In this document: in pieces, positions 1 through 55,103 of the stretch
How positions within the stretch are numbered: the stretch's first letter is position 1
Layout of the letters: each line of letters begins with the position of its first letter
The notes under the pieces: generated by a model
Seen by the model: the letters and a program-made list of their open reading frames with translations, nothing else
Told to the model about the DNA's origin: nothing
The model's database searches: none
Assembly (NCBI GenBank): GCA_021824065.1
Contig: JAKALU010000006.1
Span: 1-55,103, forward strand
DNA length: 55,103 nucleotides
Origin: Nitrospirota bacterium
Lineage (GTDB): Bacteria > Nitrospirota > Thermodesulfovibrionia > Thermodesulfovibrionales > UBA1546
Direction: 5' to 3'
Position numbers and translations under genes: made by a program

Positions 1-93
1 AAAGGCATTAACTAACCTCCTTCAAATATTTTGTGCCTTTAATTTATCATATTTCCTGGTTAGAATCAGCGGTAGTTTTTAGACAAGCTCATA

Positions 94-1084
94 GTGGTTG
101 TTATATTCATGTGTATTGAAAACTTAAAGCCAATCAATGTCAATTTTGGACGCAGAATCGGAGACCAATTGCTGAAGGAGACGGCTGAAAGGTTAAAGGT
201 TTGTTTGCGCAAAAGCGATACTATAGCAAGGCCGGGCAGGGATGAATTCATAATCCTCCTGCCTGAAATTGCCCTGGCAGGTGATACGATAATAGTTATT
301 GAGAAACTTACGGACATTCTGGAGAAGCCGTTCCTCATCGAGGGGCATGAGATATTTATAAATGCCAGAATAGGCATAAGCCTTTATCCGGATGACGGGC
401 TGGATGCTGATGCCATGCTTACACATTCCTATACAGCAATGAACGCTGCCAAGGAAGAGGGGAGTAATTATAAGTTCTTCTCACATGCAATGGATATCAA
501 GGCCATTGAAAGACTGGCTATGGAAAACAGCCTCCGGCATGCACTGGAACGAAATGAATTTGTGTTGCATTATCAGCCACAGGTTGATTTAAAAACGAAG
601 CAAATTGGTGGTATGGAGGCCCTTATACGCTGGCAACAACCTGAATTGGGTTTGGTTCCTCCGTCGAAATTCATACCAGTGGCAGAGGATACAGGGCTTA
701 TTGTACCAATTGGCGAATGGGTACTCTATACTGCATGTGGACAACAGAAGTCATGGCAAAAAGCAGGTGTTGCACCCGAACGTGTTGCTGTGAATATATC
801 AGCCCGCCAATTTCGGGAACGTGACATAATAGAAACAGTGGAAAAAGTTCTAAAAGAAACCAGTCTTGAACCGAGCGGCCTGGAGCTGGAACTGACCGAA
901 AGCAAAGCTCATTGTTGACCTTTCTCATCTTGTAGCCCTGAAAGTAATAGCCGAGGAAGTCGAGACAGAAGAACAATTGAATTTATTACATTCGTTAGGA
1001 TGCGATGAAGTGCAGGGATATTTTTTCAGCAAGCCTTTGCCGGTGGAACTGGCTACAGAAATGTTATCTAAAAAGAGTTTCTGA
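94..1084 (+). pseudogene. Decayed GGDEF-EAL (c-di-GMP) protein remnant
   Basis: The first frame (94-918, GTG start, in-frame stops just upstream) covers the end of a GGDEF domain followed by the first half of an EAL domain. The signature loop reads GRDEF rather than GGDEF. The EAL part has EALIRW, a Q-x-Q-x substrate loop and NISARQF, then breaks off after LELELTES. Fifty-eight codons in another frame (about 911-1084) carry the end of the EAL domain (VIAEEVETEEQ, GCDEVQGYFFSKPLP). Roughly 70 residues between them, including the DDFGTGYSSL region that holds catalytic acidic residues, are missing and the frame has shifted. The N-terminal half of the GGDEF domain and any sensor are also absent. 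It cannot make or degrade c-di-GMP as it stands, so it is read as a pseudogene. Confidence 0.75.
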
Positions 1085-1114
1085 TAAAAGAAAAGAGATC
1101 TGTTCTTGAGATTC

Positions 1115-2101
1115 TTATCCCCCGATCCGTGACATCGACTGGAGAAAATTCAGGTCGCTTTTTTCATTGATGTTATGTCTTTCGGGTTTTACTTCAATCG
1201 CAAGTTTAAGCAACCGCACTATTTCATCATCAGATGCGCCGCCCCTTAATGCTGGTTTTAGATCAATCTCTGTCTCGGAAAATAAGCATGGTTTTAGTTT
1301 CCCGTCAGAGGTCAATCTGAGACGGTTACAGTCTTCACAAAAATGGTGGGTTATTGCACTTATGAAACCAATGACCCCTTGTGCATTTTTGAGTCTGAAA
1401 TATTTTGATGGGCCGTTTTTCCTGACTCGCACAGGTGTAAGGGGGCCGATTGTTTCAACAATAGATTTTATCTCGTCACATGGGATATATTTTCCCGAGT
1501 TCCAGAAGCCGCCTGTTCCAAAAGGCATGAACTCTATAAACCTGACATGATAATCACTGTTAAGAGTTATCCCTGCAAAGTCTTTAATCTCGTCATCATT
1601 AAGACCCCTTATCGGGATCATGTTTATTTTCACAGGGGTCAGCCCTGCCTTTCTTGCAACCTCTATCCCTCTAAGGACAACATTTATATCTCCGCCTCTT
1701 GTTATTTCTCTATATCTTTCGGGTCTGAGAGAATCGAGGCTCACGTTTACTCTATCAACGCCTGATCTTGCAAGTTCCTCTGCATATCTTTCGAGCAAGA
1801 CGCCATTTGTTGTAATGCTGAGGTCTTCTATCCCCTGGTTCTTTTTTATTGAGGCAGTTAGAAGGGTGACATCCTTTCTCACGAGAGGTTCTCCACCTGT
1901 TATCCTGACTTTTCTTACCCCGAGTTCCGAGGCAATTCTGACAATTTTTATTATCTCTTCATAGGTCAGAATCTCTTTATGTTCAAAGAGGCTTAACCCT
2001 TCGGGAGGCATGCAATAGATGCAGCGAAGGCTGCATCTATCTGTAATAGATATGCGCAGGTAATCTATTATTCTTTCAAATTTGTCCTTGAGTCCTGTCA
2101 T
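1115..2101 (-). CDS. moaA: GTP 3',8-cyclase MoaA
   Basis: Radical SAM enzyme catalysing the first step of molybdenum cofactor synthesis, the rearrangement of GTP to 3',8-cyclo-GTP. The 328 residues match the usual family length. The N-terminal radical SAM cluster motif is DRCSLRCIYC, the SAM-binding TGGEP motif follows, the second 4Fe-4S cluster lies in HHFCEDCNRLR with a later KPCLF cysteine, and the protein ends in the diagnostic SRIGG tail. An AAGGAG sequence abuts the start codon. It lies 6 bases after cpoB, at the end of the Tol-Pal run, so it is probably co-transcribed although functionally unrelated. No other moa genes are in the window. Confidence 0.96.
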   Translation of the reverse strand: MTGLKDKFERIIDYLRISITDRCSLRCIYCMPPEGLSLFEHKEILTYEEIIKIVRIASELGVRKVRITGGEPLVRKDVTLLTASIKKNQGIEDLSITTNGVLLERYAEELARSGVDRVNVSLDSLRPERYREITRGGDINVVLRGIEVARKAGLTPVKINMIPIRGLNDDEIKDFAGITLNSDYHVRFIEFMPFGTGGFWNSGKYIPCDEIKSIVETIGPLTPVRVRKNGPSKYFRLKNAQGVIGFISAITHHFCEDCNRLRLTSDGKLKPCLFSETEIDLKPALRGGASDDEIVRLLKLAIEVKPERHNINEKSDLNFLQSMSRIGG

Positions 2102-2107
2102 CTCCTT

Positions 2108-2986
2108 TCATCTGCTCTTTTTGCTTATTTCTTCTAATTTTTTCTTTGCAAGCTCTGCCTCTTTAGATTTAGGATATTTTTCCCTTAACTGCTCGAGGAT
2201 CCCCTTCCCGGCCTTTCTATCTCCCATTTCAATAAATGAATAGCCCTGTTTCAAAAGGGCACCCGCAGCCTTTTCGCTGTCCGGATAGTTTTTGAGCAGA
2301 GCATCATATTCAACAATTGCGCCTGCATAGTCCTCTTCTTGATAATAAGTCTCACCAATCCAGAACTGGGCATTGCCGGCAAGTTTATCTTTTGGGAATT
2401 CCTTCAGAAATACATCAAATTTCTCTCGCGCCTCTTTATATTTTTTTTCCTTGAAGACATTATAGGCTGCCTCATATGCCTTTGCAGGGTCTTTTATCTC
2501 AGGAGTTTTTGTCTCTTCTAATTCGGCTTTCTTTTCTTTCTTTATCTCTGTTTTGCCTTTTGTCTTGCTCTCTGCCTCTAATTTTGAAGATAGTTTTGTC
2601 TGCAACTCCTTCAACTGTGTCTCAAAGGCAGTTATCTGTGAGCGGAGCAAGTCCATCTCTGAAGACTTGTCTTTCAGGGTCTTGTCAATAAAATATCTAT
2701 TCTCATCAAACCTGCCAGTAAGGGTTTGCAGGTCTTTTGAAATCCCTGAGACCTCTGAGCGGAGCGATGCCTCGCTCTCTCTGATAGCATTGAATGCTTC
2801 TTCCTTTACTGAGCCTGATGTCTTTTCCTTCAGGTCAGCTAAATCTGTTTTTATCTCAGAGGTCTCTTTCCGGATATCAAAAGAGTCTTTTTTAAGCTGA
2901 TTGATATCAGCTTTAAGCGTCTCGAAGTCAGAGGTTGTTACACACCCGGAAATGAATATTAATAGGCAGAAAAGAATTTTTTTCAT
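2108..2986 (-). CDS. cpoB: Cell division coordinator CpoB / YbgF (Tol-Pal system)
   Basis: Lipoprotein-like signal (MKKILFCLLIFISGC, lipobox cysteine at residue 15) followed by a long charged coiled coil (about residues 20-125) with a heptad pattern, a Lys/Glu-rich linker, and a C-terminal TPR region (about 165-290) typical of YbgF. In enterobacteria CpoB binds TolA and coordinates outer-membrane constriction with septal peptidoglycan synthesis. Its place directly after pal supports the assignment. The lipobox is notable because the enterobacterial protein is soluble periplasmic; here it may be membrane-anchored. Confidence 0.88.
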   Translation of the reverse strand: MKKILFCLLIFISGCVTTSDFETLKADINQLKKDSFDIRKETSEIKTDLADLKEKTSGSVKEEAFNAIRESEASLRSEVSGISKDLQTLTGRFDENRYFIDKTLKDKSSEMDLLRSQITAFETQLKELQTKLSSKLEAESKTKGKTEIKKEKKAELEETKTPEIKDPAKAYEAAYNVFKEKKYKEAREKFDVFLKEFPKDKLAGNAQFWIGETYYQEEDYAGAIVEYDALLKNYPDSEKAAGALLKQGYSFIEMGDRKAGKGILEQLREKYPKSKEAELAKKKLEEISKKSR

Positions 2987-3003
2987 TATTTGCCAGATCT
3001 CCT

Positions 3004-3585
3004 CTATTGAGTTTTAAGTATAAATTGAACCCTTCTGTTTTTCTGCCAACACTCTTTATCGTGTTCTTTGCAGAGCGGCCGCTCCTCGCCATAACTTATC
3101 ATGTCGAGCCTGTCTTTTTCTACACCTGATGCTGCTATATAATCCTTTGTCGACTTTGCCCTTCTCTCTCCAAGTGCAAGATTGTATTCGTTTGTGCCCC
3201 ACTCGTCGCAATGGCCTTCTAAAAGCATTTTTGAAGACTTGTTCTTTATAAGCCAGGCTGATACGGCCGTAAGCGTAGGCTTTGCGTCATCCCTGATGTA
3301 GTATTTGTCAAAATCAAAATGGATGTTCTCAAAGACGCCAATGGAGCGTTTTGCCTCAATAGCCTCTTTAACTGATACAACTGCTACTTTTTCAGACTCT
3401 GCCTTTGTTACAGTCGGTGTTTCCTTTGACTCTGCCTTTTTCTCTGCCTTAGCTGTTTCAGGTGCTGCAGCTTTTTGAGCCGTTTCCTGCGACGCTGGCT
3501 GCTCAGGTTGTGTTGTTACGGCTCTCTGTGCACATCCAGCAAAGATAAAGCCTAAAGCTAATATCAGTACAAAAAACCTTTTCAT
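3004..3585 (-). CDS. pal: Peptidoglycan-associated lipoprotein Pal
   Basis: OmpA-family outer-membrane lipoprotein that links the outer membrane to peptidoglycan. The start at 3585 is preferred because a strong ribosome site lies just upstream and because it gives a clean lipoprotein signal (MKRFFVLILALGFIFAGC, cysteine 18). A longer in-frame reading to 3627 would put 14 residues before the signal. After an Ala/Glu/Lys/Thr-rich linker the OmpA-like domain (about 85-193) shows NIHFDFDKYYI, LLEGHCDEWGTNEYN and ERRAKSTKDYI, the peptidoglycan-binding signature. Neighbours are tolB upstream and cpoB downstream in the same operon. Confidence 0.93.
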   Translation of the reverse strand: MKRFFVLILALGFIFAGCAQRAVTTQPEQPASQETAQKAAAPETAKAEKKAESKETPTVTKAESEKVAVVSVKEAIEAKRSIGVFENIHFDFDKYYIRDDAKPTLTAVSAWLIKNKSSKMLLEGHCDEWGTNEYNLALGERRAKSTKDYIAASGVEKDRLDMISYGEERPLCKEHDKECWQKNRRVQFILKTQ

Positions 3586-3590
3586 AATAA

Positions 3591-3600
3591 CCCTCCTCCT
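3591..3600 (-). promoter_or_regulatory. Ribosome binding site of pal
   Basis: On the minus strand this reads AGGAGGAGGG, 5 bases before the ATG at 3585. It decides between the two possible pal starts in favour of the shorter protein. Confidence 0.75.
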
Positions 3601-3611
3601 ACTATATTTAT

Positions 3612-4943
3612 TTAATTCGGTGACCACTCAGGGCCAAAGGCCCTTAACCAAGTGGGCGTTATCCTTTTCTGTGATTCTCCATCTGACCTCATTATATAGA
3701 TGCCGTTGTCTCCATCCCTGTCAGACGAGAATATTATAAACCTTCCGTCAGGGGAAAATGAAGGGTCTTCATTATTCCCGGTGTCTGTTAGCTGTGTGAG
3801 CTCTGAACCATCAGGGCTGATAGTGAATACCTGGTTTTTACCTGATTGTCTTCCGACAAAGATAATTTTTTTCCCATCAGGTGACCAGCTCGGAGAGGTA
3901 TTATACGAGCCTTCAAATGTCAGTCTTCTCACATCATAACCTTTTCTGTCCATTAAATAAATCTGGGGGTTTCCCCCTCTATCAGATACAAAGACAACCA
4001 GTTTCCCGTCAGGTGAAATAGCAGGAGAGACCTCTATCCCTCTTGATGAAGTTATTCTTGTTAGTGTTGAGTCAGAAATATTCAAGCTATATATGCCGTA
4101 TGTTTCGTCCCTTGATGATGAAAGCATAATCCCACCTCCATCAGGGGAAAAACTACCTGCCATATTCAGTCCCCTTGAAGTGAAGATTTTCTTTTCTGTC
4201 ATTTTCATAAAGTCTAACAAATATATCCCCCATTGTCCACCCCTCTCAGAAGAATAAACAAGCTTGGTGCCATCCCTTGACCAATGCGGCCTGAGGACAA
4301 AATCACCTTTAATCCCCAACCTCTTAATCGCTGCCCCGTCCCAGTCCATTATGTAAAGTCCTTTTCTGCCTTCATCCTCTGCAACAAAGGCAATTTTTGT
4401 TTTGAATATCCCATTTTCTCCTGTGATGTGTTTATATATGTCGTTTGCAATGATGTGAGCGAGTTGTCTTATCGAAGTCCTCTCTCCCTTGTACTCTTTT
4501 TTGAAAATCTCTCCATCTCCAATTACATCATAGAGCGATATCATCACTGTAAGGCTTTGTTCGCCACTAACCGTTCCCTTTATAACAGCCTCTGCGCCAA
4601 TCGCACTCCAGTTTTTAGGATTAAATGCCTGAGTAGGGCTTTCTATATACATGGCCCTATCAAGGCAGAGGAAGAAACCTGTAAAATCAAGGTCGTCTCT
4701 TATTATGTCTGCGATGTTTTTCCCTTCCTGCCCGCTGAATTCCTGAATAGCTATCGGAAGTTTTTTTATTGCAGGAGAGGTTATGTCGATGTAGACCTTT
4801 GCTTCGCAAGTGAAAAGTGAAAAGTGAAAAGTGAAAAGGAAGAATAGCGCAGAAGTGCAGAAGCGCAGAAGTGCAGAAGCGCAGAAAATTCTTGTTCTTT
4901 TTTTACTGACAACTGACAACTGGCAACTGGCAGCTGTCTTCAT
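3612..4943 (-). CDS. tolB: Tol-Pal system beta-propeller protein TolB
   Basis: Periplasmic beta-propeller that binds Pal and is part of the Tol-Pal envelope machine. The N-terminal TolB_N domain (about 50-170) is followed by repeated propeller blades, each with a WSPDG/FSPDG-type motif (HWSRDGTKLVYSS, SFSPDGGGIM, AISPDGKLVVF, SWSPDGKKIIF, SFSPDGRFIIF). The ATG overlaps the tolA stop as ATGA, fixing the start. Odd: the first ~48 residues, including the hydrophobic core of the signal peptide, are encoded almost wholly by three runs of short tandem repeats (4808-4936), so the signal sequence seems to have been rebuilt from repeat DNA. Confidence 0.95.
   Translation of the reverse strand: MKTAASCQLSVVSKKRTRIFCASALLRFCTSALFFLFTFHFSLFTCEAKVYIDITSPAIKKLPIAIQEFSGQEGKNIADIIRDDLDFTGFFLCLDRAMYIESPTQAFNPKNWSAIGAEAVIKGTVSGEQSLTVMISLYDVIGDGEIFKKEYKGERTSIRQLAHIIANDIYKHITGENGIFKTKIAFVAEDEGRKGLYIMDWDGAAIKRLGIKGDFVLRPHWSRDGTKLVYSSERGGQWGIYLLDFMKMTEKKIFTSRGLNMAGSFSPDGGGIMLSSSRDETYGIYSLNISDSTLTRITSSRGIEVSPAISPDGKLVVFVSDRGGNPQIYLMDRKGYDVRRLTFEGSYNTSPSWSPDGKKIIFVGRQSGKNQVFTISPDGSELTQLTDTGNNEDPSFSPDGRFIIFSSDRDGDNGIYIMRSDGESQKRITPTWLRAFGPEWSPN
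4808..4936 (-). repeat. Three short tandem-repeat runs forming the TolB signal peptide
   Basis: On the plus strand: about four copies of AAAAGTG (4808-4839), alternating GCAGAAGT / GCAGAAGC units (4847-4886), and ACTGACA / ACTGGCA units (4905-4936). All three are read in frame by tolB on the minus strand. Relatives of the third family occur at the start of ispA (11162-11190), and relatives of the first are intergenic at 44256-44460 and 48625-48720. Confidence 0.8.
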
Positions 4944-5608
4944 GGCGTAAACCTCACCCCTATCTCCATCTCGTATGGTGGTGGGGAAACAGGGCTTGCC
5001 TTATTAATAGCCTTCAGTACAGAGCGGTCAAAAAGAAGATTGCCAGAACTCTTTTCGATTTTGTTTATTTTAATAGTACCATCCCGCATTATTGTTATTG
5101 AGATTATTGCCTCAAGATTTTCATCCCTCGTTTCAGGGAATGCCCAGTGCCGCCATATCTCTCCTCTTATCGTTGCATAGTAGCTATTCAGTATGGTTGC
5201 TTCTCCTTCACCCTCTGGAGGTTGGGGTATTCCGGTTGCTTCTTCTGATGTGCCGGAGCTTTTTAGAGAGATGATATTTCTTAATCTAACGATTTCCTCT
5301 GCTTTTCTCTTTGCCTTTATTGCTGCAATTATATCTGATATGTACTGTTCTGTATCCTTAAAATTTTTTCTGGGTTTTGAGGTTTCCGAAGGCAAGCTCA
5401 TTGGAGGAACAGAGTCCCCCTTATGTGTTACTGTACCTTCTTTCTCTGAAATATCGGCCTCACTCTCAGGGCTAACAAGACTCACGATATATGGAGAAGG
5501 CATAACAAAATGATTTGTCTGTTTTATTATCACAAGTGCTAAGATGAGGAAAGTTATATGGATTACCAACGAGAGGATAGTGGTTATCTGAAGACTGGGC
5601 TCCTTCAT
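4940..5608 (-). CDS. tolA: TolA/TonB-type energy-transducing protein
   Basis: A single membrane anchor (about residues 9-29), a Glu/Lys-rich helical periplasmic stretch (about 70-120), and a TonB/TolA C-terminal domain (about 140-222) with the characteristic YYATIRGEIWRHWAFP segment and IMRDGTIKINKIEKSSG. In the Tol system it would couple TolQ/TolR proton flow in the inner membrane to TolB-Pal at the outer membrane. At 222 residues it is much shorter than enterobacterial TolA (about 420), mainly in the helical spacer. ATGA overlaps on both sides (with tolR and tolB) show tight coupling. TonB-like function cannot be excluded, but the position argues for TolA. Confidence 0.85.
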   Translation of the reverse strand: MKEPSLQITTILSLVIHITFLILALVIIKQTNHFVMPSPYIVSLVSPESEADISEKEGTVTHKGDSVPPMSLPSETSKPRKNFKDTEQYISDIIAAIKAKRKAEEIVRLRNIISLKSSGTSEEATGIPQPPEGEGEATILNSYYATIRGEIWRHWAFPETRDENLEAIISITIMRDGTIKINKIEKSSGNLLFDRSVLKAINKASPVSPPPYEMEIGVRFTP

Positions 5609-6012
5609 TTTTCATTTAAACTTATCTTCGGCTCAGTTACCATCCCGAGTTTTTCTATCCCGGCCTCCTTGATATCACTCATCACCTCAACAACAAGACC
5701 GTATGGAACATCCTTATCTGCCTTGAGAAAGATATTCGGGTTTAATTTGCTTATAGCATTAAGTTTTTGCCTCAGTTCGGGCATAGACATCGGTGTGTCA
5801 TTCATATAGATAACCCTGTCTTTTTTTATCACAAGGGTTATTCTTTCTTCAGGAGGAAGGTCTTTGCCTTTTGCCTTCGGAAGGTTTACATCAATGCCCT
5901 GCTGGAGTAAAGGTGCTGTGACCATAAATATTATGAGCAGCACAAGCATTACATCAACTAATGGTGTTACATTTATCTCTGAAAGGACGCCTCTGTTCCT
6001 GTCAGCCTTCAT
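5605..6012 (-). CDS. tolR: TolR / ExbD family protein
   Basis: The 135 residues have one N-terminal membrane segment (about 18-37) carrying the essential aspartate in INVTPLVDVMLVLLIIFMV, followed by a periplasmic domain with the ExbD-type IFLKADKDVPYG motif. It works with TolQ as a proton-driven stator complex. It overlaps tolQ by 4 bases upstream and tolA by 4 bases downstream, so the three are translationally coupled. Confidence 0.93.
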   Translation of the reverse strand: MKADRNRGVLSEINVTPLVDVMLVLLIIFMVTAPLLQQGIDVNLPKAKGKDLPPEERITLVIKKDRVIYMNDTPMSMPELRQKLNAISKLNPNIFLKADKDVPYGLVVEVMSDIKEAGIEKLGMVTEPKISLNEK

Positions 6013-6635
6013 CCTGTTTCCTTTGAAAAGAAGTCAAGCAATTCCTCTGAGAAATCCTCCATCTCTATGATTATCCGTCTTGCCCTGCTGAGATAATAGT
6101 TATAGGCAATTACAGCCGGGATTGCAGCTGCGAGTCCGGCTGCTGTTGTAATCAAAGCCTCTGCAATACCAGGTGCAACAACAGCAAGGGACGCTGAACC
6201 AGCAGCGCCTATCCCTCTGAATGCATTCATTATCCCCCATACAGTTCCAAACAAACCTATGAATGGTGTGGTGGAGCCTGTTGTTGCAAGAAAACTGAGA
6301 TATCTCTCGAGTTTGGCTGACTCGAGCGCCTCATATCTTCTGAGCAACCTTTTAATCTCAGCCCTGTCACGAACCTCCTCTGTGTATGTAAATCTGAATA
6401 TGTTTGCAAATGGGCTGAGATTGAGGTTTTTTGTGGCATTTAAAATGCCTTTTGGATCACGACCTGCTCTATATGTTCTCAGAAACATATCCGTTTCCTT
6501 GTTTGCCTTAGAGAGGTAACGCTGCTTATAAAAGATTATTGCCCATGAAACAACAGAGAAAAACAGCAGGATAATCAGCACACCCTTAACAACATAGCCT
6601 GCCTGAAGTATTAACTGAATAGCAGTGTCTTGCAT
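6009..6635 (-). CDS. tolQ: TolQ / MotA-ExbB family proton channel
   Basis: Inner-membrane proton channel of the Tol-Pal system. It has 208 residues with three membrane segments (about 12-32, 115-140 and 155-180). The large cytoplasmic loop and the GTVWGIMNAFRGIG and GIAEALITTAAGLAAAIPAVIAYN motifs are typical of the MotA/TolQ/ExbB family. A GAGGAG ribosome site sits about 6 bases before the ATG. It is the first gene of the tolQRAB-pal-cpoB run. Confidence 0.93.
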   Translation of the reverse strand: MQDTAIQLILQAGYVVKGVLIILLFFSVVSWAIIFYKQRYLSKANKETDMFLRTYRAGRDPKGILNATKNLNLSPFANIFRFTYTEEVRDRAEIKRLLRRYEALESAKLERYLSFLATTGSTTPFIGLFGTVWGIMNAFRGIGAAGSASLAVVAPGIAEALITTAAGLAAAIPAVIAYNYYLSRARRIIIEMEDFSEELLDFFSKETG

Positions 6636-6659
6636 AAAAGCTCCTCTAAAATTTTTTCT

Positions 6660-6692
6660 CTCAAAACTTTTAAACTTTAAAAGAATTTTGAG
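6660..6692. terminator. Palindrome between the 6729-7403 gene and tolQ
   Basis: A near-perfect stem of 7 + 8 base pairs (CTCAAAA-CTTTTAAA paired with TTTAAAAG-TTTTGAG, two-base bulge, one-base loop). There is no clean T-run after it on the minus strand, so termination before tolQ is only possible. It has the same A/T-rich AACTTTTAAA composition as dispersed repeats elsewhere in the window. Confidence 0.4.
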
Positions 6693-6728
6693 TTAAAAGT
6701 CAAATCTCAGAGACCATCCAGTGTGGTT

Positions 6729-7403
6729 TTAATGTGGTTTCCTTGCCTGCACAAGTTTTTTCGCTGCTGTACGGAGCGCCTCTGCAATATTTTTATTCTT
6801 TTCGAGCGTAGAGAGGTCTTTTGTCTTTAGATTGCTCAAAAGGGGGATCGCTACCCCAGCAGGTGTTTTTGGGTTAGTTGTCACCGCAAACAATATCCCG
6901 TAGTTTTTCATCCATTCTCTGTTTTTTGTAATTGCCCTTAACACCTCATCGGGAATAGAGCGTGAGTGGGCCATTATTTCTATTTCTGACTCTGTAATCT
7001 TTGGATTGTCAAGGACAGTCATTATTATTTGTTTGTTTGTATCCTTTAGCAGGATTGACCTTACTTCACGTCCGCCCCTCATTGCAAGCAGTCTCCGTTC
7101 AGATACAGTCAGGTTCTGCACCTTCTGAAGCAGGGTCTGGGAGCGCATCTCGGGCGTCTTTTCTTTCTTTACAAGAGGCGCTGATATTTTAACAGGGGCT
7201 CTCAGGAGTTTAGCGGCTTCATCTCTTATGTTTTCAGGTACGTCAGGGTTTTCAATTAATAACTTGATGATCTCAGGTCTATGTGCATTTACCTTTAGGA
7301 TCTCTTCGAATATGTCCGGCTCTCCCCCTTCTTCAATAAGGGCCTCTATAGCCTCTTTTGATGCAATTGACAGGTCAACTCCTAAAACTTTTTGCTCTTC
7401 CAT
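6729..7403 (-). CDS. Conserved alpha-helical protein of unknown function
   Basis: The 224 residues have no signal peptide or membrane segment. It looks like a string of short helical units with repeated proline breaks and the pattern (L/I)-x-N-P-x-(V/I/T)-(P/T)-E (LLIENPDVPENI, VLDNPKITESEI, TTNPKTPAGVAI), suggesting a HEAT-like or variant leucine-rich helical repeat fold used for binding. The start has an AAAGG site about 10 bases upstream. It begins 5 bases after the tlyA stop, so it belongs to the guaA-ispA-dxs-tlyA run. I do not recognise a named function. Confidence 0.7.
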   Translation of the reverse strand: MEEQKVLGVDLSIASKEAIEALIEEGGEPDIFEEILKVNAHRPEIIKLLIENPDVPENIRDEAAKLLRAPVKISAPLVKKEKTPEMRSQTLLQKVQNLTVSERRLLAMRGGREVRSILLKDTNKQIIMTVLDNPKITESEIEIMAHSRSIPDEVLRAITKNREWMKNYGILFAVTTNPKTPAGVAIPLLSNLKTKDLSTLEKNKNIAEALRTAAKKLVQARKPH

Positions 7404-7408
7404 ATTAA

Positions 7409-8140
7409 TCAGCCTTTCTTTAAGTATAGAAAATATTCTATATTGCCTTTCTGTCCAGGGACAGGTGATTGAAATATGTCGATCACATGAAGTCCAAGGT
7501 TCTCAAGCTCGGTTCTCACGGACTCTACGGCAGCAAGTCTTTTCTCTTCTTCCCTTACAATACCGCCTTTTCCAACATCCCCTTTCCCGACTTCAAACTG
7601 CGGTTTTACAAGCGCAAGTATTTCACCGCTTTCCTTTAAGAATTCCATCACTCTTGGTATAACCTTTGTAAGTGATATAAAAGAGACATCTGCTGTTGCA
7701 ATATCGATCATTTCTGGAATTCTCTTTCTATCAAGGTATCTTATATTCGTCCTTTCAAGAAGAATGACCCTCGGGTCATTTCTTAAAGCCCATGCCATCT
7801 GTCCATATCCAACGTCAATACAATATACCTTTTTTACCCCCATCTGCAACATGCAGTCAGTGAACCCCCCTGTTGATGAGCCAACATCCATAGCCACCTT
7901 GTCTTTTAAGTCTACTTTAAAAAATTTTATGGCAGCTTCAAGTTTTAGCCCCCCCCTGCTCACATAGGGAATCTCTTCGCCCTTAAGGCTTACTGCAGAA
8001 GTGCTGCTTATCATAGAGCCTGCCTTTGTAACAGGAGCGCCGTCAACCAGGACAGTCCCTTCCATTATCAATGCCTTTGCCCTTTCCCTGCTTTTAACAA
8101 GCCCCCTGTCAACAAGGATTTTATCAAGTCGCTCTTTCAT
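7409..8140 (-). CDS. tlyA: TlyA family rRNA 2'-O-methyltransferase
   Basis: An N-terminal S4 RNA-binding domain (about 2-62, RLDKILVDRGLVKSRERAKALI) is followed by an FtsJ-like Rossmann methyltransferase domain with the SAM loop DVGSSTGGFTDC, TADVSFISL and the VKPQFEVG motif. TlyA proteins methylate ribose of cytidines in 16S and 23S rRNA and set capreomycin sensitivity in mycobacteria; the exact target here is inferred. An in-frame TTG lies one codon upstream, and the ATG at 8140 is preferred. No clear ribosome site is visible. It lies 49 bases after dxs, a pairing common in bacteria. Confidence 0.92.
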   Translation of the reverse strand: MKERLDKILVDRGLVKSRERAKALIMEGTVLVDGAPVTKAGSMISSTSAVSLKGEEIPYVSRGGLKLEAAIKFFKVDLKDKVAMDVGSSTGGFTDCMLQMGVKKVYCIDVGYGQMAWALRNDPRVILLERTNIRYLDRKRIPEMIDIATADVSFISLTKVIPRVMEFLKESGEILALVKPQFEVGKGDVGKGGIVREEEKRLAAVESVRTELENLGLHVIDIFQSPVPGQKGNIEYFLYLKKG

Positions 8141-8189
8141 CAAGATACAATTAAGAGGATAAAAATTTTGAAACTGCCTGTTCTATGCA

Positions 8190-10115
8190 TTATTTATTAT
8201 CCATCGTAAACGTTGGCTCTCTGATAATGGAGAGGGCTCTATTATAAATCCCTTCTTCATCAATCCCATATTTCTCTCTCAATATCTTCTGAGAGCCCTG
8301 TTCTACAAATTCATCAGGTATGCCGAGGGTTTTTATTTTCACATCATGAATATCCACGCTGTTCAGGTATTCAAGAACTGCGCTGCCAAAGCCGCCGGCA
8401 AGGACATTCTCCTCTACTGTTATTATCCTTTTTACCCTTGATGCAACTAAAAAGATAAGGGCTTTATCCAGAGGTTTGACAAACCTTGCATTTATGACTG
8501 TTGCCTTTATCCCTTCCTTTTCAAGTCTCTCTGCTGCATTGAGTGCTGGATAAACAGTATTGCCAATTGCTATTAATGCTACATCATTGCCCTCTTTTAA
8601 TATCTCTGCTTTCCCTGTCTCAACCTCTAACCCCTGACCCCTGATCCCTGACCCCTGACTTATCTTCCCTCTCGGATACCTTATTGCTGACGGCCCATTA
8701 TGTTTTAGACTGAATTCAAGCATGGCTTTTAGTTCAATTTCATCTTTTGGCGCCATAACAACAAGGTTTGGTATATGCCTGAGATAAGAGAGATCAAAAG
8801 CCCCCTGATGTGTTGGCCCGTCCTCGCCAACAATGCCTGCCCTGTCTACTGCAAAGACAACAGGCAGATTCTGGAGACAGACATCATGGATAATCTCATC
8901 GTATCCTCTCTGGAGAAAGGTGGAATATATTGCAACCACAGGCCTTAATCCTTGCAGTGCAAGCCCTGCTGCAAATGTCACAGCATGGGGTTCTGCAATG
9001 CCAACATCATAAAACCTGTCAGGATGTCTTTCTGCAAAACATTCAAGCCCAGTGCCTTCCCTCATTGCAGCAGATATGGCAATTACCCGCTCATCATGCT
9101 CAGCCAGTTCTGTTAATGCCCTTCCAAATAGTTCACTGTATGAGGGGATGTTTTTATCACGTAAAACGTCTCCTGTTTCTACCTCAAATGGACCAATACC
9201 ATGAAATATGCAGGGGTCTTTCTCAGAGAATTCGTATCCTTTACCTTTTTTTGTGATAACATGAATTAATGTGGGTGTATCTGCATTTTTTATTTTTTTA
9301 AATGTTTCTATGAGGAGTTCAATGTTATGACCGTCTATAGGCCCCACGTAATTAAATCCAAGTTCTTCGAATAAAATCCCGGGTAGAAAAAGTCCTTTCA
9401 AGGTTTCCTCTGCCTTTTGTGCAATCTTTGAAAAGGGACCTCCGAGCTTTGGAATGCTCTCGATAAAGGCTTTTGTATCCTTCTTGAATTTCTGATATAA
9501 GTCTCCTGTGAGTATTCTGTTTAGGTATGCAGATAATGCACCAACATTTGGAGATATTGACATCTCATTATCATTCAGCACTACGATTAAATCTTTTTTC
9601 AGATGTCCTGCATGATTCAGTCCCTCAAATGCAATGCCGGCAGTGAGAGCCCCGTCACCGATAACAGCTATGACCTTATTTAGCATTTGGGATTTTAGAT
9701 TTGGGATTTTGGATTTTTTTATAATGTCTCTTGCCGCCAACATTCCAAGTGCAGCAGAGATGGATGTTGAACTGTGTCCTGTCCCGAATGCATCATGGAT
9801 GTTCTCATCTATCTTTGGAAACCCTGACAACCCTTTATATTTTCTTAATGTTGAAAATTTTTCGTATCTGCCGGTAATCAGCTTGTGCGTATATGATTGA
9901 TGTCCCACATCCCATATAATCTTGTCTTTGGGCGAATCGAATATATAGTGAAGCACTAATGTAAGTTCCACAACCCCGAGGTTTGATGCCAGATGCCCGC
10001 CGTTTATGGATACACGCTCTATTATTATCTCCCTCAGTTCTTCTGCAATGTCTTGAAGTTCCTCTGTGGAGAGTTTTTTCAGGTCATCAGGTGATTTTAT
10101 TTTTTCTATGAGCAT
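8190..10115 (-). CDS. dxs: 1-deoxy-D-xylulose-5-phosphate synthase (Dxs)
   Basis: Thiamine-diphosphate enzyme joining pyruvate and glyceraldehyde-3-phosphate, the first step of the non-mevalonate isoprenoid pathway. Three transketolase-type domains are present: GHQSYTHKLITGR, the TPP motif GDGALTAG...LNDNEMSISPNVG, DGPTHQGAFDLSYLR, and the C-terminal FVEQGSQ region. The 641 residues are slightly long because two short repeat-derived segments are inserted in frame, at about residues 131-145 (before VIAVIGDG) and 485-497 (after YPRGK). A GGAG site precedes the ATG. It acts with ispA immediately upstream and ispE at 43.4 kb. Confidence 0.96.
   Translation of the reverse strand: MLIEKIKSPDDLKKLSTEELQDIAEELREIIIERVSINGGHLASNLGVVELTLVLHYIFDSPKDKIIWDVGHQSYTHKLITGRYEKFSTLRKYKGLSGFPKIDENIHDAFGTGHSSTSISAALGMLAARDIIKKSKIPNLKSQMLNKVIAVIGDGALTAGIAFEGLNHAGHLKKDLIVVLNDNEMSISPNVGALSAYLNRILTGDLYQKFKKDTKAFIESIPKLGGPFSKIAQKAEETLKGLFLPGILFEELGFNYVGPIDGHNIELLIETFKKIKNADTPTLIHVITKKGKGYEFSEKDPCIFHGIGPFEVETGDVLRDKNIPSYSELFGRALTELAEHDERVIAISAAMREGTGLECFAERHPDRFYDVGIAEPHAVTFAAGLALQGLRPVVAIYSTFLQRGYDEIIHDVCLQNLPVVFAVDRAGIVGEDGPTHQGAFDLSYLRHIPNLVVMAPKDEIELKAMLEFSLKHNGPSAIRYPRGKISQGSGIRGQGLEVETGKAEILKEGNDVALIAIGNTVYPALNAAERLEKEGIKATVINARFVKPLDKALIFLVASRVKRIITVEENVLAGGFGSAVLEYLNSVDIHDVKIKTLGIPDEFVEQGSQKILREKYGIDEEGIYNRALSIIREPTFTMDNK
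8623..8660 (-). repeat. CCCCTGA-type repeat inserted in dxs
   Basis: A run of CCCCTGA / TCCCTGA units (plus strand) read in frame by dxs as GSGIRGQGLEVE, between the conserved YPRGK and the GKAEILKEG strand, where other Dxs proteins have a short loop. The same kind of unit is a common dispersed repeat in intergenic DNA of many bacteria. Confidence 0.65.
9682..9721 (-). repeat. GGGATTTTAGATTT-type repeat inserted in dxs
   Basis: Three imperfect units of GGGATTTT(A)GATTT (plus strand) read in frame as KSKIPNLKSQML, lying between GMLAARDI and VIAVIGDG. In other Dxs proteins only a few residues separate these two conserved blocks. Confidence 0.65.
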
Positions 10116-10143
10116 TGATTACCAATCTCCTATTTATAACATA

Positions 10144-10274
10144 AAGTAAGATATAGTATTTGAGCGGATTTTTTTGCCGATATTCCGACAGTATAAAATA
10201 CAAATAATTGAGAGGCAAAAACCTCGGAGGTCGCCGAGGCGACCGAGAATGAGCGAGAATACTATATCTTGCTT
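10144..10274. repeat. 131-bp element with 17-bp inverted ends (copy A)
   Basis: The ends (10144-10160 and 10258-10274) are inverted copies matching at 16 of 17 positions, with AGATATAGTATT in the arms. Inside is a GC-rich double hairpin (GGTCGCC-GA-GGCGACC) followed by CCGAGAATGAGCGAGAATAC. The ispA stop codon lies in the right arm. A related core occurs at 51801-51858. The gap between dxs and ispA (10116-10272) contains little else. Confidence 0.65.
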
Positions 10275-11160
10275 AATTCTTCCTTTCAAGAAAATACCTC
10301 GCAATCTCCCTTAAAGGCGCTGCCTTATCTGAAAAATCCTTTATGGCAAATATTGCCTCTGCAATAAGTTCTTCTGCCTTTTTTCTGGATTGCTCTATTC
10401 CATATAGAACAGGATATGTCATCTTCTTTTTCCTCATGTCAGAGCCGGCGGTTTTCCCGAGTTCCTCGGTGCTTCCTTCAATATCAAGTATATCATCTAT
10501 CACCTGAAAGGCAAGGCCGATGTTTTCGCCATACCTTGTGATAGCATTGAGTGCTGGTTTGGTGCAGTTTGCAAGGATTGCACCTGCCCTTAAAGAGCCT
10601 GATATCAGTGCTCCTGTTTTATGTTTATGTATGAAAGACAGTGTTTCCTTGTCAGGTTCTGAATCTTCTGAGATAAGGTCCTGTGCCTGGCCGCCAACCA
10701 TGCCGTGAATGCCTGATGCAAACGCAATCTCTTTGATTGCTCTTATAAGGGCGGTATTCTTTATATTCTTATTTGACAAGGAATTTGCCATCATAAAAAA
10801 TGCCTCTGTTAGAAGCCCGTCTCCAGCAAGTATTGCGATGCCTTCTCCAAAGACCTTGTGGTTTGTTGGTTTTCCACGCCTGAGGTCATCATTGTCCATA
10901 GCAGGAAGGTCGTCATGTATAAGTGAATATGTATGAATCAATTCTATGGCAGATGCAAAAGGCAGAATATCTTCAGAATCGCCGCCGCATGCCTCGTGTG
11001 CTGCAAGACAGAGAATCGGCCTTATCCTCTTCCCCCCTGCAAAAAGCGAGTATGTGATAGATTCGCCTAATATTTTAGGGGAAGAAGGCGAGGGAAAATA
11101 TTCTTTAAGAAAAGTGTCTACGAGTTCCTTTTTTTCTTTGAGATAATTTTTTATATCCAT
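10273..11160 (-). CDS. ispA: Polyprenyl synthase, farnesyl/geranylgeranyl diphosphate type
   Basis: Chain-elongating trans-prenyltransferase condensing isopentenyl diphosphate with allylic diphosphates. The first Asp-rich motif is DDLPAMDNDDLRRG, preceded by GGKRIRP, and the second is QVIDDILD. The 295 residues fit IspA. The ATG at 11160 is chosen. A longer frame starting at a TTG inside guaA (11208) adds 16 residues (ASYQWSVV and so on) translated from a CAGTTATCAGTGGTCAG dispersed repeat, which is unlikely to be protein. It lies between guaA and dxs on the same strand, the usual ispA-dxs pairing. Confidence 0.93.
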   Translation of the reverse strand: MDIKNYLKEKKELVDTFLKEYFPSPSSPKILGESITYSLFAGGKRIRPILCLAAHEACGGDSEDILPFASAIELIHTYSLIHDDLPAMDNDDLRRGKPTNHKVFGEGIAILAGDGLLTEAFFMMANSLSNKNIKNTALIRAIKEIAFASGIHGMVGGQAQDLISEDSEPDKETLSFIHKHKTGALISGSLRAGAILANCTKPALNAITRYGENIGLAFQVIDDILDIEGSTEELGKTAGSDMRKKKMTYPVLYGIEQSRKKAEELIAEAIFAIKDFSDKAAPLREIARYFLERKN

Positions 11161-11194
11161 TTTCACAACTGACCACTGATAACTGGCTACTGTT

Positions 11195-12775
11195 TCATTC
11201 CCATTCAATCGTGCTCGGCGGCTTTGAGCTTATGTCATAGACAACCCTGTTTACGCCTTTTACCTCATTTATTATCCTGTTCGACATTTTTCCGAGGACA
11301 TCGTAAGGTATCTGCGCCCAGTCAGCGGTCATGCCGTCAACGCTGGTGACCGCCCTGATTGCAATCACGTTTTCATATGTCCTCTCATCACCCATGACGC
11401 CAACACTCTTTACAGGGAGGAGCACTGCAAATGCCTGCCAGATTTTTCCGTAAAGCTCTGCCTTTTTTATCTCTTCAAGGACTATCACATCTGCTTTTCT
11501 GAGGATATCCAGTCGCTGTTTTGTTATATCACTTATGCACCTTATCGCCAGCCCGGGACCTGGAAATGGATGGCGGTTAATTATCTCATCAGGCATGCCA
11601 AGCTCATGTCCGAGAACACGCACCTCATCCTTGAACAATTCTCTCAATGGCTCTACGAGCTTCAGTTTCATCTTCTTCAGAAGTCCTCCGACATTATGGT
11701 GGCTTTTTATTGTTGCTGAAGGGCCTTTAAACGAAATGCTTTCTATTACATCAGGGTAGAGCGTACCCTGTGCAAGAAAACCGACATTTTTTATCTTCAT
11801 GGCTTCTTCTTCAAAAACCCTTATGAATTCATTGCCTATTATCTTTCTTTTCCGTTCAGGGTCTGTAACTCCTTTGAGTTTCCTTAAGAACCTTTCTGAT
11901 GCATCCACACATTTTATCTTCATGTGAAAACTCTTTTTGAGCATGTTTTCTACTTTTTTTGCCTCATCCTGCCTTAAAACACCATTGTCGACAAATATGC
12001 AGGTAAGCTTATCGCCTATGGCCTCATGCACAAGGACTGCTGTGACAGATGAGTCTACACCGCCGCTGATGCCGCACACAACCCTCTGATTCCCGACTTT
12101 CTCCCTTATCTCCTTTTTCGCAGTTTCTATAAAAGACTTCATTGTCCACGTAGGTTTGCATCTGCAAATGTCAAATACGAAGTTTTTTATTATCTCCCTT
12201 CCTTTTTCGGTATGGACTACCTCAGGATGGAATTGAAGGGCATAGAAATTTCTTTTTTTATCTGCGATGGCTGCTATCGGAGAGTTTTCTGTATGGGCTA
12301 CAGGACTGAACCCCTCAGGTGATTTCTCTATCCTGTCACCGTGGCTCATCCAGACGGTAGTTCGGAGTTCACCCCCCCTGCTCCCCCCCTTGCTAAGGGG
12401 GGGATGGGGGGGTATACCTTTAAATAAGTCTGAATCATCATCTATTATTAGTTCTGCGCGCCCGTATTCCCTTTTCACAGCCTTTGCAACATTACCTCCG
12501 AGAAGATGCGCCATTAGCTGCATGCCATAACATATGCCGAGGATCGGGATGCCGAGTTCGAATATCTTCATGTCAGAAATCGGCGCTCCCTTATCATATA
12601 CGCTGGATGGGCCGCCTGAAAGGATAATCCCTTTTGGATTGAAATCCCTGATCTTTTGAAGAGAGACATTAAATGGAAATATCTCGGAATAGACACTATT
12701 TTCTCTCACCCGCCTTGCAATGAGCTGGGTGTACTGGGAGCCGAAATCTAATACCAGGATTTTATCTTCTTGCAT
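11195..12775 (-). CDS. guaA: GMP synthase (glutamine-hydrolysing)
   Basis: Converts XMP to GMP using glutamine and ATP. The N-terminal class I amidotransferase domain has the nucleophile in LGICYGMQ and the His/Glu pair in FHPEVVHTE. The ATP pyrophosphatase domain has the P-loop SGGVDSSV, and the C-terminal dimerisation domain ends in the family's STIEWE. Between GIP and TTVWMSHGD about 15 extra residues ([17 protein letters not shown]) are encoded by a C/G-rich palindromic repeat at 12372-12412, in frame and within the amidotransferase domain. A TATAAT box lies 8 bases before the ATG with no ribosome site. Confidence 0.96.
12372..12412 (-). repeat. C-run/G-run palindromic repeat inside guaA
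   Basis: Runs of C followed by GCTAAG and runs of G form a hairpin-capable unit (CCCCCCCTTGCTAAGGGGGGG and flanks), read as PHPPLSKGG. It is of the same general type (C-rich arm, TTA-like centre, G-rich arm) as the two copies flanking the DUF559 gene at 15341-15375 and 15747-15779. Confidence 0.7.
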
Positions 12776-12783
12776 GGTTATTG

Positions 12784-12789
12784 ATTATA
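12784..12789 (-). promoter_or_regulatory. guaA -10 box close to the start codon
   Basis: TATAAT on the minus strand, 8 bases before the guaA ATG. No good -35 is visible. No ribosome site lies between the box and the ATG, so a near-leaderless mRNA is expected if it is used. Confidence 0.45.
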
Positions 12790-12842
12790 AAGGATTGAGG
12801 CAATAAAAGTCTAAAACCATGGCAATACAGTTATACAAGTTA

Positions 12843-12871
12843 TTGACAATCTGGAGTGCTTCCTTTAATTT
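12843..12871 (+). promoter_or_regulatory. Candidate promoter of the dppB-like operon
   Basis: TTGACA at 12843-12848, then 17 bases, then a poor -10 (TAATTT, 12866-12871). The first base of the -35 is exactly 35 bases before the ATG at 12878, so initiation would fall on or next to the start codon. Confidence 0.4.
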
Positions 12872-12877
12872 AATGCT

Positions 12878-13855
12878 ATGCCTTCTTACATAGCAAAAAG
12901 ACTTCTCCTCATGATTCCATTAATCTTTGGAATCACCCTGATAACCTTCATAGTCATACACCTTGCGCCAGGCGGTCCTGTTGAGGTGCAGACAGAGATG
13001 TCACTTAAGGCATCTGCACAGGCAAGGGAGAATCTGAAAAAACTCTATGGTCTTGACAAGCCTCTTCATGTCCAGTACTTTGAATGGATTACGAGATTTG
13101 CAAAGCTTGATTTTGGGAAGTCATTCGTTGATGGAAGAAAGGTGATAGATAAGATAGTTGAAAGAATCCCCATAACATTAACAATCAACGTCCTTTCGCT
13201 TTTACTAATATTTATTATCGCAATTCCAATAGGAGTGCTCTCAGCGACAAGACAGTATTCTTTATTTGATAAGGTCTCAACTGTCTTTGTATTCATTGGT
13301 TTTTCTACCCCAACATTCTGGCTTGCACTCCTGCTAATGATTCTATTTGGTGTGAATCTTGGACTATTGCCTATATCAGGAATTCAGAGCATAGATGTTT
13401 CAGGGATGGGACCATTGGAAAGGCTTGCTGACTGGGTAAAGCACCTGATACTTCCTGTTGGAATCTCTGCATTCGGGGGTATTGCAGGCTTAAGCAGGTA
13501 CAGCCGCTCGAGTATGCTTGAGGTTATAAGACAGGATTACATAAGGACAGCAAGAGCAAAAGGACTTAATGAATCAGAGGTTGTATTCAAGCATGCCTTT
13601 AGAAATGCGCTAATGCCGATAGTTACAATCCTCGGCCTCTCTGTGCCAGGACTTATCGGAGGCGGAGTAATATTCGAGACAATATTTGCGATTCCCGGAA
13701 TGGGTCAGCTCTTTTATTCGTCAACGATGTCGAGGGACTATCCCACAATCATGGGGATACTTGTTATAGGTGCGATTCTTACGTTAGTAGGGAATCTCAT
13801 TGCGGATGTATCATATGCATTGGTTGACCCGAGGATAAGGGTGAAAAGCAGATGA
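12878..13855 (+). CDS. ABC transporter permease, DppB/OppB type
   Basis: The 325 residues have six predicted membrane segments and the binding-protein-dependent transport fold. The N-terminus ([29 protein letters not shown]) and the EAA-like loop ([30 protein letters not shown]) are diagnostic of peptide/nickel-type permeases. It would form a heterodimer with the next gene. No binding protein or ATPase is next to it, so the substrate (peptides, nickel or other) cannot be stated. No ribosome site is evident. Confidence 0.92.
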
Positions 13856-14700
13856 GACTATTAAAAGTCATAGGAAAGAGGTTTTCGAGAAACAGGTTAT
13901 CTGTCATAGGTGCTGTAACAATTAGCTGTTTGATAGTCATAGCGCTGTTTGCGCCGTATATTTCACCTTATGACCCAACAGCAATAGATGTTCATAATGT
14001 GCTTTCACCTCCGGGCAAGGCACATCCTTTTGGCACAGATGAGCTTGGAAGGGATGTGCTTTCAAGGGTGATATGGGGAAGCAGAGTATCTCTTAAGGTC
14101 GGTTTTGTTGCAGTGGGTATCGCTATATTAATCGGCATTATTATTGGCGCCATAGCAGGATTTTACGGTGGCAAGGTTGATGCGGTTCTTATGAGATTCG
14201 TTGATATAATGCTTGCATTCCCGACATTCTTCCTCATACTTGCTGTGATTGCAATTCTTGAGCCGAGCATATTCACTATAATGGTGGTCATAGGTGTTAC
14301 AGGATGGATGGATGTTGCAAGGCTTGTAAGGGCTGAGTTTCTGACTCTTAAGGAGAGGGATTTTGTAGTAGCAGCAAAGGCAATGGGTGCAAGTGATTTA
14401 AGGCTGATATTCAGGCATGTTCTTCCTAATGCGCTCTCACCTGTATTTGTTGCAGCAACATTCGGAGTTGCAGGCGCAATTCTTATTGAATCAGGGCTTT
14501 CATTCCTTGGGCTTGGCGTCCAGCCCCCGAACCCAAGCTGGGGCAATATTCTTACAGCAGGAAAAGACAATATAGAAGTTGCATGGTGGCTTTCGCTTTA
14601 CCCCGGCATAGCAATACTCATTACAGTTCTCAGTTACAACCTTGTTGGTGAAGGGCTGAGGGATGCGCTTGACCCAAGACTATGGGATATGGAAGTATAG
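13852..14700 (+). CDS. ABC transporter permease, DppC/OppC type
   Basis: Partner permease of the preceding gene, sharing an ATGA overlap. It shows the N-terminal DppC extension, the motif [21 protein letters not shown], and the EAA loop ([29 protein letters not shown]), ending in DALDPRLWD, typical of the family. Six membrane segments are predicted in 282 residues. The missing ATPase and solute-binding subunits must be encoded elsewhere. Confidence 0.92.
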
Positions 14701-14703
14701 AAG

Positions 14704-15204
14704 ATGTTGATTAAGGGCAGAAACTGGAAATTCGGCAATGATATTGATACAGATGCCATTATCCCTGCAAGATATCTAAATACATCTGACCCTCAAGATC
14801 TTGCAAAACATGTGATGGAGGATGCTGATAAGGATTTTTCAACAAAGGCAAAAGCAGGGGATATTATTGTTGCAGGAAAGAACTTCGGCTGCGGCTCTTC
14901 AAGGGAGCATGCGCCTATTGCAATTAAGGCAGCAGGGATTCAGGCTGTCATTGCAAAAAGCTTTGCGAGGATATTCTACAGAAACTCATTTAACATTGGC
15001 CTTCCTATTTTTGAATCTGAAGAGGCGTCTGAGAAGATAAAAGAGGGTGATGAAATAGAGATAGATGCTGATAATGGGGTTATAAAAAACATCTCAAAAG
15101 GCGAATCATACAAGGCTAATCCTATCCCGCCATTCATGCAAGAGCTGATTTCCGCAGACGGGCTTGTTGAGTGGACCAAAAAAAAGATGGCTGCGAAAAG
15201 CTAA
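14704..15204 (+). CDS. leuD: 3-isopropylmalate dehydratase small subunit
   Basis: The 166-residue swivel domain of the aconitase superfamily, which pairs with LeuC to isomerise 2-isopropylmalate in leucine synthesis. Diagnostic motifs are [15 protein letters not shown] and [19 protein letters not shown]. It starts 3 bases after the dppC-like stop. LeuC is not in the window. LeuB, the next enzyme of the pathway, lies 6.8 kb downstream beyond the accessory island. A homoaconitase-type role is possible, since the short bacterial/archaeal subunit is shared by both pathways. Confidence 0.92.
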
Positions 15205-15340
15205 GCGTTAAAACTTCCCACAAAATCTTCAGACTTCCCCGCTTCCTAACTTTCAGCCTTCCGCGTTTAATATGTGGCTGTAAAAATTCAGGCGGTTTAG
15301 TATAAAATGTGTCTTAGTAAATGGCGAAACCCGATAGAAG

Positions 15341-15375
15341 CTCCCCTCCTGTTTTAGGAGGGGTTAAGGGGTGGT
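15341..15375 (+). repeat. Palindromic repeat, left flank of the DUF559 gene
   Basis: CTCCCCTCCT-GTTTT-AGGAGGGG followed by TTAAGGGGTGG. It can form a hairpin with an 8-bp C/G stem. It is an inverted relative of 15747-15779. The 15205-15340 stretch upstream has only A/T-rich sequence and CTTCC-type low-complexity repeats. Confidence 0.75.
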
Positions 15376-15384
15376 AGTTGAATA

Positions 15385-15843
15385 ATGTCGGAAAAAATCC
15401 ACAACAGAAATATTTTAAAAGAAAGAAGAAAACAGCTCAGAAACAGCCTCACCCCTGCTGAAGCAAAGTTATGGAGTATGATAAAGGATTCACAACTTGA
15501 AAATAGAAAATTCAGAAGACAGCATAGTGTTGGCCCATATGTTCTTGACTTCTATTGTCCTTCTGAAAAGCTATGTGTCGAGTTGGATGGTGCAGGACAT
15601 TTTACAGACGGCGGATATGAATACGATGTAGAGAGAACAGAATATTTAAGAAACCTTAATATTAAAGTCATCCGCTTTGAAAATAAAGACATATTTGATA
15701 ATTCTGAAGGTATTTTAGAAGAGATAAAAAAGTTTTTTCATGCAAACCACCCCTGCCCCTCCTTAACCAAAGAGGGGAACTTTGCGGAGAAAATCAACAC
15801 TCCTACAGCAGGACATATGGAAGAGGATGAAGAAGAAAAATAA
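15385..15843 (+). CDS. DUF559 endonuclease-like protein
   Basis: The DUF559 domain (about 8-118) belongs to the PD-(D/E)XK/Vsr-like endonuclease fold. SLTPAEAKLWSMIKDSQ, KFRRQHSVGPYVLDFYCPSEKLCVELDGAGHF and VIRFENKDIFDN carry the expected acidic and lysine catalytic positions (D-F-Y and E-L-D-G). The last ~32 residues (from HPCPSLTKEGN) come from the right-hand copy of a palindromic repeat and are probably not part of the fold. No ribosome site is clear; the ATG follows GTTGAATA. It sits at the left edge of the accessory island. Cellular substrate unknown. Confidence 0.85.
   Translation: MSEKIHNRNILKERRKQLRNSLTPAEAKLWSMIKDSQLENRKFRRQHSVGPYVLDFYCPSEKLCVELDGAGHFTDGGYEYDVERTEYLRNLNIKVIRFENKDIFDNSEGILEEIKKFFHANHPCPSLTKEGNFAEKINTPTAGHMEEDEEEK
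15747..15779 (-). repeat. Palindromic repeat, right flank of the DUF559 gene
   Basis: CCACCCCTGCCCCTCCTTAACCAAAGAGGGG-type unit. Its reverse complement aligns with the left copy (CCCCTC, TTA centre, AGGAGGGG, AGGGGTGG). With 15341-15375 it bounds a ~440-bp unit holding the gene. Confidence 0.7.
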
Positions 15844-16003
15844 AGATACCACATGGATAACCTCAGGCATCTTTTCAAGCCATTATCTCTCGGAACGCCT
15901 GCCGCTGGCAGGATCAAAAATCTGGACTTCGGATGCTCTAAGCTCTGTTGATTTTTTAATTTTTTTGATATACTTGGCTATAGCTTACGTAAAAATATTA
16001 TGA
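15827..16003 (+). CDS. Possible small ORF coupled to the adenine methylase
   Basis: A 58-codon frame beginning with a Lys-rich stretch (MKKKNKD) and ending in an ATGA overlap with the methylase gene. The middle contains SHYLSERLPLAG and the end is hydrophobic. It overlaps the tail of the DUF559 frame. It could be a leader that couples translation, a remnant of a larger gene, or chance. I do not recognise the sequence. Confidence 0.25.
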   Translation: MKKKNKDTTWITSGIFSSHYLSERLPLAGSKIWTSDALSSVDFLIFLIYLAIAYVKIL

Positions 16004-16800
16004 AATTTCTAAGATACCCAGGCGGAAAAAGGAAGTTGCTATCTTTCTTGGAAAATTACTTGCCTACCGGTGATGAAATTCAAGGTAAGTATATCGAGCC
16101 TTTTGTCGGTGGCGGGTCAGTTTTTTTTTACCTTCAACCACATAGCGCAATACTTTCTGATTTGAACAAAGAGTTAATCGAATTATATAAAGGCATTAAG
16201 AATTATCCTAAGAAAGTTTGGGAAATTTTCAGTACGTTTCCGAGTGGGAAAAAACCTTACTATAAAATCAGAAACGAATCTCAAGAAAATAAACCAATTT
16301 ATTACAGAGCCGCTCGCACTCTCTTTCTCAACAGAACATGTTTTAAAGGAATGTGGAGACATAATCCAGAGGGGCAATTTAATGTAGGCTATGGGGGAGA
16401 GGAACGTAGACATGTTCTTAATTACGAGGATTTTATTGGTCTCACAAAAAGATTAAAAAGAGCTATAATATTTCATGCTGATTTTGAAAAAACTCTGAAT
16501 ATGTGCTCAGATGGAGATTTTATATTCCTTGATCCTCCTTATAAGCCTGGATCAAGAGAAATGAATCAGGCACATTATATAAATGGTTATTTTTCCGTCG
16601 ATGATCAAAAGCGTTTGGCTAATAAGCTTAAAAAAGTGTCTCAAGAAAAAAATGCAAAATGGTTGATGACGAATTCATCACACCCTGATATCCGCAGTTT
16701 ATATAAAGGTTTCAATATTATCAAGGTACCAAAGGGTACAAGTAGTGTGATCGGTGTATTTTCTAATAACTCTCAAGAAATATTAATATCGAACTATTAA
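16000..16800 (+). CDS. Dam-type adenine-specific DNA methyltransferase
   Basis: N6-adenine methyltransferase of the D12/Dam class, 266 residues. Motif X is FLRYPGGKRKLL (3-14), the SAM-binding motif I is EPFVGGGSVFF (33-43), and catalytic motif IV is DPPY (178-181). The target-recognition region between motifs I and IV contains NRTCFKGMWRHNPEGQFNVGYG, like MboI/DpnM-class enzymes, but the recognised site cannot be read from sequence. It is the first strong gene of the island operon (2 bases before the HerA-like gene), so it probably protects host DNA from the nuclease genes that follow. The coding sequence is clearly more A+T-rich than the flanking leu genes. Confidence 0.92.
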   Translation: MKFLRYPGGKRKLLSFLENYLPTGDEIQGKYIEPFVGGGSVFFYLQPHSAILSDLNKELIELYKGIKNYPKKVWEIFSTFPSGKKPYYKIRNESQENKPIYYRAARTLFLNRTCFKGMWRHNPEGQFNVGYGGEERRHVLNYEDFIGLTKRLKRAIIFHADFEKTLNMCSDGDFIFLDPPYKPGSREMNQAHYINGYFSVDDQKRLANKLKKVSQEKNAKWLMTNSSHPDIRSLYKGFNIIKVPKGTSSVIGVFSNNSQEILISNY

Positions 16801-16802
16801 CC

Positions 16803-18773
16803 ATGAAAAATTTTCTTGAAGAAGCTGCAAATCAAAATCATCCGTTGAGGATACTGAAAGATTTTCTTGATCGCGAAGAATCCTTCGAGAAGAGCAAGTT
16901 ATATAATCAGATGCGTTTTGTTGGTTATGTTTTGGAAATAGGGTATGGTGAAGTATGTATTATTACAAGCGATCCCTATAAAGTTAATGTCGGTGGAATA
17001 CCAAGAAATTCATTATTAATTATGTGTCCAGCGAGTTTTGAAAGCGATGGGAAATCAATCCCACCGCATTTCACTTTGTTAAGAGTACTCGATACTGCTC
17101 CGACTCCGCTAAAGACAGAAGTTCAACAAACCTATTTCGAATTACAGAAAAAATCTATGCCTGAGTTAGATATTTTTACACAAAGCGAACTTCAATGGGG
17201 TGCGTTGAAGACAGGTGTTTTAGGAATGTTCTATCCTCATCCTGAAAAACTTGATACTGTTGAATTCTCAGGAGATTTGAACAATTATGTTAGTGCCCAC
17301 AAGTATAAAATCTATGCTCCAGATGACGCATTACTTAATTTGGTAACTAACTCTATGGTGACTGATAAGAACCGCTTTCTAATTGGCAAGCTTAGATTAA
17401 CAGAATGCCGCTTGCCCTTGCCTGACAAAAAACTTCCTGATGTGAATGTTTATTTATCCACTATAGATTTTATGGGTTGCAGAACAGCGATGTTCGGTAA
17501 AACAAGGCTGGGGAAGAGTAATGTCGTAAAGCTGATTGCGCAAAGTTTAATTGAAACTACCAAAGACTCAAATAATGTTGGACAGTTAATATTTGACATT
17601 AACGGTGAGTATGCTAATGATAATCCGCAAGATGATAATTTCTCAATTAGAAGTGCTTATCCTGATAGATGTGTTGTTTATGCTTTAACAAAAAAAGAGA
17701 AAACCCCCTCCAAGCCTTTAAAACTTGATTTTTATGAGCACCCAGATAGTTCTCATAAGATTATTGCTACTTTACTACGAGAAGCAGGTAGGAATTCTGT
17801 TTATATTGAAAGATTCTTATCAGTCGATATACCAAGTATAGCGAGTTTGGCCGAATTAGGTCCGGGAGATAGAAACAGGGCAGAAAGAAAAATATTAATC
17901 TATTGGGCAATTCTAAATAAAGCTGGTTTTAATGCTGATGAAGCAAAACTGAAGGCAAAATTAAGTTTTGACCCGGAACTCAATAAAGAAGCAATGGAAA
18001 AAGTTTTTGGGACTGATCAATCTAAATGGATAAAGCCTAAGAGCCTTGATGACTTGAGAAATTATTTTGAGAAAGTCTCATCTGCGGATAGAGCGAGCAA
18101 ACTCCCGAGTTCAACAAAAGGAAAGAATTTATTTGATGCTGATGATGAGGCATTATTCTTTTTTCTTCAGCCAAGTTCAACTGTAAGTGCCGGCCCCGCA
18201 TTACTACAAAATATCAGAATATATCATGATCTAAAGGCAGGAAACTTTATTGAAGAAATATTGAGTTTTTTAGACAAAGGGAGAACAATTATCCTTGATC
18301 TTGGGAATGCTAATGAAGAAGTAATGCAATATTTTTCAAGGGAATTATCAAATGCAGTTTTTAGACATCAGACCAACAAATTTACAAACAATGCTCTTGG
18401 TAATCATTTTGTTCAATTATATTTTGAAGAAGCCCACAATCTCTTCAAAGATAATGATACCAGTGAAGAAACGAGAATTTATCGGAGATTCGCGAAGGAG
18501 GGAGCTAAATACCATATTGGAATGGTTTATTCAACGCAATCACCAACCACCATTAATTCAGACCTGTTGGCGCAAACTGAAAACTTTTTTATTGCTCATC
18601 TCGCCTCGCAAGATGATGTTAATAGACTGGCAAAAGTCAATGTAGCTTATGACAGTTTAAAAGAAGATATTATGAATGCCAAAACACAAGGATATATCAG
18701 AATGCTTACACGGTCACATAGATTTGTTATTTCCATGCAGGCATTGAAATTTACTCCTCCAAAAGCAGGCTAA
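16803..18773 (+). CDS. HerA-like ATPase / DNA translocase
   Basis: The 656-residue protein fits the HerA/DUF87 ATPase family. An N-terminal beta-rich region (about 38-215), where HAS-barrel domains occur, precedes the P-loop FGKTRLGKSN (231-240), then LIFDINGEYA (263-271), TIILDLGN, and the Walker B-type YFEEAHNLF with paired glutamates. The late segment KEGAKYHIGMVYSTQSPTTINSDLLAQTENFFIAHL matches the sensor/arginine-finger region. HerA forms a hexameric DNA-pumping ring that feeds DNA to NurA nuclease in archaea; bacterial relatives occur in anti-phage systems. It lies 2 bases from the methylase and the NurA-like gene. Confidence 0.88.
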   Translation: MKNFLEEAANQNHPLRILKDFLDREESFEKSKLYNQMRFVGYVLEIGYGEVCIITSDPYKVNVGGIPRNSLLIMCPASFESDGKSIPPHFTLLRVLDTAPTPLKTEVQQTYFELQKKSMPELDIFTQSELQWGALKTGVLGMFYPHPEKLDTVEFSGDLNNYVSAHKYKIYAPDDALLNLVTNSMVTDKNRFLIGKLRLTECRLPLPDKKLPDVNVYLSTIDFMGCRTAMFGKTRLGKSNVVKLIAQSLIETTKDSNNVGQLIFDINGEYANDNPQDDNFSIRSAYPDRCVVYALTKKEKTPSKPLKLDFYEHPDSSHKIIATLLREAGRNSVYIERFLSVDIPSIASLAELGPGDRNRAERKILIYWAILNKAGFNADEAKLKAKLSFDPELNKEAMEKVFGTDQSKWIKPKSLDDLRNYFEKVSSADRASKLPSSTKGKNLFDADDEALFFFLQPSSTVSAGPALLQNIRIYHDLKAGNFIEEILSFLDKGRTIILDLGNANEEVMQYFSRELSNAVFRHQTNKFTNNALGNHFVQLYFEEAHNLFKDNDTSEETRIYRRFAKEGAKYHIGMVYSTQSPTTINSDLLAQTENFFIAHLASQDDVNRLAKVNVAYDSLKEDIMNAKTQGYIRMLTRSHRFVISMQALKFTPPKAG

Positions 18774-18775
18774 TA

Positions 18776-20107
18776 ATGCCATATCTAAAAGGAACAAGGC
18801 TTCCAGGGGAAAGAGCCAGTAAATTAGGACATTTAGAGGTTATAAAAAGCCCTTTGGTCCAGAAACTCTGTAAAAATTTTGAGGATCCAGAATCCTTACC
18901 TGAAACTTCTAACCCAGTTTGGCAGAGTCTTCCAGAGACTGGCGAAGAATTAAAGATAATTTTTTCATCAGACGGCTCTTTTCAGACCATAGAGGCAAAG
19001 CAACCACCATATAAAGCAGTAACTTTTGTTAAAACAGCACTTCTTAAAGTTGATCAATACGCTATTTCTAAGCTCGACAAGGAATCACCAAATCCCTTTG
19101 CAATCAGGGATATGATGAAAAGTTCTGCTTTGTTTCATGCTACAGCCTTTCCTTTAAGACATGTCGCGATTCCAGAAAAAACAATTTACCAAACAGTAAG
19201 AGAAATAATTTTTGAGTCCGTCAAAGATATGGGCTTGGATGATGCCCTTGATGGTGCTATGATGGAAACTCTTAAATGGATTGCCTATGAGAAGTGGAAT
19301 CCGAAGCCGAAAAATGCTCTTGAAGAGTTTGGATGTCCGCATTGTCATCAAAATGTTGCTACGCTTCCTTATGATCAGGAAAAAGGAAACTGTCCACAGT
19401 GCAAGGGTGAGATTTTTATTACAGACATGTTTGGATTACATCTAAATATGCAAGAAGATTTTGCCCCGAACCAAGTCGCATCTGATTATATGTCAGTCAG
19501 TGAGACATTAATGATTTTTACCCCCATCCGTTATTTTTGGGAAAAGAATAAAGAAGTATTAAAAAACTGCTTAATGGTTAAAGATGGTCCGCTGGCACTC
19601 AGAGCTACTTTAGCCAAGCTCTCTATACCGATTAGAAATTTTTTCAAATTTGCAAAAGAAAAGGGGATAGAGGTAGCAATGATTGGTCAGGAAAAAACTG
19701 GCGCTTTTGTTGATCATTTACATTTGATTGGCGATAAAGCACCTTCAGGTTCAATCTTTATCCCCAATAATTCATATATCAGGGCAGAAATTCAACATTC
19801 AAACTTTTCTGGAATATATGGCTCGGATACAAACTACGGGGCAAAAGTGTTTGTAAAGTACAATAATTATCATAAAATGGTCATTAATGTCCCAACAGGT
19901 GAAAGAGGAGAATTTGTTGAAAATCCAGCCGTTGATAAACTGATTGCTATTAGAAAAATTATTGCAACTCTCCCAAAAATTTTAAGCAACCGACACGAAG
20001 GCGCACTATTACCGATCGAATTAGCAAATGGCATAGCCTCGTTATCTACATATCCGTCTGCAAAAGCATTGGAACTGTTTTCAGGAGAATTGGTAAAAAA
20101 AGAATAA
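18776..20107 (+). CDS. NurA-like nuclease with inserted zinc ribbon
   Basis: The 443-residue partner of the HerA-like ATPase. NurA nucleases use two aspartates, in an early (V/S)DGS motif and a late KDGP motif. Here IIFSSDGS has D66 and LMVKDGPLALRA has D270, in the right order. Between them is a four-cysteine zinc ribbon (C187, C190, C206, C209), absent from classical archaeal NurA. The C-terminal part has QHSNFSGIYGSDTNYG, also reminiscent of NurA. Odd: the frame stops just after a run of seven A, while the alternative frame continues 22 codons to an ATGA overlap with the next gene, so the true C-terminus may be longer (see findings). The assignment rests on motifs plus the HerA neighbour. 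Confidence 0.75.
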   Translation: MPYLKGTRLPGERASKLGHLEVIKSPLVQKLCKNFEDPESLPETSNPVWQSLPETGEELKIIFSSDGSFQTIEAKQPPYKAVTFVKTALLKVDQYAISKLDKESPNPFAIRDMMKSSALFHATAFPLRHVAIPEKTIYQTVREIIFESVKDMGLDDALDGAMMETLKWIAYEKWNPKPKNALEEFGCPHCHQNVATLPYDQEKGNCPQCKGEIFITDMFGLHLNMQEDFAPNQVASDYMSVSETLMIFTPIRYFWEKNKEVLKNCLMVKDGPLALRATLAKLSIPIRNFFKFAKEKGIEVAMIGQEKTGAFVDHLHLIGDKAPSGSIFIPNNSYIRAEIQHSNFSGIYGSDTNYGAKVFVKYNNYHKMVINVPTGERGEFVENPAVDKLIAIRKIIATLPKILSNRHEGALLPIELANGIASLSTYPSAKALELFSGELVKKE

Positions 20108-20171
20108 AGAAGACAGGCTGCTTTATTCAGAATAGCGCGGAAGAGATTGAGATAGTAGAGGGCAACGGGAA

Positions 20172-21128
20172 ATGAATAAAGACTTGTTCGGGCAGAAAAC
20201 CAGAAAAGCTTCATCTATTAAATTGAAACTTTTCTGCGATGAATCAGGTTCAAAAGATTGGCTTTATATAGGCGTCATGATAGTGCCAGAGAAAATTGAA
20301 CCTTTGTTTTTGCAGGAACTATTGAATATGCGCTGCGGACATCCGGAGGGCGATAAGATTTGGGGGCAGTGCTCTGATGAATGTCAAAGACATAAGCATA
20401 ATAATACTGAGGTGCATTATAGCGATATTGAGAAATCTAAGGATAAGTATTTTATCGCTGAAAAGTGGCTCAATTATTTGTTAAACGATGGCAACAAAAT
20501 CTATTTCTATATTTTAGGAATTGACCTAAGGAAATTAGATAAAGCTCAGTTTGGCACACAAAGACAGGCTAACAATATTTATAACAGGTTCTTTAGGACA
20601 GCTATTCTAAAATCTGTCAAGTCATATTTTCACAATTACAGTTCAATAACCATTGAGAAAATCTTTCATGACAAGAATAAAGCCCTTGAGACCGATCTGC
20701 ATTTTCCCTGGCACTCAATTTTTTATATAGGCAATCGGGATGATAAGGTCAGGTTTACTTCCAATAAGATCTCATTCATCAATTCTGACCATAGAAAATC
20801 CAAGAACCCATATTCTAATTTCATTCAATTCATAGACCTACTATTAGGATGCATCAATAATTGCCTTGATCATATATCAAAAAATGCAGATAAAGAAGCC
20901 CTCGCAGAGAAGAGTCTACCGTTAATTGAGCGGCTTATAGAGAAACCGAACAATAAAAATAGCTCATATAAATATGTCGGTCGACAGAAAATAGATTTTT
21001 TCCCTAAACATAATTTAAGCAGCTTGGATGAAAAATCATTAGAGTTTAGATATAGGAAAATGGATTCCTTTTATCACAAGAGGGTTCTTCAGTTAAAAAA
21101 TAAAAATCAGTTATCATTGTCATGTTAA
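20172..21128 (+). CDS. DUF3800 family protein
   Basis: The 318 residues begin with the DUF3800 hallmark FCDESGSKDWLYIGVMIVP (acidic D23-E24), have a conserved middle (IYNRFFRTAILKSVKSYF, TIEKIFHDKN), and a later QFIDLLLGCINN helix with an acidic residue. This suggests the RNase H-like fold proposed for the family. DUF3800 genes recur in defence islands, but their activity is not established. It is the last gene of the methylase-HerA-NurA run. The C-terminus is Lys/Asn-rich. Confidence 0.8.
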   Translation: MNKDLFGQKTRKASSIKLKLFCDESGSKDWLYIGVMIVPEKIEPLFLQELLNMRCGHPEGDKIWGQCSDECQRHKHNNTEVHYSDIEKSKDKYFIAEKWLNYLLNDGNKIYFYILGIDLRKLDKAQFGTQRQANNIYNRFFRTAILKSVKSYFHNYSSITIEKIFHDKNKALETDLHFPWHSIFYIGNRDDKVRFTSNKISFINSDHRKSKNPYSNFIQFIDLLLGCINNCLDHISKNADKEALAEKSLPLIERLIEKPNNKNSSYKYVGRQKIDFFPKHNLSSLDEKSLEFRYRKMDSFYHKRVLQLKNKNQLSLSC

Positions 21129-21136
21129 GCATAAAG

Positions 21137-21223
21137 ATGGGTAAGTCCCGTCATCCCTCGCGCAGAGGCAAGAAGATTGAGATTGTGAAGGGGAGGGGCA
21201 AAAGGTTGCAGACTGTTATATAA
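21137..21223 (+). CDS. Possible small basic ORF
   Basis: A 28-codon frame (MGKSRHPSRRGKKIEIVKGRG and onward) between the DUF3800 gene and the antitoxin. Its first part (KSRHPSRRGKKI) resembles the translation of the near-repeat after the toxin gene (KPHHPSGRGREI, 21877-21918). No ribosome site is visible. It may be a gene remnant copied on both sides of the toxin-antitoxin pair. Confidence 0.2.
   Translation: MGKSRHPSRRGKKIEIVKGRGKRLQTVI
21143..21168 (+). repeat. Near-direct repeat left of the toxin-antitoxin pair
   Basis: A 26-base segment matching 21877-21902 at 22 positions (AAG-CCC-TCATCCCTC-GCAGAGG). It contains a small CCTC/GAGG hairpin. Confidence 0.6.
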
Positions 21224-21253
21224 TAAACTTAGCAAGGCTTCTGGAGGTGTGAC

Positions 21254-21481
21254 ATGAAGGAATTTAAAAGAATAACATTCAATAAGGAGATTATGGGCGG
21301 GCAGGCGTGCATAAGAGGTATGAGAATACCTGTCTCCCTGATAATAAACCTTGTTGCTAATGGAATGGCTACCGAGGAAATAATCAAGGAATACCCAGAC
21401 CTTGAACCTGAAGATATAAAAGAAGCCCTGCAATATGGCTCTTGGCTTGCTAAAGAGGAACTGCACCCTGCGCTTAATTAA
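21254..21481 (+). CDS. DUF433 family antitoxin
   Basis: The 75-residue DUF433 protein shows the typical I-x-F-(N)-x-x-x-x-x-G-G-Q-A-C-I-R-G-x-R-(I/V)-(P) pattern (MGGQACIRGMRIPVSLII), followed by the winged-helix-like tail MATEEIIKEYPDLEPEDIKEAL. These small proteins are the antitoxin partners of PIN-like DUF5615 toxins and probably bind their own promoter. A GGAGGTG ribosome site precedes the ATG. The toxin gene starts 5 bases downstream. Confidence 0.88.
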   Translation: MKEFKRITFNKEIMGGQACIRGMRIPVSLIINLVANGMATEEIIKEYPDLEPEDIKEALQYGSWLAKEELHPALN

Positions 21482-21486
21482 ACAGC

Positions 21487-21849
21487 ATGAAATTTATCGC
21501 TGACATGGGCATTTCCCAGACAACGGTTAACTGGCTGAAAAAACAGGGTTTTGACGCCATACATGCCAGAGATTCAAAAATGCATCGTGCGTCGGATACC
21601 GAAATTGTTAAAAAGGCACGGAAAGAAAAGCGAATAGTCCTTACCTGCGACCTTGATTTTGGAGATATTGTTTCTGCTTCCGGTGGGAAAAGTCCCAGTG
21701 TAATCATCTTTAGGCTTGAGAATGAAACTCCGGGCAATGTGAATAGGAGATTAAAGCAGGTCTTGAAAGAATCCTCAGAAGAGTTGACCAAAGGCGCTAT
21801 AATTAGTGTTGAGGAAACAAGACACCGGGTTAGACCACTTCCCTTATAA
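21487..21849 (+). CDS. DUF5615 PIN-like toxin
   Basis: The 120 residues form a small PIN-fold ribonuclease. The early aspartate (MKFIADMGIS), the DSKMHRASDTEIVKKARKEKRIVLTCDLDFGDIV region with the catalytic D-x-D-F, and the late IISVEETRHRVRPLP strand are standard for DUF5615 toxins, which are thought to cleave RNA when released from the DUF433 partner. The pair is flanked by near-direct repeats (21143 and 21877) and sits at the right edge of the accessory island, just before leuB. Confidence 0.88.
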   Translation: MKFIADMGISQTTVNWLKKQGFDAIHARDSKMHRASDTEIVKKARKEKRIVLTCDLDFGDIVSASGGKSPSVIIFRLENETPGNVNRRLKQVLKESSEELTKGAIISVEETRHRVRPLPL

Positions 21850-21876
21850 GACACACTTAGAAAAAGAAAAACGGAC

Positions 21877-21902
21877 AAGCCCCATCATCCCTCTGGCAGA
21901 GG
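21877..21902 (+). repeat. Near-direct repeat right of the toxin-antitoxin pair
   Basis: Matches 21143-21168 at 22 of 26 positions. It includes a CCCTC-TGGCA-GAGGG hairpin that could act weakly in termination, though no T-run follows directly. Confidence 0.55.
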
Positions 21903-21915
21903 GCGGGAAATATAA

Positions 21916-21945
21916 TTGTTTTTCTGCAATACAAATCCGTATAAT
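21916..21945 (+). promoter_or_regulatory. Candidate promoter and structured leader of leuB
   Basis: TATAAT at 21940-21945 with a weak TTGTTT 18 bases upstream. The leader to 22008 contains a bulged hairpin (CCCC...AGAAAGG-AG-CCTTCT...GGGG, about 21958-21992) and then a strong ribosome site (AAGGAGAG) before the leuB ATG. This would give leuB its own expression despite separation from leuD. Confidence 0.45.
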
Positions 21946-22008
21946 ATCTGGAGTTTACCCCATTATAGAAAGGAGCCTTCTAACGGGGTTTAGCTAAGGA
22001 GAGTTATC

Positions 22009-23073
22009 ATGAAATCTTACAACATTGCAGTCATCCCGGGTGACGGGACAGGGCCTGAGGTTATAGCCGAAGGGATTAAGGTATTAAATGCAGCATCCGA
22101 GAAATTTGGCTTTAAACTCAACCTTACTTATTACGATTTTGGAGGGGACAGATATTTAAAGACAGGAGAGGTTCTGCCTGAGAATGCGGTCTCCGAACTG
22201 AAAAAGCACGATGCAATTTATCTCGGAGCAATAGGCCATCCTGATGTAAAACCAGGTATTCTTGAAAAAGGCATACTCTTAAGATTGCGTTTTGAGCTTG
22301 ACCAGTATATCAACCTGAGACCTGTAAAATTATATCCCGGTGTTGACTGCCCTTTGAAAGATAAAAAGCCTGAGCATATAGATTTTGTTGTAGTGAGAGA
22401 GAACACAGAGGGGCTTTACGCAGGTGCAGGAGGAGTTTTGAAAAAAGGCACCCCTGATGAGGTTGCTGTTCAGGAATCAATAAATACGAGGAAAGGTGTT
22501 GAGCGGTGCATAAGGTATGCATTTGAATACTGCAAAAAAAGAAACAAGATGAAAAAGCTCACTCTCTGTGGAAAGACTAATGTTCTTACCTTTGCATTTG
22601 ATTTGTGGGAGAGGACATTTTATGAGGTCGCAAAGGAATATCCTGATATAAAGGTTGACTACGCACATGTTGATGCAATAACCATGTGGTTTGTGAAAAA
22701 CCCCGAGTGGTTTGATGTAATAGTTACTGACAATATGTTTGGGGATATCATTACTGATTTAGGGGCAATGATACAGGGCGGCATGGGCATCGCTGCTGGA
22801 GGAAATATAAACCCTCAGGGAGTTTCCATGTTCGAGCCAATCGGAGGTTCAGCGCCAAAATATAAGGGCAAGAATGTGATTAACCCTCTCGCTGCAATAT
22901 GCGCTGGAGGCATGATGCTTGAATATCTGGGAGAAGAAAAGGCGGGTAAGACCATAGAGAATTCAGTGATGGAAGTCACAGGGAAAAAGCTTAAGAGCCT
23001 TGCAGCGGGACAGATGGGCTATTCCACTACTGAAGTTGGAGATATGGTAGCTGGTTATGTGGAAGGATATTAA
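22009..23073 (+). CDS. leuB: 3-isopropylmalate dehydrogenase (isocitrate/isopropylmalate family)
   Basis: NAD-dependent decarboxylating dehydrogenase of 354 residues. It has [14 protein letters not shown], the substrate loop [21 protein letters not shown] with three arginines, [12 protein letters not shown] with the conserved tyrosine region, the metal-binding [16 protein letters not shown], and the nucleotide-binding [13 protein letters not shown]. The [14 protein letters not shown] form fits the leuB group found beside short leuD genes, and the leuD upstream supports leucine synthesis. Homoisocitrate, isocitrate or tartrate dehydrogenases are related alternatives that motifs alone cannot fully exclude. 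Confidence 0.85.
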
Positions 23074-23185
23074 CTCAAATAATGAAGACATCGATCAAAA
23101 AATTATTTAGCTATGCAGGATGAATTTTTTCGCAATTCCGATATGTATCGAGGCGTTAACCAGAATACATCTTTCAGGTAAATAA

Positions 23186-23869
23186 ATGGGAATCGAAAAC
23201 AGAAAACAGAAAAGAATACCTTTCACGCAGCAGATCCTTATAAATAACTCCATAATGTTGAATGCCATTGATATAAGCGAAGGCGGCGTATATGTGCATA
23301 CAGACAGGATATTCCCCAGTGGAAATATTCTTAATGTCTCCATATCTATGGGGGTACAAAAACTCAATCTCAAAGCACGTGTACAGCACTGTCAGGAAGG
23401 AATAGGCATGGGGCTTCAGTTTATAGACCTGAGTCCGGAACAGGAGGCTGGACTCAAAAACCTTTTAACAGAACTTGAGACAAAGACATCTGTCACAACC
23501 AAGAAGAGAATCCTTATTGTTGATGATACTGATGCAGTAAGGAGAATGAATAAAAGCAGGCTGATTCTTGATGGCTTCACTGTGCTTGAGGCAAGGAACG
23601 GGGTAGAGGCAGTAAAGATACTTCAAGCAGAGCATCTGGATCTGGTTGTGCTCGACCTTTATATGGAGCCCATGGATGGTTTTAAGCTCACAGCCCTAAT
23701 CAGGCAAATGCCGCAGCATAAAGATATCCCGATAATAGTATTTTCAGCGCGCAGCACACCTGAGGTGATAGAACAGGCCATGAATGTTGGAGCAGATGTA
23801 TTTCTTGTTAAAATGACAACCTCGCCTATAAAGTTGAGCGAGAATGTTAAGGCTCTATTAAAGAGGTAG
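23186..23869 (+). CDS. PilZ domain plus response-regulator receiver protein
   Basis: The 227 residues form two domains. An N-terminal PilZ domain (about 4-95) has the c-di-GMP-binding RKQKR (6-10) and DISEGG (29-34) motifs. A C-terminal receiver domain (about 107-226) has acidic D113/D114, the phosphate-accepting D157 in VVLDLYMEP, and the late lysine in FLVKM. It would integrate c-di-GMP with phosphorelay input, without an output domain. No sensor kinase is nearby. The previous intergenic gap (23074-23185) shows nothing clear. Confidence 0.88.
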   Translation: MGIENRKQKRIPFTQQILINNSIMLNAIDISEGGVYVHTDRIFPSGNILNVSISMGVQKLNLKARVQHCQEGIGMGLQFIDLSPEQEAGLKNLLTELETKTSVTTKKRILIVDDTDAVRRMNKSRLILDGFTVLEARNGVEAVKILQAEHLDLVVLDLYMEPMDGFKLTALIRQMPQHKDIPIIVFSARSTPEVIEQAMNVGADVFLVKMTTSPIKLSENVKALLKR

Positions 23870-23874
23870 GGACA

Positions 23875-24264
23875 ATGCTTCCTTCAGATATTGAGAGACT
23901 GATAAGAGAGGCAAAAGAGGCAAAAAAAAAGGCGATTGCACCATATTCAGGGTTTAGAGTAGGCGCTGCCCTGATGACCGGCAAAGGAAAGATATATCAT
24001 GGGTGTAACATTGAAAACCCTTCTCTGATGTTAAGTTTTTGTGCTGAGAGGGCTGCTCTTATAAATGCCCTTGTGAAAGGTGAAAAGGTATTTAAGGCAA
24101 TGGCGATAGTGTCAGATAACGGAGATTATTGTTTCCCATGCGGTGCTTGCAGGCAGATGATCGCTGAGTTTACGCCTGATGTTGAGATATATCTCATATC
24201 TGATAAGGGGATTAAAAAGTTCTCTATACCTGAACTTTTCCCTTACCCTTTTAAGAGATTGTGA
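23875..24264 (+). CDS. cdd: Cytidine deaminase
   Basis: The 129-residue pyrimidine-salvage enzyme converts cytidine to uridine. Zinc and catalytic motifs are clear: SGFRVGAAL, GCNIENPS, CAERAAL with the catalytic glutamate, and FPCGACRQ. The length is that of tetrameric Cdd proteins. It begins 5 bases after the PilZ-receiver gene. Confidence 0.93.
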   Translation: MLPSDIERLIREAKEAKKKAIAPYSGFRVGAALMTGKGKIYHGCNIENPSLMLSFCAERAALINALVKGEKVFKAMAIVSDNGDYCFPCGACRQMIAEFTPDVEIYLISDKGIKKFSIPELFPYPFKRL

Positions 24265-24286
24265 AGAAGAGTTAAAATCTTGGTGA

Positions 24287-25471
24287 ATGCCTAATACATC
24301 AATTGAAATCGGGCTGGACATATTCGAAAAGAACTGGCCCAACAGATTAAAAGGTGCGAGAGCAGGACTTCTCGTGCACCCCGCCTCTGTAAACAGAAGG
24401 TTGGAACATGCAATCAACCTCTTTCTAAAATCCAGGAAATTAGAATTGAAGGCACTCTTTGGCCCCCAGCACGGAATCCGCGGTGAGACGCAGGACAACA
24501 TGGTGGAATGGGAGGGATTTCATGACCCTCAGACGAATCTTCCTGTATATAGCCTTTATGGTCATGCGCGGAGACCCACTCCCGAGATGCTTAAAGATAT
24601 AGATGCTATGGTGATAGATGTTCAGGACGTGGGTTCGCGCTACTACACATTCATATGGACAATGGAACTCTGCATGCAGGCATGCCATGATAATGGCAAG
24701 TCCGTTATTGTCCTTGACAGACCAAACCCTCTGGGAGGAGCCATAACAGAAGGACCCGTGCTTGATATGGCTTATGCATCTTTTGTCGGACAGCGTCTTT
24801 TACCTATACGACATGGCATGACAATAGGAGAAGTGGGGAGTTATTTAAGAAATGAATTCTATGCATCGCTGGATTTCCATGTCATTCCAATGCAGGGGTG
24901 GAGACGGGGGATGTGGTTTGACCAAACAGGACTGCCCTGGGTCATGCCATCTCCCAATATGCCTACACTTGATACAGCAATTGTATATCCAGGCATGTGC
25001 CTCGTAGAAGGGACTAATCTCAGTGAAGGGCGCGGCACAACAAGACCATTTGAAATATTCGGCGCCCCATTTATTGAGCCGGAGGTGATGATCAAAAAGC
25101 TGAAGGAACTCAAACTTGCAGGCATTGTTTTCAGACCCATGTATTTTCAGCCGACATTTCAAAAGTACGCGGGAGAGCTGTGTGGAGGCGCACAGATACA
25201 TGTGGCTGACAGGAATAAATTTAAACCCTTTAAAACCGCAGTTGCTGTTTTGAGAACTGTTTATGACTTGTATCCAAAAAGCTTTAAATGGAAACAGCCT
25301 CCATACGAGTATGAAAAAGAAAAGATGCCGATAGATATCCTTTCCGGGACTGACAAACTCAGAAAGGATATAGAAAATGGAGAGAAGATAGAGAAGATGG
25401 AAGAATGGTGGAAAGAGCAATGCCTTCATTTTCAAAAGAATGTAAGGAAAAGATTTTTGATGTATGCGTAA
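24287..25471 (+). CDS. namZ: DUF1343 exo-beta-N-acetylmuramidase (NamZ-like)
   Basis: The 394 residues match DUF1343 (GH171, NamZ family), which releases MurNAc from the non-reducing end of peptidoglycan fragments. Conserved stretches are GLLVHPASVN, LFGPQHGIRGETQDNM, PVYSLYGHARRPT, VIDVQDVGSRYYTFIWTM, VLDRPNPLGG, and LVEGTNLSEGRGTTRPFEIFGAPF. No N-terminal signal peptide is visible, so it may act in the cytoplasm or be exported another way. It overlaps the next gene (fused MurU-AmgK) by 8 bases, which fits a MurNAc recovery pathway. Confidence 0.85.
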   Translation: MPNTSIEIGLDIFEKNWPNRLKGARAGLLVHPASVNRRLEHAINLFLKSRKLELKALFGPQHGIRGETQDNMVEWEGFHDPQTNLPVYSLYGHARRPTPEMLKDIDAMVIDVQDVGSRYYTFIWTMELCMQACHDNGKSVIVLDRPNPLGGAITEGPVLDMAYASFVGQRLLPIRHGMTIGEVGSYLRNEFYASLDFHVIPMQGWRRGMWFDQTGLPWVMPSPNMPTLDTAIVYPGMCLVEGTNLSEGRGTTRPFEIFGAPFIEPEVMIKKLKELKLAGIVFRPMYFQPTFQKYAGELCGGAQIHVADRNKFKPFKTAVAVLRTVYDLYPKSFKWKQPPYEYEKEKMPIDILSGTDKLRKDIENGEKIEKMEEWWKEQCLHFQKNVRKRFLMYA

Positions 25472-27326
25472 ACCCATAAATTGTTTTATCTTAGCAGCTG
25501 GGCTCGGTGAAAGACTGAGGCCGATTACATATCATATCCCCAAGCCCCTTCTCCCGATTCTTGGAAAGCCAATGCTGCAGATTGTTCTTGAGAAAGTATC
25601 GAAACTCCCTGCAAATAAAATCGCCATAAACCTTTCTTATAAAAGAGATCTCGTTGAAGACTGGATAAACCAGTCTGAGTTTAGAGAAAGAATCAAACTT
25701 TTCCCGGAAGAGCCTGTGCTCGGTACAGGAGGCGCATTAAAAAATGCAGAAGTTTTCCTGCGAAACAGTATTTTCATCGTGCACAATTCAGATGTGTTGT
25801 CTGACATGGATTTAGAAGAACTGCTCGAATACCACCTTTTATCTGAGAATCTTGTAACACTTGCTGTGCATGATTATCAGAGTTTTAATAATCTTGTGGT
25901 GGATGAGAAGGGATATCTCGAAGAAATAGCAAAGTCTGATAATCCGCTACCAGGAGCTAAAAGACTTCTGGCGTTCACAGGCGTTGCAATCTACTCCCCT
26001 GGATTCCTCAAATTTCTACCCTCAGGCGTATCAAGCGTTGTTGATGCATGGCTTAACGCAAAAGCATCTGGATATAAAATTGGAACACTGGATGTAAGCG
26101 GATGTTACTGGAAAGATATTGGGACCCCATCTGCATATGCCTCTGCAGTTTTTGAACTGTTGAGGACTGAAGGCGAGACTGTTTATATCCATCCATTATC
26201 AGAGGGATGCAGATATGCTGAAATGGATGGATATGTGGTGATCGAAAAAGAAAGCATTCTTGATAAGAATTCCTCTTTCAGAAACTGCATCGTGCTTTCC
26301 CCTCACACGCCTCCCTCATTATCCGAAAACTGCATAATCGGTCCGGATTTTAAAATAGACCTTCATGAATCAGACATCTCAGGTTTATCCGGAGAGGATG
26401 ATAGACTGCTGATCGGGACAGGTGGTTCTGACAGGAGATACTACAGGATAAAGAGAGGAGGGAAAACAGGTGTGCTTATGCAGTGCGCAGATGAAGATCC
26501 TGACTTTCTCCGCCATATCGAATACTCACAATTTTTTTTGAAGCACTCCATCCCTGTCCCGGAATTGATAGAGACTGAGCCTGAGAAAATGAGGGCAATA
26601 TTTGAAGACCTTGGGGATATCTCTCTTTATAGCTGGTTGAAATGTAAACGTGAACATGGTCAGATAGAAAATATGTACAAAAAAGTTTTAGATATAGCAA
26701 TCATGATTCATACGAGGCTGACCGTGCATGTATCAGAATGTCCGACCCTTCAAAACAGGATCTTTGATTATGAACATTTCAGGTGGGAAACAGATTATTT
26801 CATCGGAAGGTTTGTGGAAGGCATTAAGAATATCAGAGTAAAAAATCCATCTGTCATTCAGGAGGAATTCCACAGACTTGCTCTAAAAGCTGACTCTTTC
26901 CCGAAGACAGTGATTCATCGTGATTTTCAGTCACAGAATATTATGATACATAGAGGGATACCGCGATTGGTTGATTATCAGGGTGCAAGGATTGGCCTGC
27001 CTGCCTATGACGTAGCATCCATATTATGGGATCCGTATTACCGGATAGAGGATAGTATAAGAGAGCACCTCGTTAAGTATTACGTGGATAAGATGAGAGA
27101 AAGGGCTCAGGAGAATCTCGATGAGAGAGATTTCAAAGAAGCCCTGCGCTTATGCCGTCTTCAAAGGCATATGCAGGCACTTGGCGCTTACGGCTTTCTG
27201 TCAACAGTAAAAGGGAAAAAATATTTTCTGAAACATATTCCAGAGGGGCTGAGGCTGTTAAAAGAAGATGTGTCCCTTTCAAAGAGTGAATATCCAGAAT
27301 TGTACAATCTAATTATGGGGATATAA
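25464..27326 (+). CDS. Fused sugar nucleotidyltransferase and sugar kinase (MurU-AmgK-like)
   Basis: The 620-residue fusion has a nucleotidyltransferase domain (about 1-235) with the GXGXRXXP motif (LAAGLGERLRPITYHIPKP) and GTGGALKNAE / HNSDVL, then a short hexapeptide-like linker (about 240-305), then a kinase of the aminoglycoside phosphotransferase fold (about 310-600) with GTGGSDRRYYRI, catalytic HRDFQSQN (from 485) and the metal aspartate in VDYQGA. AmgK phosphorylates MurNAc/GlcNAc at the anomeric carbon and MurU converts MurNAc-1-P to UDP-MurNAc. Having both in one chain next to NamZ suggests channelled recycling that bypasses de novo synthesis and fosfomycin-sensitive MurA. The N-terminal domain could use another sugar. 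Confidence 0.82.
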   Translation: MRKPINCFILAAGLGERLRPITYHIPKPLLPILGKPMLQIVLEKVSKLPANKIAINLSYKRDLVEDWINQSEFRERIKLFPEEPVLGTGGALKNAEVFLRNSIFIVHNSDVLSDMDLEELLEYHLLSENLVTLAVHDYQSFNNLVVDEKGYLEEIAKSDNPLPGAKRLLAFTGVAIYSPGFLKFLPSGVSSVVDAWLNAKASGYKIGTLDVSGCYWKDIGTPSAYASAVFELLRTEGETVYIHPLSEGCRYAEMDGYVVIEKESILDKNSSFRNCIVLSPHTPPSLSENCIIGPDFKIDLHESDISGLSGEDDRLLIGTGGSDRRYYRIKRGGKTGVLMQCADEDPDFLRHIEYSQFFLKHSIPVPELIETEPEKMRAIFEDLGDISLYSWLKCKREHGQIENMYKKVLDIAIMIHTRLTVHVSECPTLQNRIFDYEHFRWETDYFIGRFVEGIKNIRVKNPSVIQEEFHRLALKADSFPKTVIHRDFQSQNIMIHRGIPRLVDYQGARIGLPAYDVASILWDPYYRIEDSIREHLVKYYVDKMRERAQENLDERDFKEALRLCRLQRHMQALGAYGFLSTVKGKKYFLKHIPEGLRLLKEDVSLSKSEYPELYNLIMGI

Positions 27327-27329
27327 GGT

Positions 27330-27740
27330 TTAAAACTCTTTATATACCTTGGCAAGTGAATCCCCTGCCACATGCATCCTGAACTCATTGAAATAGCCAA
27401 AAGGAGTGAGCATGACCCTGTAGCCGGTTCTCTCAAGCCTTTCCACTACTTCATCAAGCAAGGCTTTTGCGAATTCAGGAGAAGACTTGCTTGTTGACAG
27501 GTGATTAAAGGAATGAAGCACAATATTTTTTGTATTGAACTTGCCCGAAATCCATTTTGTATTCTTTACGAATTTCTGGATAACGCTTTCCTTTTTCTCT
27601 TCGTCTTCTGCTTCGGAATGGAAAAAGATTACTGCTGCATTGTTCATGGACTCTTCTCTCTCAGCATCAGGCGCATTAGGAAGGCTCTTTGATGCAGTCT
27701 TGTACCACCAGTCATGTACATAAAACATCAAAAGTTTCAT
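27330..27740 (-). CDS. Free-standing archaeal-type threonyl-tRNA synthetase editing domain
   Basis: The 136-residue protein resembles the N-terminal editing domain of archaeal ThrRS (DTD-like fold), which removes serine wrongly attached to tRNA-Thr. The start MKLLMFYVHDWW, the core NIVLHSFNHLSTSKSSPEFA, and the TGYRVMLTPFGYFNEFRMHVAGDSLA end match the archaeal pattern (HSxxHLSxxxxSPExA, APFGWYKxF) as I remember it; the lysine of that last motif appears as asparagine here. No synthetase body is attached. It follows typA by 43 bases on the same strand. Confidence 0.7.
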   Translation of the reverse strand: MKLLMFYVHDWWYKTASKSLPNAPDAEREESMNNAAVIFFHSEAEDEEKKESVIQKFVKNTKWISGKFNTKNIVLHSFNHLSTSKSSPEFAKALLDEVVERLERTGYRVMLTPFGYFNEFRMHVAGDSLAKVYKEF

Positions 27741-27783
27741 GGATGATTTTTAAACAGAGCAGTCGAATTAGTCAAGTTCATTA

Positions 27784-29592
27784 TCAATCTTTCTTAATCT
27801 TCGGCCTTTTATTTGCTTCAAGTATTTTTTTCCTTAATCGTATTGATTGAGGCGTTACTTCAACGAGCTCGTCTTCCTTAATAAATTCTATTGCCTGCTC
27901 AAGGCTCATGATCTTTGGAGGTACCAGCTGCAGGGCCTCATCTGCGTTGGCAGCGCGTATATTTGTGAGCTTCTTCTCCTTTGTGGCATTCACATCAAGG
28001 TCGTTCTCCCTTGAATTCTCACCAATGACCATGCCTTCATATACAGGGGTATTTTCTTTGACGAAGAGCACCCCTCTTGGCTGCAGATGGAAAAGGGCAT
28101 AGATGGTTGTTTTCCCGTGCCTGTCAGAAACAAGGGCGCCTGTCTGTCTTTTGGATATATGCCCCTGCCATGGCTCATAACCATCAAAGAGATGGTTAAG
28201 CAGCCCTGTGCCTCTTGTATCTGTCAGGAATTGAGACCTGAAACCTATCAGCCCTCTCGATGGTATTCTGAATTCAAGCCTTGCCCTGCCAAAGCCGTTG
28301 TTCTGCATCTTCTGCATCCTGCCTCTTCTCATCCCGACCTGCTGTGTTACAATACCGACATACTCTTCTGGCACATCTACCACGAGCATTTCCATTGGTT
28401 CATGCAGGACCCCATTTATTGTTTTTGTTATTGTCTCCGGCATTGAGATAGAAAGCTCATACCCCTCTCTCCTCATCATCTCTATGAGGATAGCAAGCTG
28501 AAGCTCTCCACGCCCCATGACCTTGAATGAGTCTGTGCCATCAAAATCTACCTTAATGGAGACATTGTAGAGAAGTTCTTTTTCAAGCCTTTCCCTCAGA
28601 TTCCTGGATGTTACATATCTGCCCTCTTTCCCGGCAAAGGGAGAGGTGTTAACAGAAAATACCATTGATATTGTCGGCTCATCCACTTTTATCCTCGGCA
28701 AGGCTGCAGGGGTTTCTGCATCAGTAATCGTATCTCCGATGTTTATTCCTTCAATGCCTGCCAGTGCGACAATCTCTCCGGCAGATGCCTCTTTTGTCTC
28801 GATCCGCTGAAGCCCCTGGAATGTGTATATGGAAGTTACTTTTGTCTTTATCGCCTCAGCATCCGCATTTACCATTGAGACATAATCGCCCACTCTAACT
28901 GTGCCTGAAAAAATCCGCCCTATAGCGAGTCTTCCGATATAGTCGTCATAGTCGATATTTGTAACAAGGAGCTGTAATATCCCTTCAGTATCACCATCGG
29001 GGGAAGGGATTGTGCTCATTATCATGTCAAAGAGCGGTTTAAGGTTCTCTGAATCTCCTTCGATGTCCTGTTTTGCAAGCCCTTTTTTTGCATTCGTATA
29101 AAGAACAGGGAATTCAAGCTGCTCCTCAGTAGCATCAAGATCAATAAAGAGATCATAAACCTCGTTCAACACTTCCTGGATTCTTGCGTCAGCCCTGTCT
29201 ATCTTGTTGATTACGAGGATTGGCTGAAGTTTGAGCTCAAGAGCCTTTTTCAGAACAAACCTTGTCTGGGGCAGAGGACCTTCTGATGCATCAACAAGTA
29301 ATAGCACACCATCTACCATCTTGAGTGTCCTCTCCACTTCACCGCCAAAATCAGCGTGGCCCGGGGTGTCCACAATGTTTATCTTAACACCGTTGTACTG
29401 TACGGCAGTGTTCTTTGCCATAATCGTTATCCCGCGCTCTCTCTCAAGGTCAATGTTATCCATAACACGTTCCTGCACCTTTTCATTAGAGCGGAAAATG
29501 CCAGCCTGCCTCAACATACCGTCAACGAGTGTGGTCTTGCCATGGTCAACATGTGCGATAATGGCAATATTCCTTAAATCTTTACGTTTCAT
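27784..29592 (-). CDS. typA: Translational GTPase TypA/BipA
   Basis: The 602-residue ribosome-associated GTPase of the EF-G family is involved in ribosome assembly and stress growth. G motifs: [11 protein letters not shown] (G1), RGITI (G2), DTPGHADF (G3), NKIDR (G4). The C-terminal domain unique to BipA is present ([52 protein letters not shown]). An AGAGAGGA ribosome site lies 9-14 bases upstream, and a TATAAT is found at 29679-29684. Confidence 0.95.
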
Positions 29593-29678
29593 GAATTCAA
29601 CAATCCTCTCTCTTCTTTAATTTCTCTATTGATTTTTAAAGACAATGTCTCTGGGAGGACAATGCAAAAATCTTACTT

Positions 29679-29684
29679 ATTATA
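29679..29684 (-). promoter_or_regulatory. Possible -10 box upstream of typA
   Basis: TATAAT on the minus strand, 86 bases before the typA ATG. The matching -35 position is poor. Confidence 0.3.
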
Positions 29685-29710
29685 ACATAAAATGTGGATA
29701 TTCTCTGGAA

Positions 29711-30664
29711 TTATGATATGCGGAGCACGACTTTCAGAGAATCAGGTTTTGCTGAATAATTAAATGCCTCAAGGGCGTCTTCGAGAGGGAATTCCTTACT
29801 AATCATCTTCTCCAGTCCTGGTTTATGCTTTTCCAGAAACTTTATCGCATCTTTAAATCTGCCGCATCTTGAACCAATCAGGGTCACTTCATTTACAACA
29901 ATAGAAGAAGGATTGAATGAGAATCCATCTGCATATGTGCTTTTTAGGACGAATATGCCGCGTGGTTTTACACACGCAAGGCCAAGAGTAAAAGCTGAAG
30001 GATTGCCTGATGCCTCTATGACAATGTCGAAAAATGATGGCTTAAAGGAATCGAGAAGGAATTTTTTTGTGCTGCGGTCATTTAAAAGAGAGAGTTTGTT
30101 GGGATGTTTTCCGACAACTGTAAGTTTACAGCCTGTTTTATATATTACTCGTGCAATCAGCAGGGCGAGTTTCCCATCTCCGATCAAAAGAACAGTATGG
30201 TCTTTATTGATATTCACCTGTTCAAGGATTTCAAGTGCTGCAGCCAATGGTTCGATGAAAATAGCATTTATATCAGGAATGGATGAAGGTATTTCTATCA
30301 CATTTTCTTTTGGGACAGTAACATGCTCGGCCATGGCGCCGTTTTTGTTTATTATCCCCAGCACTTTTCTGTTACTGCAATGCCTTCCAAGTCCTTTATT
30401 GCAGAATTCACATTTTCCGCAGGCAATATTTATCTCAGATGTAACGCGTTTTCCAATTAAGGATTTATCGTCTGCTTCTTCAGCATATCCAAAGAACTCA
30501 TGGCCGGGTATTCCTCTGAAATTCGGTATATAACCTTTTATAATCTCGTGGTCGGTGTTGCATATGCCGGCAAGGGCAACCCTGATTAATACCTCGCCTT
30601 TCTTTCTCTTTGGTTTTTCAACCTCGCAAACTTTTAAATTGCCATCAAAATAAACTGCTTTCAT
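29711..30664 (-). CDS. Zinc-dependent medium-chain dehydrogenase
   Basis: The 317-residue alcohol/polyol dehydrogenase has a catalytic zinc site from GICNTDHE and PGHEFFG, a structural zinc loop CGKCEFCNKGLGRHC, and a nucleotide-binding fold with a variant glycine motif (LLIGDGKLALLIA). The E in the IEPLAAALE segment is a third metal ligand in many members. The substrate cannot be predicted. It begins 16 bases after ruvB and is probably co-transcribed with ruvAB. Confidence 0.88.
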   Translation of the reverse strand: MKAVYFDGNLKVCEVEKPKRKKGEVLIRVALAGICNTDHEIIKGYIPNFRGIPGHEFFGYAEEADDKSLIGKRVTSEINIACGKCEFCNKGLGRHCSNRKVLGIINKNGAMAEHVTVPKENVIEIPSSIPDINAIFIEPLAAALEILEQVNINKDHTVLLIGDGKLALLIARVIYKTGCKLTVVGKHPNKLSLLNDRSTKKFLLDSFKPSFFDIVIEASGNPSAFTLGLACVKPRGIFVLKSTYADGFSFNPSSIVVNEVTLIGSRCGRFKDAIKFLEKHKPGLEKMISKEFPLEDALEAFNYSAKPDSLKVVLRIS

Positions 30665-30680
30665 GAAGGTGGGAATGCTC

Positions 30681-31706
30681 TCAGAACAACCCCTGCGGTA
30701 TGTTTATCCCAAGGTGCTGGTATGCATTTTTTGTGGCAAGTCTTCCGCGCGGTGTTCTTTCGAGGAAACCTTCCTGAAGAAGATATGGCTCATACACATC
30801 TTCGATTGTCTCTTTATCCTCTCTCATTGCTGCCGAGAGGGTATCAACTCCAACAGGGCCGCCCCCGAATTTCTCTATGATCGTTGAAAGAAGTTTTCTG
30901 TCTATGTCATCAAGACCTTTTTCATCAACATCAAGCGCAATCAATGATCCCTTTGTTATATTTAAATCAATAGCACCATCACCTTTTACCTGTGCAAAGT
31001 CCCTTATCCTTCTCAGAAGCCTGTTTGCAATCCTCGGCGTTCCCCTGGAGCGCATCGCAATCTCAAGTGCAGCATCATCTTTGATCTCTATACCGAGAAT
31101 CCCGGCAGACCTTAACACTATTTTTTTAAGTTCAGAAGGCTCATAAAATTCGAGTCTGTTAATAACGCCAAACCTGTCTCTTAAGGGAGAGGTAAGAAGT
31201 CCTGTCCTTGTTGTTGCGCCGATTAAGGTGAACTTCGGAAGGTTCAGTTTTAGTGTCCTTGCATTTGGCCCCTGACCAATGATTATGTCGAGCTGATAAT
31301 CTTCCATTGCAGGGTAAAGAACTTCCTCGACTATCCTTGGCAGGCGGTGTATTTCGTCAATGAAAAGGATATCGAAATCTGAAAGGTTTGTAAGTATTGC
31401 AGCAAGGTCGCCCGGTCTTTCAAGAACAGGACCTGAAGTTGACCTTATATTGACTTTAAGTTCATTTGCGATTATTGTTGCAAGCGTTGTCTTCCCAAGC
31501 CCTGGCGGACCACAGAAAAGAACATGGTCCAATGGCTCGTTCCTTTGTTTTGTGGCAGTAATAAATACCTTGAGGTTTTCTTTTATCTTTTCCTGGCCTA
31601 CAAAAGCGCTGAATGCCTTTGGTCTAAGATTAAGCTCGAAAGAGATGTCCTCATCTTTTATGGCAGGATTTAATGTTCTTTCAGGCTGATCATCTTTGCG
31701 AATCAT
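30681..31706 (-). CDS. ruvB: Holliday junction branch migration ATPase RuvB
   Basis: The 341-residue hexameric motor drives branch migration with RuvA. The N-terminal [12 protein letters not shown], Walker [12 protein letters not shown], Walker B DEIHRLP, sensor motif [18 protein letters not shown] and C-terminal winged-helix [13 protein letters not shown] are all present. It follows ruvA by 117 bases, a gap filled by a 90-bp dispersed repeat. RuvC is not in the window. Confidence 0.96.
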
Positions 31707-31734
31707 ATGTATTATTCACTCTCACTGATGATCT

Positions 31735-31825
31735 TGAGATTCCGAAACAACCCGTGAAACAAGTTTAGGGCATAGTTCGGAATGACATTTTTATTATTTG
31801 TCATGCTGAACTCGTTTCGGCATCT
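31735..31825. repeat. 90-bp dispersed repeat between ruvA and ruvB
   Basis: Ends are imperfect inverted copies (AGATTCCGAAACA at the left; reverse complement AGATGCCGAAACG at the right), with an inner TTCGGAATGACA / TGTCATGCTGAA inverted pair. This GTCATGCTGAACTCGTTTC-type sequence is a familiar dispersed repeat in environmental bacterial genomes. The ruvA stop codon touches its right end. Confidence 0.7.
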
Positions 31826-32429
31826 ATTTGTTCTGTTCACTCTCAATGACATCTTCATTGGCGCTCCCTGTAAGATATTTTAAAGATTCCTTAAGCAGTT
31901 TTTCTATATCTTTATATCCCTTTTTATAAGCCATTTCCAGGGATTCCTGGGCCTCTGATTTTTTATACCCCAGGTTAACAAGCGCTGACAGTGTATCTTC
32001 AAATAATCTGTCTTTTGGTTTTTCTACAGAAGGCAGTTTTTCCCTGAGTTCGAGTATCAACCTGTGGGCTGTTTTCTTGCCGAGGCCGGGGATTCTGCAA
32101 AGAAGGGCTACGTCTTCTGTTTCTATTGCATGGAGAAAATCATTATGGGAGATGCCCGAAAGTATGTTCAATGCCATCTTTGGCCCTATGCCTGTTATGC
32201 CGAGCAGGGTAGTGAATATCTTTTTTTCATCCTCGGCTGCAAATCCGTATAACTGGAAAGCGTCTTCACGCACATGTGTGTAAATGTGAAGGAACACATC
32301 GCTTCCTTCCGGAGGAAGATTGGAAAGGATGTTCAAGGGGACGTTTACATGATAGCCGACTCCATTAACCTCTACAATAACATTGTCAGGTCTTCTTGAG
32401 ATAAGCTTTCCTCTTAATGAGCCGATCAT
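31824..32429 (-). CDS. ruvA: Holliday junction DNA-binding protein RuvA
   Basis: The 201 residues consist of an OB-fold N-terminus (MIGSLRGKLISRRPDNVIVEVNGVGYHVNVP), two helix-hairpin-helix motifs (TGIGPKMALNIL, PGLGKKTAHRLI) and the C-terminal RuvB-binding helices (DTLSALVNLGYKKSEAQ). It forms the tetramer that holds the four-way junction for RuvB. There is no ribosome site. A TAAAAT box lies 7 bases before the ATG. Confidence 0.95.
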   Translation of the reverse strand: MIGSLRGKLISRRPDNVIVEVNGVGYHVNVPLNILSNLPPEGSDVFLHIYTHVREDAFQLYGFAAEDEKKIFTTLLGITGIGPKMALNILSGISHNDFLHAIETEDVALLCRIPGLGKKTAHRLILELREKLPSVEKPKDRLFEDTLSALVNLGYKKSEAQESLEMAYKKGYKDIEKLLKESLKYLTGSANEDVIESEQNK

Positions 32430-32436
32430 GGTTTTA

Positions 32437-32442
32437 ATTTTA
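32437..32442 (-). promoter_or_regulatory. ruvA -10 box close to the start codon
   Basis: TAAAAT on the minus strand, 7 bases before the ruvA ATG with no ribosome site between. One of several cases of leaderless-type spacing in the window. Confidence 0.35.
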
Positions 32443-32575
32443 ACAGATAGTGATTATTTTATTCTTCCGCCTCGCCTCAAGCGTTGATTTGAAGTCTTCG
32501 TAATTCTTCCCCATAATGCCTTGAAAACAAATTAATCATGTTGTCCATGGTCAAATAATCCGCTTTGGAGTTTCT

Positions 32576-33436
32576 TCAATATGTTGGTGGTTGTTTGCCG
32601 AGCATTGTTTCGTACCCCTTCTTTTTTAAGTATTCATTACTATCCTCCGAAACGATGAACTTATTATTTTTCAACATCTCGTAATAATCTTTGACCAACG
32701 TGTAGTACGCCGACTTTTTGTTTTCCTTTATATATTTCTCAAAAGCAGCTTTTACTTCTGTCCTCAGTTTTTTCGTGTTGGAATCATATATTCTTGAATT
32801 GTCCATTCCTGTTAGGAACGTTCTGATGTAAATATTCAGATAATCTCTTATTTCCGGATTTTCCTTGAAGTTTGGGTGGTCCTTTAGAAATTCCTCCCAT
32901 AAAACAATTCTCTTTCTGAGTTGCTCCCAGGAGATTAATAGGCCTGCGTCTTCAGAAAAACCTTCCTTAATTTCCTTTAATCTGAGGCTTAGATATTTAC
33001 TGTACGATTCTGTAAAAATTGTTTTGAATTTCTTTTGAAACCATTCTCCTGATTCGCCAATATAATAAATACCTTCGCTTTCTTTTAAAGTCCACCCGAC
33101 TTTTGATATAGATGAATTAAACTTAAGCTTTTTTGAATCTGAAATAGGATAATTCCAATTACCTACATCACTCTTGCGGTCATAAGACTCAAGAGCTTTA
33201 TAATAATATTTTCTGAACGTATACAATAGTTCTTCTTTGCAGTTATCATTCATATCGCTGGCAAGCTTAATTAATTCATTTGCAGCGATCTCAACAGAAC
33301 TAACTTGATCAAAACCAAGTTTGGCTAATCTGTCTTTGTATTGATTTGCAGGACACACATCACCATAGACTAAGGAACTAAACACCAGAAAAAACAGAAC
33401 CGATGACAGATATTTAGTTATCGTTATTTGCTTCAA
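32576..33436 (-). CDS. Exported protein of unknown function
   Basis: The 286 residues start with a TTG and a signal peptide (ITKYLSSVLFFLVFSSLVYG) with likely cleavage before DVCPAN. The mature part is helical and charged, rich in Lys/Glu/Tyr, with two early cysteines and no recognised domain. A CATAAT box lies 6 bases before the TTG. The neighbouring gaps (32430-32575, 33437-33540) show no gene. Likely periplasmic. Confidence 0.6.
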   Translation of the reverse strand: MKQITITKYLSSVLFFLVFSSLVYGDVCPANQYKDRLAKLGFDQVSSVEIAANELIKLASDMNDNCKEELLYTFRKYYYKALESYDRKSDVGNWNYPISDSKKLKFNSSISKVGWTLKESEGIYYIGESGEWFQKKFKTIFTESYSKYLSLRLKEIKEGFSEDAGLLISWEQLRKRIVLWEEFLKDHPNFKENPEIRDYLNIYIRTFLTGMDNSRIYDSNTKKLRTEVKAAFEKYIKENKKSAYYTLVKDYYEMLKNNKFIVSEDSNEYLKKKGYETMLGKQPPTY

Positions 33437-33540
33437 ACAATTATTATGCGAAGTTTCTTTTTTCTTGATTCATGAGAGAATATAGCACAAAAAAGGCATT
33501 AAGGGAGACTGCATAATTTTTGTGTTTTTTTATTGGCCAT

Positions 33541-33768
33541 TTACTTATTCACCACTTCCTTAAAACGCACCTCTAACGGAAGCCTGACTTCTGACCGCCC
33601 CTTCTTAAGCCTTTTCTTGAAATTTAATATCGAGATTCCAGTAACCTTTCCTTCCTCAATCCGTTCCCACATATCATTGCCAATATCCTTCATATAGCCT
33701 TTCTTTTTTCCAAAGCCTATTTCGAGGTAGTCCCCCTCCTCGTCATACCATATTTTCATCTTTCCCAT
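33541..33768 (-). CDS. DUF2283-like small protein
   Basis: The 75 residues begin with KIWYDEEGDYLEIGFG, the YD-x-x-x-D-x-L-x-(I/V) signature of DUF2283, followed by a basic tail. DUF2283 proteins often accompany small toxin-like proteins. It overlaps the upstream gene by 13 bases, so the two are coupled. The start could also be the Met at residue 4. Confidence 0.7.
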   Translation of the reverse strand: MGKMKIWYDEEGDYLEIGFGKKKGYMKDIGNDMWERIEEGKVTGISILNFKKRLKKGRSEVRLPLEVRFKEVVNK

Positions 33769-34064
33769 AATGATTCACCTGCCTTTATTTTGTCTGTAAA
33801 AAATGAAGTAAGGATAAAACCTTCTCCATTTTCTACTCTTACAGCTACCAATAAATATTTCTTAGTAACTGGTGTTTGTTCATACAATTTATAATAAAGC
33901 AAAACCTCCGGCTCATGCTTGCTTTTCTTTATTCTATCAGGTGCTAATAAAGTTTCTCTAATCTTTTCTTTTTGCTCTGACATTTCAGCCCTTGTGAGAA
34001 TGTGTTCCCATCTATTGTCAGTTAGCCTTATACTACGTCCTAAATAGTCTTTCAATAATATCAT
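33756..34064 (-). CDS. Possible PBECR2-like nuclease toxin
   Basis: The 102 residues contain RLTDNRWEHILTR, IRETLLAPDRIKKSKHEPEVLLYYKLY, KKYLLVAVR and FILTSFFTDKIKAGESLW. This arrangement resembles the phage Barnase-EndoU-ColicinE5/D-RelE-like nuclease family (PBECR2), by recall. Candidate catalytic residues are the histidine in WEHI, the lysine/histidine in KKSKHE and the Thr/Lys near the end. Its ATG directly follows the stop of a truncated RelE-like frame. A toxin role is inferred from context with the antitoxin at 34138 and the DUF2283 gene. Confidence 0.5.
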   Translation of the reverse strand: MILLKDYLGRSIRLTDNRWEHILTRAEMSEQKEKIRETLLAPDRIKKSKHEPEVLLYYKLYEQTPVTKKYLLVAVRVENGEGFILTSFFTDKIKAGESLWER

Positions 34065-34148
34065 TTATAAATTTGAGGAAGGATATTTTTTAGTAAGCCT
34101 TTTAAGCTCTCTTGAGAAATTATCTGAAGGAACGATCTTATAGCTCAT
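34065..34148 (-). pseudogene. RelE/ParE toxin remnant, first 27 residues
   Basis: A frame overlapping the antitoxin stop by 11 bases, starting MSYKIVPSDNFSRELKRLTKKYPS, which matches the usual start of RelE/ParE-type toxins (beta strand, then the F-x-(R/K)-x-L-K-x-L-x-K-K-(Y/H)-P helix). It stops after 27 codons. The remaining ~60 residues with the catalytic core are absent, and the PBECR-like gene begins at the very next base. Confidence 0.6.
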
Positions 34149-34338
34149 TGAGCAGTTCTTCGATTGTTTTCATCTTCCTTTTGCCGGCAAGCATAGCCTT
34201 GACCTCTGACACAGATTCCTTCAACCCGAGTAGAACCCTCTGTTTCTGTATTTCCTTCATAAGATGCTCCCATTCTTTAAAAGGTATCACCACATTCGTT
34301 TTATGCCCTTTTCTGTCAGTAATATACTGAATCTGCAT
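34138..34338 (-). CDS. Type II antitoxin-like protein
   Basis: The 66 residues (IQYITDRKGHKTNVVIPFKEWEHLMKEIQ) resemble small Phd/RelB-type antitoxins: a short N-terminal beta region for DNA binding with the VVIP-x-x-EWE pattern, then a long charged helix (about 45-66) that would wrap a toxin. It overlaps the truncated RelE-like frame, which was presumably its original partner. Confidence 0.6.
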   Translation of the reverse strand: MQIQYITDRKGHKTNVVIPFKEWEHLMKEIQKQRVLLGLKESVSEVKAMLAGKRKMKTIEELLNEL

Positions 34339-34431
34339 TTTGCTTTTCTCCTCTTATAAACTTCTAAATTTGATGCTGCACTAAACAAAATTATTATTGC
34401 ATGATAAGTCTAAATACTGCAATAAATATCA

Positions 34432-37400
34432 TCATGCCTCAGCCAATTGCATTGAGATGACCTTTGACACGCCCGGCTCCTCCATTGTTATGCCATAGAT
34501 ATAGTCAGACGCCTCCATTGTCACTCTGTTATGGGTTATCACTATAAACTGTATATTTTTTGAGAGTTCCTTTAACATCTTCCCGAATCTCTCTGTGTTG
34601 GAATCATCAAGCGGTGCATCTGCCTCGTCGAGGATGCAGAGCGGGGTGGGTTTTATAAGGAAACTTGCAAAGAGAAGTGACAGGGCAGTGAGCGCCTTCT
34701 CGCCGCCTGAAAGGAGGCTTATGTTCTGGAATTTTTTGCCCGGCGGCTGGGCAATAATATCTATTCCTGTTTCAAGGATATTGTTTTCGTCTGTCATGAT
34801 AAGTTCAGCCCTGCCGCCTCCGAATAAAGTGGTGAAGACCTCCGAGAATCTTATCTTTAATGTCTCGAATGCCTCTCTGAGTTTTTTCCTTGTTGTGCTG
34901 TTTATCTTTGTTATCGCCTCTTCAAGCTCTGCTATTGATTTAACAAGATCCTCCTGCTGCTTTGTAAGAAACTCATATCTTGTGCTGAGTTCTTCATATT
35001 CTTCGAGTGTGCCGAGGTTTACAGGCCCGAGTTCCTGTATCTTTGTTCTTAGTTCAGCAAGGCGTTCCTCATCCTCAGGCAGCAGGGGTTCTACAACCAA
35101 TGTATCTATTTCTGCACCGTAATTTTGTCTTATGTTTTCAACAAGGTTCTCTATCCTAAGCCTGTGTTCAGCTCTTTCAACATCAAGTTCTGAGACCCTT
35201 GATGCGAGAGAATCTACCTCGTGCCTCAGTGCTTTGATGCGCTGCTCGTATGAAATAAGTCCCTGATTTTCCTGTTCGAGAGCCTCTCTTCTCACAGATA
35301 TCTTTTCTCTCAGGTCATCTGCATTAAGTATCATGCCTTTTATCTTTTCTTCATTCACGCTTATCTCTATCTCCCTCTGCGATATGCGGTCTTCAACAGA
35401 TTTTGTCTCATCAGTAAGGGAATTATTTTTCTGTAGCAGTTCTTCTATAGCAGCGTTGACTGTATCCCTCTCTTTCTGTATGGCTTCTATTTTTTCTCTG
35501 TGTGATGTTATAGAGACCCTCAGGTCTGCTACATATGCGCGCTGTTCTTCGTAATCTGTTTTCTTTTGGCTTATTTCTTCAAGAAGGTCTGACATGTCTT
35601 TTTCTGTAAGGTTCTTTTTTGATTCGCCTGCATTTATTACAGTTTCTCTTTCCTGAATCAGATTCCCGGTGGATTCTTTTTCCTTTGCAAGCTCTTCAAT
35701 CTCTATTGAGAGATACGCAAGCTTTCTGTCTGTCCTTTCTTTTTCCTCCTGATAGTTTTCAGATGTAAGTTTGGAAAGCGACATCTCTTTTTCCGCATTA
35801 ACGATTGCGGTTTCTATATCTCTGATATCTGACTCTTTTTCTGAAAGTTCTTGCTGCAGTCTGTTTAAATCTTCCTGCATGCGCTCTATTGAATTTTTCT
35901 TTTGTCCGATGATTTCTTCAATCTCTCTAAGCTCTCTTTTTCTTCTTAAGACCCCTCTGCCCTCTCCGCCGATGACTGCGCCTGAAGGCTCTACTATTTC
36001 ACCATCAAGGGTCACAAAAACTGTTGAATGTTGGATGTTGAATGTTGAATGAAGTTCAAGGGCTGTCTTCAGGTCTTTTACAATGAGGATATTTTTTAGA
36101 AGATTTCTTGCTATGTCTTCAAACGCCGCATCCACCTTAACAAAATCTATCGCCCTGCCGATTACGCCTTCCGGGACAACTGCTGCGTCATCAACTGCTT
36201 TAGGATTGAGCGTCATGAATGCCATTCTCCCGACACCTTTTGACTTCAAGGTAGAGATGGCAAGCTCGATGTCCTCAAGGGATTTAAGGATGAAAGAGTT
36301 GATCTTTTCTGAAAGGGCATTTTCAACTGCCTTTTCATATTCAGGGTCGACATTAAGGATGTCTGGCAGCGATGAAATAATATGGAGATTGGATCCCTCT
36401 GAAAGGATCTCACGGGCCGGGGCATCGAGGACGAGTTCCCTTAAGGATTCAAGACGGGATACATTGGAAGCAAGCTCTTCTTTTATCTGTGACAAATTAT
36501 TCCTGAGATGTTCAATTTTTTCTCTGGCGGAAGAAAGTTCTGATATATATATGACTTTCTTTTCATTAAGAAGGAGAACCTCGTTATTTTTGTTTCGAAG
36601 CGAACCCTCCACGCCTTTGATTGATGACTCTATGTCATTCAAGATTTTTCTCGAATCCTCTGAGTCTTTTATCAGTGCAGATTCTTTTCGCTCCAATGCA
36701 TCGAGCGATGTCTGCATCTTGCCCATCTCGTTTCTGAGATTGCTCAGTTCCTCTGACAGCCTGAAGATCTCTCTGCGTTTTTCCTCTACAATATTCTCTT
36801 TTTCTCCGAGTTCGTTTTCTAACATATCAATTAAATCATTCTTGGCCTTTAGTTCATCTTTAAGTCCGTCTATATCAGTTGAAAGTTTTGTCTCGATGCT
36901 GCTCAACTCTTCCTGCTTCTGGAGCAACTCTGCTCTCTTTGCCCCAAACTCATCTTTCTGTGCATACAACTTTACGAGGTATTCCTTCAGGTTATCTCTA
37001 TCCGTATTCGATACGGCAATCAATCTCTCGATTTCGGCTATTGCCTTTTCCATATCCCTGAATTCCTGCTGTAGCGCTTCGAGGAATTTTTCCTTTTGGA
37101 GGAGTTCGATGCGGTTTGTTTCCGCGGTATTTTCGAGCTTTGTGAGTTCTGCCCTTTTCAGCGTCTCATTTTCTTTGAAGGAATCATATTCTGCAAGTAT
37201 TTTTTCTAAAGACTCTTTTAGAATCTGATAATCCCTCTTTGCAATCTTAAGCTCTATTGCCCGCATCTCGGATGAGAGTCTCTTATATCTCTCAGCCTTT
37301 TTTGCCTGGCGGTCAAGGGCGTTTATCTGTCTTTTCACCTCTAAGACAATGTCATTTACTCTCTGAAGATTCAGCCTTGATGCCTCGAGCTTGTTCTGCG

Positions 37401-37941
37401 CCTCTATTCTCCTTACTTTATACTTCATGACCCCGGCAACTTCTTCGATGAGGAATCTCCTGTCCTGTGGTTTTGAACTCAGTATCGCTGCTATCCTGTC
37501 CTGCTCCAGTATCGAATAGCTTTTCACCTCGAGTCCTGTATCAAGGAACAGATCTTTTATATCCTTCAGCCTGCACACAGCCCGGTTTGCCATATACTCG
37601 CTTTCACCAGACCTGTAAAGCCGCCTTGTTACAGACGTCAGATTCTGGGAATCGTTTCCATTGTCCTGAGTGGGATCGCCTATCCCGGACACAACAAGGG
37701 TAACCTCTGCCATCCCCTTTGGTTTTTTTGTCGCAGAGCCGTTGAAAATCACTTCCTCCATCTTCTCACCCCTCAGGCTCTTTGCACTCTGTTCGCCTAA
37801 AACCCAGCGAAATGCATCAACTATATTGCTCTTCCCGCAGCCATTGGGACCGACTATGCATGTTATTCCCGGATGGAGATTGAACGCAGTTTTTTCGGAA
37901 AAAGACTTAAACCCTATAAGTTCGATTTTTTCTATTCGCAT
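34432..37941 (-). CDS. smc: Chromosome segregation protein SMC
   Basis: The 1169-residue ABC-type ATPase of the SMC condensin complex. The N-terminal head has Walker A GPNGCGKSNIVDAFRW, the middle is two long coiled coils around a hinge (about 520-640), and the C-terminal head has the signature LLSGGEKALTALSLLFASF and Walker B CILDEADAPLDD. The ATG at 37941 (MRIEKIELIGFKSF) is preferred over a TTG four codons upstream. Near residues 630-640 an in-frame run of TTGAATG units adds HSTFNIQHST just before the conserved VTLDGEIVEPSG strand. No scpA/B is nearby. Confidence 0.96.
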   Translation of the reverse strand: MRIEKIELIGFKSFSEKTAFNLHPGITCIVGPNGCGKSNIVDAFRWVLGEQSAKSLRGEKMEEVIFNGSATKKPKGMAEVTLVVSGIGDPTQDNGNDSQNLTSVTRRLYRSGESEYMANRAVCRLKDIKDLFLDTGLEVKSYSILEQDRIAAILSSKPQDRRFLIEEVAGVMKYKVRRIEAQNKLEASRLNLQRVNDIVLEVKRQINALDRQAKKAERYKRLSSEMRAIELKIAKRDYQILKESLEKILAEYDSFKENETLKRAELTKLENTAETNRIELLQKEKFLEALQQEFRDMEKAIAEIERLIAVSNTDRDNLKEYLVKLYAQKDEFGAKRAELLQKQEELSSIETKLSTDIDGLKDELKAKNDLIDMLENELGEKENIVEEKRREIFRLSEELSNLRNEMGKMQTSLDALERKESALIKDSEDSRKILNDIESSIKGVEGSLRNKNNEVLLLNEKKVIYISELSSAREKIEHLRNNLSQIKEELASNVSRLESLRELVLDAPAREILSEGSNLHIISSLPDILNVDPEYEKAVENALSEKINSFILKSLEDIELAISTLKSKGVGRMAFMTLNPKAVDDAAVVPEGVIGRAIDFVKVDAAFEDIARNLLKNILIVKDLKTALELHSTFNIQHSTVFVTLDGEIVEPSGAVIGGEGRGVLRRKRELREIEEIIGQKKNSIERMQEDLNRLQQELSEKESDIRDIETAIVNAEKEMSLSKLTSENYQEEKERTDRKLAYLSIEIEELAKEKESTGNLIQERETVINAGESKKNLTEKDMSDLLEEISQKKTDYEEQRAYVADLRVSITSHREKIEAIQKERDTVNAAIEELLQKNNSLTDETKSVEDRISQREIEISVNEEKIKGMILNADDLREKISVRREALEQENQGLISYEQRIKALRHEVDSLASRVSELDVERAEHRLRIENLVENIRQNYGAEIDTLVVEPLLPEDEERLAELRTKIQELGPVNLGTLEEYEELSTRYEFLTKQQEDLVKSIAELEEAITKINSTTRKKLREAFETLKIRFSEVFTTLFGGGRAELIMTDENNILETGIDIIAQPPGKKFQNISLLSGGEKALTALSLLFASFLIKPTPLCILDEADAPLDDSNTERFGKMLKELSKNIQFIVITHNRVTMEASDYIYGITMEEPGVSKVISMQLAEA
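36023..36050 (-). repeat. TTGAATG tandem repeat inside smc
   Basis: Four near-identical 7-base units GTTGAAT / GTTGGAT in a row on the plus strand, read by smc as STFNIQHST. Such TTGAATG runs are otherwise typical of intergenic repeats. Confidence 0.65.
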
Positions 37942-37993
37942 AAGAAAAAGCAAGATTGAATTTTATGCCATGTAGTATAACCTAAGAATATAT

Positions 37994-40474
37994 TCATGAC
38001 AAGTCTTTATCAATTAGCTTTAGCTCCTCTCTTGCCCTTCTCGAGAAGTAGCCTACAGGCTCGACCCTCAGATACTCTTTCCAGTGCCTCTTTGCCATTT
38101 TATTGTCTCCCAGCTTTTTATATATGAGGGCAAGTCTGTAGTGTGCGTTTGCAAAATCCGGGTCAATCTCGATAGCCTTTTTCTGGTACTCATATGCCGC
38201 ATCGATCATGCCCATATCATAATAGATCAGGCCGAGACTGCTGTAAGGAGCCGGACTCGATGGATTTACCTCTATGGATTTTTTGAATTCCTGAACAGCG
38301 TCATCGAATCTCTTTTCACGATAGGCTTTAATGCCATTCTTATAGAGTTCTTCTCCTTTATTTATAATCGTAGCTCTTTCATACATCTTCGTTGTCCTTC
38401 GGGCATCATCTCCCATGCCGAGCTCGTTGTATATGCCTATGAGAGCAGGGTATACATACATGAGGTTGCTGTTTAAGTCTAACGCCTTTTTAAGGTATTT
38501 TACTGCCGCCTTCCTGTCACCCTTTTTGATATAAACTATGCCTATGTTATAGAGTGTGGCGGCATCCTTTTTTGTGGCAAGTGCTTTTTTATAATATTTG
38601 ACGGACTCATCCAGATATCCGAGCTTACCATATGCATAGGCAATGCCCTTATATGAATCTAATAAATGGCTTAATAACGGAAAGTCTCTAACCTTGGAGA
38701 ATGCATCTATGGCCTCTCTGTAAAGCCCTATCTCATTATATATAAAACCCAGGAATGCATATGCCTTTGACGAGCCTGTTTCTTCAATGTTTCTCTTTAG
38801 CTCCCTTATTATATTCGAGCGGTAATATTCGTCATCCAGCTTTGCTACTGCTATGCCATATATCCCGTCGGCAGGTTTTATGAACCGGTATTCATCCTCC
38901 CTTATAACAGAGTCGTATTTACCGGCCCTTTTCAGATAAAGGAGCGATTGGTCATCCCAGTAAACCAGTGCCCAGTCAGGATGCAAAAGCAGGCTATTTG
39001 TCTCAGAAAGGACATCTGATATGCCTGCAATAGTAAAATAGTCAATAAGGATAGATTCACAACCATATGTCTTGTATATCTCATCCATCACAGATGGTTC
39101 CCACAATGCTATACTCCATTTTTCTAATAAATCATTTGGAAGATAGCCTCTGCCATCAATAAATGCTGACCTGCCGGGGAAATCCCTCCAAGTTATATAA
39201 CCACCCCAATGAAATGTGTTGAATATCCTTCCCGTAATACCTTTCATATCCATATACTTCAATGCGCCTTCAGGGAATTTGGCATAATTTATTCCAAAAC
39301 CAAATTCCTTTCGCCTTATATCAAAGGGCCCTGCCTTTATTATGGAAAATGTGGAGTAAAGGATAATCCAGATTGCAACAAGGGCTATCGCCAATCTTAA
39401 TCCGAAGGTCCCCCTTGCCCTAACCCTCTCCCACAAGGGGAGGGTGAAAAATGGAGATATATTCCTTGCCAGAACAGGGCCGGACACTATGCCGAGAAGG
39501 AATATAAACCGTATGGCTGTGAATGAAAGGAAAACGAAGGGTATTACAAGAAAGAGGTGAATAAGGGACGGATAATTTTTATCTTTTGCAGTGGACTGTG
39601 AACGATGAACTGCGAACCAATTCAGGATAAATGATATGACAACAGCCGCTGTCAAGAAGTATGGCCACTTAGTTGTCTGCCATGTAGGCGGTTTAAGTTC
39701 AGTAACTACTTGCCTCCACCAGTCTGAAGCAAGGACGCCGGCGCCATATGTATATTGACTTATAGGGTGTGGGTTTATTAGGGTTGCGGCAAAGGAGGTT
39801 AAAAAAATCAGTGTAATGGTCTTTAGTTGAGATGTAGAAGGTGTAATTAAAAAGTTCGTGCCTTTTTTGCTCAGGAATTGTTGGAGAATACCCCCAACAA
39901 TAAAAGACATGAATGGGATGAACATCAGGTTTATACTTGAGTGGATATTAGCCCAGAGCATATGGATAAAGGGAAGGGCATAAATATATTTTTTATTGTC
40001 ATAAACAAAGGCATTAAGACTATAAATACTGAAAGATAAAAATATCATGAGGAATGTATCAGGCCTTTCCACAAAGCGGTGTCGGGATACGAGAACAACC
40101 ATGGTCATTACAGCAATGGCAACGATATAGTTTTTATAAGGTCTAAGAGAATCCTTTAGAAGGATAAAGAATGCAGTGGTCACAGTAATTGCCTTTAGCA
40201 ATATCATGCCGTAGACATTAAATACGCGGAATACCATGTAATAAATAAGACCGAAAAGCCATGAGGTATAAGAAAATGGCATATCAAAGCTCGGATATAT
40301 AAAGGGCTCTTTAGCAGGCAGACCTTTCAGTTCCCATATCAGCCTTCCAAAGCTGAGATGCATCCATGTATCTGTGTCATCAATCTTATTAATGGCAAGG
40401 AGAAAGGTGGACACAAGGAAGAGGGACGTCAGGATACGCTGATAATTCAATCTGTTGACATCAAAGCTATTCAC
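37994..40474 (-). CDS. Polytopic membrane protein with C-terminal TPR domain
   Basis: The 826 residues have about ten membrane segments in the first ~375, a soluble region (about 375-540) and six or more TPR units to the end (YGKLGYLDESVKYYKKAL, YIKKGDRKAAVKYLKKAL, YREKRFDDAVQEFKKSI, YYDMGMIDAAYEYQKKAI). The early part (DDTDTWMHLSFGRLIWE, SYTSWLFGLIYY, RFVERPDTF) resembles membrane glycosyltransferase-like proteins, but the activity is unknown. The loop near residues 340-352 (LPLWERVRARG) is a translated dispersed repeat. It overlaps the upstream glycosyltransferase by 8 bases, suggesting a joint role in surface glycan or protein glycosylation. Confidence 0.8.
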   Translation of the reverse strand: MNSFDVNRLNYQRILTSLFLVSTFLLAINKIDDTDTWMHLSFGRLIWELKGLPAKEPFIYPSFDMPFSYTSWLFGLIYYMVFRVFNVYGMILLKAITVTTAFFILLKDSLRPYKNYIVAIAVMTMVVLVSRHRFVERPDTFLMIFLSFSIYSLNAFVYDNKKYIYALPFIHMLWANIHSSINLMFIPFMSFIVGGILQQFLSKKGTNFLITPSTSQLKTITLIFLTSFAATLINPHPISQYTYGAGVLASDWWRQVVTELKPPTWQTTKWPYFLTAAVVISFILNWFAVHRSQSTAKDKNYPSLIHLFLVIPFVFLSFTAIRFIFLLGIVSGPVLARNISPFFTLPLWERVRARGTFGLRLAIALVAIWIILYSTFSIIKAGPFDIRRKEFGFGINYAKFPEGALKYMDMKGITGRIFNTFHWGGYITWRDFPGRSAFIDGRGYLPNDLLEKWSIALWEPSVMDEIYKTYGCESILIDYFTIAGISDVLSETNSLLLHPDWALVYWDDQSLLYLKRAGKYDSVIREDEYRFIKPADGIYGIAVAKLDDEYYRSNIIRELKRNIEETGSSKAYAFLGFIYNEIGLYREAIDAFSKVRDFPLLSHLLDSYKGIAYAYGKLGYLDESVKYYKKALATKKDAATLYNIGIVYIKKGDRKAAVKYLKKALDLNSNLMYVYPALIGIYNELGMGDDARRTTKMYERATIINKGEELYKNGIKAYREKRFDDAVQEFKKSIEVNPSSPAPYSSLGLIYYDMGMIDAAYEYQKKAIEIDPDFANAHYRLALIYKKLGDNKMAKRHWKEYLRVEPVGYFSRRAREELKLIDKDLS
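39410..39450 (-). repeat. Dispersed repeat translated as LPLWERVRARG
   Basis: CCCTAACCCTCTCCCACAAGGGGAGGG-type palindromic unit in frame within the membrane protein gene, in a loop between membrane segments. This peptide is the usual translation of a very widespread C/G-rich bacterial repeat. Confidence 0.7.
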
Positions 40475-41417
40475 CCGGTGTTCTGCTCTCTGGTTTCTTG
40501 TAAATCGTATCTGTCAGATTCTGCAACTGGTGTTCTATCCCCTGGAAACGGCGGGCTATGGTGTGAAGTATTAGGCCGACAAATGCCACAAGAAGACCAG
40601 ACAATACCAGTCCCACTGCGAGAATTGCAGAGGGGATACGTTCGATGTACCCCGTAGAGACAAACTCTTTGATCACTACGATACCAGGGATAAAACCACA
40701 GATAATGAGAAACAATCCTATCGACCCAAATGCCCTCATCGGTTTGTAATCTCTAAATAGCGCAAAGATTGTATTAAAAATTAAAATACCATCTCTGAAT
40801 ATTTTAATCTTGGACTCGCTTTTTTCATGTCTCGGTGAGAGATTCACAGGGATTTCGGTAATCCGATAGCCACGTTCAAGACACTTTACAGTGAGCTCTG
40901 TCTCTATCTCAAACCCTGAACTGAGGACGGGTATGCTTTTAACAACACCTCTGCTGAGTGCACGGTAGCCAGATAACAAATCAGTTATGCCCACTTTAAA
41001 TATAGAGTTCAATATAAAGAGAAACAATTTGTTCCCTATCCTGTTAACCAGCTTAAACCGGCTGTCTGACTCTGTATGAAGCCTGGACCCGGTTACCATA
41101 TCGGCGTCGTCGTTTATAATGGGTTTTATAAGTTCATGCACTCTATCCGCCGGGTACGTACCGTCGCCATCGACTATCACATACACATCCGCATCCACCT
41201 GTCTGAACATAGAACGAACGACATTCCCCTTGCCCTGTCTCTTTTCCTTCTTGATTATGGCCCCTGCCCTTTCTGCTTCCTTTGCCGTGTTGTCTTTGGA
41301 GTTATTGTCAAAAACATATATATCTGCATCGGGTAGCTGTGACCTGAAATCCTGAACAACACTGGCTATAGTCTTTTCTTCGTTATAACATGGGATAAGG
41401 ATTGCAATTTTATTCAT
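40467..41417 (-). CDS. Family 2 glycosyltransferase with C-terminal membrane segments
   Basis: The 316 residues begin with the GT2 start IAILIPCYNEEKTIASVV, the metal-binding VIVDGDGTYPAD, TDLLSGYRALSRG and SSGFEIETELTVKCLERG, typical of dolichol-phosphate-mannose-synthase-like enzymes that charge a lipid carrier with sugar. Two hydrophobic segments (about 230-255 and 265-290) anchor the C-terminus. It precedes and overlaps the TPR membrane protein, which may use the lipid-linked sugar. Confidence 0.9.
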   Translation of the reverse strand: MNKIAILIPCYNEEKTIASVVQDFRSQLPDADIYVFDNNSKDNTAKEAERAGAIIKKEKRQGKGNVVRSMFRQVDADVYVIVDGDGTYPADRVHELIKPIINDDADMVTGSRLHTESDSRFKLVNRIGNKLFLFILNSIFKVGITDLLSGYRALSRGVVKSIPVLSSGFEIETELTVKCLERGYRITEIPVNLSPRHEKSESKIKIFRDGILIFNTIFALFRDYKPMRAFGSIGLFLIICGFIPGIVVIKEFVSTGYIERIPSAILAVGLVLSGLLVAFVGLILHTIARRFQGIEHQLQNLTDTIYKKPESRTPGE

Positions 41418-41599
41418 GATTATAATCTCACGTTCGCCCTAAAGATTTAGCATAAGGCTCGGAACCTCTATCAGAGGTGATAAAATATCGCCTGCCCAAT
41501 AAAGACAGAAAGTTCATATCGTGTCCCATATTAACACAATTTATAACTGGCTTCAATGCTATCTCGTCCCGAGACAACGGGGTGTTTGTTTCGGTTTGT

Positions 41600-41628
41600 T
41601 TGACCCGTTGTTGCTTCTGTGTCATAAT
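41600..41628 (+). promoter_or_regulatory. Promoter of the TPR lipoprotein gene
   Basis: TTGACC, 17 bases, CATAAT, then 6 bases to the ATG at 41635. The first -35 base is exactly 35 bases from the ATG, so transcription should begin at the start codon. The rest of 41418-41600 is intergenic between divergent genes, with a small hairpin (ACCTCT-ATC-AGAGGT) near 41467. Confidence 0.6.
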
Positions 41629-41634
41629 ACCAAC

Positions 41635-43362
41635 ATGCTTAAAAAAATCTTATTAATAACGTTATTATTATCTGTTTTCTCCTGTGCACAGCGGTATGCA
41701 AGTGTGCCACAGGGAGAAAGAACTGACCTTCCAGAAGAGGCTTATTATCACTACATTCTCGGCTATGACGCAGAGCTTTCCGGCAAATGGGAGGATGCAT
41801 TAAAACACTACTCAGAAGTTCTTAAGATAGACCCGGCATCTCTTTATATCAAGACTCAGATGAGCTATATATTTTTGAGAACAGGTAAGGTTCAAGATGC
41901 CATTGCAATGGCAGAAGAGACTATAAAGACAAACCCGGATTATATCCCCGGCCTTATGCTTCTCGGTGAATTGTATAACAGCCAGAAAAATACTGACGGG
42001 GCAACAAAGGTTTTTGAAAGGGTGGTTAAACTGGATCCAACACAGGATGATGCATATATTTTCCTGGGTGTTTTGTATGCGTCAGATCACAGGTATAACG
42101 ATGCGATAGATGTTCTTGAGTCTCTGCTGACAATAGATCCCGATAATGTTATGGGTATATATTATCTCGGTCTCATAAATATGGATCTGGAGGCTTACGA
42201 TAAGGCTGCAGAATATTTTAAAAAGGCGATCGACATAAAACCAAATTTTGATTCTGCTTATGTTAATCTCGGGATAATAAGTGAAGTAAAGGGAGACCTG
42301 AAACAGGCTGAAGAATATTACAGGCGAAGCACAGAGATTAACCCGCATAACACCATTGCACTGGAGCGGCTCGCACAGATTTATCTTAAAGAAAAGACAG
42401 TCGGTAAAGCCATAGAGCAGCTCAAGGAACTGAGTGTCCGGGAGCCAGCAAATATAGATGTACACAGGAGACTCGGATTCCTCTATATCGAAGAGAAGCA
42501 GTATGACAGGGCTATCGAAGAGTTCAGGATTGTTCTCGAGGCTAAACCCCTGGACACTGCTATCAGATATTATTTAGCTGTCGCCCTTGAAGAGATAGAC
42601 AGGACAAAAGAGGCGATAGAAGAACTGAAGAAAATTATAGACATAGATCCGAAGAACATAGGTGCATTTCTCAACCTTGGGTTCCTCTACTCAAAAGAGG
42701 GACATTATGCTGATGCAGCAAGGTTCTATGAAGAGATGCTGAGTTTTGAAAAAGGCAAGCCCGAGATATATGTATATCTGGGGTTGAGTTATATGCAGAT
42801 GAAAGACTATAAGAAAGCTGAGGCAGTATTTACAGACGGATTAAAGCTCTTTCCTGATGACGCAGAACTAAATTTTAATATAGCGGTGATGTATGAAAAG
42901 ACGGGCAGGTTTGATGAGATGGTCAAACATCTTAAACATACAATCGAGATAAATCCTGAGCATGCAGATGCACTTAATTATCTCGGTTACAGCTATGCTG
43001 ATAAAGGCATGAATCTCAATGAAGCGCTCTCCCTTGTAGAAAAGGCACTTAAATTAAAGCCCGACAATGGTTATATAATTGATAGTCTCGGGTGGGTCTA
43101 TTTCAAGATGGGTCGATACGACGATGCTGCTGAGACTATCAAGAAGGCTGTGAGCATAATAGGCAATGACCCTGTAATCTATGAACACCTCGGGGATATC
43201 TATCTTTCTCAAGGACTGGATAAAGACGCACTGAAGGCATGGGAAAAGGCAGTCGAATTCCAAGAAAAAGAAGAAGGGCTTAAGGAGAGGGTAGAAGAGA
43301 AAATTAAAAATTTAAAACTCAAAATTCCCGCCCCAGGCGGGTCGCCGGGGCGACAAAATTGA
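41635..43362 (+). CDS. TPR repeat lipoprotein
   Basis: The 575 residues start with a lipoprotein signal (MLKKILLITLLLSVFSC, cysteine 17) and continue as about thirteen 34-residue TPR units to the end (for example EEAYYHYILGYDAELSGKWE, AYVNLGIISEVKGDLKQAEEYYRRS). The ATG at 41635 is chosen because it gives the lipobox; an upstream extension to 41521 would not. No ribosome site is present, and a promoter ends 6 bases before the ATG. The last ~12 residues (KIPAPGGSPGRQN) are translated from a GC-rich repeat. Probably a periplasmic scaffold anchored in a membrane. Confidence 0.85.
   Translation: MLKKILLITLLLSVFSCAQRYASVPQGERTDLPEEAYYHYILGYDAELSGKWEDALKHYSEVLKIDPASLYIKTQMSYIFLRTGKVQDAIAMAEETIKTNPDYIPGLMLLGELYNSQKNTDGATKVFERVVKLDPTQDDAYIFLGVLYASDHRYNDAIDVLESLLTIDPDNVMGIYYLGLINMDLEAYDKAAEYFKKAIDIKPNFDSAYVNLGIISEVKGDLKQAEEYYRRSTEINPHNTIALERLAQIYLKEKTVGKAIEQLKELSVREPANIDVHRRLGFLYIEEKQYDRAIEEFRIVLEAKPLDTAIRYYLAVALEEIDRTKEAIEELKKIIDIDPKNIGAFLNLGFLYSKEGHYADAARFYEEMLSFEKGKPEIYVYLGLSYMQMKDYKKAEAVFTDGLKLFPDDAELNFNIAVMYEKTGRFDEMVKHLKHTIEINPEHADALNYLGYSYADKGMNLNEALSLVEKALKLKPDNGYIIDSLGWVYFKMGRYDDAAETIKKAVSIIGNDPVIYEHLGDIYLSQGLDKDALKAWEKAVEFQEKEEGLKERVEEKIKNLKLKIPAPGGSPGRQN
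43320..43360. repeat. GC-rich hairpin element flanked by CAAAATT
   Basis: CAAAATT occurs at 43320-43326 and again at 43354-43360, enclosing a GC-rich segment with GTCGCC-GG-GGCGAC, related to the hairpin in the 10144-10274 element. The following 43363-43410 is TTTTGCATT/TTTTTGCAATTTGC low-complexity sequence. Confidence 0.55.
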
Positions 43363-43412
43363 GGATCCATTAATTTTGCATTCTGATTTTTGCAATTTGC
43401 ATTTTTATAGCC

Positions 43413-44255
43413 ATGTTTACCCTTAAAACACCCGCAAAGATAAATTGGTTTCTATCAGTGCTTCATAAAAGAGGTGACGGATATCATGAGATATCGAGTC
43501 TCATGCAATGTGTCAGCCTTTACGATTGTCTTACGTTCGAACACTCTGATAAGGTCGAGATAATAACGGATGTTGATATACCAGTTGGAGAAAACCTTGT
43601 TTATAAAGCAGCGGTTCTCCTGAAAGGAAAACTATCGGTTAAAAAGGGTGCAGCTATAACCTTAAAGAAAGAGATCCCGGTATCAGCAGGACTCGGCGGC
43701 GGGAGCAGTGATGGAGCATGTGTTCTGACGGGTTTGAACAAACTGTGGGAACTCGGATTGTGCGAAGAAGAGCTTATGAAGTTTGGTGAAAAGCTCGGTT
43801 CTGATATCCCCTTCTTCTTTAAGGGGCCTTTTGCTGTGGTCGGGGGCAGAGGTGAGATAGTTACACAACTAAGGGCTAATACTTCGAATGTAATCCTGCT
43901 TGTGAAACCCAATCTCAGCGTATCAACAAAATGGGCATATTCAGAGGTCAGTAAATTATTGACAGAGTTGACAAAGAGAGATAATAATATTAAATTATTT
44001 GTCCAAGCCCTCGATAGGCGGGATTTCAAATCAATTGCTCTCATGTTGAACAATGACCTGGAAACCCCTGTTATCAGGGAATTCAAGGTCATAGGGGAAC
44101 TGAAGGATAGACTGCTTGCAATGGGTGCACGGGTTTCCCTGATGAGTGGAAGCGGGCCAACAGTGTTTGGCGTGTTTGACAGTAGAGGTGCGGCGGAAAA
44201 GGCTGCTGAGGCAATGAAGCCCGATTGGTGCAGGGTTGTTGAAACGTTAATTTAA
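43413..44255 (+). CDS. ispE: 4-diphosphocytidyl-2-C-methyl-D-erythritol kinase (IspE)
   Basis: The 280-residue GHMP kinase of the non-mevalonate isoprenoid pathway phosphorylates CDP-methylerythritol. KTPAKINWFLSVLHKRGDGYHEI carries the catalytic lysine and substrate-binding tyrosine/histidine, PVSAGLGGGSSDGA the ATP-binding GHMP loop, and LMSGSGPTVFGVF the C-terminal motif. It heads the ispE / tRNA-Gln / prs / rplY / pth order seen in many related bacteria. The 5' end is preceded by A/T-rich repeats without a ribosome site. Confidence 0.95.
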   Translation: MFTLKTPAKINWFLSVLHKRGDGYHEISSLMQCVSLYDCLTFEHSDKVEIITDVDIPVGENLVYKAAVLLKGKLSVKKGAAITLKKEIPVSAGLGGGSSDGACVLTGLNKLWELGLCEEELMKFGEKLGSDIPFFFKGPFAVVGGRGEIVTQLRANTSNVILLVKPNLSVSTKWAYSEVSKLLTELTKRDNNIKLFVQALDRRDFKSIALMLNNDLETPVIREFKVIGELKDRLLAMGARVSLMSGSGPTVFGVFDSRGAAEKAAEAMKPDWCRVVETLI

Positions 44256-44290
44256 CAACTTTTAACTTTAAACTTTTAAACTTGAACTTT
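44256..44290. repeat. AACTTTTAAACTT-type low-complexity repeat
   Basis: Units of AACTTTTAACTTTAAACTTTTAAACTTG before the tRNA gene. The same family follows the tRNA (44397-44460) and lies near glnB (48625-48720). Confidence 0.6.
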
Positions 44291-44295
44291 TATGT

Positions 44296-44370
44296 TGGGG
44301 CGTCGACAAACGGCAAGTCAGGAGATTTTGGATCTCCCATGTGGAGGTTCGAATCCTCCCGCCCCAGCCA
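44296..44370 (+). tRNA. tRNA-Gln (anticodon TTG)
   Basis: The 75-base cloverleaf with encoded CCA. The acceptor stem TGGGGCG pairs with CGCCCCA, the anticodon stem GGAGA/TCTCC holds loop TTTTGGA with anticodon TTG, and the T arm GGAGG-TTCGAAT-CCTCC is perfect. It lies between ispE and prs. Confidence 0.95.
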
Positions 44371-44371
44371 A

Positions 44372-44396
44372 CTCGATTTTGCAAAGCAAAATCGAG
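44372..44396. terminator. Perfect hairpin after tRNA-Gln
   Basis: An 11-bp perfect stem (CTCGATTTTGC / GCAAAATCGAG) with an AAA loop, starting 2 bases after CCA. No T-run follows, so it may be a processing or pausing element, or a repeat, rather than a classical terminator. Confidence 0.5.
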
Positions 44397-44460
44397 GGTT
44401 AAGAGTTGAAAGTTTGAAGCTAATAGTTTTAGAACTTTTCACTTTGAACTTTTAACTATT
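44397..44460. repeat. AACTTTT-type low-complexity repeat before prs
   Basis: Repeated TTAAGAGTT / AGAACTTTT / GAACTTTTAACT units. Same family as 44256-44290. Confidence 0.55.
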
Positions 44461-44473
44461 GTTAGGAGGAACA

Positions 44474-45415
44474 ATGCCAGAAGGGATAAAGCTTTTAACA
44501 GGGAATGCGAACATGGCGCTTGCAAAGGAGGTTGCAGAATATCTCGGTATCCCTGTATGCGATACAACAATAACCACATTCAGCGATGGAGAGATTATGG
44601 TCCAGATAAACGAAAATGTAAGGGGTTCAGACATGTTTGCGCTGCAATCAACGTGTCCCCCTGTTAATGATAACATCATAGAACTCCTGCTGCTGATTGA
44701 TGCGCTGAAAAGGGCTTCTGCCGGAAGGATAACTGCAGTTATCCCTTATTATGGATATGCAAGACAGGATAGAAAGGTTCAGCCGAGGGTACCCATATCC
44801 TCAAAACTTGTAGCTGACCTTATAACTGTAGCAGGGGCAAACAGGGTTTTGACAGTTGACCTGCATGCAGGCCAGATACAGGGATTCTTCAATATCCCTG
44901 TTGATCATCTTTATGCTTCGCCTGTATTGCTCGACTATATAAAGAAACGCAATTTTGAAGACCTTGTTATAGTTTCTCCTGATGCGGGAGGTGTGGAGAG
45001 AGCGAGGGCGTTTGCGAAGAGATTAAATTGTGCACTCGCAATTATAGACAAAAGGCGTGAGGCTGCTAACGTCTCTCAGGTGATGAATGTCATTGGAGAT
45101 GTTAAAGGCAGGGATACGATTATACTTGACGATATGATAGATACAGCAGGCACTACCACTCAGGCTGCTTCTGCACTCAAGGAGAAGGGTGCAAAGAGGG
45201 TATTTGCAGCATGTACCCATGCTGTACTCTCGGGCCCTGCTGTAGACAGGATTAATAATTCAGTTATAGAAGAGCTGATTGTGACAAATACGATACCATT
45301 GGATAGCAAAAAGGGAAAATGTAGAAAACTCACTGTTTTAAGTATTGCGCCTCTGCTTGGTGAGGCTATAAAAAGGATTCATGAGGAATCTTCAATAAGT
45401 TCGCTTTTTGTATAG
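44474..45415 (+). CDS. prs: Ribose-phosphate pyrophosphokinase (PRPP synthetase)
   Basis: The 313-residue enzyme makes PRPP from ribose-5-phosphate and ATP for nucleotide, histidine and tryptophan synthesis. It shows GDGE-type [41 protein letters not shown], and the PRPP loop DDMIDTAGT. The ATG at 44474 is chosen for the TAGGAGGA site 5 bases upstream, over an in-frame TTG at 44459. Confidence 0.96.
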
Positions 45416-45426
45416 AGGAGGAATAA

Positions 45427-46125
45427 ATGGAAAGGACTACGCTTAACGTAGAGAAAAGGGATAAAGTTGGGAAAGGCATTGCAAGGACGCTTAGGAGACA
45501 GGGGATGATCCCTGCAGTTATTTACAGGGGAGGCAATTCACTTCCTATAGCAATTTCAAAAAAGGCAATGGCAGAGTTTATTGACGCTACATCAGGTGAG
45601 CACACTGTTGTTAATCTCAATTTCTCAGACGGGGACAGCAAACTGGCAATCCTTAAGGAATATCAGTTAGACCCTTTAAAAGGAGACATCCTGCATACTG
45701 ATTTCTTTGAGGTCTCTCTCACGGAAAAGGTGAGTGTAAATGTACGCGTTATGACATTGGGCGAGCCAATTGGTGTCAGGCGGGATGGCGGGATCCTTCA
45801 GCATGTGCTCAGGGAGGTAGAGATTGAGTGTCTGCCTGATAAAATTCCAGGCCATTTTGAGATTGATATATCAAATCTTGAAACAGGACAGGCAGTGCAT
45901 GTTAAAGACATCAGCATAGGGGATGGGATAGAGGTATTTACAGATCCTAACGAGGTTATTGTTAATGTAGTTGCTCCAGCAGTTGAGAAGGAAGAGGCAG
46001 TGCTTGCTGAAGGGGTTGTTGCTGCGCCTGAGATGGTTGAGCCTGAGGTTATAAAGAAAGGCAAGAAAGAAGAAGAAGTAGTAGAAGAGAAGGCAGAAAA
46101 GAAAGAGAAGGCAGAGAAAAAATAG
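45427..46125 (+). CDS. rplY: 50S ribosomal protein L25/general stress protein Ctc
   Basis: The 232 residues comprise the L25 5S-rRNA-binding domain (about 1-95), the TL5/CTC C-terminal beta domain (about 96-185, with VRRDGGILQHVLREVEIECLPDKIPGHFEID), and a Glu/Lys-rich low-complexity tail (about 200-232). An AGGAGG site lies 5 bases upstream. It is followed directly by pth, the usual rplY-pth pair. Confidence 0.94.
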   Translation: MERTTLNVEKRDKVGKGIARTLRRQGMIPAVIYRGGNSLPIAISKKAMAEFIDATSGEHTVVNLNFSDGDSKLAILKEYQLDPLKGDILHTDFFEVSLTEKVSVNVRVMTLGEPIGVRRDGGILQHVLREVEIECLPDKIPGHFEIDISNLETGQAVHVKDISIGDGIEVFTDPNEVIVNVVAPAVEKEEAVLAEGVVAAPEMVEPEVIKKGKKEEEVVEEKAEKKEKAEKK

Positions 46126-46680
46126 TTGTGGGCTATAGTCGGACTTGGCAACTATGGCAGTAAGTATTCAAAGACAAGGCATAACCTCGGCTTCATGGTC
46201 GTTGATGCCATAGCTGGGGCTATAGATATAGGTTTACAGGAAAAGAGATATTATTTGATTGGTAAAGGCTCTATGGGAGGGCAGGAAGTTCTTCTCATAG
46301 AGCCTTTGACTTTTATGAATAACAGCGGGATTGCTGTAAGAGAAGTGCTTAAAAAATTCAATATCCTTCCTGAGAATTTAATTATAATCCATGATGACAT
46401 TGATATGGACGTAGGCAGGCTCAAGATAAGGAAGAGCGGCTCATCAGGAGGACACAGGGGGATTGAATCAATAATCCAGAATATAGACACGAGGGATTTT
46501 GTCAGGGTGAAAATCGGCATAGGAAGAGAGATCGGTATGCTGGCAGAGGACTATGTGCTTAAGAAATTTAAAAAAGAAGAACTGCCATTAATCAAAGACG
46601 CAATTAAGCGCGCTGCAGATGCAGTTGCCATAATTGTTTCCGAAGGCGTTTCAAAGGCAATGAACAGGTTTAATTCCTGA
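46126..46680 (+). CDS. pth: Peptidyl-tRNA hydrolase
   Basis: The 184-residue enzyme releases peptides from drop-off peptidyl-tRNAs. It has the catalytic histidine in SKTRHNLGF, MNNSGIAV, IIHDDIDMDVGRLKIRKSGSSGGHRGI and DFVRVKIGIGR. It starts with TTG at the base after the rplY stop codon, so translation must be coupled. One oddity is IVGLGNYG, where the family normally has GLGNPG. The protein ends in the usual hydrophobic C-terminal helix. Confidence 0.93.
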   Translation: MWAIVGLGNYGSKYSKTRHNLGFMVVDAIAGAIDIGLQEKRYYLIGKGSMGGQEVLLIEPLTFMNNSGIAVREVLKKFNILPENLIIIHDDIDMDVGRLKIRKSGSSGGHRGIESIIQNIDTRDFVRVKIGIGREIGMLAEDYVLKKFKKEELPLIKDAIKRAADAVAIIVSEGVSKAMNRFNS

Positions 46681-46689
46681 AACAGAAAA

Positions 46690-46715
46690 GGGAAGGCAGA
46701 GAACTCTGCCTTCCC
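46690..46715. terminator. Bidirectional terminator between pth and glnA
   Basis: A perfect 12-bp stem GGGAAGGCAGAG / CTCTGCCTTCCC with a 2-base loop. On the minus strand it is followed by TTTTCTG, so it should stop glnA transcription; on the plus strand a weaker T-rich stretch follows (CCATTTTA). Confidence 0.85.
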
Positions 46716-46742
46716 TCCATTTTAAAATCAAATCATTATCTT

Positions 46743-48155
46743 TTAAATATCGTAATACAGGAAGAACTCGTAGGGGTGAGGTCTCAATCTGAGTGCATCC
46801 ACTTCCTTTGACCTCTTGTAGCTTATCCATGTCTCAATCGCATCCTCAGTGAACACATCACCTTTTCTGAGGAATTCATGGTCAGCCTCGAGATTGTCCA
46901 GTGCCTCTTCAAGGCTTGCTGGCATTGTAGGAACTGATGCGAGTTCTTCAGGGCCAAGTTCGTAGATATCTTTATCCAATGGTTCGCCCGGATGTATCTT
47001 GTTCTCAATACCGTCAAGGCCGGCCATGAGCATTGCTGCAAATGCAAGGTATCCATTGCACGAAGGGTCGGGGAACCTGACCTCGCATCTCTTTGCCTTT
47101 GGGCTTGGTGAATAAGTTGGTATACGTATTGATGCTGAACGGTTTCTTGCTGAATATGCAAGATTAACGGGAGCCTCAAACCCAGGTGTCAGTCTCTTGT
47201 ATGAGTTTGTTGTGGGGTTTGTTAAAGCAGCAAGTGCCGGCGCATGTTTGAGTATCCCCCCGATATAGTAGAGTGCAAGCTCGCTTAACCCTGCATAGCC
47301 ATTACCTGCAAAGAGGGGCTTTTCTTTTTTCCATATGCTCTGATGACAGTGCATCCCTGAACCATTGTCACCGAATAAGGGTTTTGGCATGAATGTTACA
47401 GTCTTGCCATGTCTCTTTGCAACATTCTTGATTATGTATTTAAAGAGCATAAGCTTGTCTGCCATTGTCACCAATGAGTCAAACCTCATATCAATTTCAG
47501 CCTGTCCTGCTGTTGCAACCTCGTGATGTTCCCTTTCAATATAAATGCCGCATTTCTGCATCTCCATTACCATCTCTGTTCTTAAGTTCACCAGGCTGTC
47601 TGTCGGCGGTACAGGGAAATAACCTTCTTTATGTCGTGGCTTGTATCCGAGATTAGGGTTTTCTTCTTTGCCCGAATTCCAGATGCCTTCAACAGAGTCA
47701 ATAAAATAATATCCACTGTTTGAGTTCTGGTCAAACTGTATATTGTCAAAGATAAAGAACTCTGCCTCAGGCCCGAAATAGGCAACATCGCCTATCCCTG
47801 TTGACTTGAGATAAGCCTCTGCTTTTTGTGCAATATACCTCGGGTCTCTCGAATAGAATTCCTTTGTGATTGGGTCAACGATATTGCAGATTAAGCTTAT
47901 TGTGGGATACTCCATAAATGGGTCCATAAAGGCTGAAGCCGGGTCAGGGATTATAAGCATGTCTGATGTGTGAATTGCCTGCCATCCCCTTATTGAAGAG
48001 CCATCGAAACCAAGACCCTCTTCAAATATCTCCTCCTTTAATTCGGATATCGGCACTGCAAAATGCTGCCAGATTCCGGGAAAATCAAGGAACTTAAAAT
48101 TAGCCATTACTGCCTTGTTTTCCTGAGCCATCTTAATTACGTCTTTTGGTGTCAT
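46743..48155 (-). CDS. glnA: Glutamine synthetase type I
   Basis: The 470-residue ammonia-assimilating enzyme. Metal- and substrate-binding motifs are [51 protein letters not shown] and RSASIRIP. The adenylylation tyrosine region is present ([12 protein letters not shown]), so control by GlnE-type adenylylation is plausible. Strong AGGAGGAGAA ribosome site. It is downstream of glnB, forming a glnB-glnA operon, and ends at a strong terminator. Confidence 0.97.
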
Positions 48156-48270
48156 TTCTCCTCCTGTTTTTAGTTTATTGAGTCTATTGTGTTCATTGGG
48201 TCTGTTGAGTTTCTTGGGTTTGTTATGTTTTTTATAAACTCAATGAACTCAATTGACTGTTGAACTCAAC
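48156..48270. repeat. TTGAGTTCATTGGGTC-type repeat between glnB and glnA
   Basis: Imperfect units of GTTTATTGAGTCTATTGTGTTCATTGGGTCTG followed by an inverted AACTCAATGAACTCAATT stretch, so the RNA can fold back. Low-complexity dispersed repeat. Confidence 0.5.
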
Positions 48271-48276
48271 GAACGC

Positions 48277-48618
<342 letters not shown>

Positions 48619-48624
48619 TCACCT

Positions 48625-48720
48625 CCTATGTCTAAGTTAAAAGTTAGAAGTTAAAAGTGGAAAGTTAAAAGTCTTTAATTAGTTTAAATATTAACTTTTA
48701 ACTCTCAACTCTTAACTTTT
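48625..48720. repeat. AAGTTAAAAGT-type repeat upstream of glnB
   Basis: AAGTTAAAAGTTAGAAGTTAAAAG units and their inverse (AACTTTTAACTCTCAACTCTTAACTTTT). It replaces any visible promoter for glnBA and supplies the stop codon of the amidotransferase gene at 48712. Confidence 0.6.
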
Positions 48721-49410
48721 CGCAAAGAATGCCTTATAAAAGTTCATTGCCCTGCCATGATAGACTTCATATAGCTTTTCTGTCTCATCCAGCAGCTTTT
48801 TCTGATCAATTGGCTCATCCTTAAGCCAATCATATACCATCGCTTTTTTCACCTCTATATGGAACTGGAATGCGTAAGCATTGTCGCCATATCTGAATGC
48901 CTGATTTTGATATAAGTCTGATTTTGCAAGCCTTGCCGCTCCCTCAGGCATATCGAAGGTTTCTCCGTGCCAGTGGAACACCTTGAATCTTTTCCAGAAA
49001 TCACCTGCCTTTGGATGTATAGCGAGTTTCTTCATTCGACAATCCCTGATGCCTGCTTCTGTAAGCTCAATGTCTAACCATCCTGTCTCCGGTCCGGGGC
49101 CTTTATATACTTTTGCTCCCAGTGCCTTAGCAATTATCTGCGCGCCGAGGCATATGCCGAGGACCCTTTTCCCCTTCGCAATGAATTCCCTGACAAGTTC
49201 CTCTTCTTTTGTGATATATGGGTAGATGTCGCTCTCGTTAACACTCATCGGACCGCCCATCATTACGAGGTTATCGAATCTTTCTGCATCAGGGATTTCC
49301 GCTGTTTCAAGTTCGATGACGGAATAGGATATGCCCTCTGCCTTTAGAAAATCTTCTATAGTCCCGGGGCCTTCTGTTTTTATATTTTTTAAAATTAAGA
49401 CAGGCATCAT
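48712..49410 (-). CDS. Class I glutamine amidotransferase-like protein
   Basis: About 232 residues. The GATase1 fold has the nucleophile in RVLGICLGAQIIAKALGA, LVMMGGPMSV near the start, and FQFHIEVK with the histidine and glutamate of the triad. It resembles the GMP-synthase-like stand-alone amidotransferases whose acceptor is unknown. The ATG at 49410 (or the adjacent one at 49407) is preferred to a TTG at 49425. The C-terminal KAFFAKS runs into dispersed repeat DNA that provides the stop. Upstream of glnBA on the same strand. Confidence 0.85.
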   Translation of the reverse strand: MMPVLILKNIKTEGPGTIEDFLKAEGISYSVIELETAEIPDAERFDNLVMMGGPMSVNESDIYPYITKEEELVREFIAKGKRVLGICLGAQIIAKALGAKVYKGPGPETGWLDIELTEAGIRDCRMKKLAIHPKAGDFWKRFKVFHWHGETFDMPEGAARLAKSDLYQNQAFRYGDNAYAFQFHIEVKKAMVYDWLKDEPIDQKKLLDETEKLYEVYHGRAMNFYKAFFAKS

Positions 49411-49515
49411 TAATAATGATATCAAGAATTATGCCAGAATGATTTCACCGATAAATAAGGATTTCTCCGGGATTTTTCCTGAGAAAGTGCTCAATTTATA
49501 GGCAGCAGTGATTAA

Positions 49516-49544
49516 TAAACAGGCAGATAAAAATCTGTTATACT
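49516..49544 (+). promoter_or_regulatory. Promoter of the DUF1284 gene
   Basis: TAAACA, 17 bases, TATACT, then 5 bases to the ATG at 49550. Initiation would fall at the start codon. Confidence 0.45.
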
Positions 49545-49549
49545 CTGGG

Positions 49550-49969
49550 ATGACTGATATTCCAAAGCTAAGAGGGCATCATCTCATCTGTTTTCATTTT
49601 TTCAGCGGCAAGGGCTATAACCGCGAATTTGTTGAAAACCTGAGAAATACCCTGGAAAAAATAGCAGAATTTGGAGTGGAGGTCTCTCACGGGGCTGATG
49701 ATGTATGCAGTAGATGCCCTCATCTAAAGGGAGGAATATGTTCGTATTCTGATCACTCCCATGATGAAATAATGGAGATGGATAAATTTGCCTTGAGGTT
49801 ACTTAAAGAGACCTCTGGCAGTAAAGCAAAGTGGCATGTTATAAAACAGAGAATCCCTGAGATATTCCCTCTCTGGCTGGGGAAATATTGTAAAAAGTGC
49901 TTGTGGGAAGATGTATGCGAAGAGGATTTTCTTTACAGGAAGTTGAAATATGGAAAAGATCCTGTATGA
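49550..49969 (+). CDS. DUF1284 cysteine-rich protein
   Basis: The 139-residue protein starts with IPKLRGHHLICFHFFSGKGYN, the DUF1284 hallmark, and has two cysteine clusters (CSRCPHLKGGIC and CKKCLWEDVC), suggesting a bound metal or iron-sulfur cluster. The ATG at 49550 is chosen over an in-frame GTG at 49508 because the latter adds non-conserved residues upstream of the family start. It overlaps the next gene by 20 bases. Function unknown. Confidence 0.8.
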   Translation: MTDIPKLRGHHLICFHFFSGKGYNREFVENLRNTLEKIAEFGVEVSHGADDVCSRCPHLKGGICSYSDHSHDEIMEMDKFALRLLKETSGSKAKWHVIKQRIPEIFPLWLGKYCKKCLWEDVCEEDFLYRKLKYGKDPV

Positions 49970-50345
49970 ACTGAAAGAAGCTTTTGACAGTATAGGTCCT
50001 TATATACAAAGGCACACATCAATGGTTTGCCCTTCATGCCCGAAGGTCTGCTGCATAAACAAGCATGGGCATTACGAGAAAGAAGATTTAGTTTTTATCC
50101 GCGCCATTGGTTTAGATGACACTGATTGTAAAACCGACAGGGCAGATACAGAGCCATGCAGATTTCTTCAAGAGAATGGGTGCTCCTTACCGAGGTACAG
50201 AAGACCTTTCCGCTGCACTTGGTATTTCTGCGAAAGGCTGCTTGAGTCAATGAAGAATGATAAGCCGAGGGAGTACAGGGATTTTATATCAGCATTTGAA
50301 AACCTACAGCGCTTGAGGAATAAATTGTTAGAGATAAGTGTTTGA
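49950..50345 (+). CDS. YkgJ-like cysteine cluster protein
   Basis: The 131 residues have CPSCPKVCC near the N-terminus and a later EPCRFLQENGCSLPRYRRPFRCTWYFC, the pattern of YkgJ-type zinc/iron-binding proteins (Cx2CxxxCC plus C-x-x-x-x-x-x-G-C-x-x-x-x-x-R-P-x-x-C). It overlaps DUF1284 by 20 bases, so both are co-expressed. Function unknown. Confidence 0.75.
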   Translation: MEKILYELKEAFDSIGPYIQRHTSMVCPSCPKVCCINKHGHYEKEDLVFIRAIGLDDTDCKTDRADTEPCRFLQENGCSLPRYRRPFRCTWYFCERLLESMKNDKPREYRDFISAFENLQRLRNKLLEISV

Positions 50346-50429
50346 TAGATGGCATAAAAAGATAAGAAAGTCTTAATTTTATGATCTAAGTCATATTATC
50401 TCTGTCGATAAAGGAGGTATATATAAGAC

Positions 50430-50891
50430 ATGAGAAGGGTAGCACTCATAATCCTTTCCCTCTTTTTCTTGTCCGAAAGCTTGTCAGCAGAGGGAATATA
50501 TGCAGAAAAGGTGAACTGGCATATCCTCCAAAAAGGCTTGGAAAAGGCAAAGCTTGAAAAGAAACCAATTTTAGTTGATTTTGGAATTATTAAAGGATGT
50601 CCGAGGTGTGATTTTCTTCTGAGGAATGTCTACAGCAATGATGTGATTGTAAAGAAGATAAATTCAGATTTCGTGCCGGTATTTATTGACCTTTCAAAAG
50701 AACTGACGCCTGCTGAAAAAGCCCTCGGAGAGAAATACGATTATAAGAATGACTGCCTCCTCCTTTTCTTGGATTCTGAAGGCAATGTTATGAGGGATCC
50801 TGAAGGCAAAAAATTGTGTTTTATCGATAAAGTGGAGCCAGATGTATTTATGAAGTATCTTGAACATGTAAAGAGCAGATCGCTTAAATAG
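50430..50891 (+). CDS. Exported thioredoxin-like protein
   Basis: The 153 residues include a signal peptide (MRRVALIILSLFFLSESLSA) and a thioredoxin-like domain of the thioredoxin_7 type with active-site-like GCPRCDFL (C57, C60) and DLSKELTPAEKAL. An AAAGGAGG ribosome site lies about 12 bases before the ATG. It is probably periplasmic, reducing or oxidising disulfides of an unknown client. An Arg at the third position of the C-P-R-C site is unusual. Confidence 0.8.
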   Translation: MRRVALIILSLFFLSESLSAEGIYAEKVNWHILQKGLEKAKLEKKPILVDFGIIKGCPRCDFLLRNVYSNDVIVKKINSDFVPVFIDLSKELTPAEKALGEKYDYKNDCLLLFLDSEGNVMRDPEGKKLCFIDKVEPDVFMKYLEHVKSRSLK

Positions 50892-50938
50892 GGCGTATCC
50901 GCTAAGCTGCTCAGGTTTAAAGCTGACGAGATATAAAC

Positions 50939-51724
50939 TTAAGAGACAAAGAGTTCTTCTATCTTTTCCCTTGTATTTTCAGCCTCCATAAATGAAGTTC
51001 CTATAAGCACTGCATCTATGCCGGCTGATTCAAGCTTCAGGATATCATCCCTTGTTTTGATTCCGCTTTCGCTTACGACAATTCTGTCAGAAGGAATTTC
51101 TTTTTTTAGTTCAAATGTATTATTAATGTCTATTTTCATGGTCTTCAGGTCTCTGTTGTTGATGCCTATCATCTCAGCCCCTATTAAGAGTGCTATCTCA
51201 AGTTCCTTTAAGTCGTGCACCTCAAAGAGCACAGATAAGCCGAGTTCTTTTGCGAGGTATAGGTAATCTTTTGCCTGGTTTTTTCCGAGTATTGCAGCTA
51301 TTAAAAGTATAGCATCTGCCTCATTCGCCCTTGACTCGTAAATCTGGTATTCATCGAAGATGAAGTCCTTTCTCAGGAGGGGTATGGTTGTGATTTTTTT
51401 TATAATGGGGATGAGTTCGAGGTTCCCTTGAAAGAAATCCTCTTCTGTAAGTATTGAGATAGCGCTTGCCTGTTTTTTTTCATAAACAGTTGCTATCTCC
51501 AATGGGTCGAATTTTTCTCTTATGATGCCTTTTGAAGGAGATGCCTTTTTTATCTCTGCGATCAGTTTAATTCTTTCATCTGGATTCCGTTTTATTGCAG
51601 TCTTGAAATCCCTCGACTTTTCGATATCTTCGACTTTTGATTTAAGGCCTTTCAGGGACAAGCGGCTTTTTGCATAGCTCAGCCGTTCCCTCTTTTTTGC
51701 AACTATCTCATCCAGAATTCCCAT
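50939..51724 (-). CDS. trpC: Indole-3-glycerol phosphate synthase
   Basis: The 261-residue TIM-barrel enzyme of tryptophan synthesis. It has IAEIKKASPSKGIIRE, ISILTEEDFFQGNLE, LLRKDFIFDEYQIYESRANEADAILLI, GINNRDLKT and VVSESGI. No other trp gene is nearby, so it is separated from a trp operon. A promoter ends 8 bases before the ATG and there is no ribosome site. Confidence 0.96.
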   Translation of the reverse strand: MGILDEIVAKKRERLSYAKSRLSLKGLKSKVEDIEKSRDFKTAIKRNPDERIKLIAEIKKASPSKGIIREKFDPLEIATVYEKKQASAISILTEEDFFQGNLELIPIIKKITTIPLLRKDFIFDEYQIYESRANEADAILLIAAILGKNQAKDYLYLAKELGLSVLFEVHDLKELEIALLIGAEMIGINNRDLKTMKIDINNTFELKKEIPSDRIVVSESGIKTRDDILKLESAGIDAVLIGTSFMEAENTREKIEELFVS

Positions 51725-51732
51725 GAGAGGAT

Positions 51733-51760
51733 TTTATAGAAACATTCTCATGTTTTGCAA
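51733..51760 (-). promoter_or_regulatory. trpC promoter with leaderless spacing
   Basis: On the minus strand TTGCAA (51755-51760), 16 bases, TATAAA (51733-51738), then 8 bases to the ATG at 51724. The -35 begins 36 bases before the start codon. Confidence 0.5.
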
Positions 51761-51800
51761 ATTAATTTTCGTAATTCTAATTTGTGTACACACAAAAATT

Positions 51801-51858
51801 GAGACAGGCAGGAGATGGTCGAAACAACCGAGAGAATGAGCGAGAATACCATCTCCTG
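51801..51858. repeat. Inverted-repeat element (copy B)
   Basis: Perfect 11-bp arms CAGGAGATGGT (51809-51819) and ACCATCTCCTG (51848-51858) enclose a core ending CCGAGAGAATGAGCGAGAAT, nearly identical to the core of copy A at 10243-10262. The arms differ between copies while the core is shared. No gene lies in 51725-51917. Confidence 0.65.
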
Positions 51859-51905
51859 ATTCTGTAGCCAGATATTTCTATGCCTTTTTTCGGATACTTT
51901 TTTGC

Positions 51906-51911
51906 TATAAT
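51906..51911 (+). promoter_or_regulatory. murJ extended -10 box
   Basis: TATAAT preceded by TTTTTTGC, 6 bases before the murJ ATG. Leaderless-type spacing; the -35 is weak. Confidence 0.45.
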
Positions 51912-51917
51912 TCCCAG

Positions 51918-53489
51918 ATGGATGGAAAAGGACATATAGCCAAGGCAGCCGGTCTTATATCTATAGCCACATTTATTAGCCGGGTTCTCGGTTATGTAAA
52001 GGACATGATATTGGCTGTTTTTTTTGGTGCGACGGGGCTTTCAGATACATTCTTTGTTGCATTCAGGATTCCAAATCTCTTAAGAGAGCTCTTTGCCGAG
52101 GGCTCCATGTCTTCTGCGTTTATTCCGGTTCTGACAGAGCACCAGACGAAGCAGGGACTACAGGAGGCAAGAAAGCTTGTCAGGATTACATTTACATTCG
52201 TCCTGATTTTTGTTGGTTTGTTCTGTCTATTTGGGGTTATCTTTGCACCTGCGATTGTAACATCAATTGCCCCCGGGTTTCTTGGGGTGCCTGAAAAGTT
52301 TTCATTGACCGTCCTTCTTACCAGGGGGATGTTTCCCTTCCTTCTATTTGTCAGCCTTGCAGCTGTTGTAATGGGGGCATTGAATACAAAGCGTATTTTC
52401 TTTATACCAGCGCTTGCCCCTGCAATGTTGAATGTTGCGATAATAGCTACTGTGCTCTCTCTTGCTCCAAGAATGGAACAACCGGTTATTTCAGTTGCAA
52501 TAGGTGTTGTATTAGGGGGCATTATACAGCTTGCCTTTCAACTACCATCCTTCTTTAAAAATGGGTATGGTCTGAGGCCGGAATATGATTTCAGACATCC
52601 TGGTCTAAAAAAGATGTCTATACTTATCTTGCCTGCAACAATGGGGATGGCTGTTGCACAGATAAATATCTTTGTCAGCACAATCCTTGCATCATACCTG
52701 CCTGAAGGAAGCATTACCTATCTTTATTATTCAATGCGGCTTATTCAGTTTCCTATCGGGGTATTCGGAGTTGCAATGGGAATGGCGGTATTGCCAACAT
52801 TGTCAGAGCATGCTGTAAAAGGAGAGTTTGACAAGCTGAGGGATGATTTTTCATTTGCATTAAGGCTGCTTTTCTTTATAACGGTTCCTGCAATGGTAGG
52901 ATTAATTGTGTTAAGAGAACCAATCGTGAATATACTTTTTCAGAGGGGCAAGTTTGACTATGCTGCAACAATAGGCACAGCTCAAGCACTGTTTTTTTAT
53001 TCTCTCGGGATATGGGCGATAGTTGGCGTGAGGGTTGTCACTGCAAGTTTTTATTCTATGCAGGATACAAAAACACCCGTGAAGATTGCCGTTGTTGCGC
53101 TTCTGACAAATATTATTCTCAGTTTTGTATTCATGAAACCATTGAAGCACAGTGGGCTTGCCCTTGCAAATGCCCTTGCCTCGATTTTGAATTTCTTTCT
53201 CCTTTTTTATTTTTTAAGAAAACGATTAAAGCGTATTGATGCAAGAAGAATTATAAAATCCTTTATGAAGGTTTCTTTTGCTTCTGCATTTATGGGACTT
53301 GCAGGTTGGTTTTTGCTGCATGGCGACCTCTGGAGGCAGAGCGGGAGGAGCATGGAAAAAGCGGGTTATCTTTCAGGTGCAATTATAATATGCACGGGAT
53401 TTTATATTCTTATAGGTTATTTCCTTAAAAGCGAAGAGATAGGACATGTAATTAATCTAATCAGGAAAAAAATTCAAAGGGGAAATTGA
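51918..53489 (+). CDS. murJ: Lipid II flippase MurJ
   Basis: The 523 residues have about 14 membrane segments of the MOP/MATE-like MurJ family. The N-terminal signature is SIATFISRVLGYVKDMILAVFFGATGLSDTFFVAFRIPNLLRELFAEGSMSSAFIPVL (57 residues; key arginines at R-V-L-G and F-R-I-P-N-L-x-R), with the mid-protein LREPIVNILFQRGKFD. It moves lipid-linked peptidoglycan precursor to the periplasmic side. It is followed 1 base later by the MBL gene, so they form an operon. Confidence 0.95.
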   Translation: MDGKGHIAKAAGLISIATFISRVLGYVKDMILAVFFGATGLSDTFFVAFRIPNLLRELFAEGSMSSAFIPVLTEHQTKQGLQEARKLVRITFTFVLIFVGLFCLFGVIFAPAIVTSIAPGFLGVPEKFSLTVLLTRGMFPFLLFVSLAAVVMGALNTKRIFFIPALAPAMLNVAIIATVLSLAPRMEQPVISVAIGVVLGGIIQLAFQLPSFFKNGYGLRPEYDFRHPGLKKMSILILPATMGMAVAQINIFVSTILASYLPEGSITYLYYSMRLIQFPIGVFGVAMGMAVLPTLSEHAVKGEFDKLRDDFSFALRLLFFITVPAMVGLIVLREPIVNILFQRGKFDYAATIGTAQALFFYSLGIWAIVGVRVVTASFYSMQDTKTPVKIAVVALLTNIILSFVFMKPLKHSGLALANALASILNFFLLFYFLRKRLKRIDARRIIKSFMKVSFASAFMGLAGWFLLHGDLWRQSGRSMEKAGYLSGAIIICTGFYILIGYFLKSEEIGHVINLIRKKIQRGN

Positions 53490-53490
53490 T

Positions 53491-54114
53491 ATGCTCATAA
53501 AGAGTCTTGTGGTCGGGCAGTTGGAGGCGAATTGTTTTATCATTGCAGATGAAAAAACTAAGGAGGCTATAATTATAGACCCCGGAGATGAACCTGACAG
53601 GATAATAGATGTAATAAGAGCGAATAACCTCAAAGTAAAATATATTATCTGTACACACGCTCATTTTGACCATGTAGGAGCTGTTGCTGATATTAAGAAT
53701 GAAACTGGTGCAAAAGTTGTTATTCATAAAGATGAACTTGAGATTTATAATGGCGCAAGGGATCAGGCAGCATTCTGGGGATATGAACTCGAACCATTGC
53801 CAGAACCCGATACTTTTGTGAACGAGGGTGACGAGCTGGAGATTGGAGATTTAAAATTTGAGGTTCTTCATACGCCCGGGCACAGTCCAGGTGGAATTTG
53901 TCTATACGGTGAGAGTGTTATATTCACAGGGGACACATTGTTTGCAGGCTCTGTTGGAAGAACAGATTTTTATGGCGGAGATTTAGACAAACTTAAAAAA
54001 TCATTTTTGAGGTTAATGTCACTCCTGCCAGATACAAGAGTTTTTGCTGGACATGGCCCATCATCCACGGTCAGAGAGGAGAAAACAGGCAATTTTTTTG
54101 CAAACGAAGTATAA
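53491..54114 (+). CDS. Metallo-beta-lactamase fold hydrolase (GloB-like)
   Basis: The 207 residues have the HxHxDH motif (THAHFDHVGA), later metal ligands in HTPGHSPGG, FTGDTLFAGSVGRTDFYGGD, and the final FAGHGPSSTVREEK. It belongs to the hydroxyacylglutathione-hydrolase-like group of small zinc hydrolases; the substrate is uncertain. It starts 1 base after murJ. Confidence 0.88.
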   Translation: MLIKSLVVGQLEANCFIIADEKTKEAIIIDPGDEPDRIIDVIRANNLKVKYIICTHAHFDHVGAVADIKNETGAKVVIHKDELEIYNGARDQAAFWGYELEPLPEPDTFVNEGDELEIGDLKFEVLHTPGHSPGGICLYGESVIFTGDTLFAGSVGRTDFYGGDLDKLKKSFLRLMSLLPDTRVFAGHGPSSTVREEKTGNFFANEV

Positions 54115-54228
54115 AATTAGCAGCTATAAAATATTCAAAATTAGCAGAAAAACAAATTTTAAGCGCGATTTTAAGAGAAAACAAGCTATTCTATATGAAA
54201 TTATCCGATTCTGTGGTATATTTGCCTG

Positions 54229-54256
54229 TTGACTATAATATTAGAAATGTTATTAT
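54229..54256 (+). promoter_or_regulatory. Promoter upstream of the 6S/16S region
   Basis: TTGACT (54229-54234), 16 bases, TATTAT (54251-54256), both one mismatch from consensus, in an A+T-rich setting. It could drive the leader, 6S RNA and rRNA. Confidence 0.55.
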
Positions 54257-54307
54257 AAAGACAACAGATGAAGAGATTAGGTTCAGAGATGACCTAAGAA
54301 TTCAGTA

Positions 54308-54360
54308 CAAGCGGTCTTTGAAAAACAGGCTATGCCGCTTGGCATGGCCTTTATTTTTCT
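54308..54360 (+). terminator. Terminator hairpin with competing upstream stem
   Basis: GGCTATGCC-GCTT-GGCATGGCC (54328-54349) followed by TTTATTTTTCT is a good intrinsic terminator. CAAGCGG (54308-54314) can instead pair with CCGCTTG (54335-54341), which would open the terminator stem, giving mutually exclusive folds. Confidence 0.6.
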
Positions 54361-54538
54361 CTGTGTTACCTTGGGGCAATGCGAGCTGAGGGAACAGCTA
54401 AAGTATGGGAGCAATGTGCAGTATGTAGTGATGCAAGCCCCAGGCGAAAGTGAGGGGAAGCCTAAGCAGCTGCCTGAGCACCCACTTTAAAAGAGCCTCA
54501 GATGAGCTCAAAACCTCAAGGTAATATGGAGAAATTTT
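54354..54538 (+). ncRNA. ssrS: Probable 6S RNA
   Basis: About 185 bases. The closing stem is TTTCTC + TTACCTTGGGG (54356-54376) paired with CCTCAAGGTAA + GAGAAA (54514-54534), with TGTG/TATG bulges. Inside, GAGC-TGAGG pairs with CCTCA...GCTC, a long bubble follows, AAAGT...GGG...GC pairs with GCACCCACTTT, and the apex is a CCCC...GGGG hairpin followed by GAAGCCTAAG. The GAAGCCT and GCACCCACTTT sequences match positions in E. coli 6S RNA by memory. 6S RNA mimics an open promoter and binds housekeeping RNA polymerase. Confidence 0.65.
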
Positions 54539-54539
54539 C

Positions 54540-54549
54540 TGTTCTTTGA
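54540..54549 (+). promoter_or_regulatory. boxA-like antitermination site
   Basis: TGTTCTTTGA about 45 bases before 16S, resembling the rRNA boxA consensus for Nus-dependent antitermination. Confidence 0.55.
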
Positions 54550-54593
54550 AAACTTTAAAGTAGGCCCCGTTCAGTTTTTGAGTTTTCCAAGTT

Positions 54594-55103
<510 letters not shown>

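Follow-up and report, generated by a model that had tools for sequence, protein, structure and literature searches.

Leader structure and 6S homology

What is the structured RNA encoded directly in front of 16S rRNA at the end of this Nitrospirota contig, and is it a 6S RNA whose production is tied to the rRNA operon itself? A sequence-only reading of the window, the whole 55,103-nucleotide stretch of DNA analysed here, had proposed a 6S RNA within the rRNA leader at 54354-54538. In a lowered-threshold Rfam scan, the 6S covariance model RF00013 matches 54355-54536 from end to end (model positions 1-187 of 187) with 42.0 bits and an E value of 3.3e-7, and our own model R1 places the RNA at 54356-54532, so the proposed boundaries were right to within a few bases. 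The curated cut-off of RF00013 is 46.4 bits, just above this score; an Rfam scan at the gathering threshold lists no 6S in the leader, and the lower threshold does. No other Rfam family comes close in score; low-threshold matches to RNase MRP, TCL6 and PrrF were dismissed as chance. An RF00013 search of the organism's own genome returned the canonical 6S and one chance match only, and missed the leader copy, probably through filter loss. Several orthologues at the same place exceed the cut-off, with 51.2 (G032), 48.7 (G020), 48.0 (G281) and 47.5 bits (G042). The 6S reading of the structure before 16S is thus supported by the full-length match and by these orthologues.

The region folds at -70.3 kcal/mol, compared with -51.9 +/- 4.1 for shuffled sequences (z -4.45; 0/200 shuffles equal it). 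Fold and covariation together give the rod shape of 6S RNA, with the long closing stem and large central bubble that the sequence-only reading had described, followed by an inner stem and a terminal arm. The two motifs it had named, GCACCCACTTT and GAAGCCT (54457-54463), are both in place, and the boxA-like site that it took as the end of the structure is the boxA TGTTCTTTGAAAA. Alignment to the Rfam and class consensus locates the 6S core motifs GUG.UGCA.GCC, GGAAGCCUAA and GGCACCCAC, and the core motifs of the terminal arm are kept across all three 6S classes described below.

Covariation was examined in 29 leader copies. Paired cells make up 91.8% of the total and 24/30 pairs have changed on both sides, giving 108 double-change cells as opposed to 31.5 +/- 6.2 in shuffles (0/500 as high) and 22-28 when the partner is slid by 1-3 columns. 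The helices so supported match those of 6S RNA: closing stem, inner GGGAGCC/GGCACCC stem and terminal arm. The shared fold is far beyond chance, and the structure is strongly supported by covariation. In the central bubble, GAGCCTCAGATGAGCTC and GAGCTGAGG are both conserved in the alignment, and an alternative pairing spotted by eye, in which they join across the bubble instead of GAGCCTCAGATGAGCTC forming its own hairpin, may act as an open/closed switch.

Table 1. Elements of the rRNA leader and their positions in the window
Feature	Positions	Strand	Basis
Promoter-like site, TTGACT, 16 bp, TATTAT, TG before the -10	54229-54256	+	Consensus scan 10/12; consensus match only
Possible antiterminator 5′ strand, CAAGCGGT	54308-54315	+	Complementary to GCCGCTTG (54334-54341)
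First boxA-like element, GGTCTTTGAAAAA, upstream of 6S	54313-54325	+	Sequence; upstream of 6S in many relatives
Terminator-like hairpin, AGGCTATGCC-GCTT-GGCATGGCCT, with U-rich tail	54327-54358	+	Scan; hairpin itself 54327-54350
6S RNA, probable paralogue, in rRNA leader	54355-54536	+	RF00013 42.0 bits; R1 159 bits
Closing stem, 5′ arm	54356-54376	+	MFE and centroid fold; 12/15 consensus pairs double-changed
Inner stem, 5′ strand, GGGAGC	54407-54412	+	Pairs with GCACCC; 97.1% of cells paired, 29 sequences
Terminal arm with 6S core motifs GUGAUGCAAGCCCC and GGGGAAGCCUAAGCA	54428-54468	+	Match to Rfam consensus GuGuGcAaGCC, gGGAAgCcuaAA
Inner stem, 3′ strand, GCACCCACTTT; opens 3′ side of central bubble	54478-54488	+	Sequence; Rfam GGCACCCACCU
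Central bubble, 3′ side, GAGCCTCAGATGAGCTC	54493-54509	+	Local hairpin or pairing with GAGCTGAGG (54383-54391)
Closing stem, 3′ arm	54514-54534	+	Same fold and covariation; partner of 54356-54376
Second boxA, TGTTCTTTGAAAA	54540-54552	+	Sequence; between 6S and 16S at nearly all homologous loci
Likely 16S processing stem, 5′ strand (GTAGGCCCCGTT)	54560-54571	+	Position by comparison with G026
16S rRNA, 5′ part	54594-55103	+	RF00177 484 bits; contig ends inside gene

Distribution of the leader 6S in Nitrospirota

The arrangement recurs in the rRNA operons of relatives among uncultured Nitrospirota bacteria, as the sequence-only reading had suggested checking. A DNA search of 60 relatives finds homologues in many, upstream of 16S and always in the order 6S, boxA, short spacer, 16S. 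Among 32 Nitrospirota leaders examined, 31 have 6S, then boxA, then a 16S start 42-176 nt past the 6S end; on the remaining one (L016) the contig stops before 16S. We scanned about 85,000 species genomes for the pattern CACCCACYT, CTTTGA and GAGTTTGATC at leader spacing and obtained 15 loci, 15/15 of them titled Nitrospirae or Nitrospira, two under the titles JdFR-86 and JdFR-88. These two belong to Thermodesulfovibrionales, and we take the window to come from that order as well. Because one range of spacings and one spelling of the motifs were covered, other forms may exist elsewhere.

Model R1, built from the 29 leader copies, was run on 296 Nitrospirota genomes. Scores of at least 97 bits occur in 34, of which 29 belong to the window's order (families f1, f3, f4, f6, f7, f8, f10 and f12), three to other lineages of the class (f16, f17 and f18) and two to another class (f21); since many of the high scorers were among its training sequences, R1 scores separate classes and are not independent proof. 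The two f21 copies (G079 and G101, 99-100 bits) are free-standing and not beside 16S, and lower-scoring copies beside 16S are found in G222 (78 bits) and G184 (71 bits). Canonical 6S RNAs of the order score about 33-63 bits, and canonical and third-class copies together reach up to 67. The window copy, with 159 bits as one of the training sequences and with 16S downstream, falls in the leader class.

A second 6S copy and a third class

The leader 6S is a second copy, as the same genome also has an ordinary 6S beside rny, on another contig (G000:C23:439-624, upstream of an ORF named rny by sequence), which scores 90.4 bits with RF00013. Within the first set of relatives, 61/61 genomes have at least one RF00013 match and 60 have one above the cut-off; leader copies score lower on the Rfam model than canonical copies. 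Both copies match RF00013 from end to end, and they share a closing stem, a central bubble, an inner GGG/CCC stem and the AAGCC and CACCCAC motifs. They differ in that the leader copy lies in an rRNA leader, has other closing-stem and bubble sequences and a lower Rfam score, and falls in a separate tree group. A tree of 80 copies places the canonical 6S RNAs in one group (support 91) and a third, standalone class in another (92). The leader copies are not monophyletic; together with the third class and two f21 copies they fall in a group with support 98. This tree, weak at 180 columns, says that the leader 6S probably did not arise by recent duplication of the canonical gene.

In G020 and G042, two genomes of one genus that are each scored as complete, RF00013 detects no 6S other than the rrn-adjacent copy, even at E up to 5. 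Unlike in the window's genome, no 6S is found in their rny neighbourhoods (L213 and L214), and in G020 rny and the next gene adjoin directly. Any 6S function retained in these genomes would be provided by the rrn-adjacent copy.

The third class of 6S-like RNAs in Nitrospirota is represented at L083 (2858-3034, minus strand), L084-L092, L094, L096, L097, L157-L159, L161 and L163. Several have a promoter-like site just upstream, and most are trailed by a domain of about 110 nt ending GGAGCCATA...TATGGCTCTTTT. At the Rfam gathering threshold six examples have no 6S match and a few others narrowly pass. The leader 6S and this class do not strictly exclude each other, as G045 and G050 have both.

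Elements around the 6S and the two-operon genomes

Upstream of the 6S, TTGACT-n16-TATTCT/TATTAT-type sites lie 90-130 nt before most of the homologous domains. In the window, a terminator-like hairpin stands just before the 6S, and its tail extends into the 5′ side of the 6S closing stem. Its loop can alternatively pair with a segment beside the first boxA, the two pairings being mutually exclusive (54308-54358), and this alternative partner suggests a predicted terminator/antiterminator choice upstream of 6S. In 11 hand-picked leaders, eight with 6S and three without, the hairpin has 98.2% of cells paired and 6/10 pairs double-changed, and the antiterminator pairing has 92.9% of cells paired and 4 double-changed pairs (shuffle mean 1.6); the pairing is missing in other leaders.

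Downstream, the 16S start lies 67 nt past the leader 6S, and a scan of the plus strand between the two in the window finds no terminator-like site. G020 and G042 have a second promoter-like site in this interval, so that transcription of rRNA does not necessarily include 6S.

Thirteen genomes have two assembled 16S starts (G017, G018, G020, G022, G024, G026, G037, G040, G045, G049, G051, G194 and G220), and in each exactly one operon has 6S; the other has a short leader and a different spacer. In G052 the copy is truncated or misassembled, and in the window's genome, G000, one 16S start is assembled. Two leader types, with 6S and short without it, can be seen at L171, L172, L176, L180, L186, L191, L193, L194, L196 and L197, and in the short ones the spacer that follows boxA is often different, such as AAGTGCGTAGCA where the other type has AAGTAGGCCCCGT.

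In an alternative reading, the 6S domain, standing between two boxA elements and past the terminator-like hairpin, acts in cis within the nascent rRNA transcript, with no need to accumulate free. It would bind or steer the elongating polymerase or the sigma factor released from it, or aid antitermination. Such a role would fit the fixed position between boxA elements, the terminator-like hairpin with its mutually exclusive pairing just upstream and the restriction to one of two operons. However, the conserved fold, central bubble and core motifs included, is that of a trans-acting 6S RNA, G020 and G042 have no other detected 6S, and a related standalone class exists; we regard a purely cis-acting domain as unlikely.

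A little less likely still is that the 6S copy has decayed, or that its structure is kept in the leader for the processing of rRNA or the folding of 16S, with no binding of polymerase. The case for this comes from the Rfam scores, which are below those of canonical copies, and from eight same-family leaders (L015, L017, L018, L021, L024, L025, L027 and L028) in which the 6S interior is gone and a short hairpin is left. As several same-family genomes keep an operon without the 6S interior, the leader 6S is dispensable and its loss tolerated. Against decay, conservation is among the highest in the core motifs, the central bubble and the inner stem, and covariation is strong across many families; a bare processing stem would have no use for these parts. 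The stem for 16S processing is, moreover, located elsewhere. In G026, a complete genome on a single contig, GGTAGATTCTGTC, between boxA and 16S, pairs perfectly with GACAGAATCTACC after 16S, and the 6S domain lies outside and 5′ of this stem. We therefore rejected the leader 6S as the 16S processing stem, the alternative named by the sequence-only reading, in which the region would pair with sequence after 16S. In the window, the partner of 54560-54571 would lie past the contig end. Adjacency of 6S and 16S as an assembly artefact has next to no probability: the window's contig does end inside 16S, a common break point, but the same order in independent assemblies and on the single contig of G026 refutes it.

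Leaders without the 6S interior (L015, L018, L025 and others) retain the outer arms, and the remnants in L015 and L018 are promoter-like (TTGACA ... GGTAGTAT or GGTAATAT), just before boxA.

A probable second 6S RNA made with rRNA

The leader RNA is probably a true second 6S, a paralogue of the rny-adjacent copy, that is co-transcribed with rRNA, cut from the leader and used as a polymerase decoy with feedback. Homology, fold, position, conservation and the presence of a canonical copy are direct observations, and we infer co-transcription, excision, RNA polymerase binding, discrete accumulation and feedback from them. In favour of the second 6S we count the full-length Rfam match, the orthologues above the cut-off, the 24/30 compensatory pairs, the 31/32 leaders, the single-contig position in G026, the Nitrospirota-only pattern (15/15), the downstream processing stem, the separate tree group of canonical copies, the upstream promoter-like site, the lack of a terminator-like site between 6S and 16S in the window and the sole 6S of G020 and G042. 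Counted against it are the window copy's 42.0 bits relative to the cut-off of 46.4, the interior losses and the inner promoter-like site of G020 and G042.

In the proposed mechanism, the rRNA promoter upstream would transcribe the leader 6S as part of pre-rRNA, and RNases would cut it out, as its long closing stem would allow, together with a 16S processing stem that is separate from it. The freed RNA would mimic an open promoter and occupy the housekeeping-sigma RNA polymerase holoenzyme, which would be released once RNA polymerase copies a short pRNA from 6S. With one 6S per rRNA transcript, the decoy supply would follow rRNA synthesis and restrain further initiation. A more specific version, in which the transcript of one rRNA operon passes the boxA/terminator switch, frees one 6S decoy and then yields rRNA, so that holoenzyme sequestration is hard-wired, is offered tentatively, as a possibility with less than even chances.

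6S and rRNA control are linked in Escherichia coli, as loss of 6S RNA alters rRNA synthesis in stationary phase; it falls, an effect opposite in sign to simple repression and ascribed to ppGpp (PMC2848244). Leader fragments of E. coli rRNA are short-lived, about 40 s (PMC2848244), so an excised leader 6S might not accumulate.

Second 6S RNAs are known from Bacillus, as 6S-1 and 6S-2 of B. subtilis and as tandem 6S genes in the B. cereus group (PMC8414754, PMC7726162). The leader copy resembles these in being a paralogue beside a main 6S. To our knowledge, the Bacillus RNAs are independent genes and not part of an rRNA operon. The Ms1 RNA of Actinobacteria is also 6S-like and acts on RNA polymerase (PMC9130861). 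Ms1 binds the core enzyme and is found by its own gene neighbourhood, in which the leader 6S differs from it. We know of no link between Ms1 and an rRNA operon. Leaders with boxA antitermination are a known system (PMC10250234). The Nitrospirota leader shares with known rRNA leaders, among them the rrnB leader of E. coli with its early attenuator, a boxA, a terminator-like hairpin and a leader-trailer processing stem, and is unlike them in that a whole RNA of the 6S family stands between two boxA elements. In the open-licence papers that we searched, a 6S RNA within an rRNA operon is nowhere described.

As Rfam scores leader copies near or below its cut-off, 6S annotation would change. 6S RNA sets the amount of polymerase available for initiation, and the largest customers of that polymerase are the rRNA operons; a 6S built into the rRNA leader ties both together through gene order alone, a simple and testable feedback circuit in which rRNA production should also produce a transcription brake. 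If the hard-wired version is true, growth would be under a stoichiometric feedback by RNA, and one genus would have no other source of 6S.
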